From Oceanospirillum beijerinckii DSM 7166 (lineage in GTDB: Bacteria; Pseudomonadota; Gammaproteobacteria; Pseudomonadales; Halomonadaceae), in contig NZ_KE383828.1 in NCBI RefSeq assembly GCF_000422425.1, forward strand, positions 124,001 through 188,000: a stretch of 64,000 nt of DNA. Reading direction: 5' to 3'. Within the stretch, counting starts at the first letter, position 1. Every line of letters begins with the position of its first letter. Positions 1-64,000 of this stretch are shown in pieces. The notes below the pieces were generated by a model. It worked only from the letters and a program-made list of their open reading frames with translations, did not search any database and had not been told where the DNA came from. Both the position numbers and the translations under genes were made by a program.

Positions 1-404
1 TCATACAGGCTCTCTGGCGGATTCTCAGGATCAAGCCCCAGGGATTCATAGATACGTGCCTGGAAGGCTTCAATCATGGCATCGTGCAGGCCTAGTTCAC
101 TACCGTAAGATACTTTCAGGCCTTCGTTTTTTTCACCGAAAGTGGTTAGTACTGAAGGAATATCATTTTTAGCGTGGGTCGCCGCAAACAGCATACCGGG
201 TACCGCATAGATCTCTTCAACGCCCTGATCCAATAGTGAATTCAGTCCCATATGAATATTGGGTGCTGAGAACTCCAGAAAACCGTATTCCACTGGAATA
301 TCAGGGAAACGCTTTTTCAGGCCTTCGGCAACACGACCAAATTCCCGTTCGGCATCTTTATCACGACTGCCATGTCCACACACCATAATGCCTTTTTTTG
401 CCAT
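1..404 (-). CDS. cbiX: Sirohydrochlorin cobaltochelatase CbiX, C-terminus cut off by the window edge
   Basis: This enzyme inserts Co(2+) into sirohydrochlorin, the early cobalt step of the anaerobic-type cobalamin pathway. 134 codons are visible, starting at the ATG at 404 and running off the left edge without a stop. The N-terminus has the family motif CGHGSRD, giving the first metal-binding His. The second conserved His lies in LFAATHAKNDIP. It is the most downstream gene seen of the minus-strand cobalamin operon, 126 bases after cobN. The missing part could carry a second CbiX domain or a His/Cys-rich tail, so the short and long forms cannot be told apart. Family assignment is firm. Cobalt rather than nickel or iron as metal is inferred from the neighbours. 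Confidence 0.88.
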   Translation of the reverse strand, partial: MAKKGIMVCGHGSRDKDAEREFGRVAEGLKKRFPDIPVEYGFLEFSAPNIHMGLNSLLDQGVEEIYAVPGMLFAATHAKNDIPSVLTTFGEKNEGLKVSYGSELGLHDAMIEAFQARIYESLGLDPENPPESLY

Positions 405-473
405 GTCTTTATCTCTCATCTTCTTTGTCGTTGATCTTATTTCTGATCAATGTTTGCTTTGTTAACTCATCAC

Positions 474-507
474 AGCCCAAGCTCTACCGAACAGTAGAGC
501 CTGGGCT
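474..507. other. Intergenic hairpin between cobN and cbiX
   Basis: A 14-bp inverted repeat, AGCCCAAGCTCTAC with GTAGAGCCTGGGCT, has one mismatch and a 6-base loop. No run of T follows on either strand, so it is not a standard terminator. In the minus-strand transcript it could slow polymerase or protect mRNA ends, which would set cbiX expression apart from cobN. That role is inference. Confidence 0.5.
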
Positions 508-530
508 GCCTTTAAAATTGCTTGTCAAAC

Positions 531-3500
531 TTAAGCCGGGCTATCGGCTCTTTCGTTCTGTTCATCCAGCTTCAACAGTAGATGTTGTAACTGTCGGGCA
601 TAGTCACCGGGTTCCTGCCAAAGCCCTCGCTGTGTCGCTTCCAGCAGACGCTCTGCCATCTCTTCTAAGGCGTGAGGATTATGTTGTTGCAGGAAGTCCT
701 GATTCTCACGATCAAATACCAGAGCATCAGCGACTTTTTCGTATTGATAGTCATCAATCAGATCTGTTGTGGCATCATAGGCAAACAGATAATCCACACT
801 GGCCGCCATCTCAAACGCGCCTTTATAGCCGTGTTCACGCATGGCGTTGATCCACTTCGGGTTCAGTACGCGGCTGCGAATTACCCGGTTCAGTTCCTCT
901 TTTAAGGTGCGAATTTTTGGCGCTGATGGGTTGGAATGATCACTGTGATATACCTCAGGTGCTTCGCCCCGGAAGACCCGAACCGCGTTATTCATACCGC
1001 CCTGGAACTGGTAATAATCATCGGAATCGAGCAGATCGTGTTCCCGGTTATCCTGGTTCTGCACCACCACTTCCAGTTGGGACAGTCGATGCTGAAATGC
1101 CTGATGAGCCGCAACACCATCACCGGCCTGATTACCGTAGGCGTAGCCGCCCCAGTTCAGGTAAGCTTCAGCCAGATCACTGCTCTCTTCCCAGCAACGT
1201 TCATCAATCAGTCCCTGTAACCCGGCGCCATATGCGCCCGGTTTACTGCCAAAGACCCGATAACTGGCCTGACGCATCGCCTGCTCTGGCGACAGCCCTT
1301 GCTCAATCAATGCTTGTTGGCGAGATAGGATATTGGCCTTGATGGTATTGCCGTTACCCGGCTCTTCCAGCGCAGCAATTTTCTGAACTGCCGCATCATA
1401 GAGCTTCATCACATTAGGAAAGGCATCCCGGAAGAAACCCGAAACACGTAAGGTGACATCGACTCGGGGACGCCCCAGGCGCATACAGCTGATCACTTCA
1501 AAGTCGGTAACGCGATTCGACCCTGGTGCCCAGATTGGTCTGACGCCCATCAGAGCAAATGCCTGAGCGATATCATCGCCACCGGTGCGCATGGTGGCCG
1601 TCCCCCATACCGATAAGCCAAGCTGTTTCGGGAAATCGCCATGTTCCTGCAGATGGCGCTCGATCAATGCCTGTGCTGAACGCTCACCAATGGCCCAGGC
1701 GGCGGGTGATGGAATTGAGCGATTATCGACAGAGAAGAAGTTACGTCCGGTGGGTAAAGTATCCAGGCGGCCACGGGTGGGCGCACCGCTGGGACCTGGT
1801 GGCACAAACTGACCGGCCAGGCCATTTGTCAGGGCAGATAATTCCTGCTCTGCACTTTGCTCTAGTGCGGGGAGCAAACGGGCTTTGGCGTATTCCAACT
1901 GACGGGCTGTGCGTGGTAGACATTCTGCTAACTCAGCACCGAATCCCTGTTCAACGTTCAGAGACGTAGGTTGGATAAGCGAAGCGCCATCCGACATTGA
2001 AGCCTGCTCTCGAAGGACGGAATCTTTCAGCAAGAACACCTTAACTAACTTCAACGCTAACAGCTCAAGGCGCTCACGAGTATCTGCAGCAGTTCGCCAG
2101 TGAGTGTTCTGATCAACCTTCAGCAGACATTCCGGTCGTTTGCCCTGCCACGGCTGAGTATCTGCGGCGAGAGGATCAAAAAGTTCATCAGATGCCGTAC
2201 GCAGATCCAGATCCTGACTCAGGTTATGTAAAATTCCCTGGCTTTCAGCATCCGCGCCACGGGGTAAACGCAGCAAAGCCACTAAAGTGTCCGCCAGTTT
2301 ATCTGTATTCGGCAACTGCCCCAGAATATGCAGGCCATGACGGATCTGGGATTCTTTAATCTCACACAGGTAAGCATCCAGTTCGGCCAGTACTTCATCA
2401 TCAGATGATTCTGCCGTTGCTTTACCCAGCTCCTCCAGCAGATGCGTCTTGCGCACCTGCTGCATAATTTCGTCGCGCAGCCATTTTTCCCGGCGCTCAT
2501 CCATGCCCATTGCCTGATAGTATTCATCTACCAGGCTTTCCAGTTCTGCCATTTCGCCGTAGCTTTCCGCACGGGTCATCGGTGGCATCAGATGATCAAT
2601 AATTACCGCCTGAGTACGACGCTTAGCCTGAGTGCCCTCACCAGGGTCATTGACAATAAACGGATAAAAATGCGGCACCGGCCCTAAGGCAATATCCGGC
2701 CAGCACTGATCAGATAAAGCAGTCCCCTTACCGGGTAACCACTCCAGATTGCCGTGTTTGCCCACGTGCACCACAGCTTCTACCTGATAGCAGTGACGTA
2801 ACCAGAAATAAAACGCCAGATAGTTATGGGGCGGAATCAGATCCGGGTCATGGTAGTTAGCCGCCAGATCAATATTAAAACCGCGGGCAGGCTGAATACC
2901 GACAAACACCTCTCCTAAGCGAAGGCCAGAAAGCATCAAGCGGCCATCACGACACTTAATATCCTGTTCTGGTGCTCCCCAACGCTCCAGCACGGCTTGC
3001 TGACATTCCAGGGGGATCTGGCTGAAGTGATGACGATACTCATCCAGCGCCATACTTTGCCAGCAGGGTAGCTGATGCAGTGTGTTCGGGTTATTGGTCA
3101 CGGATTCCAGTAACCATTCGATCAGCTCAGTGCCGGTTTCTGGCAACTGATCCAGCGGATAACCCGATGCTTTTAAGGCTTGCAGAATATTAACCGATGA
3201 TTGAGGTGTATCCAGTCCGACCCCGTTACCAATACGACCGTCTTTAGTCGGGTAATTGGCCAGAATAATCGCCAGTCGTTTATCCCCATTGGCTTTATCT
3301 GATAGCTGACAATAACGCCGGGCCAGCTCAGCAATAAAGTTCGCTCGTTCCTGGTGCAACTGGTAACGCACCACCGAGACCTGGCAGCGTAGATCAAACC
3401 AGGACTCCGCCTTAAAACTAACTGCACGGGTGATCACCCGACCGTCCATCTCTGGTAACACCACCTGCATGGCGATATCACGACTGCGCAGCCCCTGGCT

Positions 3501-4643
3501 ATGTTGTTGCCAGTCTTGCTCCGTACTACCGGACAGTACCAGTTGCAGTACGGGGATCTGACGTTCAAACGGAGAGGCAAACTCAGTCGGCTCGGAACTC
3601 AGATCCGGGCTATCAACACGGTTACTGGCAAAACCTGTGGTATTGATGATTAAACGGGCATCATGTTGCTCTGCCAGATGATTGACCAGGGCTACAGATT
3701 CATCGTCTTTTAACGACGCTATTGCTACCGCAACCGGGTTTAAACCCTGAGCTTGTAAAGCACTCATCAGGCCATCAAAAACGTCAGTATTGGCACTCTG
3801 CAGATGACTGCGGTATAACAGCAACAGACATGTTTTTTGAGACAGCCCTGAGCCTTGGAATAGTCCTGAGTTTTTAAAAAGCTCTGAGTCTTGAGACTCA
3901 CTTTTGCTGCCTTCCTTTCCTGCCGCTGGGAAATAACGCATCGCATTTGGCAGAACCCGAGGCTCCTGCCATTGCTGTAGATAGGTGATCTGCTTTTGAT
4001 CAAAGCTTGTCTTTTCACTCTGCAGACAAAATCCAGGCGTCCAACCGTTGCCCAGTAACACTTCCTGAGTTAAAAATCGCAGCAGGTTTTCACTGTTTTC
4101 AATGCCACTCTGACGCAGGTAACGCCAGACTTTCTGGCAGGTATTCAGATCCTGAGTCGATGCAGTAAACAACTCAGGATCAGGGGTATCATCCCCCGGC
4201 ACAATAATCAGCTGACGGGCACGTCCCGATGGTGTCTGGCCTTTGCTCCAGTCCAGCAGACGCTCAAAACCATATTCCCAGTAGTTCTGCCCTCCTAGTA
4301 AGGACAGTACCACCAGCTCAGCCTGTTCCAGCACTTTATGCTCGTACAGATCATAAGCAGCAGGTTTTAAAAGCTGCATCCAGTTAGCTAAACGGATCGC
4401 GGGTGTCGGTTTTTGCTTTTCACCTGCTTTAACCTCTTGCTCAACTTTTTCAACACTATCGCCTGTGTCTGATAGAGAAACATCGCGATAGAGCTGCTGA
4501 TAAAAGCGTCTGGCCCCTTCAGATAAAGCCGCCAGAGAGGTATCCGCTGCAGAAAGAATGATGATATCACCGGGAGTCTGATCCAGGTCGATAATCCCCT
4601 CATCATCCACAAAACCACCGGGTTGTGCCGCCAGCAGGTGCAT
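531..4643 (-). CDS. cobN: Cobaltochelatase large subunit CobN
   Basis: CobN is the porphyrin-binding large subunit of the ATP-dependent cobalt chelatase, related to magnesium chelatase ChlH/BchH. The 1370-residue length is within the family range. The conserved block GKHGNLEWLPGKG lies near residue 626. The partner AAA+ and VWA subunits are supplied by the fused ChlI/ChlD gene at 15273-17414. cobW ends 1 base before this ATG, so the two are translated together. Two oddities stand out. Residues about 245-265 are a Ser/Glu/Gly-rich insert with short internal repeats. Residues about 882-893 are encoded by a 35-bp fragment of a dispersed palindromic repeat (1966-2000) that keeps the frame. In late-cobalt pathways CobN acts on hydrogenobyrinate diamide. 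Here the other enzymes are of the early-cobalt type, so its real substrate is unclear. Confidence 0.93.
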   Translation of the reverse strand: MHLLAAQPGGFVDDEGIIDLDQTPGDIIILSAADTSLAALSEGARRFYQQLYRDVSLSDTGDSVEKVEQEVKAGEKQKPTPAIRLANWMQLLKPAAYDLYEHKVLEQAELVVLSLLGGQNYWEYGFERLLDWSKGQTPSGRARQLIIVPGDDTPDPELFTASTQDLNTCQKVWRYLRQSGIENSENLLRFLTQEVLLGNGWTPGFCLQSEKTSFDQKQITYLQQWQEPRVLPNAMRYFPAAGKEGSKSESQDSELFKNSGLFQGSGLSQKTCLLLLYRSHLQSANTDVFDGLMSALQAQGLNPVAVAIASLKDDESVALVNHLAEQHDARLIINTTGFASNRVDSPDLSSEPTEFASPFERQIPVLQLVLSGSTEQDWQQHSQGLRSRDIAMQVVLPEMDGRVITRAVSFKAESWFDLRCQVSVVRYQLHQERANFIAELARRYCQLSDKANGDKRLAIILANYPTKDGRIGNGVGLDTPQSSVNILQALKASGYPLDQLPETGTELIEWLLESVTNNPNTLHQLPCWQSMALDEYRHHFSQIPLECQQAVLERWGAPEQDIKCRDGRLMLSGLRLGEVFVGIQPARGFNIDLAANYHDPDLIPPHNYLAFYFWLRHCYQVEAVVHVGKHGNLEWLPGKGTALSDQCWPDIALGPVPHFYPFIVNDPGEGTQAKRRTQAVIIDHLMPPMTRAESYGEMAELESLVDEYYQAMGMDERREKWLRDEIMQQVRKTHLLEELGKATAESSDDEVLAELDAYLCEIKESQIRHGLHILGQLPNTDKLADTLVALLRLPRGADAESQGILHNLSQDLDLRTASDELFDPLAADTQPWQGKRPECLLKVDQNTHWRTAADTRERLELLALKLVKVFLLKDSVLREQASMSDGASLIQPTSLNVEQGFGAELAECLPRTARQLEYAKARLLPALEQSAEQELSALTNGLAGQFVPPGPSGAPTRGRLDTLPTGRNFFSVDNRSIPSPAAWAIGERSAQALIERHLQEHGDFPKQLGLSVWGTATMRTGGDDIAQAFALMGVRPIWAPGSNRVTDFEVISCMRLGRPRVDVTLRVSGFFRDAFPNVMKLYDAAVQKIAALEEPGNGNTIKANILSRQQALIEQGLSPEQAMRQASYRVFGSKPGAYGAGLQGLIDERCWEESSDLAEAYLNWGGYAYGNQAGDGVAAHQAFQHRLSQLEVVVQNQDNREHDLLDSDDYYQFQGGMNNAVRVFRGEAPEVYHSDHSNPSAPKIRTLKEELNRVIRSRVLNPKWINAMREHGYKGAFEMAASVDYLFAYDATTDLIDDYQYEKVADALVFDRENQDFLQQHNPHALEEMAERLLEATQRGLWQEPGDYARQLQHLLLKLDEQNERADSPA
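1966..2000 (-). repeat. Partial copy of the dispersed palindromic element, inside cobN
   Basis: The plus strand reads GTAGGTTGGATAAGCGAAGC, then GCCATCCGACATTGA. It matches one half of the elements at 11495-11633 and 36768-36907 almost base for base. It is read through in frame by cobN as the peptide segment MSDGASLIQPT. The other half and the inverted ends are absent, so this is a remnant or a partial insertion. Confidence 0.75.
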
Positions 4644-4644
4644 C

Positions 4645-5745
4645 TTACGCCTCGCTTACTGCAGGCTCAGTCACCTGAGCACCGGCCAGAGCAGCGGTAA
4701 TCTCTGCTTCAGAGATCCCTTTACCGATAAATACCAACTGAGTTTTGCGCGCTTCTTCAGGTTGCCACAGACGATCAAAGTGAACATCCAGGCGCTTACC
4801 TACCGCCTGCAGCACCTGACGCATCGGTTTATCTGGTAGTGCGGCAAAACCTTTGGCACGGAAGATATTCTGAGTATTAATCAGTTCATTCAGTGTCGTC
4901 TGCAGACGATCACTGTCCACTTCACCCAGGGTGACGACAAAGGAATCAAAGTGATCGTGAGCATGGTCGTGTTCTTCACCGTGATCGTGGTGATGATCGT
5001 GGTGGTTATGAACATGGTCGATACGGGTTTCAGAAGCCGCATCCAGGCCCAATAACAGATCCAGCTGCGCTTCACCGTTATGGATATAAACGGTTTTCAC
5101 AGAATCCGGGACACGAGCATTCACTTTGTCTGCCACGTTAGTGCGTTGCGCTTCATCCAGCAGATCATTTTTGCTGACCACAACCAGATCAGCTGCGCTC
5201 AACTGATCTTCCAGCAGCTCCTGCAACGATGGATCATGATCCAGGCTTTCATCTGCTAAGCGCTGTTCCTGCACTTTATCTTCATCATGGGCAAAACGAC
5301 CTGCAGCAACTGCAGGGCCATCCACCACAGTAATGACTGCATCAACGGTGCAGTATTCTTTAATACCCGGCCAGTTAAATGCCTGCACCAGAGGCTTTGG
5401 CAGTGCCAGACCACTGGTTTCGATCAGGATATGGTCGATATCATCACGGCGCTCAACCAGTTGCTGCATCACAGGCAGAAACTCTTCTTCAACGGTGCAG
5501 CAGATACAGCCATTGGCCAGCTCGTAGAAACCTTCTGAAGATTGCTCCGCAGTTTGGCCTTCCTCTTCACACTCCAGAGGACAGGAGCGTAGCAGCTCAG
5601 AATCGATATCCAGTTCACCGAACTCGTTGACAATTACGGCGATGCGCTTACCGGCAGCTTGCTTCAGTACATTGGATAGCAGCGTCGTTTTACCGCTGCC
5701 CAGAAAACCGGTGACGACAGTGGTCGGGATTTTATTTAACTGCAT
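4645..5745 (-). CDS. cobW: CobW-family GTP-dependent metal chaperone
   Basis: This COG0523 P-loop GTPase probably delivers cobalt to the chelatase. Walker A GFLGSGKTT is at residues 13-21. The metal-binding CxCC motif is complete as GCICC, with cysteines at 80, 82 and 83. A His/Asp-rich stretch follows at about residues 234-267 and probably buffers metal. The C-terminal CobW_C domain includes the LPDKPMRQ region. The protein is 366 residues. The start is supported by AAGGAA six bases before the ATG. The gene lies between cbiF and cobN, and one base separates its stop from the cobN start, which fits a job in loading CobN. Zinc or another divalent metal cannot be excluded from sequence alone. 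Confidence 0.94.
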   Translation of the reverse strand: MQLNKIPTTVVTGFLGSGKTTLLSNVLKQAAGKRIAVIVNEFGELDIDSELLRSCPLECEEEGQTAEQSSEGFYELANGCICCTVEEEFLPVMQQLVERRDDIDHILIETSGLALPKPLVQAFNWPGIKEYCTVDAVITVVDGPAVAAGRFAHDEDKVQEQRLADESLDHDPSLQELLEDQLSAADLVVVSKNDLLDEAQRTNVADKVNARVPDSVKTVYIHNGEAQLDLLLGLDAASETRIDHVHNHHDHHHDHGEEHDHAHDHFDSFVVTLGEVDSDRLQTTLNELINTQNIFRAKGFAALPDKPMRQVLQAVGKRLDVHFDRLWQPEEARKTQLVFIGKGISEAEITAALAGAQVTEPAVSEA

Positions 5746-5778
5746 GATGATTCCTTTATTAATCCGTTATCCGTTTCT

Positions 5779-6552
5779 TTATGTCTTTGATTTTTTAACT
5801 TTGGGACGGTAAATATGGGCCTGATCCTTGTGATACAGGTAAGAATCCGCAAAGTCATCGCTATCCAGTACATGCCCTACCAGAATCAGTGCAGTGCGGG
5901 TAAAGCCTTTTTCACGAACCTTAGCGACGATATCTTTCAGCGTACCTGTCACCTTGTCCTGATCTGGCCAGGAAGTGCGATAACACACTGCCACTGGGCA
6001 ATCCTCGCCATAATGAGGTAACAGCTCTTCAACAATTTTGTGAATACGGGTAATACCCAGATGAATTGCCAGAGTAGCACCACTTCGCGCCAGTTCAGGC
6101 AGGCGTTCGCGTTCAGGGAATGGGGTTTTACCTTCGTAGCGAGTCATAATGATGGTTTGAGATACGCCAGATAGCGTCAGCTCTTTACCCAGATAAGCGG
6201 CAGAAGCGGCCACCGCACTCACACCAGGAATAATCTGGTAATCGATCTCTTCCTGCTCCAGACGACGAATCTGTTCGCCAATGGCTCCGTACAGAGAAGG
6301 GTCACCAGAGTGCAGACGAGCAACGTCTTTACCCTCTGCATGAGCTTTACGGATATAACCCATAATCTCATCCAGATTGGTCGTTGCGGTATCAACAATC
6401 AGCTCTGCTTGATCTTCGACTGACGCCAGAATCTCACGGGGCACTAATGATCCTGCATACAACACAATCGGGCACTGCTGCAGAATACGCTGACCTTTAA
6501 TGGTCATCAGTTCAGGGTCACCGGGACCGGCACCGATAAAATAAACCGTCAT
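5779..6552 (-). CDS. cbiF: (Cobalt-)precorrin-4 C11-methyltransferase CbiF/CobM
   Basis: The enzyme transfers a methyl group from S-adenosylmethionine to C-11 of (cobalt-)precorrin-4 during corrin ring synthesis. At 257 residues it has the normal tetrapyrrole-methylase length. The N-terminal GAGPGDPELMT motif is the family signature, and the LHSGDPSLYG and PGVSAVAA blocks line the SAM and substrate sites. The start codon overlaps the stop of cbiH by four bases (ATGA), which indicates translational coupling. Because CbiD and CbiG are in the same operon, the cobalt-bound form is the likely substrate, so the Cbi name is preferred over CobM. Confidence 0.95.
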   Translation of the reverse strand: MTVYFIGAGPGDPELMTIKGQRILQQCPIVLYAGSLVPREILASVEDQAELIVDTATTNLDEIMGYIRKAHAEGKDVARLHSGDPSLYGAIGEQIRRLEQEEIDYQIIPGVSAVAASAAYLGKELTLSGVSQTIIMTRYEGKTPFPERERLPELARSGATLAIHLGITRIHKIVEELLPHYGEDCPVAVCYRTSWPDQDKVTGTLKDIVAKVREKGFTRTALILVGHVLDSDDFADSYLYHKDQAHIYRPKVKKSKT

Positions 6553-7427
6553 GACTGAGCCTCTTCTTCTGACTTTTGCTTTGACTCGTCTTTTGACTGA
6601 GAAGAATCAGCAGAACTATCGGTAGCCTGGCCCAGTTTTTTGCGATAACCGCGAGGGGTATAAACCCATTCTTTACTACCATTAACGATATGACGGGATT
6701 CACTGTTACCCACACTCACCAGAGTGAACATATCCACGTCTTTGGCATCCAGTTCATCCAGTCGGATAATGCGAATACTCTCGTCCTCACGGGTCAGCTG
6801 ACGACCCAACAGTACCGGCGTACTGGCCGGGCGATACTGCAGCAAAATATCTCGGGCTGTATTCAGCTGCCAGTCCCGCTTGCGGGAAACAGGGTTATAG
6901 AAGGACACGACAAAATCACCCTGCCCGGCACTATGAATACGCTGTTCGATGGTTTCCCATGGCGTTAACAGGTCTGATAATGAGATGGTACAGAAGTCAT
7001 GGCCGAGCATAGCGCCAACACGACTGGCACCGGCTTGCATAGCAGAGATACCCGGAATGACTTCGATCTCAACATCCAACCACTCCGGGTGATATTCATT
7101 ACTGCCAGAGCTGCCCTCCTGAAAAGACAGCTGTTGATCTAATAGTTCAAATACCAGCGTCGCCATGGCGTAAATACCAATATCACCACTGGAGATCAGA
7201 GCCGTAGTTTTACCGCTGGCAGCCAGATTCAGCGCCAGTCGGGCACGACCAATCTCTTCGCCTAATGGCAGATCATGGTGAGTTTTGCCCTGACAGACAT
7301 CACCCAACAGATCCAGGTACAAACCATAAGCCACCAGATCGCTACTGGCCTGAATGGCAGTTAATGCTCTGGGTGCAACCAGAGACAGATCGCCGGGGCC
7401 AGTGCCCACAACAAAGAGTCGACTCAT
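6549..7427 (-). CDS. cbiH: (Cobalt-)precorrin-3B C17-methyltransferase CbiH/CobJ
   Basis: This enzyme methylates C-17 and drives ring contraction of (cobalt-)precorrin-3. It is a tetrapyrrole methylase of 292 residues with the N-terminal motif VGTGPGD, then ISSGDIGIY and PGISAMQAGASRVGA. It is longer than the typical 240-260 residues. The extra length comes from an insert near residues 115-125 (Glu/Gly/Ser-rich) and from a charged Ser/Lys/Glu tail of about 20 residues. Four-base overlaps join it to cbiG upstream and cbiF downstream. Confidence 0.94.
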   Translation of the reverse strand: MSRLFVVGTGPGDLSLVAPRALTAIQASSDLVAYGLYLDLLGDVCQGKTHHDLPLGEEIGRARLALNLAASGKTTALISSGDIGIYAMATLVFELLDQQLSFQEGSSGSNEYHPEWLDVEIEVIPGISAMQAGASRVGAMLGHDFCTISLSDLLTPWETIEQRIHSAGQGDFVVSFYNPVSRKRDWQLNTARDILLQYRPASTPVLLGRQLTREDESIRIIRLDELDAKDVDMFTLVSVGNSESRHIVNGSKEWVYTPRGYRKKLGQATDSSADSSQSKDESKQKSEEEAQS

Positions 7428-8425
7428 ACGTTTTTATTCCTGGAATCTGAAGTATTCGATGTTTTAGCAGCGCTCTGTTGAGTAGATGCTGCTGAAAATG
7501 AAGACAAGGATGAAAGCAAAGCTTTATCTGTAGCCGGATAGATACGGGCAATAGCGCAGGTGGCTTTGCGTGTTTTCTGTTTAACCAGAGCCAATTCAGG
7601 TTGAGAGCCTGGCGATACCTGTTGCGAAGACGATGGATTGTCTGAAGTCTGATGCTCGCTTGTAGCCATTTCCGGAGCAGTATTAAGATCGGACTTGATT
7701 AGGGCTTGTTGAGCACCATATAAAGCGGCAGACTCCGCCACGCCATAGACTCCCACGGTATTAAATACATACTCAGATCGGGAGTTCAGCAGATGATCCA
7801 TGGTATTCAGCTGGTCTTTATGCCAGGTCTGAAATGGCTTATTCAGACTCTGGGCCAGCTCAATCAAACCAACCTCATCCGACTTAATATCGATGCTATT
7901 AATCGAGCTGATCTGATCAATGCTCAGGCCCGCTTGTTGCAAACAATCCTGCAGTAACCTTTCCAGTTCATCCCTGGGGCAATGACGCTCGCAGCCCATG
8001 CCTACGGTATAAACAGGGTTAAGATAATGGCCTGCAGTCGTAATTACTGGCTGAGCATTTAACAATCCGGCAATCTGGTTCGCCAGTTGGTTTGCACCAC
8101 CTTCGTGACCCGACAACAGAGGAATAACAAATCTGCCCTGCTCATCCATCACTAATACAGGAGCATCCTGGTATTTGTTTTCCAGTACAGGAGCCAGCGT
8201 ACGCATCACAATGCCTGTAGCACAGATAAAAATTAGCACACCCTGCTTCTGCTCGGCCTGAGAAAAGACATGCTGCACTGTCTGCTTAAACTGTATGGGT
8301 CTATGCAGAATCTGGCATTCCAATGTTCTGTTTTCTGATGCTGCAGACGTAATCGTTTCTAATTGATCTCGTAGCCGGTAAGCCAGCATTTTGCCTGCGT
8401 CGGTCAGAGTAAAAATAGTGATCAA
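7424..8425 (-). CDS. cbiG: Cobalt-precorrin-5A hydrolase CbiG
   Basis: CbiG opens the delta-lactone of cobalt-precorrin-5A and releases acetaldehyde. It is a marker of the early-cobalt pathway. The protein has 333 residues: an N-terminal domain with the ICATGIVMR and LLSGHEGGAN blocks, a central VGMGCERHCP segment, and a C-terminal domain. The start is a TTG at 8425 that overlaps the cbiL stop as TTGA. AGGGGA lies about nine bases upstream, and no ATG gives the conserved N-terminus. Residues about 240-285 form a Ser/Gln/Pro-rich insert, probably a disordered linker in front of the TRKATCAIARIYPA region. Confidence 0.92.
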   Translation of the reverse strand: MITIFTLTDAGKMLAYRLRDQLETITSAASENRTLECQILHRPIQFKQTVQHVFSQAEQKQGVLIFICATGIVMRTLAPVLENKYQDAPVLVMDEQGRFVIPLLSGHEGGANQLANQIAGLLNAQPVITTAGHYLNPVYTVGMGCERHCPRDELERLLQDCLQQAGLSIDQISSINSIDIKSDEVGLIELAQSLNKPFQTWHKDQLNTMDHLLNSRSEYVFNTVGVYGVAESAALYGAQQALIKSDLNTAPEMATSEHQTSDNPSSSQQVSPGSQPELALVKQKTRKATCAIARIYPATDKALLSSLSSFSAASTQQSAAKTSNTSDSRNKNV

Positions 8426-9243
8426 AGGGCTTTCCCCTTACTGCTATCAGCTAAACGCTCCGACGACTGACGGTTAATCACGAACAGTGAGAAATAAGGC
8501 CCGGCCTGATCTTCCAGCTGATCCATATCGGATAAAATGCGCTGATTTTCACGACCGATATATTCCAGGTAATGGGCATCATCACGTCGCCCTGTCTGAC
8601 TCAGTAAAGCCAGAATGCGCTGACGGGCACGACCTGCCTTCATAATCACCACGCTGTCATGATCCAGCAATGCCCGGATAATCTGAGTATCGCTATGGCG
8701 ACCACTGACGACGGCAAAAGATTCTTTCAATAGCGTCAACGGTTGTTGCAACGCTGAGGCTGCAGCATGGACTGAGGAAATACCCGGTACAACCTGACAG
8801 TTAAACTCACTGTCCAGACGTTGCAGCAGATAAGTAAAAGAGCCAAAAAATAGCGGATCACCTTCACACAGAAAGACCACGTCGTTGCCCTGTCGCAATT
8901 GCTCAGCAATCTGTAAAGCACCTTCGTCGTAAGCTTGATTTGCCAGAGTACGATCCGTACTCATAGGCATAGCAATCGGGATCTCCAGCTGGTTTTCTGA
9001 TTGTTCAGCTGTTTGCAGAGCAAAGGCTTCCCGTGCAATAAAACGTGCCTGAGAGCGGTAGACAGGCTGCTCTGCTTTCTGAGCCTTGTTATCATCGGCG
9101 CGATCACTTTTTTCAGCGCTGGTCAGGTAGCTAATCACTGGCGCTGACTGAATCAGGCGCAATGCCTTAAGCGTCAATAGCTCAGGATCACCAGGGCCTA
9201 CGCCTACACCGTATAAAGTGCCCATTGTTGTCGTTTCAGTCAT
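8422..9243 (-). CDS. cbiL: (Cobalt-)precorrin-2 C20-methyltransferase CbiL/CobI
   Basis: It adds the C-20 methyl group to (cobalt-)precorrin-2, the first step after cobalt-sirohydrochlorin. The tetrapyrrole methylase signature GVGVGPGDPELLT starts near residue 10, and FLCEGDPLFFGSF and VPGISSVHAAASA follow. At 273 residues it is slightly longer than usual because of a polar insert at about residues 45-75. The ATG at 9243 overlaps the end of cbiET by eight bases. It should not be confused with the nickel/cobalt transport protein at 19022-19747, which in some databases also carries the name CbiL. Confidence 0.94.
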   Translation of the reverse strand: MTETTTMGTLYGVGVGPGDPELLTLKALRLIQSAPVISYLTSAEKSDRADDNKAQKAEQPVYRSQARFIAREAFALQTAEQSENQLEIPIAMPMSTDRTLANQAYDEGALQIAEQLRQGNDVVFLCEGDPLFFGSFTYLLQRLDSEFNCQVVPGISSVHAAASALQQPLTLLKESFAVVSGRHSDTQIIRALLDHDSVVIMKAGRARQRILALLSQTGRRDDAHYLEYIGRENQRILSDMDQLEDQAGPYFSLFVINRQSSERLADSSKGKAL

Positions 9244-10765
9244 TAGCTCTACCCTGATAGTTATCGTCTATGGTTTGTTTTTCTGGTTGAGCTTTCTTTT
9301 CAACTACTGTCTGCTTTTCAAAGCGAAACAGCGTGACTGGTAGTGTCGGGCGATACATCAACTGCCCAGCCAGTTCAGCCCCTTTGCTAATCGCCACTTG
9401 TAATGTGTCTAATTGAGCATCAGTTGCTTGCTGCCGTTGCTGATAGAAGTTCAGCAGGTGCTGTCGGGTGTTTTCTGTTACGGCGCTGGCCACCAGTACA
9501 CCCTGATCAGGCAACTGCTGCCAGCAAAGATCGAGCAGTTTTGGCAGTTCACCATCACTACCACCGATAAAGGTTTTGTTGGCCGTTGGCAGATCGTATA
9601 AGGCTTCCGGCGCACGTCCGGTAACGACTTTTAAATTGCTGACGACACCAAAGCGTTCCCGGTTAGCTTCCAGACAGACCAGTCTCTCTGGATGATGTTC
9701 AATGGCCCAAACCTCTGCACCGGGTTGCCAGTAACTCAGTTCAACGGCAACACCGCCACAACCCGCACCGATATCCCATAGCACATCGCCTTTTGCCAGT
9801 TGCAGCAAAGAGAGAATATTCAGTCTGACTTCACGTTTGGTGATCATGCCCTTACCGGCAGGGCCATCAGTAATAAAATGCTGGTCAGGAATTCCCGGAA
9901 ACTCGGGCAGGTAAACTCTGTCTGGCTGGGACTGTTCTGATTGAGTCTGGCTGGACTGAGCTAATTCAGTCCGAACCTGTTTTAACTGCAGTACAGACAC
10001 ATGCAGAGGTGAGACGTCGCTCAACGCTGATAAATCTATCTGTTGCTCAGATGATACTTCTACTGTGGTCACTCGTTCTTGCGGGTATCCCATGTCTTCA
10101 CATACCGTCAGAGTGAAACCGGTAAAACCTGCTGTCAGGCATTCTTGTACAATCGATTCGGGGTATGAGTGCTTGTCAGTCAGCATCACCAGTGTTTGAT
10201 TCTGTTTCAGGTGACGTCGAAGACTAATCAGAGGACGACCGTGTAAGCTAACAACCTGAACATCTTGCAGAGACAATCCCAATTTGTGACAAGCGGCCTG
10301 AATACTGGATACTGCGGGATAGAAGCTAATGCCCCATTGTTCAAAATGTTGTTTCAGCCAGCGGCCAATACCGAAAAACAGAGGATCGCCGGATGCCAGC
10401 ACGCAAATCGTTTGATCATCAGATAAACGGTCCGTCAGTTGATCTTTTAACTCGGTGAGTCTAGGTAATGCGCATAAATCAGGGATACTAACAGCAGGAT
10501 GAGATACGCTGTTATCATTCAAATACGCAGTCTTATCTGTTCCTACAGCATCTGTTCCTGCCCTGCTTTCTGGACATCTAGCGCTTTCTGTACATATAAC
10601 GCCTCCTGAAAAAGAAGCGTCTTTAGAACCAGTAACCAGATAGCCTGATACTGTCGCCAGCTGACGGTCAGAGCCATAAACCGCATCACAACTTTGTAAT
10701 GCTATAACGGCTTCATCACTTAAACGGGCTGTATCGCTGACACCCAGGCCGATAATATGCAGCAT
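9236..10765 (-). CDS. cbiE-cbiT: Fused (cobalt-)precorrin-7 C5-methyltransferase / C15-methyltransferase-decarboxylase CbiET (CobL)
   Basis: One 509-residue chain carries two enzymes. The N-terminal half is CbiE-like: it begins LHIIGLGVSD and has VLASGDPLFFGIG and FYPAVSSIQAA. It methylates C-5. The C-terminal half is CbiT-like: it begins near ITKREVRLN and has the SAM-binding loop WDIGAGCGGVAVELS. It methylates C-15 and decarboxylates the C-12 acetate. The same fusion is known as CobL in aerobic producers. A polar insert sits at about residues 45-95 of CbiE, where many homologues have a short loop. The start overlaps the cbiC stop by one base (TGATG). Confidence 0.94.
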   Translation of the reverse strand: MLHIIGLGVSDTARLSDEAVIALQSCDAVYGSDRQLATVSGYLVTGSKDASFSGGVICTESARCPESRAGTDAVGTDKTAYLNDNSVSHPAVSIPDLCALPRLTELKDQLTDRLSDDQTICVLASGDPLFFGIGRWLKQHFEQWGISFYPAVSSIQAACHKLGLSLQDVQVVSLHGRPLISLRRHLKQNQTLVMLTDKHSYPESIVQECLTAGFTGFTLTVCEDMGYPQERVTTVEVSSEQQIDLSALSDVSPLHVSVLQLKQVRTELAQSSQTQSEQSQPDRVYLPEFPGIPDQHFITDGPAGKGMITKREVRLNILSLLQLAKGDVLWDIGAGCGGVAVELSYWQPGAEVWAIEHHPERLVCLEANRERFGVVSNLKVVTGRAPEALYDLPTANKTFIGGSDGELPKLLDLCWQQLPDQGVLVASAVTENTRQHLLNFYQQRQQATDAQLDTLQVAISKGAELAGQLMYRPTLPVTLFRFEKQTVVEKKAQPEKQTIDDNYQGRAND

Positions 10766-11406
10766 CAGTAAATCTCACCACGGTTACAGCGCAGCAAAGC
10801 ATTGCAGGTTGCCGATGACACCGCACTGCCGCCCTGTCGGCCCAGCAAGGTAATACACTCAATCCCCAGGTTCTGATGTACTTGCCATAGCGCCTCTTTC
10901 GATTCAGCTGCACCGACAAAGCCTACCGGCATACCGATAATCACAGCAGGCTTATCTGCCCCTTGTTCGATCATCTCTAATAACCGAAATAGTGCCGTTG
11001 GTGCATTACCGATCACCACTACACTGCCAGCCAGATGCGGTCGCCATAATTCCAGAGCGGCCATTGATCGGGTTTCCCCTCTCTCTTTGGCAATCTGCTG
11101 AGTGTCTTTATGATTTAGAAAGCAAAGCGGTTCCTGCTGGATCATCCGCTTGGTAATCCCCTGCTTGACCATCTCCACATCACACAGAACCGGGGCATGA
11201 TCAGCCAGTGCCTTTAAACCGCTTTCACAGGCGTTATCACTAAAACGCACCTGTGCTGCCACCTCTGGCATACCTGTGCTGTGAACCACTCGCATAACGA
11301 CTTGTTGTTCAGGCTGAGTCAGCCCGTCCAGATTTGTTAATTGACGAATCTGACGGAAACTGTCTTGCTCAATAGCAACAGGATCGATGACATAATCAAA
11401 CGGCAT
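10765..11406 (-). CDS. cbiC: (Cobalt-)precorrin-8X methylmutase CbiC/CobH
   Basis: It moves the methyl group from C-11 to C-12 to give (hydrogeno- or cob-)yrinic acid. The catalytic His lies in RVVHSTGMPE, and the IGMPVGFVGAAESK and GRQGGSAV blocks are typical. An in-frame start exists 57 bases upstream at 11463. The ATG at 11406 was chosen because the protein then begins MPFDYVIDP, as homologues do, and GAAAGGA lies upstream. The 211-base stretch before cobK holds a palindromic element, so this is one of the few places in the operon where genes do not overlap. Confidence 0.93.
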   Translation of the reverse strand: MPFDYVIDPVAIEQDSFRQIRQLTNLDGLTQPEQQVVMRVVHSTGMPEVAAQVRFSDNACESGLKALADHAPVLCDVEMVKQGITKRMIQQEPLCFLNHKDTQQIAKERGETRSMAALELWRPHLAGSVVVIGNAPTALFRLLEMIEQGADKPAVIIGMPVGFVGAAESKEALWQVHQNLGIECITLLGRQGGSAVSSATCNALLRCNRGEIY

Positions 11407-11494
11407 ATGCTGGTTTTTTCCTTTCTTATCGGTGCAAATATCTGGCCTGGTCAGAGGCTGCAAATTTCAGCGCTTATAAGTATCAGCGGTTGTA

Positions 11495-11633
11495 ATACCA
11501 TTACTGATAAATTATTTGATATTTAGGTAGGCTGGATAAGCGAAGCGCCATCCGACACTGACCTGAATACCTAATTATTGTCGGAAGGCGCCTACGGCTT
11601 TTCCGACCTACAGCAACTTATCGGGATCGGTAT
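11495..11633. repeat. Full copy of a 139-bp palindromic element with inverted ends (MITE-like)
   Basis: The element begins ATACCATTACTGATAAATT and ends with the inverted form AACTTATCGGGATCGGTAT. Inside are two stem-forming halves: GTAGGCTGGATAAGCGAAGC at 11527, and GTCGGAAGGCGCCTACGG ending TTCCGACCTAC near 11612. The reverse complement lines up along its whole length with 36768-36907. It sits between cbiC and cobK within the operon, so it is probably transcribed as a large hairpin. No open reading frame for a transposase is present. Confidence 0.75.
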
Positions 11634-11674
11634 AATTATCAAAAGTGTGTCTCAGGGTTAGTAAAAATCTGGCG

Positions 11675-12550
11675 CTATAAGTGAACACCCCTGGCAATCA
11701 GTTCAGCAAACACCTGATCCGGATCGCTGAAGCTGCGTGTTGCTTCGGGTAGTTCCGGGCGCTGCAACATAAAGACTTCAATACCTAATGCTCTTGCCGC
11801 ATCTAATTTGCCTTGAGTGGCTTTGCCACCACTGTTTTTGCTGACTACCACCTGGATACCATGTTCTTCCAACAAGGCTTTTTCATTGTCAGCATCAAAT
11901 GGACCGATTGCTTTAATCCAGTGAATCTCTTCCGGTAACTCGACACGACTGGGCGCGGCAGTGCGCATCACGATTCTTAATGGCTCAGGCTCTGATCTAT
12001 CCAGTGAACCCTGAGAAACTTTTCCATGGGAAAGTTCTGTGGTTTTAACTGCGGATTGATTCACTGCATCCATCAATTGATCTAATTCTGACTGAGTCAG
12101 CTGCCCTGTTGTCAGCAATACACCACCTTGTCTGGATCTCAGCTGTTGCAGCATCTCGTGCCAATCAACAAAAGAAGACCAGCGGTCACCTTCTTGCATC
12201 TCCCAGGCTGGACGGTGGAAACGCCAGCATGGTATCTGTACGGCTTCCGCTGCTTGCACTGCGTGAGTGCTCATATTCACGGCATAGGGGTGGGTAACAT
12301 CCAGAATCAGAGCAACCTGTTGTGTCTTCAGAAAACTCACCAGACCGCTAACTGATGGGTTCTGCTCTTCTTTATCTAAGACTCGTTCAGGAGCAAATTG
12401 ACTAAAACCACCCGAGATTACTTCGCAATCCAGTTCCGGCATACGCACTAAACCGGCGACACTGTAGATCACCTGGAATCCAGCTTTATGCAGTCGGGCT
12501 GCCAGCTTGCGGCCATCGGAAGTGCCGCCCAGTAATAGGATTTTGCTCAT
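11675..12550 (-). CDS. cbiJ: (Cobalt-)precorrin-6A reductase CbiJ/CobK
   Basis: This NAD(P)H-dependent reductase acts on the corrin macrocycle at the precorrin-6A stage. Its 291 residues start with LLLGGTSDGRKLA, the nucleotide-binding N-terminus of the family. DVTHPYAVNMS and VVSKNSGGKATQGKLDAA are conserved blocks near the middle and end. A polar insert at about residues 160-185 makes it longer than the usual 245-260 residues. It lies 19 bases downstream of cbiD and is followed by the palindromic element. Confidence 0.93.
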   Translation of the reverse strand: MSKILLLGGTSDGRKLAARLHKAGFQVIYSVAGLVRMPELDCEVISGGFSQFAPERVLDKEEQNPSVSGLVSFLKTQQVALILDVTHPYAVNMSTHAVQAAEAVQIPCWRFHRPAWEMQEGDRWSSFVDWHEMLQQLRSRQGGVLLTTGQLTQSELDQLMDAVNQSAVKTTELSHGKVSQGSLDRSEPEPLRIVMRTAAPSRVELPEEIHWIKAIGPFDADNEKALLEEHGIQVVVSKNSGGKATQGKLDAARALGIEVFMLQRPELPEATRSFSDPDQVFAELIARGVHL

Positions 12551-12569
12551 ATCAGCTCAACTCTTCTTC

Positions 12570-13781
12570 TTAGCTTTTCTTTTTAGCTTTTGCAGGATAA
12601 CCACCAACAAAATTGCCCTGACGATCAATCGCCAGCACCTCCAGCTCTGTACCTTCAGGCAGATACTTACGTGCTTTTTGCCAGGCGGTTTTGCATATCT
12701 GATCGCCAAGGGCCACACCTGCACTCTGGCACAGTTTTAATGCCTGAATGCTGGTATTACAGTGCAGAATTTGCTCGCACAGAGCCTGATCTGCCCCGGC
12801 CAGTCTGGCCTGCTCTACAAGGTGCTCAAAACTGATCGCAGAAGCCCGGCTATTCAGATCCAGATGCCCTTCTGCCAGTTTGCTGAACTTGCCAAAGCCA
12901 CCGCATAGCGTCAGTTTCTGCATAGGTACCTGTTTTAAATATTTCAGCACCGCGCCGACAAAATCACCCATCTCAACCAGAGCCATTTCAGGTAATCCAT
13001 ACAGATCCGCCACTGCTTTTTCACTGCTGCTGCCTGTTGTGGCTGCAATATGGTGATGGCCATTATGTTTCGCCACACTGATCGCCTGATGAATCGAAGC
13101 GATATAAGCCGAGCAGGAATAAGGCCGAACAATGCCTGTTGTGCCCAGGATTGATAATCCACCCAGAATCCCTAACCTCGGGTTCATTGTTTTCAGTGCG
13201 ATCTGTTCACCTTTTTCCACACCAACGGAAACTTCAAAACCGCCCTCGTACTGCCAGGTATAAGCGGCCTGGGCGAGATGCTCAGTGATCATTTTTCTGG
13301 GTACCGGATTGATCGCCGGTTCACCCACGGCTAATGCCAGACCTTCGCGGGTTACTGTGCCAACACCATTAGCCGCTTTAAACTCGATACCCGGTTGTTC
13401 CGTCAGACGTAGTTCTACGTAGACGGTTGCGCCATGAGTCACATCCGGGTCATCACCTGCATCTTTAACTGTGGCGGTACGAATCCCTGATGCCCTTCTT
13501 CTGATTGGCTCTCTTGTTGCCGCTCTTTTTACCTCTACAGTCTCTTCAGTTGCCATTTCTGATACCGCTTCTGGTGACTGCAATTCATCCGTATCCAGCC
13601 AACGGTAATCACTGATCGGAAGATTCACTTGCTGCCCCTTGGGCAACGTGATTTCGACTGACTCGGGCTGACGCTGAGCAAACAGAGCCTGAGTTGCCGC
13701 CACACAACAAGCTGTTGCACAGCTGCCGGTGGTTAAGCCGGAGCGTAAAGGCTTCGGTGATTCAGAACTCTCTGGCCACAT
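12570..13781 (-). CDS. cbiD: Cobalt-precorrin-5B C1-methyltransferase CbiD
   Basis: CbiD methylates C-1 of cobalt-precorrin-5B. It is the hallmark enzyme of the early-cobalt (anaerobic-type) pathway and is unrelated to CobF of the aerobic route. The protein has 403 residues. The signature GLTTGSCATA lies at residues about 14-23, and VTREGLALAVGEPAINPVP and GGLSILGTTGIV follow. Residues about 68-100 hold a Glu/Arg-rich insert not typical of the family. AGGA lies eight bases before the ATG. Its presence is the main reason to read this operon as an early-cobalt system. Confidence 0.95.
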   Translation of the reverse strand: MWPESSESPKPLRSGLTTGSCATACCVAATQALFAQRQPESVEITLPKGQQVNLPISDYRWLDTDELQSPEAVSEMATEETVEVKRAATREPIRRRASGIRTATVKDAGDDPDVTHGATVYVELRLTEQPGIEFKAANGVGTVTREGLALAVGEPAINPVPRKMITEHLAQAAYTWQYEGGFEVSVGVEKGEQIALKTMNPRLGILGGLSILGTTGIVRPYSCSAYIASIHQAISVAKHNGHHHIAATTGSSSEKAVADLYGLPEMALVEMGDFVGAVLKYLKQVPMQKLTLCGGFGKFSKLAEGHLDLNSRASAISFEHLVEQARLAGADQALCEQILHCNTSIQALKLCQSAGVALGDQICKTAWQKARKYLPEGTELEVLAIDRQGNFVGGYPAKAKKKS

Positions 13782-13824
13782 AATTTATGTCCTGGTGTTC
13801 AACCTTCTGACTAACAGCCCGCTA

Positions 13825-15276
13825 CTAACAAACCGCTGATGGCGTAGCAGCAGAGGCAGATGAGGAAGCTGAAGGTACAGAAGCAGCAGACTGCTCAAAA
13901 TCACCACCAAAGATCCGGGCGATAGCCTCCGGATTCGATGGGAAGAACAGATGCAGATAACTGGCCGTCAGGCCTTTGTTGCGCCAGATACCTTCACCCG
14001 GTGCGGGATGTCTTTGGCGACGTCCATGGGCAATGGGTTCATCGGTATCAAAACAACGGGATCTATGATGCGCATGGGCTCGTACTTCACCTTCAGGTAA
14101 AGGCGCTGTTTGCATACCCTGACACCCTCGCTTACCACGCATCGCACCATGTCCGGTCAGCAGTCCTAATAACGGATACTGGTTGTCTTCCAGATCAGTT
14201 AACGTTTCCAGGCTATATAAGAAGCCGCCGCACTCAGCCAGAATCGGCTTACCGGCCTGATGGAATGTCTGAATTGTTTGCAGCATGGCGGTATTTTCAG
14301 AAAGCTGTCTGGCGTACAGTTCCGGATAGCCACCCGGTAACCAGAGTGCATCGGCTTCTGGCAAAATATGATCTGTCAGCGGTGAAAAGAAACGGTATTC
14401 AGCACCCAGTTCATTTAATAAACGCAGGTTAGCGTCATAGATAAAACTAAACGCCCGATCACGGGCAATGGCTACGGTTTTACCTGCCAATGGTTGGAAT
14501 GACTTGACGGAATCTGGAACGGATTGGTCTGTTTCAGTAGCACAATCTTCAGTAGCACAGCGTTGCTCAGTTTCAGCAGCATAAAAAGTGACTGCTGCAG
14601 GCAGCTCGGTGATCGGTTGATTATTCAGCCAGCTCACACCGGCATTAAAGCGCTGTTCCAGTTCTTCCTGCACTTCTTCTGCCTGAACCAGGCCCAGATG
14701 ACGCTCAGGTAAAGTCACTTCAGGATCTCTTGGTAAGGTAGCCAGCAAAGGCAGGCTTTCTGGTAATGCATCGCGAATCAGCTGGGCATGACGTTCCGTA
14801 CCGCAGGAGTTCGCAATCAAACCTGCTACCTGAATATCATCACGGAAATTAGCCAGTCCCATCGCAATAGCGGCAGCCGTTTGCGCCATGCCTTTGACAT
14901 CCATCACAATAGCTAGCGGGATATTAAAGCGTGCCGCCAGATCTGCACTGGAAGGTTCGCCGTCAAACAGGCCCATCACGCCTTCCACCAGAATCAGGTC
15001 AGCATCCTGTGCCGCCTGATATAGCATCTGCTGACAGTAGGCTTCGCCCGCCATCCACATATCCAGCTGCTCAACCGGTTGACCGGATGCCTGCGCAAGA
15101 ATTTGCGGATCAAGATAATCCGGCCCGGTTTTAAAAACCCGGACCACCTTGCCCTGTTGGGTAAAGGCCCGTGCCAGCGCCGCTGTTACTGTGGTTTTAC
15201 CAGAACCTGAACCCGGTGCCGCCAGAAACAGAGCCGGACAACTTGCTGAAGCGGTTGTGATGTTTTTCATATTCAT
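13825..15276 (-). CDS. cbiA: Cobyrinate a,c-diamide synthase CbiA (CobB family)
   Basis: CbiA uses glutamine and ATP to amidate the a and c side chains of cobyrinate. The 483-residue protein has an N-terminal P-loop domain (APGSGSGKTTV, then LVEGVMGLFDG) and a C-terminal class I glutamine amidotransferase domain with the nucleophile Cys in LAECGGFLYS. A later His-rich block AHAHHRSR is the expected position of the catalytic His. The linker between the domains carries a small tandem duplication (TTCAGTAGCACA at 14533 and 14548). The C-terminus ends in a Ser/Ala-rich tail. The start overlaps the chelatase subunit gene by four bases. Confidence 0.93.
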   Translation of the reverse strand: MNMKNITTASASCPALFLAAPGSGSGKTTVTAALARAFTQQGKVVRVFKTGPDYLDPQILAQASGQPVEQLDMWMAGEAYCQQMLYQAAQDADLILVEGVMGLFDGEPSSADLAARFNIPLAIVMDVKGMAQTAAAIAMGLANFRDDIQVAGLIANSCGTERHAQLIRDALPESLPLLATLPRDPEVTLPERHLGLVQAEEVQEELEQRFNAGVSWLNNQPITELPAAVTFYAAETEQRCATEDCATETDQSVPDSVKSFQPLAGKTVAIARDRAFSFIYDANLRLLNELGAEYRFFSPLTDHILPEADALWLPGGYPELYARQLSENTAMLQTIQTFHQAGKPILAECGGFLYSLETLTDLEDNQYPLLGLLTGHGAMRGKRGCQGMQTAPLPEGEVRAHAHHRSRCFDTDEPIAHGRRQRHPAPGEGIWRNKGLTASYLHLFFPSNPEAIARIFGGDFEQSAASVPSASSSASAATPSAVC

Positions 15277-17414
15277 GCTTCCAACTGTGCAACGGGTAAA
15301 TATTGAGCGCCTAACTGTTGTGCAAATTCCTGTCCCCGGCCACGTTTAACGACGCTTTGTTCCGTGTCGATCAGGACGGTTTCTCCAGGTAGCTTCAGAT
15401 CCTGCAATGAACAGGTACTACGGCCATCCGTCAGCAGATAACATCGACTATTCAATCCTGGCTGACGCTGTATCGCCTGTTTTAAATAAACGATGGCATC
15501 TTCTACTGCCTGACGTAATGGCGTACCGCCACCCGCAGTTAATGCCTCAACCCATTGATAAAACTCTTTCGGTGCTCTTTTACGCGGTAATAACACTGCG
15601 GTTGTTTCATTACCAAAACCCAGAACTGCTAATTGCTGACGCTTCAGATATGCTTCCTGTGCAATGGCCAGCAAAATGGCTTTGGCTTTCGCCAAGCGGC
15701 CGGATTTTGCTGTACCTACCACAGGGTCTGCTTTATCAAAACCAGTTCCATTAAAACCCGGTCTATCGAAACCGGCTCCATCAAAGCCTGGTCCATCAAA
15801 ACTCAGTACAGATGCAGAGGTATCCAGCAGCACCAGATGTAACACAGGTTTTGCCTGTCGCCTGGGCTGAAAGATCAATTTTTCGAACGTACTTTTGCCT
15901 CGGTTATGCACCAGGGTTTTAAACCAGTTTACCGATCCGGATTGAGTCTGAGACTTGCCTGTATCTGTTACCCGGTAGCGGCCTGAACCACCAGTACCTT
16001 TCTCTTTACCTGCAGGTTGAAGCAATTGATGGGGTGATTCTGATGTACGATAACGAGCCTGCGATTTGTCCGCCGAGTTATCGAAAATCTGATTTAAACC
16101 AGATAAAGATATTTGTGAGGTAATAGCCTGATACTGAGGTGCGGAGCCTGCTCCAGCTGTACCTGATGATTCTCCACCATTATGATCTGATGCATCTGAG
16201 CCGTTGCCGTCATTGTTCAGCGGGGCTGATCTACCTGAATCAGAATGTTGCTCGGAATTCCATTCATTGGATTGCGCTGGACGACGGCTGCTTTCTGGGC
16301 GCTTAAAGGGATGATTGTTTTTCGATGGGCGTTGATCCGTTGAATCACTTTCAGATTGCTGATTAGTATCTGAACCCAAGTCCCCCGAAGAACTACCAGA
16401 AGATCCATTAGATGAGTCATCAGAAGACTCATTAGAAGAGCCGCCAGAAGAGCTATTAGTATTCTGATTCGATTTACCGGAACGCACCTTTCGACGATGT
16501 ACCAGTACCAGCTCTTCCGTCACCAGAATATCGACCAGTAACACCTGACTACGCTGATTCAGTGCTGCATGAGCAACCGCTGCCCGATACCAGACAATAT
16601 CTGCCCTCATACCATCAACCTGAGCCTGACAACAGGCTTCAGCAATATGTAGACGTAAATCATCAGAGCACTGCACATCAGCCAGCAACTGTCTGGCCTG
16701 AATAATCTTTGCTGTCAGTGCTTGTTGCTCTGCTTGATAGTACTGATAAAAAGCCTCGGCATTCTGGTCAAAGGCCTCACGGCTTTGAACAATCCGGACT
16801 CGTTGTAGCGGGTCATAGAGATTATCCAGTTGTACGCAAAGACCAAATCGGTCCTGCAGTTGAGGCCTTAACTCACCCTCATCCGGGTTCATGGTGCCTA
16901 TCAGCATAAACTCTGCAGGATGGCTGTGACTGATGCCATCGCGCTCAATGCGATTGATCCCACTGGCAGCCACATCCAATAGCTGATCCACCAAATGATC
17001 CGGCAATAAATTCACTTCATCGACGCATAGGACACCGCCATGAGCCTGATGCAGCAAACCGGGATGAAAGCAGATATCCTGCTGGTTCAGAGCTTTTTGC
17101 AGATCAATACTGCCTAACAGGCGCTCTTCACTGGCTCCCAGTGGCAGAGTGATAAAAGGTACGTTATCCGTTTGCTCCGCAGAATGAGCTATATCCTCAT
17201 TCTGGTCTGGATCTTCATTCTGGTCATGTGTACCGGCTAACTGATCCTGAGCTGGCAACAGATCGGCTAAACCTCGTACCAGAGTGGATTTAGCACAACC
17301 TCTCGGCCCACTGACGACAACACCACCGATACCCGGATTAATCGCGGCTAACAGCAGGGCTAATTTAAAGTTGTCCTGACCGGCCACTGCGGCAAAAGGG
17401 AAATGGATGCTCAT
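15273..17414 (-). CDS. Fused ChlI/ChlD-type chelatase subunit (AAA+ ATPase plus VWA domain), likely CobN partner
   Basis: This 713-residue protein joins the two motor subunits of an ATP-dependent metal chelatase. Residues about 1-300 form a ChlI-like AAA+ ATPase: Walker A GPRGCAKST at 36-44, and a Walker B-type LCVDEVNLL. Residues about 320-470 are a Ser/Gly/Asn/Asp-rich acidic linker. The C-terminus is a VWA domain with a full MIDAS site: DTSAS, the Thr in GGGTPL, and LTDGRST. Right after DTSAS is an insert of four to five pentapeptide repeats (15732-15806). It probably works with CobN, as fused or paired ChlID proteins do in Pseudomonas-type operons. It overlaps cbiO and cbiA by four bases each. 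Confidence 0.88.
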   Translation of the reverse strand: MSIHFPFAAVAGQDNFKLALLLAAINPGIGGVVVSGPRGCAKSTLVRGLADLLPAQDQLAGTHDQNEDPDQNEDIAHSAEQTDNVPFITLPLGASEERLLGSIDLQKALNQQDICFHPGLLHQAHGGVLCVDEVNLLPDHLVDQLLDVAASGINRIERDGISHSHPAEFMLIGTMNPDEGELRPQLQDRFGLCVQLDNLYDPLQRVRIVQSREAFDQNAEAFYQYYQAEQQALTAKIIQARQLLADVQCSDDLRLHIAEACCQAQVDGMRADIVWYRAAVAHAALNQRSQVLLVDILVTEELVLVHRRKVRSGKSNQNTNSSSGGSSNESSDDSSNGSSGSSSGDLGSDTNQQSESDSTDQRPSKNNHPFKRPESSRRPAQSNEWNSEQHSDSGRSAPLNNDGNGSDASDHNGGESSGTAGAGSAPQYQAITSQISLSGLNQIFDNSADKSQARYRTSESPHQLLQPAGKEKGTGGSGRYRVTDTGKSQTQSGSVNWFKTLVHNRGKSTFEKLIFQPRRQAKPVLHLVLLDTSASVLSFDGPGFDGAGFDRPGFNGTGFDKADPVVGTAKSGRLAKAKAILLAIAQEAYLKRQQLAVLGFGNETTAVLLPRKRAPKEFYQWVEALTAGGGTPLRQAVEDAIVYLKQAIQRQPGLNSRCYLLTDGRSTCSLQDLKLPGETVLIDTEQSVVKRGRGQEFAQQLGAQYLPVAQLEA
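15732..15806 (-). repeat. 15-bp tandem repeat coding for pentapeptides in the VWA domain
   Basis: Five diverged units of about 15 bp, such as TCTATCGAAACCGGC and TCCATCAAAGCCTGG, encode a DGPGF-DGAGF-DRPGF-NGTGF run. The repeat lies directly after the DTSAS metal-site loop of the chelatase VWA domain, where normal family members have only a few residues. Confidence 0.8.
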
Positions 17415-18253
17415 GCTTCTGCATCCTCTTTTACCAGGCTTTGTCTATCCGATTGCGCTTCAGTGCTGCCAGAAATTGTATTAACCGCTTTGCACTCCTC
17501 CATTAGTTTGGCCTCATCCAACGCTTTATCACCATCCAAAAACTGGCCTTCATTTAAGACTAGGGTTCGGGTTGCCAACTGAGCGAGAAAGTCATGATCG
17601 TGGGAGATAATAATCATCGCTTGCGGCAAAAATTTCAGAGTGTCGATCAGTCGCTGGCGCGCGGTTTTATCCAGTGCATTGGTTGGCTCATCCAGCAGTA
17701 AGACTTCCGGTTCCATTGCCAGTACACAGGCCAGTGTAATCATGCGCTTTTCGCCACCGGATAACTGATGAGTGATGCTCTCTTCAAACCCTCTCATACC
17801 CAGACAGGCCAGAGTATTCCGGGCGATTTCTAGTGATTCATCCCTGCTTCTGCCCAGATTCAGCGGCCCAAATGCTACATCTTCCAGCACCGTGGGACAG
17901 AACAATTGATCATCCGGGTCCTGAAACAGAAAGCCTGCTTTTGCTCTGACTTCAACAAACTCTTTTTCTGCACTTCGGGATTGGCCAAAAGCGATAATTT
18001 CACCCCCTTTGGCTTTTTTCAGACCCACTAGCAGATGCAAAAACGTGGTTTTACCTACACCGTTAGCTCCGGTCAGCGCAATACGCTCTTTCGGATACAG
18101 GGCAAAATCCACCTGATCCAGTACCACACCACGACGAGGGTAACGATAAAACAGCCCCTTTGTTTCGATTAAAGGCTCGTTTGAAGAATTGATTAATGGG
18201 TTAGCAGAAGCCGTGGCTTGTTCTTGATTGCCTGCTGTATTTATCTGAGTCAT
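17411..18253 (-). CDS. cbiO: Cobalt ECF transporter ATP-binding subunit CbiO
   Basis: This is the ATPase of the energy-coupling-factor cobalt importer. In 280 residues it has Walker A GANGVGKTT (62-70), the Q-loop near FQDPDDQ, the signature LSGGEKR (164-170) and Walker B VLLLDEPT (184-191). The DPDDQLF block is characteristic of CbiO rather than of other ABC ATPases. The first about 25 residues and the last about 30 are polar extensions. It overlaps cbiQ upstream and the chelatase subunit downstream by four bases each. Confidence 0.95.
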   Translation of the reverse strand: MTQINTAGNQEQATASANPLINSSNEPLIETKGLFYRYPRRGVVLDQVDFALYPKERIALTGANGVGKTTFLHLLVGLKKAKGGEIIAFGQSRSAEKEFVEVRAKAGFLFQDPDDQLFCPTVLEDVAFGPLNLGRSRDESLEIARNTLACLGMRGFEESITHQLSGGEKRMITLACVLAMEPEVLLLDEPTNALDKTARQRLIDTLKFLPQAMIIISHDHDFLAQLATRTLVLNEGQFLDGDKALDEAKLMEECKAVNTISGSTEAQSDRQSLVKEDAEA

Positions 18254-19029
18254 ATACTTAATCCTGCTAACAGAGCAAACCAGAGTGCAGCGACTGCAGC
18301 TGCCTGATAGTCCAGTCGGGCCAGTGTCATCTGATCCAACAGATAAAGCCGTCCTTTAAAGCCACGGCATTTCATGGCGGCCATAATGCGCTCGGAACGT
18401 TCCAGAGAACGCACCAGTAGCATACCAATCAGATAGCCTACGGAACGCCTGGTATGCCAGTTCGTGCCCATCACAAAGGCACGGGCCTGCATCGCCCGGC
18501 GCATACGTTTAAATTCTTGTCCGATAACATCCAGATAACGCACGGTAAATAGCAACAGATGAACCAGTTTGTCAGGTACTTTCAGATGAGCCAGAGTATG
18601 GCCCAGCAAAGTGGCATTCATTGTTCCGATCAGGGATAACAGGCAGAGCACACTGGCATTAGCTTTCAGACCTATCATGATGGCGTGCAACAGACCTTCC
18701 TGACTGGCGGTCAGTCCCATAATGAAAAACAGCTCGGTGCCCGGTGTGGTAAACGGCAGCATGATCAGCAAGCCAACAATAAACAGATCCATCGCGATGA
18801 CCCGGCGTAGGGTTCGCTTCAGATTCAGTCGGGCCAGTATTGCCAATGCAAATGCGGTGATCAGCCCGATAATCAGCACCAACAGCTGATCGGATAACAC
18901 AATAAAAAACGCAAAAAGAGCGGCTATTACCACTCTGAGTCTGGGGTCAAGCTGATCAATCAGTGAAGGTTTGTGCTTCAGCTGCTGGCCTTTCCAGGAG
19001 GTTGCGCTGTGTTCCAGAGATTTAGGCAT
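18250..19029 (-). CDS. cbiQ: Cobalt ECF transporter transmembrane subunit CbiQ
   Basis: CbiQ is the membrane coupling protein (T component) of the importer. It has 259 residues with about five to six hydrophobic segments. The two short Arg-rich coupling motifs that touch the ATPase are visible as AMQARAF and AMKCRGFKGR. The start overlaps the upstream accessory gene by eight bases. CbiO and CbiM are in the same operon, so the transporter core is complete. Confidence 0.94.
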   Translation of the reverse strand: MPKSLEHSATSWKGQQLKHKPSLIDQLDPRLRVVIAALFAFFIVLSDQLLVLIIGLITAFALAILARLNLKRTLRRVIAMDLFIVGLLIMLPFTTPGTELFFIMGLTASQEGLLHAIMIGLKANASVLCLLSLIGTMNATLLGHTLAHLKVPDKLVHLLLFTVRYLDVIGQEFKRMRRAMQARAFVMGTNWHTRRSVGYLIGMLLVRSLERSERIMAAMKCRGFKGRLYLLDQMTLARLDYQAAAVAALWFALLAGLSI

Positions 19030-19747
19030 GATCCCTCACTCTGTCGCTGTCTTGATGCTTGGGGGAATTAGCCTGCTTTGCTTGTTTTCGCTGTTGCCAC
19101 CAGATACCTAAACCGCATAAACCAAAGATATAGCCGATGCCTCCCAGGATATCCTGAAAACCGGCTTTTTCTTTATAGGCCGCCAGCTCCTGACGCAAGG
19201 GTTTCACCTGACGCGCCACCGCCTGTTCGATCATTTTCTGTAGTTCATCCGGGCTAATAGAGGCCGAATTGAGGTTATTTATTCCATTAGCTGGCGCGTA
19301 CAAATTGACCGGCCCTGTTGATTCCGTGTTGGCTGTGGTCGCTGCAGATGCCTGCTGAGCAGCATCGCTATCCTGTTTGATAGTTTGTGCTGAAAGGTTT
19401 TCTGGTAATTCATCCGCTGGCAGCACCAGATTCAGGACATGACCGGCACTCATATCAATAATAAAGTGATGATCGATTTGCTCACGAGCTTCAAAGATAA
19501 AAAAGCCCTCTTCATCTGTTGTGGTTTCACCCAGTTTGCGACCATCTTTAGCCTGAATCAGCACAGGAGTCCCGACTTTGGCCATATCACCATTAGAAAA
19601 CCCTGCCTCGCCTTCAATGGTACTGCCAATGGCATAGACGCCACCCAGCACGTTATGAGCCAGTGCCTGTACAGATAAAGAGGTTCCGATAACAAATGCC
19701 GCGATCCACTTTATAACAAACGTCAGTCTGATTAATGACTTAGCCAT
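19022..19747 (-). CDS. NikL/CbiL-type accessory protein of a nickel/cobalt ECF transporter
   Basis: The 241-residue protein has an N-terminal signal sequence (about 1-30), a periplasmic region that looks like a carboxypeptidase-regulatory (transthyretin-like) fold with GRKLGETTTDEEGFF, and a C-terminal membrane helix near LGGIGYIFGLCGLGIWW followed by a basic tail. Proteins of this layout (NikL, sometimes called CbiL) replace CbiN as accessory subunit in some Ni/Co transporters. No CbiN gene is present here, which fits. The gene lies between cbiM and cbiQ and overlaps both. Metal specificity is not visible in the sequence. The B12 riboswitch argues for cobalt. Confidence 0.8.
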   Translation of the reverse strand: MAKSLIRLTFVIKWIAAFVIGTSLSVQALAHNVLGGVYAIGSTIEGEAGFSNGDMAKVGTPVLIQAKDGRKLGETTTDEEGFFIFEAREQIDHHFIIDMSAGHVLNLVLPADELPENLSAQTIKQDSDAAQQASAATTANTESTGPVNLYAPANGINNLNSASISPDELQKMIEQAVARQVKPLRQELAAYKEKAGFQDILGGIGYIFGLCGLGIWWQQRKQAKQANSPKHQDSDRVRDHA

Positions 19748-20468
19748 GCCGGGCCTCCTTGCTAACCGTATCGGGTGCAGAAACAGGGCTGGATGTAGAA
19801 ACGGAGCAGGGTTTAGAAACAGAGCGAGATGCAGAATCTGAGATTAGAGCCTGCTCAAACCAATCTTCTGACAATTGCAGAAACTCAGGTTTCACTTTTC
19901 TTAATAGCAGGACTGCAGCGCCGGTGACAAAGCCTTCTACCAGCATCACCGGAATGTGGGCTATCAGTGTCAGTTTGGCGGCCAGCCAGAATGCTTCTCC
20001 TGACAAAGCCAGCGCCCCTGCAACAAACAGAGTGGTAAGAGCTACCGCCCCGGCACCACCAATAAAACCCCAGATCATGGCATTGCGGGGAACTGGAGAG
20101 GTGATACCTTTGCGACACAGATAAAACATGATCACGGCTGGCAGTGCGATATTCAGAGCATTTACCCCCAGTACCAGAAAGCCGCCAAAACCAAAAAATA
20201 CCGTCTGCAGAATTAAGGCAACCAGCAAAGCAGGAAAGGCAGCCCAGCCCAGCGCCAGGCCAATCAGGCCGTTCAGAATCAGGTGCACACTGGAGAAACC
20301 CAGCGGTAAATGAATATAAGACGCGACAAAAAATGCAGCAGACAGTACTCCGACCTGAGGCAAGTGATCGTAGTCCATTTTCTTCAGGCCCAGACCAACA
20401 CCGGCTGCAGCCAGGGCTGCGCCAATGGCCAGAACCTCTCCCGATAACGCACCATCAACAATATGCAT
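19740..20468 (-). CDS. cbiM: Cobalt ECF transporter substrate-binding membrane subunit CbiM
   Basis: CbiM is the S component that binds Co(2+). The N-terminus MHIVDGALS supplies the amino-terminal amine and His2 needed for metal coordination, and the conserved His in GFSSVHLILNG is present. About six to seven membrane helices follow in 242 residues, with GFGGFLVLGVNALNIA as a family block. The last about 25 residues are Ser/Val-rich and probably disordered. The ATG start is fixed by the functional N-terminus. It overlaps the NikL-type gene by eight bases. Confidence 0.95.
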   Translation of the reverse strand: MHIVDGALSGEVLAIGAALAAAGVGLGLKKMDYDHLPQVGVLSAAFFVASYIHLPLGFSSVHLILNGLIGLALGWAAFPALLVALILQTVFFGFGGFLVLGVNALNIALPAVIMFYLCRKGITSPVPRNAMIWGFIGGAGAVALTTLFVAGALALSGEAFWLAAKLTLIAHIPVMLVEGFVTGAAVLLLRKVKPEFLQLSEDWFEQALISDSASRSVSKPCSVSTSSPVSAPDTVSKEARHG

Positions 20469-20576
20469 AATTTGCTCTCTTACAGTGCCGGGGCGCTGAT
20501 TTCAGCCTCCCGGCGATCGGTTTGTCTGCTGCTTCTTTTTTATCGCGTAATCGTCTTTGAACCGGATGGCCCAAAC

Positions 20577-20592
20577 GACTTATTAATAAGTC
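20577..20592. other. Perfect 16-bp palindrome after the DUF4198 gene
   Basis: GACTTATTAATAAGTC is a perfect palindrome nine bases beyond the stop of the DUF4198 gene and about 110 bases before cbiM. It could be a protein site or a short RNA stem. No T tract follows. Chance is possible for an AT-rich 16-mer. Confidence 0.35.
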
Positions 20593-20601
20593 ACTGCTGA
20601 A

Positions 20602-21438
20602 TCAGTTGCTCATCACCGGGTGTGCCTGCACCCAGATCACGGCATCCTGCGACAGTTCTTTGCCGTTATGCTCGGTATTCGGGCCTACGCCCAGAGCACA
20701 GAATCCCCACTGACCAGCTTTGGGCAGAGCAAAAGTAAAAGTACCGTTAGCATCGGCTTTAATAGTCATGGTGACAAAAGCATCCGCAGGAGGATTGATA
20801 TTAGCTTTGTCAGCAAACTTATCCGCTGCCATATCCGGTTCGTAGTTGATGTATTCCACTTCAATCTCAGCAAATGGAACCGGTTTGCCCTGGCTTTTAA
20901 CGATGCCAGTAAAGCTGCCACCTTCATACAGAGCGTAAGGTTTGGTTAGAGGTACAATTTCTGCTGGCAGATTCAGTTCTGCATCCCAGTCTGTTGGCAG
21001 GCTACCCACGTTAACGATAGTTTTAGCAAACTGCTGAATATAAATATCTTCAGACTCTTCCAGATAAGGGGCGCTTTGCAGGACAAAAATATTGTCACCC
21101 AGACCACGCAGGCGTACATCGGCCTGATAAGAAACACCGGTATTTTCGGAGCTGGTCCATTGGGTCGTCTTTACCTGATCCAGCAGATCTGTTTTTTTGC
21201 CTTTACGGATCTGATAAAACGCTTCTGGCTGGTCAATGGTCATCACATGACCGCTGGCTGCCGGGTGGGTAAAAGGCATTTTCAGAGATAGCTGACCACC
21301 CCGTTCCTGAAGCAACTCAGGGGTATAGATCATCTGAAAATGGGCTTGCGCTGTCGAGGCAGACAAGCAGCCTGCAGCAACAGTAGATAACAGCAGTTTA
21401 CGCAGTGCTGAAGAACGATCAGAAAAACAGTTAAACAC
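20602..21438 (-). CDS. DUF4198 (NikK-like) periplasmic protein of the cobalt uptake operon
   Basis: A secreted protein of 278 residues with a signal sequence ending near STAQA, followed by AHFQMIYTP, the usual N-terminus of DUF4198 proteins. Members of this family accompany nickel and cobalt ECF transporters, where they are called NikK and are thought to help metal reach the importer. A C-terminal domain with GTFTFALPKAGQWGF is conserved. The start is a GTG at 21438. GGAG lies nine bases upstream and is the 3' arm of a hairpin. It is the first gene after the cobalamin riboswitch, so its translation is probably the direct target of control. Confidence 0.82.
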   Translation of the reverse strand: MFNCFSDRSSALRKLLLSTVAAGCLSASTAQAHFQMIYTPELLQERGGQLSLKMPFTHPAASGHVMTIDQPEAFYQIRKGKKTDLLDQVKTTQWTSSENTGVSYQADVRLRGLGDNIFVLQSAPYLEESEDIYIQQFAKTIVNVGSLPTDWDAELNLPAEIVPLTKPYALYEGGSFTGIVKSQGKPVPFAEIEVEYINYEPDMAADKFADKANINPPADAFVTMTIKADANGTFTFALPKAGQWGFCALGVGPNTEHNGKELSQDAVIWVQAHPVMSN

Positions 21439-21446
21439 GAAGATTG

Positions 21447-21474
21447 CTCCGTCTGATGAAATAAACAGGCGGAG
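21447..21474 (-). promoter_or_regulatory. Hairpin that sequesters the ribosome-binding site of the riboswitch-controlled gene
   Basis: In the transcript, CTCCGCCTG can pair with CAGACGGAG (one mismatch, 10-base loop). The GGAG in the second arm is the ribosome-binding site of the GTG-started DUF4198 gene. This looks like the expression platform of the upstream riboswitch, acting on translation start. The arrangement is seen directly. The switching role is inferred. Confidence 0.6.
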
Positions 21475-21594
21475 TTGGGGAGGAAAAGCATACAGGGAAA
21501 CGACTGGAACTTATGGCACGTCCCTATTTCTGTGAGGGTGCGAGCAACCTAATCGTTTCCTTATCGCCGGTGAAGCCCTCCGCAACACCAATGA

Positions 21595-21785
21595 AACACT
21601 TTATCAGGCTGGTCTCCGGACTCATTGGTGAACCGTCAGAAATGATCGATTCGATTATTTCGCCTTCCCATCAAATGCATCTTCATTCGACAGTGGCCTA
21701 TGAAATAACTACACCAATTTACCGTTGCGGGGGCAGTGTCGGGATTGTAAAAAGTAAAAACGCACCGACTTCCCATTTAACACTC
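21595..21785 (-). promoter_or_regulatory. Cobalamin (B12) riboswitch
   Basis: Read on the minus strand, the conserved parts appear in order: GGGAAGTCGGTG near 21763-21774, CCCCCGCAACGGTAA near 21722-21736, GCCACTG near 21690, GGGAAGG near 21666, and the B12 box AGTCCGGAGACCAGCCTG at about 21605-21622. Together these are the core of the adenosylcobalamin riboswitch. It precedes the whole cobalt uptake and corrin operon, so high cobalamin should lower expression. Confidence 0.95.
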
Positions 21786-21954
21786 TGCTGAAAACTGACA
21801 GAGTGACCAGATAACGGGCGCACAATACAGGGAGAAAACACAGAGGTCAAATTAGAGAATTTCAAGGCAAGTTGAAAAAAGTTATTGATCTCAACAGGTT
21901 AAGATCAATCTAAAGTAAAAAAATAGCCTCTTGAACAATTAAAGTTTTCAGAAA

Positions 21955-21992
21955 ACACAAAAAAGCCCCGCTATCCAGCAATAAACGGGGCA
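21955..21992 (-). terminator. Rho-independent terminator after azlD
   Basis: On the minus strand GCCCCG pairs with CGGGGC across a 15-base loop and is followed by a run of T. It lies about 100 bases beyond the azlD stop and upstream of the riboswitch, so it separates azlCD transcription from the cobalamin operon. Confidence 0.8.
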
Positions 21993-22000
21993 AACAATTT

Positions 22001-22033
22001 GCTTAATCAAGGTATTAGTCAGCTTGATTAAGC
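22001..22033. other. 10-bp inverted repeat next to the azlD terminator
   Basis: GCTTAATCAA (22001) and TTGATTAAGC (22024) are perfect inverted copies separated by 13 bases. On the minus strand this hairpin comes just before the terminator hairpin. It may be a second RNA stem that stabilises the azlCD transcript end. Confidence 0.4.
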
Positions 22034-22093
22034 AAAAGTTCAACTCAAGCCGAACCAGCACTTAACAAGCTAATGCAACAGCCAAGTTTCTGA

Positions 22094-22432
22094 TCAGCCT
22101 AAACCCAGGCCAAACTTCAGTAGCATAAATACCAACATTCCACCGACAATGGTTTTCAGCAGATCCTTCAGTACCAAAGCAATAACCACTGATGCAAGAG
22201 CAGCTAGTAACCAAGGGTTTTGCCAGCTAAACCATACTTCTCCCTGGGGCATCAATACTGCAGGTACAATAATCGCCGTTAAAACCGCTGGTGGCACAAA
22301 GCTTAAAGCGTTACTGAGCCAGGTTGGAAAATGCACTCTGCCAGCGACAGCAAATAACAGGTAACGGGTACTGAAGGTGGCCAGGAACATACCAAAAATC
22401 AGCGCCACTTCGTTGATCGAACTATCAGCCAT
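22094..22432 (-). CDS. azlD: AzlD-family branched-chain amino acid exporter, small subunit
   Basis: A 112-residue membrane protein with about four hydrophobic helices, typical of the AzlD small subunit that works with AzlC to export branched-chain amino acids or related compounds. The Arg-containing TFSTRYLLF motif near residue 20 and PPAVLTAIIVP are family hallmarks. The start overlaps the azlC stop by one base. A strong terminator lies downstream. Confidence 0.9.
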   Translation of the reverse strand: MADSSINEVALIFGMFLATFSTRYLLFAVAGRVHFPTWLSNALSFVPPAVLTAIIVPAVLMPQGEVWFSWQNPWLLAALASVVIALVLKDLLKTIVGGMLVFMLLKFGLGLG

Positions 22433-23274
22433 TACTTACCCTCCTCAGTTTTTGTTTGAGATGTAACACTTTGCTGTACAGCGCTTTGAGCTTCATTTGG
22501 CTGCTCTGCGTTTTGCTTAGAGATCTGTTCCGGCTTACCTTTGTCCAACATCAGTAGCGATAAACCCACGGCAATTCCACATACCGCAGAGACAATAAGG
22601 CCTAACTTATGGGGCATCGTAGCTGTTGCCACAGCCATAGCTCCCGCAACAATCACGGCTGCCCACATAGGCTTATTTTTCAGATAAGGGACAACCATAC
22701 CGATAAAGGTCACCGACATGGCAAAGTCCAGGCCCCATTGGGTCATATCCGGGAAGAGTTCACCTAAGCCCACACCTAAAGCGGTACAGAGCACCCAGTT
22801 ACCGTACATGGCACAAAAAGAACCAAGATAAAACCAGTGCGCATTACGTACATCATCCTGCAGTAAATAGCGGTTACTGACCGCTGCAAAGGTCTCATCG
22901 GTCAGACCAAAGGCCATTAACGCCCGCCAGTGTTGCGGTAGATGACGTACCTTAGGCACCAGATTCGCGGCATACAACATATGACGTAGATTAACGATAA
23001 AAGTGGTGGCAATAATCACCGGTAATGCAGCACCGCCAGCCAAAAGCCCCAAGGCAATAAACTGGGCGGAACCCGCAAAAACAAACAACGACATAGCCAG
23101 GGCACCTACAGCCGAAAGACCACTGGGCTCAGCCAGGGTGCCAAAAATAATACCAAATGGAATCGCACCCACGATTAACGGAATCGTCGCTTTAGCGCCT
23201 GCCAGAAACTCATGGTTCTTCGTTAATGGCTCTGTAACACTGCCTGCTGATGACATTGTATTTTCAACCGACAT
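22432..23274 (-). CDS. azlC: AzlC-family branched-chain amino acid exporter, large subunit
   Basis: AzlC is the large membrane subunit of the two-part amino acid exporter. From the chosen ATG it has 280 residues. GAIPFGIIFG, GSAQFIALGLL and NLRHMLYAA are conserved AzlC blocks. The ATG at 23274 was preferred to an in-frame GTG 18 bases upstream because GGGAGA lies at the right distance and homologues begin near here. A Gln/Glu-rich tail of about 35 residues ends the protein. The MarR-GNAT gene upstream is 117 bases away and could regulate it, but that is only positional. Confidence 0.92.
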   Translation of the reverse strand: MSVENTMSSAGSVTEPLTKNHEFLAGAKATIPLIVGAIPFGIIFGTLAEPSGLSAVGALAMSLFVFAGSAQFIALGLLAGGAALPVIIATTFIVNLRHMLYAANLVPKVRHLPQHWRALMAFGLTDETFAAVSNRYLLQDDVRNAHWFYLGSFCAMYGNWVLCTALGVGLGELFPDMTQWGLDFAMSVTFIGMVVPYLKNKPMWAAVIVAGAMAVATATMPHKLGLIVSAVCGIAVGLSLLMLDKGKPEQISKQNAEQPNEAQSAVQQSVTSQTKTEEGK

Positions 23275-23391
23275 AGATCTTCTCCCACGCACGCTTTAAC
23301 ACGGATAACACGCTTTACAAATTCTTGCTCTGCCGAGTAGCTCCGGCATTTCTCATGGTCTGCATATCAAAAACTCAAATGAGCTAACGGA

Positions 23392-24399
23392 CTACAGGCT
23401 TAAGGTCATATAGATATCCGAGCGGGGATAAATAGATTGGCCGTTGGGATGAGGTATCTCAACAAAGCCCATATTTCTATACAACTGAATCGCCCGCTCC
23501 AATTTAGTCGCACTCTCCAGATAGACCTCTTTTGCCCCCAGATCACGGGCTTTATCTAATGCGGCCAGCAATAACTTTCGACCAACCCCGAGACCCTGAA
23601 TGGGCTCTTCCACCCCCATTTTGGAGATCTCGAAACGATCCCAGCTATGTCGTGCCAGAGCCACACAACCGACGATACGTCGGGTGTCTTCCGACAACTT
23701 CACCGCATCATCTCCTGAACCGCCATTAATCCGGGCAAACCAGATATAACCGCCTTTTGCCAGGTAATAACTTTCTGGCTGGTCCAGTGCCTGTCTATCC
23801 TGCTCAATCATTTCGCCATCAAAGAACGCATCCAGCCAGGCTTTATTAAGACGCTTAAAATGATCCCGTAATGCCGGTTGCCAACCGATCACCTCAACAT
23901 CAATCACCTGTTTACGAGTGTTGAGTCGCTCCAAAACCGGCTGCACAAAGCCTTGCTTATTCAGCTTCTGTTCGAAGTCATTCAGTGACGGTAAAAACGG
24001 ATATTCCTGCTCGTCCATCAGATCATCCAGATAACCTCTGATCTCACGCCATACCGGTTGAATCTGCTCTAATAGCTGACCACTTTGATCGGTCAAAAAC
24101 AGTTGTTGGCGACGTTCATCCCTGGGGTCAGGCTGCTTGTTGAGCCAACCCTCCTCCATCATCTTCTTAGCGATTTTACTGACGGCAGGGTGACTGACCC
24201 CAAGATGCTCCGCTGCTTCCGTTACCGACATTGCCCCTTGCTGCAATAACAGATTAAACAGAGGAAAAAATGATGGATTCAGTGGAATACCATGAGCCTG
24301 ATAGATGGCGGTTACATCCTGCATCATACGATCAGATAAACGCTTTAAGCGGCTACCCAAGGAAAGATTGCCAAAACCCTGCATTTTATCGTTGGACAT
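23392..24399 (-). CDS. MarR-type regulator fused to a GNAT acetyltransferase
   Basis: This 335-residue protein has two parts. Residues about 15-145 form a MarR winged helix with GAMSVTEAAEHLGVSHPAVS as the recognition helix region and DPRDERRQ as the wing. Residues about 165-335 form a GNAT domain with the acetyl-CoA loop QGLGVGRKLL near residue 280. Such fusions are widespread and are thought to couple DNA binding to acetylation of a small molecule or protein, but the substrate is unknown. GGGAA lies before the ATG. The promoter region holds a palindrome, GTTACGTAAC (24483), that may be its own operator. Confidence 0.9.
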   Translation of the reverse strand: MSNDKMQGFGNLSLGSRLKRLSDRMMQDVTAIYQAHGIPLNPSFFPLFNLLLQQGAMSVTEAAEHLGVSHPAVSKIAKKMMEEGWLNKQPDPRDERRQQLFLTDQSGQLLEQIQPVWREIRGYLDDLMDEQEYPFLPSLNDFEQKLNKQGFVQPVLERLNTRKQVIDVEVIGWQPALRDHFKRLNKAWLDAFFDGEMIEQDRQALDQPESYYLAKGGYIWFARINGGSGDDAVKLSEDTRRIVGCVALARHSWDRFEISKMGVEEPIQGLGVGRKLLLAALDKARDLGAKEVYLESATKLERAIQLYRNMGFVEIPHPNGQSIYPRSDIYMTLSL

Positions 24400-24482
24400 C
24401 TTGTTCCCACTCGCTAAACAAAATCCTAGCCATTACGGCACTCCACATTCACTCGATATAGAAAAGGCATAGAAAAAAACTA

Positions 24483-24500
24483 GTTACGTAACCAGTTACG
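24483..24500. promoter_or_regulatory. Candidate operator upstream of the MarR-GNAT gene
   Basis: GTTACGTAAC is a perfect 10-bp palindrome followed at once by CAGTTACG, so the half-site GTTACG occurs twice in the same direction and once inverted. It lies 84 bases upstream of the ATG of the MarR-type gene. Autoregulation is typical of MarR proteins. Binding here is inferred. Confidence 0.4.
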
Positions 24501-24618
24501 CAATAATATTTGATCAAACTCACAATGGCAAGACACTGGTATAAGCTGTCTCGTATTTTTACTCTAGTTGGATACTCTGGGGAAATAAGCCAGAAACGGG
24601 CTTACGGGCGTTACAGCA

Positions 24619-24954
24619 CTACCCACTTCGACTGGCCAGATACAGCTCCCATAACTGTTGTTTCTCCAGCCATAGCATAGGGTCCGTATTAAAGAATTGC
24701 GCCAGTTTCAGGGCTGTGTCCGCGGAGATTGCTCTCTGACCATTGACGATCTCGTTTACCCGACGACGGGAAATAGCAAGCTGCCGCGCCAGGTCCGCTT
24801 GACTGATGTGCAGAGGGTTAAGATAGCAGCGTTCAAGAAAACGACCAGGGTGTTCTGGCTTTCTGACCTGAAAAGGTTTGTTTATGGATTGCCCACTATT
24901 GTTTATGGATTGCCTACTAAGATGTGTCCGTGTTGATTTATTTTTTACTTCCAT
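24619..24954 (-). CDS. HigA-type XRE-family antitoxin without adjacent toxin
   Basis: A 111-residue helix-turn-helix protein of the HigA/VapI group. PEHPGRFLERCYLNPLHISQ, then the HTH ISQADLARQLAISRRRVNEI and the LNTDPMLW-like end NTDPMLWLEKQQ, are family features. HigA usually represses its own operon and neutralises a HigB mRNA nuclease encoded just upstream. No HigB-like gene is found on either side. The 21-bp duplication at 24878-24919 adds SINNSGQ-SINKPFQ to the N-terminus. The start is uncertain because no good ribosome-binding site is seen. Confidence 0.8.
   Translation of the reverse strand: MEVKNKSTRTHLSRQSINNSGQSINKPFQVRKPEHPGRFLERCYLNPLHISQADLARQLAISRRRVNEIVNGQRAISADTALKLAQFFNTDPMLWLEKQQLWELYLASRSG
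24878..24919. repeat. Two tandem 21-bp repeats at the 5' end of the higA-like gene
   Basis: TTGTTTATGGATTGCCCACT and TTGTTTATGGATTGCCTACT (each plus a final A) follow one another without a gap. The units differ at one base and keep the reading frame, so the duplication is recent. Confidence 0.85.
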
Positions 24955-25038
24955 TCTCAGGTCTCTTGCTTGGCTCTCTTTTCCAAAAGACAGTTGTTTT
25001 TAATAGCCCCTTTTATCAAAAGAGATTGGCTAAAATGG

Positions 25039-25062
25039 AAAAAAGCCGGGAAAAATCCCGGC
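25039..25062 (-). terminator. Rho-independent terminator after the hydrogenase operon
   Basis: On the minus strand GCCGGG pairs with CCCGGC around a 6-base loop and is followed by TTTTTT. It lies about 100 bases beyond the cytochrome b gene, so it closes a three-gene hydrogenase transcript. Confidence 0.88.
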
Positions 25063-25161
25063 CTGAAAGTAGTGCAGGCCCCGAAACCCATGACTTGCAC
25101 CCGTTAAAGTATCATCCGATAACAGTAACCCCTTCCAATGAGGAGAAGGAAGTGGCTGATA

Positions 25162-25857
25162 TTAATCGGGACGATCATCTTTAAACATGCGCCAGCCACC
25201 GACCATAGTCGAGATCAGACTCTGGCGGGACATAATGTCTTCACGAATCGCCACATAGACATGGATCATGACAAAAGTGATCAGATACCACATACCCAGA
25301 TGGTGCCAGGTATGCACATCCTGACTCTGCCCCATCATAGGAATAATCCAGCCAAACCACTGATCAGCCCAACTACCGGCACCCAGCCCCTCTCCATACA
25401 AAGCAAACCCGGTAAAAATCATAAAGGTGTTGCCCAGAACAAAGAAAAAGAACATCGCCAGCTGACCCAGCGGGTTATGGCCAATATATTTACGTGGTGT
25501 CTTTTCCAGAAACAGATACCAGCGTAACTCGTGACCCACTTCCTTCCACCACTTGCCGCTAAACAGTGGTACCAGAAACAGTTCACGGGCGTGGCTATTA
25601 CCGACAAAGGCCCAGTAGATACGACCAATAAAGGCAATTGCCAGAATATAACCTGCAGTAAAGTGGGCAAAACGGATATAACCCATCAGGTAATTATCAA
25701 TCGCTTCGCCTGGCTGAGACGGCAGCGGCGAACCGATAAAATACCCCGTCACACACAATGTCACGATCGAAAAGACCGTGACCCAGTGCCAGAGCCGCAG
25801 CGGTGCTTCATACACATAAACCGCGGTTTGTTTGCGTTGTTTAAGCTCATCACTCAT
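25162..25857 (-). CDS. hyaC: [NiFe] hydrogenase b-type cytochrome subunit
   Basis: This 231-residue di-haem cytochrome b anchors the hydrogenase to the membrane and passes electrons to the quinone pool. It starts with a cytosolic segment, then four hydrophobic helices. The PLRLWHWVTV and IRFAHFTAGYIL blocks supply haem-ligand histidines, and WHHLGMWYLITFVMIHVYVA is the typical last-helix signature. AAGGAG precedes the ATG. It follows the large subunit by 86 bases and is the last gene before the terminator. No maturation gene follows. Confidence 0.94.
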   Translation of the reverse strand: MSDELKQRKQTAVYVYEAPLRLWHWVTVFSIVTLCVTGYFIGSPLPSQPGEAIDNYLMGYIRFAHFTAGYILAIAFIGRIYWAFVGNSHARELFLVPLFSGKWWKEVGHELRWYLFLEKTPRKYIGHNPLGQLAMFFFFVLGNTFMIFTGFALYGEGLGAGSWADQWFGWIIPMMGQSQDVHTWHHLGMWYLITFVMIHVYVAIREDIMSRQSLISTMVGGWRMFKDDRPD

Positions 25858-25943
25858 AACAAACTCCTTGAACCCTGGTCCCGGCTACTGAGCAAACAAA
25901 TCACTCAGCAGCAGGTCTTCATGGGATCGTTAATGGACAGCGG

Positions 25944-27749
25944 TTAGCGAATTTTCACCTTAGTCAGCTCCTGACCATCCGGCGACATCACATGGGTGGA
26001 ACAGGCCAGACAAGGATCAAAACTGTGCAGCGTACGCAGAATCTCTACCGGCTCATCCGGGCGCTCCATCGGCGTATTCAGCAGAGCCGCCTCGAAGGCA
26101 CCGATATTGCCGTTGTGATCCCGTGGCGTACCGTTCCAGGTGGTTGGTACGATGGCCTGATAGTTTTCAATCTTGCCATCTTTGATCTTGATCCAGTGAC
26201 CCAGAGCGCCGCGCGGTGCCTCGTTAATGCCGACACCTTTGGCTTCTTTTGGCCAGCTGGAGGGGTCCCACTTCTCGGTATTCGCCGTCGAGCTATCGCC
26301 GTTTTTGATGTTATTGATCAGCTGATGCCAGTCATCCAGCATGGAATCCGCACACAACTCACATTCCAGCGCACGGGCCAGAGTACGACCCAAAGTAGAC
26401 GGCAGGAACTGCTTCAGGCCCAGATCATGGCCTGTGGCCTGATTAAAGGTGGACAGAGAACGATCTACCTGCTCCTGTATATATTCCTTACCGGAAGCAT
26501 AAGCGATGATATAACGCGCCAGCGGCCCTACTTCCATAGCATGACCTTTCCAGCGAGGCGCTTTAATCCAACTGTACTTAGCCGATTCGTCCAGCTCTTT
26601 AATGTTGGTCTTGGTCCCCTTCGTTTTTGGCCCTAACTCGAACTTAGGTTCGGTAACACCATCCCAGGGGTGCAGCCCCTTAGTATCATCACCATAGCTG
26701 TACCAACTGTGGGAAACAAACTCCTGAATCTCATTCGGATCACGCACATCCACCGGCAGCACTTCATCCCAGTTACCATTAACAATGGCACCCGCAGGCA
26801 GCAGATCAGTGGATTTATCGTACGGCACCTGAGTATAGGTTCCGTAAGACAGCAGATTCTCGGACGCCAGACCACCGCCATAGAGCCAGTTCTTATAGAT
26901 ACTGGCCACCGCCATCACATCTGGCAGATAGACGTTTTTGGTAAAGGCACGGGCTTCGTTAATACGCTCCAGCACAAAGTTCAGGCTGGTCATATTCACC
27001 GGTGCACCGGCGGCTCCAACATCATCCAGGTTAATAGCACAGGCGACACCGCCGACCATATAGTTTGGATGCGGGTTTTTACCGCCAAAAATGGCGTGAA
27101 TCTTGGCGATATCTTTCTGCAGATCCAGCGCTTCCAGATAGTGTGCTACCGCCATCAGATCCGCTTCCGGTGGCAATTTATAAGCCGGGTTATCCCAATA
27201 ACCGTTGGCAAACAGACCGAGCTGACCGGTTTCAACAAACTTCTTCAGACGGGTCTGGATATCTTTAAAGTAACCCGGAGATGACTTGGGATGCGATGGG
27301 GAAACCATCTTCTGCAGTTCAGACGTGGCTTTCGGATCAGCCTTTAAGGCGTTAACAGGGTTTACCCAATCCAAGGCATGCAGGTGGTAGAAATGCACAA
27401 TATGATCGTGCACCTGCAAAGTTTTATCCATCATATGACGGATGATATGGGCATTGAGTGGAATTTGAATATCCAGCGCATCTTCTACTGCGCGCACTGA
27501 GGTCAGTGCATGAGTCCCGGTACATACACCACAGATACGCTCTACAAAGGCCCAGGCATCACGGGGATCACGACCTTTTAGAATCACTTCCAGACCACGC
27601 CACATGGTACCGGTAGAAACCGCGTTACGAATAATATTGTTTTCGTCCACATTCACTTCGCAGCGCATGTGGCCTTCAATACGGGTGACCGGATCAACAA
27701 CAATACGACGGCCACTGTTATCCAGATTACTGGCGTTAAAATCGTTCAT
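25944..27749 (-). CDS. hyaB: [NiFe] hydrogenase large (catalytic) subunit, HyaB type
   Basis: The 601-residue large subunit holds the Ni-Fe(CN)2CO centre. The four metal cysteines are present: C73 and C76 in [11 protein letters not shown]580 and C583 in [10 protein letters not shown] 15-residue C-terminal extension after H586 would be removed by a maturation protease of the HyaD/HupD type, which is not encoded in this window. The overall sequence matches the group 1 membrane-bound uptake hydrogenases. Its ATG overlaps the small-subunit stop by one base. Confidence 0.96.
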
Positions 27750-28825
27750 TATTCCTGATCTCCCTTAGCTGTGGCACGTTTCACGGCGCTAACCGCCGCA
27801 TGAGCGGCAATGGCGGTACCGACTGCACCAGCCACTGCTGTACCGATCTCATCGGCGTTTTTCTCAATACCAAACTGAGGGATATTGCTCAGGCGCTCAT
27901 AGAAGCTGCCCTTGTCCCAGAAACCGTCTTCGGAACAACCGATACAACCGTGACCGGCCTGAATTGGGAAAGAGATACCTTCGTTCCAACGTACCGTGGA
28001 GCAGGCGTTATAGGTGGTTGGCCCTTTACAGCCGACTTTATAGAGACAGTAGCCTTTACGTGCGCCTTCATCGTCCCACTCTTCCACAAACTGCCCGGCA
28101 TCAAAATGCGGGCGGCGATAGCATTTATCGTGAATACGCTGACCGTAGAACATCTTAGGACGACCCTGACGATCCAGCTCTGGCAGCTTGCCAAAAGTCA
28201 GCATATAGGTGATTACACCTGTCATAACTTCTGCAATAGGCGGACAACCCGGCACCTTGATAATCGGCTTATCGGTGATCACTTTATGAATCGGTACCGC
28301 CTGGGTTGGATTAGGACGCGCCGCCTGCACACAGCCCCAGGACGCACAGGAACCCCATGCAATCACAGCTTTAGCATCTTTCGCTGCATGTTTCAGCTGA
28401 TCCAGGAATGGCTTACCGCCAACAATACAGAACATGCCGTCTTCATTCAGCGGCGGGTTACCTTCCACTGCCAGAATATATTCGCCTTTATACTTCTGTA
28501 TCGTCTCTTCCAGAATCGCCTCAGCCTGATGACCTGCCGATGCCATCAGGGTGTCGTCATAATCCAGCGAGATCATAGAAAGCACCACATCTTTTACCAG
28601 CGGGTGCGCAGAACGAATAAAGGACTCGGAACAGCAGGTACACTCCAGACCGTGCAACCAGAGCACAGGAGTCCGCTGTTTTGTTTCCATCGCATGGGCA
28701 ATCTGCGGGGCGTATGTCGGGCCTAAACCCAGAGCTGCAGCGGTCAGACTACAGTATTTAAGAAAGCTGCGACGGGTGATCCCCTGACGTCGCATCACCT
28801 CGTAAAAGGTTTCCAATTGGGGCAT
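27749..28825 (-). CDS. hyaA: [NiFe] hydrogenase small subunit, oxygen-tolerant type
   Basis: The 358-residue small subunit carries three iron-sulfur clusters. A twin-arginine signal is present (TRRSFLKYC), with cleavage likely after AHA at residue 45. Six cysteines surround the proximal cluster: C62, C64, C65, C160, C165 and C194. After subtracting 45 these match positions 17, 19, 20, 115, 120 and 149 of E. coli hydrogenase 1, so both extra cysteines of the [4Fe-3S] oxygen-tolerant type are there. The C-terminal part has a hydrophobic anchor region. It is first in the operon; the 387 bases upstream separate it from a divergent gene group. Confidence 0.96.
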
Positions 28826-29212
28826 GCCAATCTCCTGTTCACCACGGTTCGGCTGGTATCCGGAATAGAATTCCGTTAACGCCTTATTTTTGTTGTCTTC
28901 ATCTGAGCCTGGTTGAAAAGCTCACTGCACGAATCTCTATCCCGAGGTAACAATCAAAAGTTATGCCAAAGAAAAAAATCAATAAAAATCAATAAGTTAA
29001 AAAATAAAAAACATAAGCCCCACAAAGATCAATACCAACCTGCATCCAGACTGAAAACTAAGTTATCACAACCATAAACAAGCCCTATCCTTGTTGCTTA
29101 GCGCCAATCCTTACATATTTCTGACACTTCAGTCTGCCAGAGAAGATAGTCTCAGCGATCAGCCGAAGATCAAACTTCATCTATTTAAACAAAACAGATT
29201 AGAGGAGATGTT
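28826..29212. promoter_or_regulatory. Divergent intergenic region between the hydrogenase operon and the kinase operon
   Basis: This 387-base stretch is AT-rich around 28975-29030 and must hold promoters in both directions. AGAGGAG before 29213 is the ribosome-binding site for the plus-strand gene. No clear sigma-54 site or strong inverted repeat was recognised, so the regulator of the hydrogenase cannot be named from the sequence. Confidence 0.5.
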
Positions 29213-29602
29213 ATGCAGGGAATGTATGCCCAATACGCTACAACATATTTATGGATATTAGGCTCAGTTACTACGCTGACTTTTGCGATTCCATTATTTG
29301 TAACGCCTATATCCTGGGCCAGGATACTGAGGTGGAAACTACCCGAGGAAAAGGACCTTACTGTCTATTTTGGTCGTTGTTTGGGCGCATTTATCCTACT
29401 TGTAGAATATTTTATCTTCAAAGCAGCTTTTACTGGTGAAAGTGTTGAATTTACCTTTGAGATGTTGACGCTAGTGTTCTCTTTTATGCTGGCAGTTCAT
29501 ATCTATGGTGCACTACGACGCATCCAGCCCATTACAGAAACATTAGAGATAGGCCTATGGATGGTGCTCTTAACTATCAACTATCTGTGCTACCCGGCTT
29601 AA
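29213..29602 (+). CDS. Small membrane protein of unknown function
   Basis: The product has 129 residues and about four hydrophobic segments (near residues 10-35, 53-72, 78-97 and 110-127), with a short basic loop after the third (ALRRIQP). I do not recognise a family. GAGGAG lies before the ATG, and the next gene starts 13 bases after its stop, so both are probably in one transcript. It is divergent from the hydrogenase operon and upstream of a two-component system, so a role in sensing or in the membrane electron chain is possible but not shown. Confidence 0.75.
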   Translation: MQGMYAQYATTYLWILGSVTTLTFAIPLFVTPISWARILRWKLPEEKDLTVYFGRCLGAFILLVEYFIFKAAFTGESVEFTFEMLTLVFSFMLAVHIYGALRRIQPITETLEIGLWMVLLTINYLCYPA

Positions 29603-29615
29603 AAGGAGTTTAGTC

Positions 29616-30179
29616 ATGTTTATTCCGCAACCTCTATCATTGATCTACTTCTTATCGACTCTTCTGGTCGGCACATTAGCTATTAGTCAAATCACCCACG
29701 CAGAGCAGACTGATGGTGCCGAGTTAAATACCAGTGATCTGTCCTATACCGCCTGGATTGACAGTGATAAACGTATGAAATGTCTATATGGCTATGCCGC
29801 AGATAAAACCGGAGATCATCGGGCTGCTATCAGGATTTTTGAAGATTGTATCGAGCGTTGGAACGATGTTTATTCTATGTTATGGCTGGCACAGATTTAT
29901 GAAGCAGGCGTTGGTGTTAAAAAAGACCTCCAAAAGTCTACGGCACTAATGAAGCGTGGAGCTCTGTCCAGGGATGAGGCAGGATATTCCAGTCTTGCTC
30001 GCTATCACTATGGCATCGCCTTGTATGAAGGTATTGGCACTCAGGCCGACAGGTCAGAAGCTGTTGTGTTTCTCCAGCTGGCGGCCAGCGAGAATATTTC
30101 TGATGCTTGTGACTATTTGAAAGTGAGAGGCTATGCCTGCGCTTCCGAACAAATCACCGATAAAGAAAGCGCTCACTAG
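29616..30179 (+). CDS. Secreted Sel1/TPR-like repeat protein
   Basis: The product has 187 residues with an N-terminal signal sequence ending near THAEQ. About three helical repeats follow. The second and third look like Sel1 units (LAQIYEAGVGVKKDLQKS, then HYGIALYEGIGTQADRSEA). Such repeats mediate protein contacts in the periplasm. Cysteines near residues 52, 74, 167 and 174 could form disulphides. It follows the small membrane gene by 13 bases and precedes a histidine kinase, so it may be a sensory partner. That is inference from position. Confidence 0.75.
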   Translation: MFIPQPLSLIYFLSTLLVGTLAISQITHAEQTDGAELNTSDLSYTAWIDSDKRMKCLYGYAADKTGDHRAAIRIFEDCIERWNDVYSMLWLAQIYEAGVGVKKDLQKSTALMKRGALSRDEAGYSSLARYHYGIALYEGIGTQADRSEAVVFLQLAASENISDACDYLKVRGYACASEQITDKESAH

Positions 30180-30210
30180 AAACAAAATGGCCTCACTTGT
30201 CGGCTGACAA

Positions 30211-30258
30211 CAACCAGGTTTAAACAACCAGGTTTAAACAACCAGGTTTAAACAACCA
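30211..30258. repeat. 14-bp tandem repeat, 3.4 copies, before the histidine kinase gene
   Basis: CAACCAGGTTTAAA is repeated three times without change and followed by CAACCA. The array ends 22 bases before the kinase ATG. Each unit holds the palindrome TTTAAA. Identical units suggest recent expansion, and copy-number change could alter spacing or translation of the kinase gene. Confidence 0.9.
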
Positions 30259-30280
30259 ATAGGTAAGTACCGGAATATTT

Positions 30281-31852
30281 ATGATCAAACTGGATTCTGC
30301 AGCTTGGAGCCTAATATCCCTGGTACTTATTCCCATTGTAGTTATCTCCGCTCTTGGCATAAAAGCACTCAACAATGAAAAGGCTTCGCGCCAACTGGAA
30401 CAACAGGCCTTGCTTGAATACCAACTCAACCGTTTTACCCAGAGGATCGACCATAGGCTGCGTGATGCGCTAAAGCAGTGGCATCAACGAATTGAATTAA
30501 TTGAATACAGCTCTGATCGTCTGAGAGAACTTATCCTATCTCGACAGGGTGTTGACCTGATTACAATCACGTCTCACGCTGGACAACGCATATTCCCTCC
30601 AGAAAAATCTGTAGGAGCCTTATTTGCCGAAAAGGTACTACTGCGTCAATATCAGACACAGTTTAATGCACTGACCCAACAAGCTCTAATAAGCCAACAG
30701 CAGCAGCTAGATACTACAACTTTTGCCTCCACGGATACAAAAGGCCAAATTTTGTTAAACTGCTGGTCTCCTTCAGGAAAAAAACAAAACAGCTATTGTG
30801 TCTTATTGAGCGCCCAGTGGCTGGAAGATGAATTAAGCCGGATAGTTTTTCAGGAGCAGGAGCAAGAACAACACACAAGTCTGTCACTGAGCTTAGTTCA
30901 AACTGCCTCTGTATCTAAAACAGCAGAAAAAAAGACTTCAGTTTCTAAGGCTATCTCTCAGCCATTAATGCCTCCTTTTGAAGCCTGGTCACTGAGATAC
31001 TCAGAGCCTAAACACCCAGAACGTTCTTCAGCGTTACTCCCGGACAATCAATCACTCTATCCTGCCTATATCGCGGTGCTCTCACCTATTTATATCTTAT
31101 TTATGGCACTGGCTATTCAGCTTTATCTCAAGCACAGGGAGCAACAGCAGCAGTTAAAGCTTCGAACCACCTATACTGCACAACTGGCCCATGAATTCCG
31201 CACACCACTGACAAATCTACGTCTATACTCAAGCCTACTCAGAGACGAAGCATCCAAAGATGAACGTGAGCACTTTTGTGACGTCTTGGAAATGGAGTGC
31301 CAGCGGCTCAGTAATCTGGTAGATAATGCCATCATGCTAGCCAGCCCGGCAGCAGACTCTGCTACTGCCCTTGTGTCTACGATTCCAAACCTCACTATTA
31401 CAGAAGCGGTTAAGAGCTTCCAGCCAGCACTGTCATCGGAAAATATCAAAGTAACAACAGACCTAGCGACACCTGAGACCGTCGCATTTAACCAATTGGC
31501 TCTGCAATGTGTGTTAAATAACTTACTGGATAATGCGACCAAATATGCTGCTGGCAGCCTCGTGTTTATACGCTCAGAGTTTAAACAACAGATGCTGGTG
31601 ATTCAGTTTACAGATACTGGCCCAGGTATTCCTACCGAAAGCATCAGTCATATTTTCCAGCCCTACCAGAACTCTAAAGCACGTGAAAAAGGCTTTGGCT
31701 TAGGTCTCTCAGTTTGCCACCGATTGGTTCACAGAGCAGGTGGAGAGGTGCGACTGCTAAAGCCTGTTACAAGTGACAACTCTCATAAACACACAAAGCA
31801 AGGTACACGCTTTGAGATCACCCTGCCCTACCAACCTTTGCAACAAGAGTAA
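30281..31852 (+). CDS. Membrane sensor histidine kinase
   Basis: This 523-residue kinase has an N-terminal helix (about 9-28), a periplasmic sensor region of about 230 residues with no domain I recognise, a second helix (about 263-285), and the catalytic core. The phospho-acceptor is H304 in HEFRTPLTN. The ATP site has the N box LNNLLDNATKYA, G1 DTGPGIP and G2 GFGLGLSVC. There is no HAMP domain. The response regulator gene starts four bases after the stop. The signal is unknown. Neighbouring unknown envelope proteins suggest an envelope cue. Confidence 0.93.
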   Translation: MIKLDSAAWSLISLVLIPIVVISALGIKALNNEKASRQLEQQALLEYQLNRFTQRIDHRLRDALKQWHQRIELIEYSSDRLRELILSRQGVDLITITSHAGQRIFPPEKSVGALFAEKVLLRQYQTQFNALTQQALISQQQQLDTTTFASTDTKGQILLNCWSPSGKKQNSYCVLLSAQWLEDELSRIVFQEQEQEQHTSLSLSLVQTASVSKTAEKKTSVSKAISQPLMPPFEAWSLRYSEPKHPERSSALLPDNQSLYPAYIAVLSPIYILFMALAIQLYLKHREQQQQLKLRTTYTAQLAHEFRTPLTNLRLYSSLLRDEASKDEREHFCDVLEMECQRLSNLVDNAIMLASPAADSATALVSTIPNLTITEAVKSFQPALSSENIKVTTDLATPETVAFNQLALQCVLNNLLDNATKYAAGSLVFIRSEFKQQMLVIQFTDTGPGIPTESISHIFQPYQNSKAREKGFGLGLSVCHRLVHRAGGEVRLLKPVTSDNSHKHTKQGTRFEITLPYQPLQQE

Positions 31853-31856
31853 TACC

Positions 31857-32543
31857 ATGAAAATTTTGTTAGCGGATGATGATAGGAATATCAGAAATGG
31901 TTTGACCGCATTATTTAAAAAGCAGGGTTATGAGTGCTGTGCAGCTGCAGATGGAAGAGAGGCTTTGAAACTGGCACAAAGCTTTCGGGCTGATCTTTAT
32001 GTACTGGATATTATGATGCCTCATATAGACGGCACTCAACTGTGCATAAAACTCAGAGCCAAAGAGTATTATCAACCTATTCTCTTACTCACGGCCTTCG
32101 ATAGCCCTGAGTTACAGATACAAGGGTTAAATATTGGCGCGGACGACTACCTGGCAAAACCTTTTCACCCTGAGACATTGCTGGCACGAGTTAATGCACT
32201 CTATCGCCGCTCTCAGTACGCCGAAAATCAGCTAAAACAATGTAATGCTGATTTTATGCTGGGCGAGGTTTCCATCAAACCCGGCTATATGCAGGCCCAT
32301 TTCAGGAATCAGCAAATCTCTATCACAGCAAGGGAGCTGAATTTTTTGCAGCTGCTATTTTCCAGCAATGGCCAGATACTGACAAAAGACCAGATTCTGA
32401 ATCACTGCTGGGGTCATGACTACATTCCCGAAAGCCGGGCATTGGATCAGTTTATCTCTACATTACGCAATAAACTGGAGAAAAAGCTAGGCTCGGCAAG
32501 GGTCATTCAAACTGCACATGGTCTCGGCTACCGCTTGGGCTAA
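31857..32543 (+). CDS. OmpR-family response regulator
   Basis: The product has 228 residues: a receiver domain with acidic pocket DDD (7-9), phospho-acceptor D51 in VLDIMMP and the conserved Lys in LAKPFHPE, then a winged-helix DNA-binding domain with ITARELNFLQLL and LDQFISTLRNKLEKK. An in-frame start exists 84 bases upstream inside the kinase gene. The ATG at 31857 was chosen because it gives the normal N-terminus and lies four bases after the kinase stop. It is the partner of the kinase at 30281-31852. Confidence 0.94.
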   Translation: MKILLADDDRNIRNGLTALFKKQGYECCAAADGREALKLAQSFRADLYVLDIMMPHIDGTQLCIKLRAKEYYQPILLLTAFDSPELQIQGLNIGADDYLAKPFHPETLLARVNALYRRSQYAENQLKQCNADFMLGEVSIKPGYMQAHFRNQQISITARELNFLQLLFSSNGQILTKDQILNHCWGHDYIPESRALDQFISTLRNKLEKKLGSARVIQTAHGLGYRLG

Positions 32544-32582
32544 TGCCGCTATGCCTATTCCTTGATCGTAACAGCGCTACAA

Positions 32583-33212
32583 TCAGGCAGCGTAAGGCTT
32601 GCGGGCCACAATAAATACGGCTTTATTCGGACCAGGGCACCATTGATATTCAACATTAAAACCAGCCCGCTCTATCATAGTCACCAGCTCCTGCTGAGAA
32701 AATCCCCATACAGAAGGTATGATAGGCAACAAACGAAACAAAGGTACAAGCAGCTTAAAACCCAGGCTACTGTCACCGATACAAGCTGTACTGGAAACAA
32801 ATACACCGCCCGGCATCAGTAGCTGATACACTCGTAGCAGCGTCTGCTCCAAATCGGGTAGCAAGTGTAAAACACTCATTCCTATTATTACATTCCAGCT
32901 TTCATCATCACTATTTACGTGATGAAGGTCTGTTTGCATAAGACTAAGATTAGTAAGTTCAGTCTTTTCGACTTTCCCATGGGCAATTTCTAACATCTTG
33001 TCAGAAATATCGATGGCTAAATAACGCTCAACATAAGGCGCATGTATCAGTGCCGTTGATCCCGTTCCACAACCAAACTCAAGCACTCGGCTTTCCTTTG
33101 TAAAATATTCCTGAGTGGCAACCACTTTTTTTTCATAACTACTTTGATCTGCAATGGGCTGTTTCGAATAATGATTGGCAATCAGGTTCCAAAAAGTCGT
33201 GCTATAAGCCAT
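32583..33212 (-). CDS. Class I SAM-dependent methyltransferase
   Basis: A Rossmann-type methyltransferase with the SAM loop VLEFGCGTGSTAL, acidic residue in LAIDISDKML, and motif IIGMSVLHLLPD. From the ATG at 33212 it has 209 residues. In-frame ATGs at 33254, 33242 and 33230 would add up to 14 residues, and the start is not certain. GAGA lies seven bases before 33212. The substrate is unknown; small-molecule or lipid methylation is typical of this subfamily (COG2226-like). It converges with the response regulator gene. Confidence 0.85.
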   Translation of the reverse strand: MAYSTTFWNLIANHYSKQPIADQSSYEKKVVATQEYFTKESRVLEFGCGTGSTALIHAPYVERYLAIDISDKMLEIAHGKVEKTELTNLSLMQTDLHHVNSDDESWNVIIGMSVLHLLPDLEQTLLRVYQLLMPGGVFVSSTACIGDSSLGFKLLVPLFRLLPIIPSVWGFSQQELVTMIERAGFNVEYQWCPGPNKAVFIVARKPYAA

Positions 33213-33423
33213 CTTATTTCTCTTTTTCATCCAGGACAACATTGATACCTGCAATAGTAGGCATACACTAATGCATTGAGCATTCCCGATCAGGGTATTT
33301 CAGATATACAATTATGCATAGGTTGAAGCGTAAGCAGATATCGCGACAGCAACCTATTTCCCAATTAAAGCGATTGCTGAAATCGAAAATATTAGACAGA
33401 GACAAGAACAACAGAGAGGAAAG

Positions 33424-34326
33424 ATGGACTGGCGCTCAATCAACTTTGACTGGAATCATGCCAAGGCATTTCTTGTGACAGCCGAAGAGGGCTCACTATC
33501 GGCTGCGGCGAGAGCTTTGGGGACTACACAACCCACGCTGAGCAGACAGGTCAACACCTTGGAAAAATCACTTGGTATAGCTCTGTTTGAACGTTATGGC
33601 AGAGGTCTGGAGCTTACACCAGCAGGTTTAAAGCTGGTGGATTATGTTAGAACAATGAGTAACGCTGCAAACCAGTTTTCACTGGTAGCCTCAGGACAAA
33701 CTGAGTCTATAGAAGGCAATGTGGTAATTACCGCTTCAGAGGCCACTGCTGCTTTTGTGCTGCCAGAATTGATCCAACCCCTTAGAGATAAACACCCTGG
33801 CATTACCTTAGAAATTATAGCCACCAATGAAGCCAGTGATCTGAGACGCCATGAAGCTGATATCGCAATACGTACTTTTCGCCCGCTTCAGCCTGATCTG
33901 ATCGCTAAACGTATTAAAGACGTGCAAGCTGCTTTCTATGCTGCCCCTGGTTATCTGCAACGCTTTCCTCACCTTACCCTTCCCGATCCTATTAAGGACT
34001 CTGATTTCTCTCAGGTAAGCTTTATCGGCTTTGATCGCAGTGATGAGTTTATCAATCTACTGAATCAGCATGGCATTTCAGTGAGTCACACAAACTTCCC
34101 TATTATCTGTGCCAATCACCTTGTGCAATGGCAGTTGGTAAAACAGGGCTTAGGTATTGGCATTATGCCGATTGAAACAGGGGATAATGAAGCTGAAGTG
34201 GTACGGGTTCTTCCTGATCTCGACCCATTACAGGTGAAATGTTGGCTGGTGGCCCATAAAGACCTTCGTAATAGTCGAAGAGTACGTGTGGTATTTGACT
34301 ACCTGACACAGTGCCTTAACCAATAA
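33424..34326 (+). CDS. LysR-family transcriptional regulator
   Basis: The product has 300 residues with the N-terminal winged helix (AEEGSLSAAARALGTTQPTL) and a C-terminal ligand-binding domain of the periplasmic-binding fold. GAGGAAAG lies right before the ATG. LysR proteins usually control a divergent neighbour and bind a small molecule. Here the divergent gene is the methyltransferase at 32583-33212, so it is the first target to consider. The 211-base gap between them would contain the operator. Confidence 0.92.
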   Translation: MDWRSINFDWNHAKAFLVTAEEGSLSAAARALGTTQPTLSRQVNTLEKSLGIALFERYGRGLELTPAGLKLVDYVRTMSNAANQFSLVASGQTESIEGNVVITASEATAAFVLPELIQPLRDKHPGITLEIIATNEASDLRRHEADIAIRTFRPLQPDLIAKRIKDVQAAFYAAPGYLQRFPHLTLPDPIKDSDFSQVSFIGFDRSDEFINLLNQHGISVSHTNFPIICANHLVQWQLVKQGLGIGIMPIETGDNEAEVVRVLPDLDPLQVKCWLVAHKDLRNSRRVRVVFDYLTQCLNQ

Positions 34327-34725
34327 TACTGCCGCCACAACCAGCTGATATCGAGACAAAAAAGCATAAAAATAGAAATATAGACCACAAAAAAACCAAA
34401 ATACAAAAAATATCACCATAAAAATATGACCGATAAGTCACCCGATTAACATTGATAAGCCAAGGCCATTCTGACTAATAAAGCACTCATTTGCTCTCAA
34501 CACTCACTACATTAATAGAGAAGATGGCCTCCTATAGCTGCAAAAGCCCAAAATTGAAGTGGTAAAACTCTTTTATGATGATAGGCACACAATCATTCCA
34601 ATTTTCCTACTGCGGGATTAGAATATAAGTCTTTAGTTTGTATAGATAATTAAGTTTTATTCCTGCCACCCGTTAGGCTCACAGTTTTATGGTGGCGCAG
34701 AAAATATAATTAAAAGGAAGGTATC
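34327..34725. promoter_or_regulatory. Intergenic region before ilvE
   Basis: This 399-base stretch is AT-rich near 34355-34425 and holds no plausible gene. AAAAGGAAGG at 34712-34721 is the ribosome-binding site of ilvE, and a promoter must lie upstream. No leader peptide rich in Ile, Leu or Val was recognised, so attenuation is not supported. Confidence 0.45.
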
Positions 34726-35727
34726 ATGGCTAATCCTGCTTTCGGCTCTGTTTTTATGCCTGAAATGTCGATCACCTGGTTTGACGGTTCGAGCTGGAGT
34801 GCGCCCGAAATGGTCCCGAGCGACAGTATCCAATTACACCCGGGTGCTCACGTTTTACACTATGCCAGTACCTGCTTTGAAGGCTTAAAAGCTTTCCGCC
34901 ATGCTGATGGTTCTGTTAAAGTTTTCCGTATTGATCGCAATGTTGCACGTATGGCACAAAGTGGTCGCCTCTTGGCGCTTCCTGATCTGGATGAGGCCTT
35001 TGTTACTGGTATGATCATGGATATCGTTCGTCAGTACAAAGACGAAGTACCTACAGCACCAAGCTCCATGTATATCCGCCCTACCCTGATTGGTACTGAA
35101 CCGATTATTGGTAAAGCCGCTGCACCTTCTGATTCCGCGTGTTTCTATGTATTACTGTCTCCGGTAGGCGACTACTTTGCTGGTGGTGACCGAGCTCTGC
35201 GTATTTTGGTTGAAGACGAAGGTATGCGTTGTGCACCTCATAACGGCATGATTAAGAGCGGCGGTAACTACGCCAGCTCTCTGCTGCCGACCATGCGAGC
35301 AAAAGAGAAGTATAATGTAGACCAGGTTCTGTTCTGTCCGGGTGGCGATGTTCAGGAGACAGGTGCAGCGAACTTCCTGCTGATTGACGGTGACGAAGTG
35401 ATTACCCGTGATCTGGATGAAAGCTTCCTGCACGGTGTGACCCGTGACTCTATCCTACAGATTGCTCGTGATCAGGGCCTGAAAGTGACTGAGCGTAAGC
35501 TGAGCGTTGAAGAGCTGCTGGAGCGTATCGCTAAGCCCGGTTGTGAAGCAGCACTGTCCGGTACAGCGGCAGTTCTGGCTCCTGTAGGCACTATGATTTA
35601 CAAAGGTGAAGAGCATAAAGTTGGTAATGGTGAAGTGGGTGAAACTACCGTTAAACTGCGCAAAGCGCTGAATGATATTCAATGGGGTAACGCAGAAGAT
35701 ATTCACGGTTGGTTAACTGAAGTTTAA
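34726..35727 (+). CDS. ilvE: Branched-chain amino acid aminotransferase
   Basis: A class IV PLP-dependent aminotransferase of 333 residues that makes or degrades Leu, Ile and Val. The PLP Lys is K177 in NGMIKSGGNYASS. YASTCFEGLKAFR and VQETGAANFLLI are the active-site blocks of the longer BCAT subfamily. AAAAGGAAGG is an excellent ribosome-binding site. The base composition and codon use suggest high expression. The gene stands alone with a terminator after it. Confidence 0.96.
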   Translation: MANPAFGSVFMPEMSITWFDGSSWSAPEMVPSDSIQLHPGAHVLHYASTCFEGLKAFRHADGSVKVFRIDRNVARMAQSGRLLALPDLDEAFVTGMIMDIVRQYKDEVPTAPSSMYIRPTLIGTEPIIGKAAAPSDSACFYVLLSPVGDYFAGGDRALRILVEDEGMRCAPHNGMIKSGGNYASSLLPTMRAKEKYNVDQVLFCPGGDVQETGAANFLLIDGDEVITRDLDESFLHGVTRDSILQIARDQGLKVTERKLSVEELLERIAKPGCEAALSGTAAVLAPVGTMIYKGEEHKVGNGEVGETTVKLRKALNDIQWGNAEDIHGWLTEV

Positions 35728-35760
35728 GCCAATACTTATCTGCTTCTTCCATGCCTTAAA

Positions 35761-35784
35761 AGCCAGCTTAATGCTGGCTTTTTG
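35761..35784 (+). terminator. Rho-independent terminator after ilvE
   Basis: AGCCAGC and GCTGGCT pair around a 5-base loop, followed by TTTTTG. It lies 33 bases beyond the ilvE stop. Confidence 0.88.
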
Positions 35785-35994
35785 TTACATCAACCTAGCT
35801 ACCAGCTAATAAGGCGACTGTTCTGATCCGTTATGATTCAGCCTGACAGTTTGTCTCAAAAGCGACATTCCAGAAAAAGCCAAAGCGAATATTTGAATTT
35901 GCCTGACTGTTTTGGTTTATTTTCAACATTAAACAGGCACGAAGTGTGCTTCACACTCAAGTAAAGCAACTAGTTAAAAGAATAAACTAAGCAT

Positions 35995-36066
35995 ACGGCC
36001 CTTCCCCTGGTTCCAATCGATGCAAAGGCCGCCTGACCAGGCTGCACTCTCTGTGGGAAGGGCCGT
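35995..36066 (+). promoter_or_regulatory. Candidate molybdenum-cofactor (Moco) riboswitch upstream of moaB
   Basis: A perfect 12-bp outer stem, ACGGCCCTTCCC with GGGAAGGGCCGT, encloses a second stem CCTGGT/ACCAGG and unpaired blocks such as GCAAAGGCCGCCTG. The structure ends 23 bases before the ATG of moaB, and AAAAGG follows it as ribosome-binding site. Position before a Moco gene and this layout fit the Moco RNA motif. I cannot run a covariance search, so the assignment is a candidate. The strong folding is certain. Confidence 0.7.
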
Positions 36067-36089
36067 TCTAACCCCAAAAGGCTAAAGTT

Positions 36090-36635
36090 ATGTCACAAGT
36101 TGATAACAATGACATCCCTGCAGTAGAAGTCCCACTGAATATTGCAGTACTGACCGTTTCTGATACCCGCACGTTTGATAACGATAAAAGTGGTGGCACT
36201 TTAAAAGCCTGCATCGAAGAAGCGGGTCATAAAGTCGCAGATCACGCCATTGCACCGGACGACATCTACAAGCTGCGCGCCGTTTTGTCCCAATGGATCG
36301 CCGATGAGACCGTAAACTGCATCATTACGACCGGTGGCACCGGTTTCTCTGGCCGTGACAGCACCCCTGAAGCCGTTGCTCCTCTGCTGGATAAAACCAT
36401 TGACGGTTTTGGTGAGCTGTTCCGTATGCTGTCTTACGAAGAGATCAAAACCTCTACCATCCAGTCCCGTGCACTGGGCGGTCTAGCCAACAATACGCTG
36501 GTATTCTGCCTGCCTGGTTCTACCGGTGCTTGTCGTACTGGCTGGTACAAAGTGATCCGTGACCAGCTGGATAGCCGTCACCGCCCTTGCAACTACGTTG
36601 CCCTGCTGACTCATGGTAAAGCGACACACGTTTAA
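36090..36635 (+). CDS. moaB: Molybdenum cofactor biosynthesis protein MoaB
   Basis: The product has 181 residues of the MoaB/Mog family, which adenylates molybdopterin before molybdenum insertion. [19 protein letters not shown] and the C-terminal [12 protein letters not shown] are family blocks. The last block, with [11 protein letters not shown], is typical of MoaB rather than Mog. It lies behind the candidate Moco riboswitch, with moeA about 415 bases downstream on the same strand. MoaB and MoeA together would complete Moco maturation. Confidence 0.94.
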
Positions 36636-36657
36636 TCGCTTTTCCATCCAAACGGAC

Positions 36658-36692
36658 TGTGTGCGATGATGGTTATAGCATCATCGCACACA
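36658..36692. terminator. Perfect 14-bp hairpin after moaB, possible terminator
   Basis: TGTGTGCGATGATG and CATCATCGCACACA pair perfectly around a 7-base loop, 22 bases beyond the moaB stop. No T run follows, so termination may be weak or factor-aided, or the stem may protect the 3' end of the transcript. Confidence 0.5.
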
Positions 36693-36767
36693 TCGAGTTT
36701 CAACCTGCACAACGCTTTTTCTGACAACACCTTTCAACTCGGTATTTTGACTATTGGTCTAGTTATC

Positions 36768-36907
36768 ATACCAATCCAGATAAGTTGTTGTAGGTCGAAA
36801 AAGCCGCAAAGCGCCTTCCGATAATCATCGGATACCGGAGTCAATGTCGGATGGTGCTTCGCTTATCCAACCGACTCTGATATCAAGAAACTTATCGGGA
36901 GCGGCAT
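36768..36907. repeat. Full copy of the 140-bp palindromic element with inverted ends (MITE-like)
   Basis: The element starts ATACCAATCCAGATAAGTTG and ends with the inverted form AACTTATCGGGAGCGGCAT. In this strand it runs parallel to the reverse complement of 11495-11633, including TTGTAGGTCG at the first stem and GGATGGTGCTTCGCTTATCC at the second. It lies between moaB and moeA. A short open frame on the plus strand within it is not a gene, because it is only the element read in one frame. Confidence 0.75.
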
Positions 36908-37051
36908 CACTGGTTGGCCTCTATGCTTTTCCAAGAGGGCTCAACCCGAGTCAGCCTGCCCCAAAAGACCCGAACCCAAGAACGTTGTACCTAAGAGCAC
37001 TCCCCGCTACCATTAGCCAACCAAAACGATCAGATTTTCAACAGGATAACT

Positions 37052-38329
37052 ATGTCGCATAACGCCAAACACGATGCCTGTGCGCAACCAGGCTTAATGC
37101 CGGTCGATGAAGCCATCAAACAGATCTGTGAGTCCATTCAACCAGTGACCACTGAAATCCGCCCTTTATCCAACGCGATGGGTTATGTCCTGGCCGAGCC
37201 TGTCGTAGCCGGTGTTGATGTACCTCCTGCAGATAATAGCTCTATGGATGGCTATGCCATTCGTGTTGCAGACCTGGCAAATGGCCCATTAGGGGTTAGC
37301 CAACGTATCGCTGCAGGCGATAGGCCTCAGCCGCTTCAACCCGGCACCTGTGCCCGTATTTTTACCGGTGCAGAAACGCCTGAAGGTGCAGATGCTGTCG
37401 TTATGCAGGAAAAAGTAACTCTGGTCGATGATAAAGCAGAGTTTCCGAAAGATACTCGTCCTGGCGAAAATATCCGCAAAAAAGGCCAGGATATTAACCA
37501 AGGCAAGCTATTACTTGAAACAGGCACCCGCCTTGATCCCATCAGCCTGGGACTGATCGCCTCCATAGGCCTGCCTGAAGTTGTGGTGTATCGAAAACCG
37601 GTTGTCGCTCTCTTGAGCACCGGTAATGAGCTGGTAGAGCCTGGTCTCCCCCTGCAGCCGGGCCAGATCTATAACTCCAACCGCTATCTACTGATTAACC
37701 TGTTTAAAAATCTGGGTTGTGAAGTGATTGATGCGGGTATTATCCAGGACACCTTGGAAGAAACCAAAAGCACCCTGGCCCGAGTTGCTGAACAAGCGGA
37801 TCTGGTAGTCACCAGCGGTGGCGTATCTGTTGGCGAAGAAGATCATGTGAAGCCCGCAGTAGAAGCTCTGGGAGCACTGAATTTGTGGCGTATGGCCATG
37901 AAACCCGGCAAACCACTGGCTTTCGGTTCCATTAGAAAGACTCAATCTGAGGGTGGTGCCTACTTTGTTGGTCTGCCAGGTAACCCGGTATCCGCTTTTT
38001 TGACCTCGTTAGTGGTTGTGCGCCCTGCACTGGCTAAGCTGCAAGGTTGCAAAACACTGCAAAATATTCCTTATCGGTATGCAGAGGCAGAGTTTAACGC
38101 TGAAGCGGGTATTCGTCGTGAATATTTGCGGGTACGTAGAATACCATCCCGCCCTGGCGACCAACCAAATCAAGCCACACGGGTTGAGCTGTTCCCAAAT
38201 CAGAACTCAGGAGTCCTAACCTCCTGCCAATGGGCGGATGCCTTGGTGGTAATGGAACCGGGCCAGAAAATTCGCGAAGGGGACTGGGTGAAATATCTGG
38301 AACTCACTAGTTTGATGGCTGCGTATTAA
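37052..38329 (+). CDS. moeA: Molybdopterin molybdenumtransferase MoeA
   Basis: MoeA inserts molybdate into adenylated molybdopterin. The 425-residue protein has the N-terminal NSSMDGYAI block, IFTGAETPEGADAVVMQE, the MoCF-binding domain with STGNELVEPG and VTSGGVSVGEEDHVK, and the AFGSI and GLPGNPVSAF blocks. ACAGGA lies nine bases before the ATG. It is separated from moaB by a hairpin and a palindromic element, so it may have its own promoter or be read through from moaB. Confidence 0.95.
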   Translation: MSHNAKHDACAQPGLMPVDEAIKQICESIQPVTTEIRPLSNAMGYVLAEPVVAGVDVPPADNSSMDGYAIRVADLANGPLGVSQRIAAGDRPQPLQPGTCARIFTGAETPEGADAVVMQEKVTLVDDKAEFPKDTRPGENIRKKGQDINQGKLLLETGTRLDPISLGLIASIGLPEVVVYRKPVVALLSTGNELVEPGLPLQPGQIYNSNRYLLINLFKNLGCEVIDAGIIQDTLEETKSTLARVAEQADLVVTSGGVSVGEEDHVKPAVEALGALNLWRMAMKPGKPLAFGSIRKTQSEGGAYFVGLPGNPVSAFLTSLVVVRPALAKLQGCKTLQNIPYRYAEAEFNAEAGIRREYLRVRRIPSRPGDQPNQATRVELFPNQNSGVLTSCQWADALVVMEPGQKIREGDWVKYLELTSLMAAY

Positions 38330-38431
38330 ACGAGTAAATAGGCAGCGAAGTGAATCTTGAGGTCGGAAACGGGATATTTTCCGGCCTGCAAGGCAGAATA
38401 TCTCAAGTACTTCTGTTTTGCTGTGTATAAT

Positions 38432-38455
38432 CCGCGCAGTATACTTACTGCGCGG
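38432..38455. other. 10-bp perfect hairpin between moeA and rsuA
   Basis: CCGCGCAGTA and TACTGCGCGG pair around a 4-base loop. A TATAAT hexamer lies just upstream at 38426-38431 without a convincing -35 box. The hairpin could end a weak moeA transcript or stabilise the 5' end of rsuA mRNA if TATAAT is a real -10 element. Confidence 0.45.
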
Positions 38456-38531
38456 TGGAAATTTGAGCAGCGATTTAAGCAATTCGTTGTAAACCGATCC
38501 TGTAATCCATTATTGAGCATTTAGTTACCCA

Positions 38532-39245
38532 ATGCGTCTCGATAAATTTCTTTGCAAAAGCACTGATCTATCTCGACCAGAAGCCACTAGAAAGATTTTA
38601 CAAGGGGCTGTCTGTGTCAATGGTGAGCCAGTGACAACGGAGTCGACGCAAGCCCACGAAGACAACCTGATAACACTCCATGGCATAGTATTGACACCGC
38701 GCGCCTCACGCTATGTGATGCTACATAAGCCTCCTGCTACGATTTGCTCAAATATCAATGAAGCCTATCCTTCTCTCTTTAACTATCTGGATCTTGATCG
38801 AGCAGAAGATATGCACGTAGTAGGACGCCTTGATGCCGATACAACGGGGCTCGTATTAATCACCGATGATGGCCGTTGGTCATTTGATATTATTCGTCCG
38901 CAAATGAAGTGCAAGAAGGTGTACCGAGTTGGCTTACGAGATCCGATTGCCCCCGATGCAGCCCTACGATTTGAGCAAGGCCTTCAACTCCAGGGAGAAA
39001 AAGCATTAACCAGACCCGCTCAGCTGGAAGCGATCAATGAGAAGGAAGTCTTACTGACTATTACTGAAGGCAAATATCATCAGGTTAAACGCATGTTCGC
39101 GGCTATCGGTAATCGTGTTCTGTCATTGCATCGAGAAAAGATTGGAGCCATCTCATTGGATATTGCAAAGGGGCAATGGCGTCATCTAACGCCTGAAGAA
39201 ATCAACTCTTTTGCCACAGATAAGCCTGCCGAGGCTACCCCTTAG
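38532..39245 (+). CDS. rsuA: 16S rRNA pseudouridine(516) synthase RsuA
   Basis: RsuA converts U516 of 16S rRNA to pseudouridine. In 237 residues it has an N-terminal S4 RNA-binding domain (MRLDKFLCKSTDLSR to about 55) and the catalytic domain with GRLDADTTGL, where D101 is the catalytic Asp. EGKYHQVKRMFAAIGNRV is the conserved late block. Length and motifs match RsuA better than RluB/E/F. No strong ribosome-binding site was seen before the ATG. It stands alone and converges with a protease gene. Confidence 0.93.
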   Translation: MRLDKFLCKSTDLSRPEATRKILQGAVCVNGEPVTTESTQAHEDNLITLHGIVLTPRASRYVMLHKPPATICSNINEAYPSLFNYLDLDRAEDMHVVGRLDADTTGLVLITDDGRWSFDIIRPQMKCKKVYRVGLRDPIAPDAALRFEQGLQLQGEKALTRPAQLEAINEKEVLLTITEGKYHQVKRMFAAIGNRVLSLHREKIGAISLDIAKGQWRHLTPEEINSFATDKPAEATP

Positions 39246-39307
39246 CCAGTAAAGTACTGCTGCCCCGCTATACCCTCTAAATTTTTACTGCTGGAAACAT
39301 CTGTAAC

Positions 39308-40225
39308 TTACAAACACTCAGTTACTGTACCGCCCAGCAGGTGAGCTTTCAATGCTGCAGGCGCTGCAAACGATGAGCCTTTTAAAATCGGCCAAGGGCG
39401 CGACGAAAAACTTCTGTGCTCAAAAGCATCAAAACTGCTCAACTGGTTCAAAGGAATATCAATGCAGTTATCGCCATTTATATCGTAACCCATTGCAATA
39501 CCATCCCGGCTATCCATACGCCTGGGTTGATAAGCCGCTGGAGCTTTCAGGTCGACAAATGCGTTATTAGCCACAAAATGTCTCAACTCAGGCTCACTTG
39601 CCCCTACAGTAGTCACACCTTCGGCAAAAGAAAAAGTATTAACCATGCCCGAACCACCATTACCAGCAATTGTAAAGACAGCCACCCCCTGTTGAGACAA
39701 CCACTCTAACTGCAGAATGATTTGCGATGTTGCATACCAGATAGAGTCCGCTTCTCCCCACTCCCTAACCAAAGACTTATATAGCTTTACGTTTTCCGGC
39801 TTTAAAGGTTTTTCAAAGGCACTTACCAGTGTTGAAGACTCCCATGACAATAACAAGGCATCAATCGGAAAACGAGCCAAACTGCCCCGGATCTGTACCA
39901 AACGGGACAAGATCTCCTTTAATGGCGGACGGTTATCAAAGATAGGGTATTGAATAAAAATTAAGCGAGGGTCACTGGCTATCATTTGCACCAGGTCGCC
40001 ATGATAATAAGGCTCAGGAAGCTCATCATTGTCCAAATCTAATAAGCCATGCAAAACTCTATGGTGGCTACTGTTATCAGTTGTGTGGTTTACAGAGGGA
40101 TAGAAACGGTCAATCAAAGCTACCCGCCATGTATTACGCATGACATCATGAGCACTGTCATCTGCTAAAACACAACGCACAGATACCATCCACAGTAGGA
40201 TAAAGCACATCATCGAACGCCACAT
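39308..40225 (-). CDS. Divergent secreted S8 (subtilisin-family) protease
   Basis: A 305-residue protein with a signal sequence (cleavage near VLA, residue 21). The fold of subtilases can be traced: D39 in VALIDRFYP, H75 in YYHGDLVQM, oxyanion N189 in AGNGGS, and nucleophile S285 in GSSFAAP. The blocks around Asp and His depart strongly from the usual DTG and HGTH forms. A loop at 248-256 (DINGDNCID) looks like an EF-hand or dockerin-type calcium loop. It is short for an exported S8 protease and seems to lack a propeptide domain. Activity is plausible but not certain. Confidence 0.72.
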   Translation of the reverse strand: MWRSMMCFILLWMVSVRCVLADDSAHDVMRNTWRVALIDRFYPSVNHTTDNSSHHRVLHGLLDLDNDELPEPYYHGDLVQMIASDPRLIFIQYPIFDNRPPLKEILSRLVQIRGSLARFPIDALLLSWESSTLVSAFEKPLKPENVKLYKSLVREWGEADSIWYATSQIILQLEWLSQQGVAVFTIAGNGGSGMVNTFSFAEGVTTVGASEPELRHFVANNAFVDLKAPAAYQPRRMDSRDGIAMGYDINGDNCIDIPLNQLSSFDAFEHRSFSSRPWPILKGSSFAAPAALKAHLLGGTVTECL

Positions 40226-40431
40226 AAGCTGTCACTCCACCAGCGCATTCTATTCAGTATAGTTCACACTGGAAAGAAGCTGACGTCATTCCATCGATGA
40301 TAAAACCACAGCAAAACCCATGAGCAAATCAAGAAGAGAAACATTAGGCGTATTGCCTTAATTGCACTAATCCTGCCGTTCACAAACAGGTACGAGTTAT
40401 AACAACCGTTTTTCGATACTTATACTCTTAT

Positions 40432-40456
40432 CCTCTCCGGTCTCTGGCCGGAGAGG
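40432..40456. other. Hairpin beyond the chemoreceptor gene
   Basis: CCTCTCCGG and CCGGAGAGG pair perfectly around a 7-base loop, between the chemoreceptor stop (40538) and the start of the protease gene (40225). No T run follows. It may be the transcript end of the chemoreceptor gene. Confidence 0.45.
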
Positions 40457-40467
40457 TTAGAAATATT

Positions 40468-40515
40468 GCGTGCTGGCGTGCTGGCGTGCTGGCGTGCTGA
40501 CGTGCTGACGTGCTT
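40468..40515. repeat. 8-bp tandem repeat, six copies
   Basis: GCGTGCTG occurs four times in a row, followed by ACGTGCTG and ACGTGCTT. The array lies 22 bases beyond the stop of the chemoreceptor gene, outside coding sequence. Such short arrays can vary in copy number by replication slippage. Confidence 0.92.
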
Positions 40516-40537
40516 AGCACTTATTTCATCATACTGA

Positions 40538-42094
40538 TCAGTGTGTAATGCTCTGCATGATTATTTTTACATTGTGAATAAGCTTGGAAGAAGCTTTTTT
40601 TGTTTGCTCTGCGGCTACCATCGCAACTTCTGTTGCAGCATTCACAGCGGACAAATTATTGTGGATATTTTCTGCAGCCTTGCTTTCCCCTATTACTGCA
40701 TTCGCGATTGTCTGGCTCATACCACTGATCCTTTCCATCTGATGTGCAATATGCACCAGTGTTTCTCCCGCTAACTCTGCCTGCTCTACACTCTTGTCTG
40801 CCTTATATTTACTGGCGCTCATTACCGCCAGAACCTGATCAGTTTCTCTGGCTAAGCGCCCCAAGGTCTCCTGGATCTGGCCAGTAGAATCCTGCGTTCG
40901 TTCCGCCAAAGAGCGTACTTCATCTGCTACCACTGCAAACCCCCGTCCCTGCTCACCCGCTCGAGCGGCTTCAATCGCCGCGTTCAGAGCTAATAGATTG
41001 GTCTGTGCAGCAATATCATTAATTAAATCAACAGTGCGATTGATACTTTGACTGGCCTGGCGGAGCTGCTCAACTTGATTAGCGGCCTGATTAACCTGGC
41101 TTGAGAGCTTAAAAATAGCTTCCGAGCTATCGGCAACAACTGTCTTGCCCTGTTGTGCATGAATCAATGCATGCTGGGTTGCATCAGAGGTATTACGTGC
41201 TTGAGTCGCCACTTCATCAATCGCAGCAACCATCTGCTCAATAGCAGCCGAAATATGTTGTACTTCAATGCCTTGTTGATTAACGGCGGCGGCTGCCTGC
41301 TCAGCAATCTTCTGATTTTCATCCGCCAGTTCGTTCAGCTCCCTGGCAGCATATTCTATACGAGCCTGAATTGCTTTCTCATTAGCCTCGCGCATATGGG
41401 TCGTATGCATCAGATGCCCTACCTCATTTGCAGAACCAGTATACATTTCCGCTAACAGGTCATTTTGACTCTCACGAGTTAGCTTGTTCAATGCCATCCT
41501 CAAAGGACTCATCAACCATAAAGACAGAAGCGCTGCAGTTAAACCACTACCCAATGCCACAGCTAAAAATGCGCCATTATTCAGTTCAAAGAAATACGAA
41601 AGCACGGCGGGCAAAAGAGCAAAAGAAGGAATTAATACCGGTAAAATTCTACTCACCGGGAGATCATAGCGATTATATCGTTTTTTACCGCTGTTAATAC
41701 GGTGATAAATAGACTCCGCCCGCTCGACCTGGCTCTCCTTAGGCTGAATCCTGACAGACTGGTAACCCACCACCTGACTGTTTTCAACAATAGGTGTTAC
41801 AAAAGCATTAACCCAATAGTGGTCACCATTTTTGGATCGGTTTTTCACCACACCCATCCATGGTTTTCCTTGGCTAAGTGTACCCCACATATCCGCAAAA
41901 GCAGCTGGAGGGACATCGGGATGACGAACAATATTATGAGGTTGGCCCATTAGCTCTTCCCGGGTGAAACCGGATATCTCGACAAAAGCATCATTCACGT
42001 AGGTGATATGGCCTTTTAAATTTGTGGTTGATACAAGGGGCACACCCTCGGCAAAACGACGCTCGCACCCTGTCACTGGGAGATTAGTTTTCAT
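40538..42094 (-). CDS. PAS-domain methyl-accepting chemotaxis protein (Aer-like)
   Basis: The product has 518 residues. Residues about 15-120 form a PAS domain ([19 protein letters not shown], then HWVNAFVTP-like DHYWVNAFV), which in Aer-type receptors holds FAD or haem. Two membrane helices at about 148-195 follow, then a short HAMP-like linker and a signalling domain with the highly conserved hairpin tip ([18 protein letters not shown], then [16 protein letters not shown]). No periplasmic sensor domain is present. Energy or redox taxis is the likely role, inferred from this layout. Confidence 0.93.
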
Positions 42095-42422
42095 GCTACC
42101 GTTCCTTGTGCGGTTTTTATTGTTTTCCTGTAAGCTTGAGCATTAAGGATAGTCCATCTTATGGACATATCGAAACAGGGGTATTGTTATCAACACTCGG
42201 CTTATGTCATTGCCAGACAACCAAGCATTTACGCTTACAGCAGGATTTGTAACAAACTGTTGCAGAGCGCATATTCTAGTCATCTAAACAGATAAATTAG
42301 TGACATAAGTCAATCAGGCATAAATCAGGGCATAAAATCAGTCTTATCCCTCATAGACCATATAAAGTATATGTGCATGTACTATTTTGATGCACCAAAG
42401 ACAACCCCATTTTGGCAAGTGA
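42095..42422. other. Intergenic region upstream of the chemoreceptor
   Basis: This 328-base stretch between divergent genes contains no convincing gene, strong hairpin or repeat. It is AT-rich from 42290 to 42400 and should hold promoters in both directions. Confidence 0.4.
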
Positions 42423-42680
42423 ATGACAAAATATAAATCAGCAACCTCACCAGAATTATTAGAAACCCTTCGACGCTGGCAAACTGAGCGCAACCTCGAT
42501 GATGCCGAGTTTCTAGCGGATCAAATCCCCCATATACTGGAGGATGTAGCCATGGTTAAAGCAAGTTTTCTTAAACTGAGAGAAAAAGTTGCTTTACTGG
42601 AGGAAGATACACGCCACTACAAAGAAGGCTTCCATCAGCGTAGAATCCTGGAAGACTTTGATGATTCACAGAAACATTGA
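42423..42680 (+). CDS. Small coiled-coil hypothetical protein
   Basis: The product has 85 residues, is charged, and is predicted by eye to be mostly helical with heptad-like spacing in the second half (FLKLREKVALLEEDTRHY). No family is recognised. AAGTGA is the only sequence before the ATG that could bind ribosomes, so translation may be weak. Codon use resembles neighbouring genes. It lies between a chemoreceptor and a hydrolase without sharing their strand. Confidence 0.55.
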   Translation: MTKYKSATSPELLETLRRWQTERNLDDAEFLADQIPHILEDVAMVKASFLKLREKVALLEEDTRHYKEGFHQRRILEDFDDSQKH

Positions 42681-42703
42681 TGCCGCTCTAATAGCGAAAC
42701 AGA

Positions 42704-42937
42704 ATGGCCATTATCATGATTGACTACAGCCAACTGCTTCTCTCACTCCATGCGCTCAAAAGCATTTTTATCACGACTGATACCGCTTCTGAGGCGTCTC
42801 CGTTACCCCAAAACGTCCTGACAAGCGAATATCCAATATCCGGGCAGGAAGGTGATCCCTTTGTATCAGGCCACAGTTGCCTATTGGCCTTGATAGATCA
42901 AAAGAATCTATTAACAATCACAGTACCTTCCGCATAA
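42704..42937 (+). CDS. Possible small hypothetical protein, doubtful
   Basis: An open frame of 77 residues that begins 23 bases after the preceding small gene and runs 20 bases into the 3' end of the hydrolase gene on the other strand. It has no recognised domain, no signal sequence and no clear ribosome-binding site. Position on the same strand as the previous gene is the only support. A second in-frame ATG occurs at codon 5. Confidence 0.25.
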   Translation: MAIIMIDYSQLLLSLHALKSIFITTDTASEASPLPQNVLTSEYPISGQEGDPFVSGHSCLLALIDQKNLLTITVPSA

Positions 42938-44093
42938 CAGCCATGGTCTCTTTAAAATAAGGGTTCCAACTCAAACGGGCATGGGTTTTCCCTTCTTCCC
43001 GGTAGCCCCAACCGGAGAACCAAACCTCTGCCCCTTCACGACAGAGCAACTCTTGCACCTCATCCTGGCCATTAGAGCACATTCTAAACCACCCCATTTT
43101 GCCATAATGAGCATTATCAGGCTTATACAGCGGACTCATATGAGAACCTGTGCTAACTCTATGCTCTGGTAAACGCATTGTGAATTGATTTAGCCCCTGG
43201 ACATTGGGTCGATATTCACCAAACCAAACCAGTTGATTGTTAGCGTGTTTAAAACTTTTTTGATACAGCTCCAGCGCCGCCTTCGTATCGATTACACTGT
43301 CTCCTTCACTGATGGCCATAAACACCGGTATATCGACAGACCGGTGCTTCAGTTTATCTCGCACCAGAGTGGACGTCTGATAGTACACCGCAGCCCCATT
43401 CATTGGCAGAGACTCATATTTAGCAATATTCTCTTCCGGATCTTCATCCGCCCAATCTATGAAATAACTGATTATTGGTGCCAAACGAACCAAACCGCTT
43501 TCAGGCTTGAATGCAGGAGAAAAGAGTAACAAGCCAGCAACCTGCGGATTTTCAATGGCTTCAATGGTCACCAAATTAGCACCAGTTGAGTAACCACCTA
43601 ACCAGACTTCATCATAACTTCGATTCAGCAATTGAGTATGATGCTTAACAATCCCTGTCCAGTCATCGAGTACAGGCAACATTAAATCTGCAGCTTTGCT
43701 GCCATGACCAGGTAATAACAAGGTACGCACCAGATAGCCCTGTTCAACCAGCTCCTGCCCGATATCAATAAAGGAATAAGGTGAATCACTTAATCCGTGC
43801 ACTAATAAGACAGCTTTACCATTAGGGTGCTCAGGTTTAAGTTCAAATGGGCTGTTAATTGCAATTTCCAATTCCAGATCATCGCTTAAATAATGGCGGT
43901 TCTCCCTTAACCACCGTTTATTATCTGCTATATAGCGTTGAAAATCGGTTTGTCGATAATCCGGTAAACCAGCTGAAGGTCGCTTCTCAGGTAAAACCTG
44001 CTGTTGAGAACAGGCCGATATCATTAGTGCAGCAGAAAAAATAACGACCAAGCTCGTTTTAAGGGGGTTCTTAGGTACTGGGGTACAACTCAT
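42918..44093 (-). CDS. Alpha/beta-hydrolase lipoprotein
   Basis: The product has 391 residues with a lipoprotein signal whose lipobox ISAC places the lipid Cys at residue 28. The hydrolase core has the oxyanion HG in LLVHGLSDSP (99-100), LLPGHG, and nucleophile S169 in GGYSTGANL. The later ISEGDSVID and HMSPLY blocks probably supply the acid Asp and the His. This is the layout of serine esterases or lipases anchored in the envelope. The substrate is unknown. It has its own promoter region and overlaps a doubtful small frame at its 3' end. Confidence 0.88.
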   Translation of the reverse strand: MSCTPVPKNPLKTSLVVIFSAALMISACSQQQVLPEKRPSAGLPDYRQTDFQRYIADNKRWLRENRHYLSDDLELEIAINSPFELKPEHPNGKAVLLVHGLSDSPYSFIDIGQELVEQGYLVRTLLLPGHGSKAADLMLPVLDDWTGIVKHHTQLLNRSYDEVWLGGYSTGANLVTIEAIENPQVAGLLLFSPAFKPESGLVRLAPIISYFIDWADEDPEENIAKYESLPMNGAAVYYQTSTLVRDKLKHRSVDIPVFMAISEGDSVIDTKAALELYQKSFKHANNQLVWFGEYRPNVQGLNQFTMRLPEHRVSTGSHMSPLYKPDNAHYGKMGWFRMCSNGQDEVQELLCREGAEVWFSGWGYREEGKTHARLSWNPYFKETMAVMRKVL

Positions 44094-44227
44094 AAATATC
44101 CATCACTCTTGGCTGAACAACGCGGTTTTTGTACAGCCCCTTCAAATAAAGCACGATCACCATCGTGGATGACATTTTAATTACGACAACAGTACACCGT
44201 ATTATGTCGATAAAACATCAGACTTTA

Positions 44228-45634
44228 TTAATCAACTTGAGCTGATGGCGTTAATTTCAGAGGTTTTATCAGACTAACAGTAACCATCACCGCAAAAGAA
44301 GCGATTAAACCCGCTGCGATGGGTGGTAACAAGTTTTCCAGAGCAGGAAAAAAGGAAAAGAGTAATACAGAGAAGACGCCCGCCAACATACCGCAGAGAG
44401 CACCTATACCAGTAGCACCAGACCAAATTCGGCCCAAAAACAAGGGGAACAGTAAACCTGCCGATGTTAGTGTGTACCCCATCACTAATACTTTAAACAC
44501 TACAGGTACGTAAAGACCAATGACAACCCCTAATACCCCCAAAATGACAATACAGATTTTAGAAAATCGAAGTACATTTTCATCACTGGCGTTGGGTTTA
44601 AACAATACCTGATAGAAGTCACGGGTAATACTGGCAGCGGCACTATGCAGAGCTGAGTCAGCGGTTGATACAATTGCAGCAGCCACTGCCGCCAAAACCA
44701 ATAATGCCATCCACTGGGGCAGGAACGCCATAATGGCCCACATCATAGCCTGCTCTTGATCCGGCAGATCAGGATTCAGAGTAAATACGGCCATTCCCAG
44801 TAGCGAAGCCCATATCCCAGCAAGAATGCAGGAAAATGCCAGGTTATACAGACCCTGCTTGGCAACTTTGACACTTTTAGCTGAGTAAATACGCTGATGG
44901 TAGATCTGCAAAACCATCTGCCCCGGTAAGACCGCCATCACCCAACCCCAAATCACATCTTCACCCGCGGCAAATAAAGTCAGATTCTCTTCTGGTACAG
45001 TGGCAAAGATTGTATCTAAACCACCTGCTGCAGTTACCACAATGGGTAACATAACAAACAGGGCAAAAATCATTAAACCCAGCTGTGCCACATCGGTATA
45101 GGCCACCGCAATAATACCACCGGTCATGGTATAGATGACCACAATGACGGCCGCAAGAATAATTCCCCACTCTAAAGGAACTCCTGTTAGAACATTTAAA
45201 ACCTTACCTGTTGCAATAGGCTGAGAGACCCACCAACCAAAGGTAACCAGTGAAGCTACAATCGATGTGGTGGCCCGCAACAGTCTTGACTCACCGTATT
45301 GAGCGCACATCCAGTCACTGGTGGTATAAAAACTTTGCTGCCGTAACCAACCTGCGGCAAGCCAAGCCAGAAGTAGCACCCCGGCCGGCACAATCAATCC
45401 GATATAGACAAACTCAGAAAACCCCCACTGGTAGCCAATACCTACATGGGCAACCATCATACCGCCACCAAATGCCGATGCTATCTGAGTCGCCGTTACG
45501 GTTAATAAGCCAAACTTACGCCCACCGACAAAGAAATCAGCGGCTGTCTTCTGTTTGCGAGAGCTTAAAAAGCCAATCACCAGCATAGCAGCAAAGAATA
45601 TGCACACTACACCCAGTTGAAGCCAATCAATCAT
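44228..45634 (-). CDS. Sodium:solute symporter family protein
   Basis: The product has 468 residues with about 13 membrane helices and belongs to the SSS family (as PanF, PutP and related permeases). The sodium-site block in helix 8 is visible as STADSALHSAAASITRD, and GGMMVAHVGIGYQWG and GGIIAVAYTDVAQ are other conserved regions. The ATG at 45634 was chosen over an in-frame TTG six bases upstream because AAGG lies at good distance. The solute cannot be told. It is not in an operon with neighbours. Confidence 0.92.
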   Translation of the reverse strand: MIDWLQLGVVCIFFAAMLVIGFLSSRKQKTAADFFVGGRKFGLLTVTATQIASAFGGGMMVAHVGIGYQWGFSEFVYIGLIVPAGVLLLAWLAAGWLRQQSFYTTSDWMCAQYGESRLLRATTSIVASLVTFGWWVSQPIATGKVLNVLTGVPLEWGIILAAVIVVIYTMTGGIIAVAYTDVAQLGLMIFALFVMLPIVVTAAGGLDTIFATVPEENLTLFAAGEDVIWGWVMAVLPGQMVLQIYHQRIYSAKSVKVAKQGLYNLAFSCILAGIWASLLGMAVFTLNPDLPDQEQAMMWAIMAFLPQWMALLVLAAVAAAIVSTADSALHSAAASITRDFYQVLFKPNASDENVLRFSKICIVILGVLGVVIGLYVPVVFKVLVMGYTLTSAGLLFPLFLGRIWSGATGIGALCGMLAGVFSVLLFSFFPALENLLPPIAAGLIASFAVMVTVSLIKPLKLTPSAQVD

Positions 45635-45771
45635 GGTCAAACCTTATTATTGTTATCTCGGTTTTGACATTATAAAACGAAGCTTGCCTGTTTATCTGAA
45701 TACGATGCCATTGAGTGTAAACCCTTCAGCATAAGCAATGGCCTCTCTTTAACTAAAGATCAGGATGTGGA

Positions 45772-46419
45772 TCAGCTCTTACAATATGGGAGGTCTCTGG
45801 TGGCTGAAGCGATGCGATTGCGCTTATTAGGGTCACGAAATGGGCTCCAATATCTGGCAGCACCTTTCCACGAGCTCCCAAATACCCACCATCCACCACG
45901 ACCTGAAACCACTTTATCTTCCTGTCCTACCCAACGATTCAGAATACGTACACCGCAGGAGATATTCGTCTTGGGATCATGCAACTGCTGCTGATCCGTT
46001 AAGCCGCAGCCATAGCCGTTACCACTCTCAATTGAGATCTGCAGCAAGCCCCGACTAATTACAGGGTTACCCTGAACATCATTAAAACGCTCCTGATACC
46101 AGACATGGTTTTGATGGGAGCTTTCAAAATGAGACAGGCTGGAGATAAAACCCGCCCAGAAGTCTAAACGCTGCTCATAGGTACTACGGTAGTAATTGGG
46201 GCAGTAGGTTTCGATATCATCAGGCACCGCTTTTAGCAGATCCTGACCATGCTGATTCAATGCAGCCTTGGCAAAGTACTCTAATTCTGCACCCTGAGTA
46301 TTCCCCTCCCAAAATGCGATATATTCTTTCTTACCGCTTGGAGGGGCCACGCTACAACCTACAACTAATGCAGATACACCAACTGTAGCGATTAAAGATA
46401 ACAGCTTGTTATTTTTCAT
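45772..46419 (-). CDS. Lytic-transglycosylase-like lipoprotein
   Basis: The product has 215 residues with a lipoprotein signal, lipobox VVGC, lipid Cys at 22. The mature part resembles the SLT lysozyme fold: SLSHFESSHQN gives a candidate catalytic Glu, and SRGLLQISIESGNGYGC is like the SxGLxQI block of goose-type transglycosylases. Several Cys are present. Similarity is only partial, so it could be a member of an uncharacterised SLT-like family. It probably acts on peptidoglycan in the outer membrane or periplasm. It is transcribed alone. Confidence 0.65.
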   Translation of the reverse strand: MKNNKLLSLIATVGVSALVVGCSVAPPSGKKEYIAFWEGNTQGAELEYFAKAALNQHGQDLLKAVPDDIETYCPNYYRSTYEQRLDFWAGFISSLSHFESSHQNHVWYQERFNDVQGNPVISRGLLQISIESGNGYGCGLTDQQQLHDPKTNISCGVRILNRWVGQEDKVVSGRGGWWVFGSSWKGAARYWSPFRDPNKRNRIASATRDLPYCKS

Positions 46420-46580
46420 AATTCAGAGTTAACCATAAGTCTTTCACCGCCCTACTTTTAACCTTTTGACAGACGGGGAACAAGTAATGAAGGTGTTGTT
46501 TTACAAAAAATGACCTTTCACAGCCATACCACTCTTGAACTGAAGTTATCTTTTGACGTGAGCATAGCCTGATAGATACA

Positions 46581-46608
46581 GAAAAAGCCGACATGATGTC
46601 GGCTTTTC
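46581..46608. terminator. Bidirectional rho-independent terminator
   Basis: AAAAGCCGACAT and ATGTCGGCTTTT form a perfect 12-bp stem with T runs on both strands, 35 bases beyond the stop of the prolidase gene. On the minus strand it ends that transcript. Confidence 0.85.
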
Positions 46609-46642
46609 GTAGTACTTACAGTGTTGAACTCAGGGTTAGAGA

Positions 46643-47959
46643 TCAGAGCTTAGCAAAGCCATCCCTTGTGTAGTTTTCACTGCCATCCTTCTGCACACAG
46701 ATATTATCTTCAATACGGATGCCACCGTATGGCAGCAGTTGCTCAACCATAGCCCAGTTGACGTGTTCGCTGGATGGGCTGTTTTTCAGCTCTTTTAACA
46801 GCTGCGGAATAAAGTAAACACCCGGTTCGATAGTGATCACATGACCCTCTTCCAGAGTACGGGTCAAACGCAGGAATGGGTGTTCTTCCGGTGGGTTTAG
46901 CAGCGTGCCTGCTTCATCCTGCTGCCAACCGCCAACATCATGCACTTGCAGGCCTAATAGGTGGCCCAGGCCATGGGGATAGAAAGTGCGGGTTATGCCC
47001 TGCTCCAGTTGAATCTCTGGGTTGGCAGTGATAATACCAAAGCGATTCAGCAGGTCAGCGATCATCAGGTGCATCTGTTCATGCAGGGCGATAAAGTTAC
47101 TACCGGCACTGATCTGATTGCACAGTTGCTGTTGCAGGTCGTCCAGGCCACGAACTAAGTCGGCAAACAAGCTACCTTCTGGAGTAAAGGTCCGGGTGAT
47201 ATCAGCGGCGTAGCTGTTAAAACGGGCACCGGCATCAATCAGCAGGGTTCTGTGTTGATCCGGCACAGTGCGTTGCTGAAACTGATAATGCAATACAGCC
47301 GCATGCTCGTTCAGACCTATGATATTGTCGTATGGCATATCACGCTCGTTATGAGCGATGGCACTGAAGTAGATCTGATTGATCTCATATTCGCTCTTAC
47401 CCGCCAGGAAGGCGGCTTCTGCCGCAGCATGGCCTTTCACCGCCAGATAATTCGCTTCACGCAGGCAGTGTTGCTCCCACTCGGTTTTAACGGCACGGTG
47501 GAAATTCAGTGCAGTAATCAGCGCCTGAGGGTTCTGGTTAATAGCCGTATTATCAGAGGCGGTTATGGTGACCAGCTGTTCATTAATGACAGCCGTGTTA
47601 TGACCTTTCAACTGGCTTTCGACGGCGGCAAAGTCATCATAAGCCACCAGTTCAAACGCTTTTGTCCACTCGTCACTTGGCAGTTCGGGGGTCAGATGCC
47701 AGAAATCCGTCGGTGTGTAATAGAACAGTACTGGCTTTTGACCATTACGTACCAGTAACCAGCAATCCGGGTGTTCTGCCAGGAAAGGCACCCACAGTAC
47801 AAAGTGTGGGTTCGGACGAAACGGATAACGGGTATCGTCTAAAAAGTGACCATGCAGGCTGCCAGAACCGATCAGCAGTTGATCGTAGCCTTGCTGAGTA
47901 ATCAGCGACACTGTGCGCTGTTGAGTCTGTTCCAGGTGTTGGAAAAACGCTGAGATCAT
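46643..47959 (-). CDS. pepQ: Xaa-Pro dipeptidase (prolidase) PepQ
   Basis: An M24 metallopeptidase of 438 residues that cleaves dipeptides with C-terminal proline. The pita-bread metal ligands are all found: Asp in LLIDAGARFN, Asp in AADITRTF, His in HGLGHLLGLQVHD, Glu in TIEPGVYFI and Glu in GIRIEDN. The N-terminal domain matches PepQ of gammaproteobacteria. AGGGAC lies before the ATG. It lies just downstream of a LysR gene and near a dipeptide transporter, which fits use of imported peptides. Confidence 0.95.
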   Translation of the reverse strand: MISAFFQHLEQTQQRTVSLITQQGYDQLLIGSGSLHGHFLDDTRYPFRPNPHFVLWVPFLAEHPDCWLLVRNGQKPVLFYYTPTDFWHLTPELPSDEWTKAFELVAYDDFAAVESQLKGHNTAVINEQLVTITASDNTAINQNPQALITALNFHRAVKTEWEQHCLREANYLAVKGHAAAEAAFLAGKSEYEINQIYFSAIAHNERDMPYDNIIGLNEHAAVLHYQFQQRTVPDQHRTLLIDAGARFNSYAADITRTFTPEGSLFADLVRGLDDLQQQLCNQISAGSNFIALHEQMHLMIADLLNRFGIITANPEIQLEQGITRTFYPHGLGHLLGLQVHDVGGWQQDEAGTLLNPPEEHPFLRLTRTLEEGHVITIEPGVYFIPQLLKELKNSPSSEHVNWAMVEQLLPYGGIRIEDNICVQKDGSENYTRDGFAKL

Positions 47960-48074
47960 TTCAGTCCCTGCCCTCTTATCGTTCTACGGGGATGTTTTTT
48001 ATATGGCGCTTACTTGTCAAGTGCGGTTTTAGTTTGTCAGGTAAGGTTAAAACACTGATGTCATAAAACAGCAC

Positions 48075-49013
48075 TTACGCCCCAAAGGTGTTGTTATTAA
48101 TCGCTTCTTCAAGCTGATTCCACAGCTGACGTAAATTCGGATGCGTATTCTGTCGGTTACGATACAGCCGTATCTGCAGCGGCACCTGCCAGTCATCACT
48201 ACCGGCGATACTTAAGCTGCCATGCTCCAGACTGCTTTTCACCAAACGTTGGGGCACCCAGCCAAAACCAAAGCCCTCTTTAATCATGGCTTTTACACTG
48301 ACTGAGTGCACATTTTCATTCATGGTGACCAGCTGAGGTGGTTCAGGTTGTTTCTGCAGAAAGTGATCCAACACAGCCCGCATAAACGAGTTTTCGTAGT
48401 AACCAATATACGGTAAAGGCTGAGTTTTAAGGCCGGGCAGCACGTATAGTGGGCGGCCATCTTCATCATTAGCGGTAACAGGAATCAGCTTTTCTTCAGC
48501 GATCACCAGGCTTTCAAAGCGCTCATCATCCAGTTCACGGGCAACGGTCATGGTCGGATGCCAGAAACATAGCACCAGGTCACACTCGCCCTGAGCCAAA
48601 GCCCCAACAAAATCAGCCCCAACCCATGAGGTCGACTTTAAATTCAGATCGATTGGTAACTGATGGCGCTCACAAAACGGTAACATCAGGGAGCGATAGA
48701 GTGTCAGATAGAGAGTTTGCGTAGTAGCAAACGTGAGCCGATTACTTTCCTGCTCCCGGATCTCGCCACAACGCACCTTGGTTTCACGGGCGATACGGGA
48801 CATCTGCTCCGCACCTGCCAGGAAAACCTCGCCAGCGGGGGTCAACGATAGTGGCAGACTATTACGGTCAATCAGTGTCGTACCCATCTCCTCTTCCAAC
48901 AGCTTGATGCGGCGGCTTAAAGTGGGTTGGGTAACATTACGTTCATCAGCTGCACGGGAAAAGTGCCGGGTTTTCGCCAGGGCGATAAAATCATCCAGCC
49001 ATCTTACTTCCAT
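48075..49013 (-). CDS. LysR-family transcriptional regulator
   Basis: The product has 312 residues with an N-terminal winged helix (AKTRHFSRAADERNVTQPTL) and a C-terminal effector-binding domain. The gene lies upstream of pepQ on the same strand, 115 bases away, and downstream of the carboxypeptidase and peptide transporter operon. Regulation of peptide use is a reasonable first guess from position only. The short Ala-Asn-rich C-terminus ends NNNTFGA. Confidence 0.92.
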   Translation of the reverse strand: MEVRWLDDFIALAKTRHFSRAADERNVTQPTLSRRIKLLEEEMGTTLIDRNSLPLSLTPAGEVFLAGAEQMSRIARETKVRCGEIREQESNRLTFATTQTLYLTLYRSLMLPFCERHQLPIDLNLKSTSWVGADFVGALAQGECDLVLCFWHPTMTVARELDDERFESLVIAEEKLIPVTANDEDGRPLYVLPGLKTQPLPYIGYYENSFMRAVLDHFLQKQPEPPQLVTMNENVHSVSVKAMIKEGFGFGWVPQRLVKSSLEHGSLSIAGSDDWQVPLQIRLYRNRQNTHPNLRQLWNQLEEAINNNTFGA

Positions 49014-49138
49014 AGTGTGCTCTCGGATTCAGGGGAAAAACATTAAGGTTGCCGCTTAAATATTCTCAGCTCATTTTGCCAAAAAAATTAAAGGGCTACT
49101 TGGTTAAAGCTTTTTCTTCACTTTAACGTTTTTATTAT

Positions 49139-49172
49139 AGTAGGCCGAACCGTAAAAAACGGTCGGCCTATC
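49139..49172 (-). terminator. Hairpin ending the peptide transporter operon
   Basis: TAGGCCGACCGT and ACGGTTCGGCCTA pair with a one-base bulge around a T-rich loop on the minus strand, about 70 bases beyond the carboxypeptidase stop. The sequence after the stem is AT-rich but has no long T run, so it is a probable rather than certain terminator. Confidence 0.65.
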
Positions 49173-49242
49173 AATTATTTAGCTATCACGTTGTCCTTGA
49201 TTTAAAAGCTGTTTTAGTCACCAAGTCAGACTAGTTACAACA

Positions 49243-50451
49243 TCAGGCTTTTAACCACTGGCTGAGTGGATAAAACAGAGACTCGCCCAGCTTGATGGAA
49301 CGCTCTGGTGACCAGCCACACTGTTCATCGGGGCGCTGGTCGTAGTCCTTAAATGGCATTTCCAGAGTCATTGAAGGGCAGTTAAACTCTCTGCCAACCC
49401 AGAAAGCAGCAATCGTATAAGTTTCAGGACCGAACTTACCCGGCGGATAACCCCGTTCCAGCTGGAAGTCAGGGTTAATCTGTGCCAGATCCTGCTTAAA
49501 GCATTCTTCCTGCTGGAAAATCTCGTTCGACAGATGGGGAGCCCCTTCCTGACCGGCGATAAAGTTACAGGGCAGCGCTTCATCACCGTGCAGATCCAGA
49601 TACAGATCAACACCGGTTTCGGACATCGCCTGACGCACCAGATAAACCTCTGGGCTGCGCTCCATGGTTGGCGCTTCCCACTCACGGTTCAGGTTAGCGC
49701 CGCAGGCGTTGGTTCTCAGGTGTCCTCGTACCGAACCATCAGGATTCATATTAGGAACAATATAGAAATCTGCTTGTTCCAGCAGACTCTGAGCCAGAGC
49801 ATCTTCAGTATCTAACAGACGCTCGATAAAGCCTTCGGCACACCATTCCGCCATACTTTCGCCGGGGTGCTGACGCGCCGTAATCCAGATGTTTTTCTTC
49901 GTCTTACCTTTATCTGAATCGCTCTTCTCAGAACCAGTCTTCTCTGTGCTAACCTTCCCTGCTTTATCTTGATCAGCTTTACTGATCTTTAGCAGGTTTA
50001 GATCACGACCATCAAGAGTCTGGCCCAGATCAAACACGTCACACAGCGGGGATTGCTGAGCAAAAGCGATCAGATCCAGGTGCTGTTCAAAGCTATACGG
50101 GGCAAAATAGGCGAGGTAGACGCTGTTTTGCTCAGGAGTATGGTTAATCACCAATTCACCCTGCTCAAAGCTGGTCGGTACACGGAACCAGTACTGACGG
50201 TCGTAAGATGCCACAGCACGGTAGTCCGGCCAGCCATCCACATAAGCCGCCTGATCCGCATTCACCAGACGCATAGTCAGCTCTTCACCCGCAGCCCCTT
50301 GAACCCGAAAGTGGAACCACTGGAAAAAATCAGACTGATTGTCTTTGCGAATACTGAGTTGAATATCATGAGGGCTGGACAGATCCAGCACCTCAATATT
50401 GCCCGAGTCAAAGCCCGAGCTAATTCGAATACCTGGCACAGAAAGTGGCAT
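49243..50451 (-). CDS. M14-family zinc carboxypeptidase (cytosolic carboxypeptidase-like)
   Basis: The product has 402 residues without signal sequence, so it is cytosolic. An N-terminal beta-rich domain of about 130 residues precedes the peptidase, as in the M14 group of cytosolic carboxypeptidases (CCP-like). Zinc ligands and active residues are visible: H and E in RQHPGESMAEW, the NxR region in GANLNREW, the third ligand in LDLHGDE, and Glu in MTLEMPFKD. A Lys/Ser-rich insert lies at about residues 158-185. It starts directly after the last transporter gene, so it probably trims imported peptides. Confidence 0.9.
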   Translation of the reverse strand: MPLSVPGIRISSGFDSGNIEVLDLSSPHDIQLSIRKDNQSDFFQWFHFRVQGAAGEELTMRLVNADQAAYVDGWPDYRAVASYDRQYWFRVPTSFEQGELVINHTPEQNSVYLAYFAPYSFEQHLDLIAFAQQSPLCDVFDLGQTLDGRDLNLLKISKADQDKAGKVSTEKTGSEKSDSDKGKTKKNIWITARQHPGESMAEWCAEGFIERLLDTEDALAQSLLEQADFYIVPNMNPDGSVRGHLRTNACGANLNREWEAPTMERSPEVYLVRQAMSETGVDLYLDLHGDEALPCNFIAGQEGAPHLSNEIFQQEECFKQDLAQINPDFQLERGYPPGKFGPETYTIAAFWVGREFNCPSMTLEMPFKDYDQRPDEQCGWSPERSIKLGESLFYPLSQWLKA

Positions 50452-51543
50452 TTACAGTCGACCCTCTTCTACTGCGTGACAAGCGACCTGCCCACCATCA
50501 TCTGTGGCAATCAGCTGAGGAATCTCTTTCTTGCAGCGATCATTTACATAGGGGCAACGGCCGTGAAAGACACAGCCTGACGGCAGATTCACCGGCGTCG
50601 GTACTTCACCCTGCAGCTTAATGTGTGACGGGCGATCATCTTCCAGGCGCGGAATCGCCGATAACAATGCCTGAGTGTACGGGTGACGTGGCTTGGCAAA
50701 CAGCGCCTTCGTCGGCGCCAGCTCACACAGGGAACCCAAGTACATCACCGCTACACGGGTGCCAAAGTGCTCTACTACCGCCAGATCGTGGGTAATAAAC
50801 AGATAGGTCAGGTTACGTTTTTCCTGAGCATCCATCATCAGGTTCAATACCTGCGCCTGAATGGATACATCCAGTGCCGAGATCGGCTCATCGGCGACGA
50901 TAAACTCAGGGTCTACCGCTAAAGCACGAGCGATACTGATACGCTGACGCTGACCACCGGAGAATTCGTGGGCAAAGCGCTCACCCCAGCTTGGATCAAT
51001 ACCCACTGAGAACATCACCTCGTGAACCTTGTCACGAATCTCCAGAGCTGACCAGGTTGGGTTGTGCAGTTTAACCGGCTCCATCAGGGTCTGGCCGATG
51101 GTCATACGCGGGTTTAATGACGCATAGGGGTTCTGGAAGATCATCTGCATCTTTTTGCGATACGGCATCAGTGCCTTATCGTCCAGATTATCGATCCGCT
51201 CACCCCGGTAGCTGATGGAACCCCGGCTTGGATTCAGCAGCCCCATTACGGTTCGGGCGACGGTGGATTTACCACAACCGGACTCTCCCACCACACACAG
51301 GGCTTCACCTTTGTGTACATCCAGATTTACACCGTTGATGGCATGAACAAACTCTTGCTCACGAACGATCTTGCCGCCTTGAAACTTCAGCTGATCAAGA
51401 AAGTCACCGGAGATATTGAATTTTTTATACAGATCACGGATCTGAACCAGAGATTCAGGTTTATTTTCTGTTCGAGACTGGGCCTGAGCTTGCTCTTGAG
51501 TCTGGTCTTGTTCAGACGCCTGCTGCTGTTCTTGTACGCTCAT
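50452..51543 (-). CDS. Dipeptide/oligopeptide ABC transporter ATP-binding protein, DppF/OppF family
   Basis: One of the two ATPases of the peptide importer, 363 residues. Walker A GESGCGKST, Q-loop FQNPYAS, signature SGGQRQR and Walker B FIVADEPIS are all intact. The C-terminal oligopeptide-specific domain has a Cys cluster (GCVFHGRCPYVNDRCKKE), typical of an iron-sulfur site in this subfamily. The first about 30 residues are a Gln/Glu-rich extension. The ATG at 51543 was chosen over a GTG three bases upstream; GAGGTG precedes it. It abuts the carboxypeptidase gene. Confidence 0.94.
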   Translation of the reverse strand: MSVQEQQQASEQDQTQEQAQAQSRTENKPESLVQIRDLYKKFNISGDFLDQLKFQGGKIVREQEFVHAINGVNLDVHKGEALCVVGESGCGKSTVARTVMGLLNPSRGSISYRGERIDNLDDKALMPYRKKMQMIFQNPYASLNPRMTIGQTLMEPVKLHNPTWSALEIRDKVHEVMFSVGIDPSWGERFAHEFSGGQRQRISIARALAVDPEFIVADEPISALDVSIQAQVLNLMMDAQEKRNLTYLFITHDLAVVEHFGTRVAVMYLGSLCELAPTKALFAKPRHPYTQALLSAIPRLEDDRPSHIKLQGEVPTPVNLPSGCVFHGRCPYVNDRCKKEIPQLIATDDGGQVACHAVEEGRL

Positions 51544-51546
51544 CAC

Positions 51547-52539
51547 TTACACCTCATCCGACGTCTGTTCAGCTTTTTTCAAATTCGCCACCATATGACA
51601 GGCCACCTGGCAGTTACCGGATACGGTATAGCCCGGCAGTTGCTTGGTACATTCATCCATCACATAGTCACAACGCGGGTTAAAGGCACAGCCCGTCGGG
51701 ATGTTTTGCAGCGGTGGCATCGCACCACGAATCTGATTCAGGCGCTGGCCCGGAATCGCCATCTGTGGCAGAGCATTCATCAGACCCTGAGTATAAGGGT
51801 GCTGAGCATCGTTGATGATCTCTTTGGTTGGTCCCTGCTCGATAATACGACCCGCGTACATCACGATCGCTTTCTGCGTTACCTGAGAGACCACACCCAG
51901 ATCGTGGGTGATCAGAATCAAAGCCACGTTGTTGCGATCACACAGCTCAACCATCAGCTCCATAATCTCTGCCTGAATGGTGACATCCAGTGCGGTGGTC
52001 GGCTCATCGGCAATAATAATATCCGGGTCCATCAGCAGACCGATGGCGATAACGATACGTTGACGCATGCCGCCGGACAGTTCGTGAGGATACTGATCGA
52101 TACGGGTTTCCGGCGACGGAATATAGACCTGTTTCAGTTTCTGAATCGCGATGGTACGGGCGGCGTCATTACTGATCTTTCGGTGCGCTTTCAAACACTC
52201 AATCATCTGCTGACCAATAGTCAGAACAGGATTCAGAGTCATCATAGGGTCCTGGAAGATCATAGAGATACGATTACCACGCACATCTCTCAGCTCTTTT
52301 GCCGATAGATCCGCCAGGTTCTTGCCGTCGAACCAGATCTCACCACCGGAAATGCGCCCCGGCTTAGAGATCAGGTTCAGAATGGAGAAACCCAATACGG
52401 ATTTACCGGCACCGGACTCCCCTACCAGACCCAGACGCTCGCCGCGCTCCAAAGTAAAGCTGATATTGCGCAGGGCTTTAACCGCGCCGCTGCGCAGACC
52501 AAAACTGACTTCAAGGCTTTTAACTTCTAACAATGCCAT
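51547..52539 (-). CDS. Dipeptide/oligopeptide ABC transporter ATP-binding protein, DppD/OppD family
   Basis: The second ATPase of the importer, 330 residues. Walker A GESGAGKSV, Q-loop FQDPMMTLNP, signature LSGGMRQR and Walker B IIIADEPTTALD are present, and a C-terminal Cys cluster (GCAFNPRCDYVMDEC) marks the oligopeptide subfamily. It starts three bases after the permease stop and ends four bases before the start of its partner ATPase, so all are in one transcript. Confidence 0.95.
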   Translation of the reverse strand: MALLEVKSLEVSFGLRSGAVKALRNISFTLERGERLGLVGESGAGKSVLGFSILNLISKPGRISGGEIWFDGKNLADLSAKELRDVRGNRISMIFQDPMMTLNPVLTIGQQMIECLKAHRKISNDAARTIAIQKLKQVYIPSPETRIDQYPHELSGGMRQRIVIAIGLLMDPDIIIADEPTTALDVTIQAEIMELMVELCDRNNVALILITHDLGVVSQVTQKAIVMYAGRIIEQGPTKEIINDAQHPYTQGLMNALPQMAIPGQRLNQIRGAMPPLQNIPTGCAFNPRCDYVMDECTKQLPGYTVSGNCQVACHMVANLKKAEQTSDEV

Positions 52540-52542
52540 AAC

Positions 52543-53505
52543 TTACCCCTTGTACAGTTTTGGATTTAATACATCACGTAACCAGTCACCCAGCAGGTTC
52601 ATCACCAGAACCAGCACAACCAGTACGACACCTGGAATCACAGTGATCCACCAGGCTCCAGAGAAGATATACTCAAAGCCGCTGGAGATCAGAGACCCCA
52701 GGGATGGCTGAGATACCGGCATGCCCAGGCCCAGGAAGGACAGAGATGCCTCTGAGATAATGGCGTTAGCCACCTGTACCGTAGAGATAACCAGAATCGG
52801 TGACAGGGTATTGGGCAGAATATGACGGAACATAATGCGCACTTGGCCCAGGCCCATCACACGTGCCGCATCCACATACTCTTTCTTTTTCTCGGCCAGT
52901 ACCGATGCACGAATGGTACGGGCATACTGCGGCCACTCTGCGATACCGATTACCAGAACCAGCATTATCATGGCCAGCTCCTGATAGAGTTCGGTGCCAA
53001 AACTGGCCTGGAAGACCGCCAAGACAACAATCGCCACCATCATGGTTGAGAACGACAGCTGAACATCAGCAAAACGCATCAGAATGCTATCCACACGGCC
53101 ACCACGGTAACCGGCAATCAGACCGATGATAATTCCTATGGTTGCCTGCAACAGCACCGCGCAGATACCTATGGTCAGCGAGATACGGGTGCCATACAGA
53201 ATGGTGGACCATAAATCACGACCTTGGGCATCGGTACCTAGCCAGAACTGAGGGTCGCCCTCATCTTCATTCCAACTTGGCGGTAACTCAGAGTTCATAA
53301 TATCGATCTGAGTGGGATCATAAGGATCAAACGGAGCGATGGCCGGTGCAAACAGCGCCATCAGCACGTAACCCATAAAAATAGTGAAGCTCAGCTGTGC
53401 CACACGGTCTTTAACAAAGCTATGCCATACGTGTGTATCTTTAAAACGCTGCCACGCCGATGGCGCTTTTTCCGGCAGATCGCTAGTCGTATTTTGTGTT
53501 GTCAT
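52543..53505 (-). CDS. Dipeptide/oligopeptide ABC transporter permease, DppC/OppC family
   Basis: A 320-residue membrane protein with an N-terminal cytosolic segment and about six helices. The LGTDAQGRDLWSTILYGTRISL block is the hallmark of the C-type permease, and EYVDAARVMGLGQVRIMFRH is the EAA loop that contacts the ATPases. It sits between the B-type permease and the first ATPase. The substrate, peptide or another oligomer, is inferred from family only. Confidence 0.95.
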   Translation of the reverse strand: MTTQNTTSDLPEKAPSAWQRFKDTHVWHSFVKDRVAQLSFTIFMGYVLMALFAPAIAPFDPYDPTQIDIMNSELPPSWNEDEGDPQFWLGTDAQGRDLWSTILYGTRISLTIGICAVLLQATIGIIIGLIAGYRGGRVDSILMRFADVQLSFSTMMVAIVVLAVFQASFGTELYQELAMIMLVLVIGIAEWPQYARTIRASVLAEKKKEYVDAARVMGLGQVRIMFRHILPNTLSPILVISTVQVANAIISEASLSFLGLGMPVSQPSLGSLISSGFEYIFSGAWWITVIPGVVLVVLVLVMNLLGDWLRDVLNPKLYKG

Positions 53506-53520
53506 TGTTCTATCTGCCTA

Positions 53521-54495
53521 TTACTTCTTACCAGCCAGTTTTACGGTTGGGTTCACCAGACCGTAGATCAGGTCTACGATGGTATTGGTAATTACAAAGA
53601 TGGCACCTACTACAATCAGGTAGGCCACGATCAGCGGAGTGTCTACGCGGTTTACCGCTTCAAGAAACAGGAAGCCCATCCCTGGCCACTGGAATACGGT
53701 TTCGGTCAAAATGGTGTACGCCACCATGGTACCGATCTGAACACCACCGACGGTAATAACCGGCAGCATGGTATTTTTCAGAGCGTGCAGGAAATAGATA
53801 CGGCGGGTCATCAGACCTTTAGCCCAGGCAAACTTCACATACTCAGACTGCAGTACTTCCATCATTTCGGCACGGATCAGACGGATAAACAGAGGCAGCA
53901 TAATAGATGCCAGAGATACCGCCGGCAGCACCAGGTGCGACCAACCATCAGCGGTTAACAGACTGGTTTCCAGTCCTAATATTTCAACGGTGTCGCCACG
54001 GCCATAGGAGGGCATTAAGCCCAGTTCGATGGAGAAGAAATAGATCAAACCAATGGCCGTCAGGAATACAGGCACAGAGATACCGACAATACTGATACCC
54101 ATGACTGCTTTTGAAAACAAGCTTTGAGGATTAATAGCGGAATAAACCCCCAGTGGCACCGACAAACCAATAATGATTAATGATGCACCAAACACCAGTT
54201 CCAGAGTCGCTGGCAGCTTGCCTAAAATCACATCAAGCGCAGGTTCTTTGAAGAAATACGAAGTGCCCAAATCCCCCTGCAGGGCATTTTTTACAAAGCG
54301 GCCGTACTGTACTAAAAACGGATCATTCAGGCCCAGTTCATCTCTCAGAGCCTGACGCTCAGCTTCAGAAACTGACTGTCCCACCATCTCTCGTAGTGGG
54401 TCACCTAAATTATCCTGAATGGAAAAGCTGATCAGACTGATGACAAACATCACCAACACAGCTTGAGCCAGTCGTTTTATAAAAAAAGCTATCAT
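53521..54495 (-). CDS. Dipeptide/oligopeptide ABC transporter permease, DppB/OppB family
   Basis: A 324-residue permease with six predicted helices. The N-terminus (FFIKRLAQAVLVMFVISLISF) and the periplasmic loop LGLNDPFLVQYG are B-type features, and YVKFAWAKGLMTRRIYFLHA is the EAA loop. It follows the binding-protein gene after a 230-base gap with hairpins, so its expression may be lower than that of the binding protein. The next permease starts 15 bases after its stop. Confidence 0.95.
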   Translation of the reverse strand: MIAFFIKRLAQAVLVMFVISLISFSIQDNLGDPLREMVGQSVSEAERQALRDELGLNDPFLVQYGRFVKNALQGDLGTSYFFKEPALDVILGKLPATLELVFGASLIIIGLSVPLGVYSAINPQSLFSKAVMGISIVGISVPVFLTAIGLIYFFSIELGLMPSYGRGDTVEILGLETSLLTADGWSHLVLPAVSLASIMLPLFIRLIRAEMMEVLQSEYVKFAWAKGLMTRRIYFLHALKNTMLPVITVGGVQIGTMVAYTILTETVFQWPGMGFLFLEAVNRVDTPLIVAYLIVVGAIFVITNTIVDLIYGLVNPTVKLAGKK

Positions 54496-54554
54496 GGTAG
54501 TTCTGCCTTAACCACTGTGCATTCCATGCATCGGAGTTTTGTTGTAGTGCGAAG

Positions 54555-54617
54555 ACCGGTATCCGAAGATACCGGCGGATTCCAAAACCGGTGATTGCCC
54601 TAACCCAACCACCGGTT
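54555..54617. other. Two hairpins between the binding-protein and permease genes
   Basis: CCGGTATC-CGAA-GATACCGG (54555-54574) is a perfect 8-bp stem with a tetraloop. ACCGGTG and CACCGGT (54588-54617) form a second stem. Both lie in the 230-base gap after the binding-protein gene. Such stems often protect the abundant upstream mRNA and reduce read-through to the permeases. Confidence 0.6.
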
Positions 54618-54725
54618 CGAAAAGCACAGTACTGAACAGCATTCAGACTGTTGAAGAAAGAGCACTACTTTGAAGATTTATAAGAGTCGATCTTCAATAA
54701 TAGGGCTCAATCTTGTCCCTTAACC

Positions 54726-56282
54726 TTAGTCTTCTACAACCAGGTCACCCAGGTATGGGAAGTTCATTACGTTCAGCACAGGCTCAGCTTTAACTTTGCT
54801 GGAAGCGCCCCATGCCAGGTTCTGCCAGTGCAGAGGAATAAATGCGGCATCGTTGTACAGCATTTCTTCGATCTTCTGCATGATGGCAGCACGTTTCTTC
54901 GGATCAGTTTCAGCATTAGCCTGATGCATCAGCTTGTCAGCCTCAGGGCTACAGTAGTTACCGCTGTTGTATTGACCCAGGCCTGTTTCAGTATCAGGAC
55001 ATGCAGTCAGGAACTCGAAGAAGTTGTTGGAGTCTTCGGTATCTGCGTGCCAGCCAATCATCATCATGTCTGCTGCACGAGCGTCAAACTCACCCCAGTA
55101 CTGGGCTTTAGGCAGCGTCTTCAGATCAACTTTGATGTTGATCTTAGCCAGCATAGAAGCAACAGCCTGCGCGATCTTCTCGTCGTTCACGTAACGGTTG
55201 TTTGGCGCCATCATAGTGATGCTGAAACCGTTTTCATAACCGGCTTCTTTCATCAGCTGTTTCGCTTTTTTCAGATCGTAACGAGGCATCAGCGCTTCGT
55301 TATGACCCAGGTAACCCCAAGGACTCATTTGAGCCGCAGGCGTTGCAAAACCTTTCATGATTTTCTTAACGATACCCTTCTGGTTGATCGCATAAGCGAT
55401 TGCCTGACGGACACGGGCGTCTTTAAAGGCTTCAACGCGTTCCTGATTCATCTGGAAAGTGATGATACGGGTACCGCCCATGGTGATCAGATCGATGCCT
55501 TCTTTTTTGGCAATACGATTGTGATCTGTTGGTGGTACAGGCGCGATAAAATCAACGTCACCGGACAGCAGAGCGGCAACACGGGTTGGCGCTTCTTTAA
55601 TCGGCGTCAGGATAATCTTGTCAACGTTACCTGGAGAGTTTACATCCCAGTAGTTGCTGTTACGGGTAAACTCAACTTTTACACCCTGCTGACGGTAAGT
55701 CACAGTGTAAGGACCAGTACCAGACAGCTGACGGGACGCAAAAGAGTTACCGTGTTTAACCAGCTTGTCTTTTGGCTCACCATTCGCGTCATTACCTGAG
55801 TAGTACTTACTATCCATTGGGAACAGGTAAGTTACGTTATTCAGTACCAGAGGGAATGGCTTAGCAGTCTTCAGATCGATAGTATGATCATCAACCACTT
55901 TCAGCTCGGTAAAAGGGGCGAAGATGCCTTTAAAGTCAGGAGAGTTACGCAGACGGTTGAAAGTGAATACGACATCTTTCGCAGTGAAGTCGTTACCAGA
56001 GTGGAACTTAACACCTTTACGCAGATGGAAACGCATGGTCAGTGGATCAACACGCTCCCACTTTTCCGCCAGACGCGGTTCAAAACCCAATTTTTTGTCC
56101 CAACGAATCAGGGGGTCAAAGGTCATGTGAGATAATTGCAGGGTGCCACCAGACAGCTGCTCATGTGGGTCAAGTGACACAGGGTCAGCGTCGTATGCCA
56201 TCTTCAGCGTTGCTGCGTTCGCGCTAGCCACCAGACCCAGGCTTAATGCTGCGCCTGCCAGCAGGGATACCGTTTTTTTCAT
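54726..56282 (-). CDS. Peptide ABC transporter substrate-binding protein, DppA/OppA family (SBP_bac_5)
   Basis: A periplasmic binding protein of 518 residues. The signal sequence ends near ASANA. YDADPVSLDPHEQLSGGT and RFHLRKGVKFHSGNDFTAKDV are the family 5 signature regions. Two Cys in the region CPDTETGLGQYNSGNYC probably form a disulphide, as in DppA. The ATG at 56282 was chosen over an upstream TTG because it gives a normal signal peptide and CGGGA lies before it. It is the first gene of the transporter-carboxypeptidase operon. Confidence 0.94.
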   Translation of the reverse strand: MKKTVSLLAGAALSLGLVASANAATLKMAYDADPVSLDPHEQLSGGTLQLSHMTFDPLIRWDKKLGFEPRLAEKWERVDPLTMRFHLRKGVKFHSGNDFTAKDVVFTFNRLRNSPDFKGIFAPFTELKVVDDHTIDLKTAKPFPLVLNNVTYLFPMDSKYYSGNDANGEPKDKLVKHGNSFASRQLSGTGPYTVTYRQQGVKVEFTRNSNYWDVNSPGNVDKIILTPIKEAPTRVAALLSGDVDFIAPVPPTDHNRIAKKEGIDLITMGGTRIITFQMNQERVEAFKDARVRQAIAYAINQKGIVKKIMKGFATPAAQMSPWGYLGHNEALMPRYDLKKAKQLMKEAGYENGFSITMMAPNNRYVNDEKIAQAVASMLAKINIKVDLKTLPKAQYWGEFDARAADMMMIGWHADTEDSNNFFEFLTACPDTETGLGQYNSGNYCSPEADKLMHQANAETDPKKRAAIMQKIEEMLYNDAAFIPLHWQNLAWGASSKVKAEPVLNVMNFPYLGDLVVED

Positions 56283-56741
56283 TGTGTTGTCCCGTTTCGT
56301 TGTTATTAACAAGTCAGGCTCAACAATGCGATTCTATTTGTCCGACTCACTTTTTGTCTGACACACACTGTTTAGCTGTGACTTGCTTCTGAGTTGCAGA
56401 AGTGATTCACCTTTGGGAGCAAGGCGTCACACACCTGTAATCAGAAAAAAGTCTAATTGATGATTTCAGGACTACCAATTGGAATAACGAAACAGGCTAT
56501 ACACTATTTAAATACTGACAAATCAAAGATCTGTATAGGCACCATTACACAGCACATCATGCTACGATAAGCGTCATATTGGTGCAAAAAGCAGAACTTT
56601 CAACCATTGCCCCGGCATTTTCTCTGCAAAACACCTTACTTCTCAGTGCTCAGCATAACTGAATTAATTGCCACTTCAGGCTAACGGTTTTATGATGCGC
56701 CCAGTTTTGATCTTGCAATCAGTCAATAAAGTGATACATAA
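56283..56741. promoter_or_regulatory. Divergent intergenic region between the peptide operon and yacL
   Basis: This 459-base stretch has no plausible gene. It must hold promoters for the strongly expressed binding-protein gene and for yacL. GCACCATT (56539) and ATTGGTGC (56578) are inverted half-sites about 31 bases apart. They recall NtrC half-sites but are too far apart for the usual 17-bp operator, so this is only a weak hint of nitrogen control. Confidence 0.35.
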
Positions 56742-57119
56742 ATGGAATACGATTTTATTCGCGATAAAGATGGTGCTTTTAGTGTTGAGCTCTCTATGGA
56801 GCATCTGGTGATCGGCCACTGGCTAAACACCGAATTAGCAGCTGATAGCGACAAAATCCTTAACTTTATTGACGACATCAAGCAGTTCAAAAATAGCGCT
56901 GATCATGAAAAAGCCTATGTCGGCCAAGAGTACACCCTACTACTAACCCCTGAAGATGCAGAGGTTACCGCCAATGCATTGCATATGAAATCTGATCAAT
57001 TTAATGACCTGCTACAGGAAGAAGGCCTACACGAGGATGATGAGCTGAGCAGAGCACTCTGCGGCTTGGATGATCTACAGTTTCTTTTGCAGGATTGGTT
57101 AGAATTCATCCAGAACTGA
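56742..57119 (+). CDS. yacL: UPF0231 family protein YacL
   Basis: The product has 125 acidic residues and matches the UPF0231/YacL family of gammaproteobacteria in length and in the blocks MEYDFIRDKDGAFSVELSME (N-terminus) and YTLLLTPEDAEV. The biochemical role of the family is not established. It is transcribed from the plus strand ahead of the HIT gene, 68 bases away, and the two may share a transcript. Confidence 0.88.
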   Translation: MEYDFIRDKDGAFSVELSMEHLVIGHWLNTELAADSDKILNFIDDIKQFKNSADHEKAYVGQEYTLLLTPEDAEVTANALHMKSDQFNDLLQEEGLHEDDELSRALCGLDDLQFLLQDWLEFIQN

Positions 57120-57187
57120 AGCCGTATTTGTAAGATTTTCTCGATTATAAAAACCGATCCAGCGTTGCATCAGTCTTAGGAGTTATC

Positions 57188-57616
57188 ATGTTCACATTAC
57201 ATACCCGCCTGGAAGAAGACACCTTTCCTGTAGCCGATTTGCCGTTATGCCGTTTATGTATGATGAATGACCGCCGCTTTCCCTGGTTTATTTTAATACC
57301 ACGCATCGGCGGTATTACCGAGATATATCAACTGGAAGCAGACGATCGTCAACAACTGATGAATGAATCCTGCGCTTTAGCCGAAGCTCTGATGGTCGCT
57401 TTTGATGGCCATAAGATGAATGTGGCGGCTTTAGGTAACATGGTACCCCAACTGCACATTCATCACGTAGTACGCCAGCCAGATGATTCAGCCTGGCCTG
57501 CACCAATTTGGGGGGGTGGCGCTCCTGAAGCGATGGAGCCAGAACTGATTGAGCAGCGTATGGCGCAGCTCCTCTACCACCTGGAAGTTAAAATTCCAAA
57601 TCTAGTCAAAGTCTAA
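57188..57616 (+). CDS. HIT-domain (histidine triad) protein
   Basis: The product has 142 residues of the histidine triad superfamily, which hydrolyses or transfers nucleoside phosphates. The signature is QLHIHHVVR, so the first His of the usual HxHxHxx is a Gln, a form seen in a bacterial subfamily. CRLCMMNDRRFPWFILIPR is the N-terminal region, with Cys residues that could bind zinc. The substrate is unknown. AGGAG lies before the ATG. Confidence 0.88.
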   Translation: MFTLHTRLEEDTFPVADLPLCRLCMMNDRRFPWFILIPRIGGITEIYQLEADDRQQLMNESCALAEALMVAFDGHKMNVAALGNMVPQLHIHHVVRQPDDSAWPAPIWGGGAPEAMEPELIEQRMAQLLYHLEVKIPNLVKV

Positions 57617-57763
57617 GAGGCTCATCAGATCCAAATCTCCCTGGTTTTCGTAACAGTTTTTACTATGTGTAAGGCCGGTTAATATCAACATTCGGCCTTA
57701 ATAGACTAAGCGCACCAACTTCGATTGATGCCCCCACTTGATCTTCAAAGCGCGACCGATGTT

Positions 57764-59050
57764 ATGAAAATTCGTTTTATTAACCAGCTTCAGGATCTTT
57801 CCATAGAACAATGGCAACAGCTTCAGCATGATGGCAACCCCTTTATGCGACGAGAGTTCCTACTGGCTTTGGAGTTATCTGGTGCGGCCAGTGAAAAAAG
57901 CGGCTGGCAGCCTATGCATCTGGTTCTGGAAGATGATCAAGGCCTGGCTGGCTTTATGCCTCTGTACCTGAAAAATCATTCTTACGGTGAATATGTCTTT
58001 GATTGGGCTTGGGCCGACGCCTATGAACGCTATGGTTTGGCCTATTATCCGAAACTGGTTAGCGCTGTACCCTACACGCCCAGCCAGGGACAGCGAATCC
58101 TGCTAAGAAAAGGTATACAGCCAAACGATTGCATTCCACTGATACTAAAAGAGATCAAGAAACAAGCGAATCAACTGGGAGCATCTTCCTGGCATCTACT
58201 GTTTCCATCTGAGGATGAAAACCAAAGCCTGGAAAATACCGGCACACTGACTCGCTTGAACTGCCAATTCCATTGGTTTAATCGTGATAATTGGCAGGAT
58301 TTTGAGCAATTTCTAGGCAGCTTTAGCTCCAGAAAACGCAAAAATGTACGCCAGGAAAGGCGTAAGATCGGGCAACAAAGCCTGACACTTCAACGTATTC
58401 CTGGTACTGAGATCACCCAGGTACAGTTGGATCACTTCTACCGCTGCTACCATATCACCTATCTGCAACGGGGACGTCGTGGTTACCTGAATAAGGCTTT
58501 TTTCCAGCATTTATTAGACACCATGCCAGAACAGATGATGCTGGTGATCGCAGAACATCATTTCCATGCCAATAACGAACACAGCAGCATGAGCCATAAC
58601 AGGTCCCACACCGAGGCAAACAGTAATCAGCACAACCCTGGAGATAATCAAGCAGACTCAGAAGCCATTCAAGATACGCATGATGAACCATCCGAATCAA
58701 ATGACATGGTGACGCGGCCAGTGGCTGCAGCACTGTTTTTCCATGATGCAGAATCTCTATACGGTCGCTATTGGGGCAGTGTGGTTGATGCCGACTGTTT
58801 GCACTTTGAAGCCTGTTATTATCAGGGCATTGAGTTCTGCCTGGAGAAGGGTCTTAAACATTTTGATCCAGGTACTCAGGGCGAGCATAAAATAAGCCGG
58901 GGTTTTAAGCCTATCATCACCTGCTCTAATCACTGGGTAGCCGAAGAAGGCTTCCAGGATACTCTAAAACAGTTTGTGCAGGAAGAAGCCGAGCATACCT
59001 TCCGCTACGCCCAGGAAGCAGAAAACCTGCTGCCATTTAAGCAGGTATAA
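57764..59050 (+). CDS. DUF482/GNAT-superfamily (FemAB-like) protein
   Basis: The product has 428 residues and belongs to the DUF482 family with an acetyltransferase-like fold, which resembles FemAB peptidyltransferases. GDPFMRREFL-like NPFMRREFLLALE, FDWAWADAYERYG, RKNVRQERRK and FDPGTQGEHKISRGF are family blocks. An unusual hydrophilic insert rich in His, Asn, Ser, Asp and Glu (about residues 277-325) interrupts the region after MPEQMMLVIA. An ATG at 57728 in the same frame is possible, but the ATG at 57764 gives the conserved N-terminus MKIRFIN. The substrate is unknown. Confidence 0.85.
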   Translation: MKIRFINQLQDLSIEQWQQLQHDGNPFMRREFLLALELSGAASEKSGWQPMHLVLEDDQGLAGFMPLYLKNHSYGEYVFDWAWADAYERYGLAYYPKLVSAVPYTPSQGQRILLRKGIQPNDCIPLILKEIKKQANQLGASSWHLLFPSEDENQSLENTGTLTRLNCQFHWFNRDNWQDFEQFLGSFSSRKRKNVRQERRKIGQQSLTLQRIPGTEITQVQLDHFYRCYHITYLQRGRRGYLNKAFFQHLLDTMPEQMMLVIAEHHFHANNEHSSMSHNRSHTEANSNQHNPGDNQADSEAIQDTHDEPSESNDMVTRPVAAALFFHDAESLYGRYWGSVVDADCLHFEACYYQGIEFCLEKGLKHFDPGTQGEHKISRGFKPIITCSNHWVAEEGFQDTLKQFVQEEAEHTFRYAQEAENLLPFKQV

Positions 59051-59088
59051 GAAAACTTTCAACCTGTTATAACCCTATCTTTTACCTA

Positions 59089-60057
59089 TTAACGTGTCAT
59101 TTTCTTAACAAAAACAACAACAAATAAGGCAAGCGTAAAACTGCCGATAAAAGCCTCTCCTCCGGCAAACAACCGGCTCCAGCCATTGGGAGTGATATCA
59201 CCAAAGCCGAGAGTGGTAAAAGTAACCGCACTAAAATAGAGCGCATTTAAGAAGTTCTCGATATTTTGCAAGACAGGAAGATCACTACTGAACTTCACCA
59301 GATTGCCACCATCATTAACCCCATTAAGAAAATACGCTACAGCAAAGGCCAGGATCAGAAAAACCGAGAAAAATATAATCCTAAGCGGCCTTTCACCATA
59401 ACCACAAAAAAGATCTACAGTCCGCGAAACAAAACGCGACATGGAGTAATAAGGCATCTGTAGACGACGCATCACCATCTCACGACGGAAGAAATACCCC
59501 GCCTGCTCAAACAACCCTTCATGCTCCAGCACTCGGCGCAAGTTCCGATACACCTCTTCTGCCTGTTCAAGATAATCCTGCCTGTCAGCAAGATCCTTAC
59601 TGGCATGAGCCATCTTCTCTTGAAGCACATAGTGCCCCCATTGGATATTATCCAGACGGGCATCTTCGAGCCTTGTCCCCAATAGATTGGCATCTTCCAA
59701 GTTGGCACAGTGAAGATTCGCCCCTCTTAAATCAGCTTTCATAAGTGAAGCATGCTGCAAATTGGCGTTAAACAAATGAGCCTTTTGCATATTGGCACGA
59801 TAAAAGTCACTGTAACTCAGGTCATAACCTTGCTTACAACCATGATTGACCAAATTGATATCAGACAGATCAGTTCTTCTTAGTGAGACTCCCTGCATGG
59901 GTAGGTTTGTTTTGGCCCTGGTTTCTAATTTATCTTTCAAATCAGTACGATCCTTAACCTGGTCGCTGTTATGCCAATAACATCGACCATCATATTCTGC
60001 CGATTCAGTGCAAGGTAAGCCATCAGGGCTAATGTATTTACAACGAGGTTCAATCAT
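59089..60057 (-). CDS. Pentapeptide-repeat protein fused to a two-helix potassium-channel-like module
   Basis: The product has 322 residues. The N-terminus carries a candidate zinc site, C6, C16, C26 and H29. Residues about 58-135 are A(D/N)Lxx pentapeptide repeats. A coiled region follows, then two membrane helices at about 226-246 and 300-320. Between them is the pore loop with selectivity-filter-like TTLGFGDI. The TxGFGD form matches two-TM potassium channels. It may be a gated channel with a cytosolic quadrilateral beta-helix as sensor. The gene stands alone and converges with DUF482. Confidence 0.85.
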   Translation of the reverse strand: MIEPRCKYISPDGLPCTESAEYDGRCYWHNSDQVKDRTDLKDKLETRAKTNLPMQGVSLRRTDLSDINLVNHGCKQGYDLSYSDFYRANMQKAHLFNANLQHASLMKADLRGANLHCANLEDANLLGTRLEDARLDNIQWGHYVLQEKMAHASKDLADRQDYLEQAEEVYRNLRRVLEHEGLFEQAGYFFRREMVMRRLQMPYYSMSRFVSRTVDLFCGYGERPLRIIFFSVFLILAFAVAYFLNGVNDGGNLVKFSSDLPVLQNIENFLNALYFSAVTFTTLGFGDITPNGWSRLFAGGEAFIGSFTLALFVVVFVKKMTR

Positions 60058-60293
60058 TTATCATCTCTTTGCGCAACATCCTGTTACACAGTGTTGTCAG
60101 GCAGGACTAAAGTTGCAAGAAGAAGTGGTAAAATAACGCTTGATTTGATCAATGAGTTTAAAGTCACAGCCCTGCCGATCTTTATGATCGGCATGGAAAA
60201 TCCAAGCCAGACTTTTAGTTCAGGCTCAGGCTTTGATAGAATCATTTAAAATTCAAGGCCCTGCAGAGGCTCCCACAAGATTACAAGGATATT

Positions 60294-60938
60294 ATGTTGA
60301 AAAAGTTATTTTTAAGCATTTTACTGCTGACTTTTCTCACAGGCTGTCAAAGCGCCTACTACTCAGCAATGGAACAGGTTGGTGTTCATAAAAGAGATAT
60401 TCTGGTAGACAGGGTTGATAGCGCCAAAGAGTCTCAGGAGGAAGCACAGGAACAGTTCAAGAGTGCGTTAGAGCAGTATAAAGCTGTCGTGAACTTTGAC
60501 GGTGGCGAGCTGGAAGGCATGTATAACCGCCTTGAAGGTGAATATGAAGACAGTAAATCAGCCGCAGAGTCAGTGACTAAGCATATTGATCGTGTTGAGG
60601 ATGTTGCTGAAGCTCTGTTCGAAGAATGGCAGGAAGAACTAACACAATACAACAATGCGAGTCTGCGCCGCCAAAGTGAACGCCAACTCCGTGATACCAA
60701 GCGCCGCTACAAAAGCCTGATCAGCTCCATGCGCAAAGCTGAACGTCGTATGGAACCGGTATTGGTTGCACTGAACGACAATGTGCTATATCTGAAGCAC
60801 AACTTGAATGCCCGTGCTATCGGTGCGTTAAAAGGTGAGCTGAATGCTATACGCCAGGATGTGGATGTACTGATTCGTGATATGCAAACCGCTATCAATG
60901 AATCCAACCGCTTTATCAAAGAACTTGAAAGTAAGTAA
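60294..60938 (+). CDS. DUF2959 lipoprotein
   Basis: The product has 214 residues with a lipoprotein signal, lipobox LTGC and lipid Cys at 18. The rest is charged and almost wholly helical, with long coiled-coil stretches, as in the DUF2959 family found in marine gammaproteobacteria. MEQVGVHKRDILVDRVDSAK is the conserved N-terminal block of that family. No function is known. AAGGAT lies before the ATG. A strong hairpin follows the stop, so it is probably transcribed alone. Confidence 0.88.
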   Translation: MLKKLFLSILLLTFLTGCQSAYYSAMEQVGVHKRDILVDRVDSAKESQEEAQEQFKSALEQYKAVVNFDGGELEGMYNRLEGEYEDSKSAAESVTKHIDRVEDVAEALFEEWQEELTQYNNASLRRQSERQLRDTKRRYKSLISSMRKAERRMEPVLVALNDNVLYLKHNLNARAIGALKGELNAIRQDVDVLIRDMQTAINESNRFIKELESK

Positions 60939-60966
60939 GTCTGCAAAATAAACCAAAGATAGTCTC

Positions 60967-60996
60967 GTAGTGTCCGGCCAGCTGTACGGACACTAC
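60967..60996 (+). terminator. Hairpin after the DUF2959 gene
   Basis: GTAGTGTCCG and CGGACACTAC are perfect inverted copies around a 10-base loop, 28 bases beyond the stop. No T tract follows, so it may act as a factor-aided terminator. Confidence 0.6.
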
Positions 60997-61560
60997 AAGA
61001 GCACCTCTCCATATTCTGTGCCTACAGTCCAAATGCAGTAAGCGCTTAACGGCAACAAGACAGGCTCTCCTACTTATTTGACTTTTTTCGCTACAGCTTC
61101 AACATAAGTCCTGCAGCATTCCCAGCTCTGGCGTTTATTCCAAATGAAACTTTTTCTCAGCAACAAATGAGTCTACGCCATATTTTTCATACACCTCTAA
61201 CTTTTTTAGCCATAATATTCTATGGGTGATGTGAATTAAAACTTAATCAAAAGCTAATCCATTGAACTATATCAGCCTTTTAGCCTTATAAAAGATAAGG
61301 CATAAGAGGAAAAACTTTGAAATAGTATCTTTTTGGTTGATTTTACTCACATTTTTCCACAAAATCTGATAGATAGCGTACTCTATAACTAGCAAGTCTG
61401 CCTTACAGTCTTTCGGGCTGTAATGACTTAATGGAAAAACACCTACAGCAAACCTACCTTTTATTGCAGTAGGAGAAAGCTCGCTATCAAACTACTATTT
61501 TACTCATGTCAACTGGAATGGGTCTAAACTGAAGCAGTATAACCGGTGTATAGCCGGTAA

Positions 61561-61598
61561 TGAGCCAGCTTAAAAAAGACATTTTTAAAACTGGCTCA
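61561..61598 (+). promoter_or_regulatory. Leader hairpin before the TAXI binding-protein gene
   Basis: TGAGCCAG (61561) pairs with CTGGCTCA (ending 61598), and the AAAAA/TTTTT segments inside can extend the stem. It lies about 50 bases upstream of the ATG, probably in the 5' untranslated RNA. A role in mRNA stability or control is possible but not shown. Confidence 0.45.
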
Positions 61599-61649
61599 AC
61601 TGAGCACGATCTTAATTTGTCCAAGAAGCATAATAAAAAGGAAGCATTT

Positions 61650-62624
61650 ATGAAATTTACCAAGAAATTGCTGACAGGTATGGCATTTGCTGCATCCGCG
61701 GGTATTGCAACCGCTGCCAGTGCCGCTGACACCCGCTTTATTTCTATTGGTACAGGTGGTGTAACCGGTGTTTACTACCCTACGGGTGGTGCTATCTGTC
61801 GCCTGGTAAACAAAGATCGAAAAGATCACGGCATCCGCTGTTCAGTAGAAAGTACCGGTGGTTCTGTATACAACATCAATACCATTCGCGCTGGTGAGTT
61901 AGAGATGGGCGTGGCTCAGTCTGACTGGCAGTATCATGCCTATAACGGTACCAGTAAGTTTGCGGATAAAGGGGCATTCAAAGAGCTGCGCGCGGTATTC
62001 TCTGTACACCCAGAACCTTTCACTGTTGTCGCGCGTGCTGACGCCGGCATCAAAAATTTTAAAGACCTGAAAGGTAAGCGGGTTAATATCGGCAACCCAG
62101 GTTCAGGCCAGCGTGGCACCATGGAAGTGCTAATGGCAGAGATGGGCTGGTCCAAGTCTGATTTCAGCCTGGCTTCCGAGCTGAAAGCTGCTGAGCAATC
62201 CAAAGCACTGTGTGATAACAAAATTGATGCGATGATTTACACCGTTGGCCATCCAAGCGGTTCCATCAAGGAAGCAACCACTTCCTGTGATAGCGTCATT
62301 GTAGAAGTATCCGGTAAGACTGTAGACAACCTGGTCAGTGCTAATGACTTCTATCGTACTGCGACCATTCCTGGCGGTATGTACCGCGGCACTCCAAATG
62401 ACACCAAGACCTTTGGTGTGGGCGCAACGTTCGTAACCTCTGCCAACGTGCCTGACGATGTGGTTTATACCGTTGTTAAGTCGGTATTTGAAAACTTCGC
62501 GACCTTCAAAAAGCTGCATCCGGCGTTTGCTAACCTGAAAAAAGAAGAGATGGTTAAAGACGGTCTGTCTGCCCCTCTGCATCCAGGCGCTGCTAAGTAC
62601 TACAAAGAAGCAGGTCTGATGTAA
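61650..62624 (+). CDS. TAXI-family TRAP transporter solute-binding protein
   Basis: A periplasmic binding protein of 324 residues. The signal sequence ends near [24 protein letters not shown] is the TAXI signature. Family members bind glutamate, glutamine or other small carboxylates, but the solute here cannot be told. The ATG at 61650 was chosen over an upstream in-frame start because AAGGAAG lies at perfect distance and it gives a normal signal peptide. Four Cys in the mature part could pair. The membrane subunit gene follows after a hairpin. Confidence 0.94.
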
Positions 62625-62651
62625 TACCCCATGATTGCAGGTTTGCTGCTT

Positions 62652-62681
62652 AATGCTACTGCTGGAGACGGCAGTAGCATT
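62652..62681 (+). other. Hairpin between the TRAP binding-protein and permease genes
   Basis: AATGCTACTGC and GCAGTAGCATT pair perfectly around an 8-base loop in the 104-base gap, 27 bases after the stop. It resembles stems that let a binding protein be made in excess over its membrane partner. Confidence 0.6.
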
Positions 62682-62728
62682 CTTATATGGAGCAGCAGGA
62701 TTTAATCCCTTCACCATGGAGTTATGTC

Positions 62729-64000
62729 ATGTCCGATTCATCACAGACTACACCGCAAGCATCAGATGAAATCGATAAACTACTCAATTCAGAAACCGGC
62801 AGCCGCAGCCTAGATGGCCTTTTTGGCAAACTGGTTCTAACACTGTTAATCTCCTGGTCCCTATTCCAGCTCTGGTACGCATCCCCACTGCCGTATATAT
62901 TTAACTTTGCAGTGTTTAATGAGGATCAGGCTAAGTTTATTCACTTATCTTTCGCTGTATTTTTAACTTTTTCACTGTTTCCCCTTAGTGTTCGCCATAG
63001 CAAAGGACACTGGCAGGCTCTGGATGTCATCATTGGAGTCACAGCCGCTGCTTGCTCACTTTATCTATTAGTCAACCGCGATGCGCTCAGTGACCGTATC
63101 GGTGCCCCATCGACAACGGATATTATCTTTGCTGTTATTGGTATGATTACTCTTCTGGAGGCAGCACGACGAGCGCTAGGACCGCCCTTGGTCATTGTAG
63201 CTATAGTCTTTATGATCTATACCTTCGGCGGCCCTCATATGCCGGATGTAATCGCCCATAAAGGTGCCAGCCTGAATAAAACCATGTCTCACCAGTGGCT
63301 GACCACTGAGGGGGTATTTGGTGTGGCGTTAGGGGTATCCACCACTTTCGTGTTCCTCTTTGTACTCTTGGGCGCGCTATTGGATAAAGCCGGTGCCGGT
63401 AATTATCTGATCAAAGTATCTTTCTCAATGCTCGGCCACTTAAGAGGCGGTCCTGCGAAAGCCGCAGTGGTAGCCTCTGGTTTAAGCGGTATTATTTCGG
63501 GCTCCTCCATCGCTAACGTGGTGACTACAGGCACTTTTACCATTCCGCTGATGAAACGGGTGGGTTTTCCGGCCTCCAAGGCGGGAGCCGTCGAGGTTGC
63601 GGCGTCTACCAATGGTCAGCTGACACCACCGATTATGGGTGCTGCTGCTTTTCTGATGGTTGAATACGTGGGCATCTCCTATATCGAGGTGGTTAAACAC
63701 GCTATTCTGCCGTCACTGATCTCCTATATTGCACTGATCTATATCGTGCATTTGGAAGCAGTGAAGCTAAAGATGAAAGGCATCACGCGTACCCATGTGC
63801 CAACAATGGCACAACGTATGATGTCCTGGGCCAGCACATCTACGATCACCCTGCTATTAGCTGGTGTGGTGTATTACGGCTCCAACCTGCTGGAAGCGGC
63901 CCTGGGCGACTTTGCTTATCTGGTGATGCTGCTGGTGATGCTTGCCGGTTACTGCTTCCTGGTCAAACTGGCAGCAAGTTATCCTGAACTGGCCGCAGAT
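62729..64000 (+). CDS. TRAP transporter permease, fused 4TM/12TM type, C-terminus cut off by the window edge
   Basis: The first 424 codons of a membrane protein are visible, without a stop. A polar N-terminus of about 30 residues is followed by the DctQ-like small-subunit part (about 45-140) and the start of the large DctM-like part, with GGPAKAAVVASGLSGIISGS and NGQLTPPIMGAAAFLM, which are TAXI-TRAP fusion signatures. GGAG lies seven bases before the ATG. It is the partner of the binding protein at 61650-62624. Confidence 0.93.
   Translation, partial: MSDSSQTTPQASDEIDKLLNSETGSRSLDGLFGKLVLTLLISWSLFQLWYASPLPYIFNFAVFNEDQAKFIHLSFAVFLTFSLFPLSVRHSKGHWQALDVIIGVTAAACSLYLLVNRDALSDRIGAPSTTDIIFAVIGMITLLEAARRALGPPLVIVAIVFMIYTFGGPHMPDVIAHKGASLNKTMSHQWLTTEGVFGVALGVSTTFVFLFVLLGALLDKAGAGNYLIKVSFSMLGHLRGGPAKAAVVASGLSGIISGSSIANVVTTGTFTIPLMKRVGFPASKAGAVEVAASTNGQLTPPIMGAAAFLMVEYVGISYIEVVKHAILPSLISYIALIYIVHLEAVKLKMKGITRTHVPTMAQRMMSWASTSTITLLLAGVVYYGSNLLEAALGDFAYLVMLLVMLAGYCFLVKLAASYPELAAD

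Follow-up and report, generated by a model that had tools for sequence, protein, structure and literature searches.

A potassium-channel-like protein of Oceanospirillum beijerinckii with a pentapeptide β-helix ahead of its pore

The window, a stretch of 64,000 nucleotides from Oceanospirillum beijerinckii DSM 7166, carries a gene for a single chain in which a Cys/His knuckle, a pentapeptide-repeat β-helix, a helical linker and a two-helix pore follow one another. A first-pass annotation had placed this gene at 59089-60057 on the minus strand with a product of 322 amino acids, and these values are correct. The C-C-C-H site that it described is present as C6, C16, C26 and H29, and its helical linker leading into a two-helix pore with TTLGFGDI is borne out by both Pfam and a structure model. 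The features are as follows.

59089-60057, minus strand: whole open reading frame, pentapeptide-repeat two-helix channel of 322 amino acids with an ATG start (Pfam, homologues, model)
59971-60042, minus strand: knuckle C6-C16-C26-W-H29, residues 6-29 (invariant residues, weak DUF5763 match, pLDDT 86-91)
59641-59898, minus strand: pentapeptide β-helix, residues 54-139, about 16 units in about four coils (PF00805, bridges, face-specific conservation)
59386-59640, minus strand: helical linker, residues 140-224, ending in the pre-TM1 motif C218-G-Y-G-E-R-P224 (alignment, model)
59323-59388, minus strand: TM1, the outer helix, residues 224-245 (model helix 224-245; Ion_trans_2 from residue 233)
59188-59274, minus strand: pore helix and filter region, residues 262-290 (Pfam, model, family pattern)
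59194-59217, minus strand: filter TTLGFGDI, residues 281-288 (T281 to I288)
59095-59178, minus strand: TM2, the inner helix, residues 294-321 (model; one residue left before the C terminus)

Both recognizable domains score well above their Pfam thresholds: PF00805 (Pentapeptide) at 48.9 bits against a cut-off of 20.2, and PF07885 (Ion_trans_2) at 51.3 bits against a gathering cut-off of 22.5. With at least eight repeats, PF00805 above its cut-off and a β-helix, the product is a pentapeptide repeat protein. All modules are kept in four full-length homologues (46-67% identity), and all 56 aligned members of the family match both PF00805 and PF07885 (Pfam, E 0.01); chance origin is therefore discounted. 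Judged from its sequence, this is a real, conserved potassium-channel-like protein and no artefact. A scan for regulatory signals gave one promoter-like match where shuffled sequence averaged 2.5, and eight terminator-like matches where it averaged 1.2.

The structure model, computed from the 56-row alignment, is confident throughout (mean pLDDT 92.4, pTM 0.84, no stretch below 50). It contains 16 pentapeptide bridges between residues 58 and 139, which recur every five residues apart from a single step of 11 (68 to 79), so the earlier estimate of about 15 units was fair. The protein has its β-helix fold in common with the soluble pentapeptide proteins HetL, Rfr23, MfpA and Qnr, which lack a pore; most fold matches begin at or after residue 25, past most of the knuckle (VIA-align). 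Membership in the gyrase-protecting Qnr and MfpA families was rejected (22.2 bits against an NCBIfam cut-off of 240 and 17.4 against 360, respectively). The pore fold and filter are those of the two-helix K+ channels KirBac, NaK and MthK. KirBac and MthK have their gating domains after TM2, whereas here the predicted sensor stands before TM1 and no domain follows TM2, whose helix reaches residue 321 of 322 in the model. A TM1-coupled sensor without a domain after TM2 is unlike the well-known prokaryotic K+ channels. Because a single residue follows TM2, gating would have to act through TM1 from the N-terminal side.

Relatives of the protein are scattered. Among 58 genomes around its own, 25 contain some match (E 0.001) and six a full-length one: the genome itself, three of the five other congeners and two from the same order. 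In even samples that count the source genome, the family occurs in 3 of 339 genomes of the class and 4 of 299 of the phylum, and is thus patchy. A scan of a genome collection described as comprising 84,980 genomes yielded 462 candidate stretches, of which 360 were confirmed, and the best 80 of these 360 loci, with the window, make up the family set of 81 sequences. By their titles, the best 80 of 360 come mostly from marine gammaproteobacteria (Oceanospirillum, Enterovibrio, Shewanella, Pseudoalteromonas, Colwellia and Catenovulum), and they also include two Pseudomonas, Thiotrichaceae and a few records labelled Campylobacterota or Alphaproteobacteria. The nearest named relatives are Oceanospirillum species. 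In a plasmid collection, one closely similar protein, at 54% identity, appeared among the 40 records listed of 161 matching ones, in a 4.9-Mb Aeromonas record; with one such record among the matches listed, we take the family to be chromosomal. That record (NZ_AP026896.1, Aeromonas caviae) is titled 'plasmid', and its size suggests a mislabelled chromosome. Soil bacteria, Sinorhizobium among them, also turned up in the plasmid search with the linker and pore (50 of 161 records). Phage origin was considered and rejected, as a phage search with residues 157-322 gave one match, at 27% coverage and E 1.

No conserved operon partner was found across the 81 loci, the largest cluster of neighbouring genes covering 14 of them. 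In the window, the neighbours are UPF0231, HIT, FemAB_like, DUF2959, and NMT1_3 with DctM (a TRAP-type transporter); the DUF2959 gene, at 60294-60938, adjoins the channel gene divergently.

The filter pattern TTLG[YF]GD was matched by script in 81 of 81 family sequences. Eighty read TTLGYGD, and the window alone reads TTLGFGD. From this filter and the pore fold, K+ conduction is likely. Residues C218, G219, Y220, G221 and P224 are invariant in 56 of 56 members, and the C terminus VKKMTR was recovered by script in 65 of 81 sequences, or 66 with a Marinomonas member (L048) in which the script stopped at a stop codon; since the genome scan took its patterns from the linker and TM2, the way the sequences were selected accounts for part of the conservation seen in these regions. 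The triplet G[YH]G precedes TM1 in all seven proteins aligned across wider distances: the window protein, three from haloarchaea and one each from Priestia, Nostoc and Gordonia. The pattern failed in six more haloarchaeal proteins (L127-L132), of which the five inspected by eye have YGE, HGE or YGT at this place. In the Oceanospirillum sanctuarii loci L004 and L023, an in-frame TAG near the gene end truncates the otherwise conserved C-terminal tail, and is a natural variant, decay or a sequence error.

The β-helix is conserved on some faces and variable on others. Residues 78-137 form twelve regular pentapeptides, which we assigned to their faces before taking the entropy at positions i-1, i+1 and i+2. 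Mean entropies lay at 0.04-0.64 bits for face 1 and at 0.78-1.05 for face 3, against 2.01-2.75 for faces 0 and 2, which makes conserved faces 1 and 3 against variable faces 0 and 2 the most extreme of the 924 six-versus-six splits, for faces grouped after the data were seen, in related sequences and with the period of four fixed by the fold. Faces 1 and 3 lie opposite each other on the quadrilateral helix, and none of the 56 members departs from Y86, H94, M106, K107, N124 or L126. One of the two faces probably serves packing and the other a ligand or partner.

The N-terminal knuckle is widespread in the family. C6, C16, C26, W28 and H29 are invariant in all five sequences of a first alignment, and a strict pattern finds the knuckle in 67 of 81 family sequences against 0 of the 712 open reading frames around the 81 loci (a loose pattern matches 7 of the 712). 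Two further members bring the total to 69: L097, in which the knuckle is visible and the script had cut the frame at 140 residues, and L048, in which it lies in another frame. Eleven members are without it, and L036 is undecided on account of ambiguous bases, leaving 80 decidable members. In L048 (Marinomonas sp. SBI8L) the knuckle, upstream of 5064, is in a different frame from the rest of the gene, which is either frameshifted or affected by an assembly error. Membership of residues 6-32 in DUF5763 (PF19067) was rejected, the score of 19.4 bits lying below the gathering threshold of 26.3; five of the 56 members match that family at E 0.01.

The knuckle also extends into the haloarchaea. We read 13 outside relatives, chosen from 15 regions out of the 161 matching plasmid records, omitting the Aeromonas protein (L113) and a Halalkalicoccus gene (L124), which is split over three open reading frames and stands outside the haloarchaeal count of ten. 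All ten intact haloarchaeal relatives that were read contain a knuckle of the form C..C..C-x-x-H, seven by a looser pattern that had no control of its own and three by eye (L130, L112 and L121). The L130 knuckle ends C-x-L-H, and in L112 (upstream of 2665) and L121 (upstream of 1550) an in-frame knuckle precedes the annotated start, so that both would count as misses if that start were taken. As in the window protein, a knuckle ending in C-x-[WFL]-H is joined to a channel domain; the Halomicrobium protein, for instance, has both pentapeptide and pore by Pfam and is 33% identical to the window protein over 285 columns. The haloarchaeal proteins differ in length (287-775 amino acids as annotated), in having been found here on plasmids, and in their varied filters (TTLGYGN, STLGYGD and ATLGLGD, for example). 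Its presence in ten of ten makes the knuckle probably old and useful, and its occurrence in two domains of life suggests either that it is old in the channel family or that it was carried with the channel by transfer.

The first-pass annotation had proposed a potassium channel gated by a cytosolic β-helix, possibly through metal or redox state. Sequence, model and a fold match to HalA support the channel with its cytosolic β-helix sensor; gating by metal or redox state is no more than possible. In that proposal, Zn2+ loading or oxidation of the knuckle would set the β-helix and hence the pore, and the frequency of the knuckle in the family and in haloarchaea speaks for it. The knuckle is, however, missing in 11 of 80 members that keep β-helix, linker and pore, and is thus common but dispensable and not essential to the pore. 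On a quick tree its state changes at least four times with L048 scored as present and five times with L048 scored as absent, three of these five being forced by well-supported branches; the tree carries SH-aLRT support only, leaves out the knuckle's own columns and has an extremely long outgroup branch, which makes root and direction unsure. Ten of the eleven knuckle-less members have, by eye, a tryptophan near the place of W28 in the called protein, and in the eleventh (L096) one lies upstream of the called protein. This suits a structural cap, and such knuckle sites are often purely structural. We consider a metal- or redox-gated channel unlikely.

The closest known architecture is that of HalA, the channel effector of the Hailong anti-phage system (PDB 9nyi; NCBIfam NF051894), in which a pentapeptide β-helix, a helical linker and a two-helix pore likewise form one chain. 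The HalA structure 9nyi_A ('Structure of HalA in complex with oligodeoxyadenylate') is the top full-length PDB match of our model in Foldseek (E 1.4e-8, 327 columns, 12% identity, TM-score 0.36, rmsd 9.4 Å). In VIA-align it ranks 18th (Z 13.3, rmsd 6.9 Å, 264 aligned residues, model span 25-322), behind pentapeptide proteins that reach Z 17.5 and align no further than residue 231. With rmsd values this large, agreement can be claimed for the order of the modules but not for their mutual placement. By analogy with HalA, a channel with a β-helix sensor is an already known kind of protein, and the family is a HalA-like pentapeptide channel that has a knuckle and, in the searches made here, no partner enzyme.

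A plasmid of Priestia megaterium offers an intermediate point of comparison. At 2542-4145 of locus L111, a HalA-like gene overlaps a nucleotidyltransferase gene; both products score below their NCBIfam cut-offs (40 against 250 bits for HalA, 45 against 190 for the nucleotidyltransferase), and from sequence the two genes probably make up a divergent Hailong system. When the Priestia linker and pore were searched against PDB sequences, HalA was absent from the 60 matches listed out of 77. The HalA-like Priestia protein is 22% identical to the window protein, which it resembles in the GYG before TM1 and in a short C-terminal tail; unlike the window protein, it has no knuckle and its filter reads TTVGYGQ.

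As described in a paper that cites the Hailong work (PMC12657230), the system's own single-stranded DNA oligomers suppress the effector, and phage exonuclease activity lifts that suppression. The window protein could be a defence effector of the HalA type: a nucleic acid or nucleotide produced elsewhere in the cell would hold it closed, and phage infection would release it. Beyond the fold match to HalA bound to oligodeoxyadenylate, this reading can draw on the patchy distribution and on a weak match of the HalA family model to residues 157-322 (E 0.0026). At 17 bits, that match falls short of the cut-off of 250, so membership in HalA was rejected. In wider searches, the HalA family gave no match at E 1e-12 in 369 genomes of the class, where control genomes were equally silent, and at E 0.001 matched in 9 of 38 relatives, nearly all through the pentapeptide part and none above the cut-off. 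The partner is likewise missing: phmmer with one Priestia nucleotidyltransferase as query found no HalB-like protein among the 712 neighbouring open reading frames, and the HalB family (NF051895) had no match at E 0.001 in the source genome or five congeners, in a search whose controls matched in 5 of 14 with none above cut-off. Weak partial HalB matches (21-22 bits) occurred in two of 19 genomes. Neighbouring genes vary by genus and look housekeeping-like by eye, PADLOC returned a single weak match (12 bits, to a methyltransferase), and a close-relative search of viral_contigs, which bears equally on viral origin, found no relative. A defence role of this kind appears quite improbable.

The reading we favour, at a probability of roughly 0.6, is a K+-selective two-helix channel opened through an N-terminal cytosolic sensor, built like HalA but standing alone; its K+ conduction, tetrameric state, cytosolic side, coupling direction and role in salt are what we infer. 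The sensor would comprise the knuckle as a cap, the pentapeptide β-helix and the helical linker in a presumed tetramer, with the C-G-Y-G-E-x-P stretch passing its action on to TM1. Of the two conserved β-helix faces, one probably packs against the linker or an adjacent subunit and the other probably binds a ligand or partner. The HalA precedent makes ligand control of such a chain possible, and since no dedicated enzyme adjoins the gene, one would expect the ligand to be either a protein or some common species of the cytosol. Most likely, the channel would adjust K+ or membrane potential in salt-adapted cells, a role suggested by the marine and halophilic habitats of its hosts, beside which the Pseudomonas members and the soil-bacterial matches also exist. 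That the gene instead encodes a non-working channel, a decoy or decaying copy marked by the family's only phenylalanine-for-tyrosine filter change, with an in-frame stop near the gene end in one congener also speaking for it, is very improbable given an intact reading frame, 66-67% identity over the full length to two congeners and the fact that GFG filters pass K+ in other channels.

A broader and more speculative history, which we put forward tentatively and think unlikely, would make this an old K+ channel family of haloarchaea and marine bacteria in which the knuckle and the two-faced β-helix sense a cytosolic nucleic acid, nucleotide or metal and open the pore via TM1. HalA would then have branched off into defence, losing the knuckle and acquiring an enzyme that makes its ligand.

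A pentapeptide-repeat K+ channel is named in no title found by our literature search, whose coverage excludes most subscription journals, and a term search in a 2021 review of the pentapeptide superfamily (PMC8145042) met no word beginning 'channel'. The relatives that we read are annotated as 'pentapeptide repeat-containing', as 'potassium channel family' or not at all, and the link to HalA gives these proteins a testable gating model. HalA in turn gains a sister family that lacks a partner enzyme, and Y86, H94, M106, K107, N114, N124 and L126, on the two conserved faces, stand out as residues for mutation.

The knuckle pattern is unmatched in the Nostoc, Gordonia and Priestia proteins. The Nostoc (L120, 1562-2950) and Gordonia (L122, 647-3001) proteins have the linker and pore region with degenerate filters, STIGFPD and RPAGLSG, and by these sequences are perhaps non-K+ channels.
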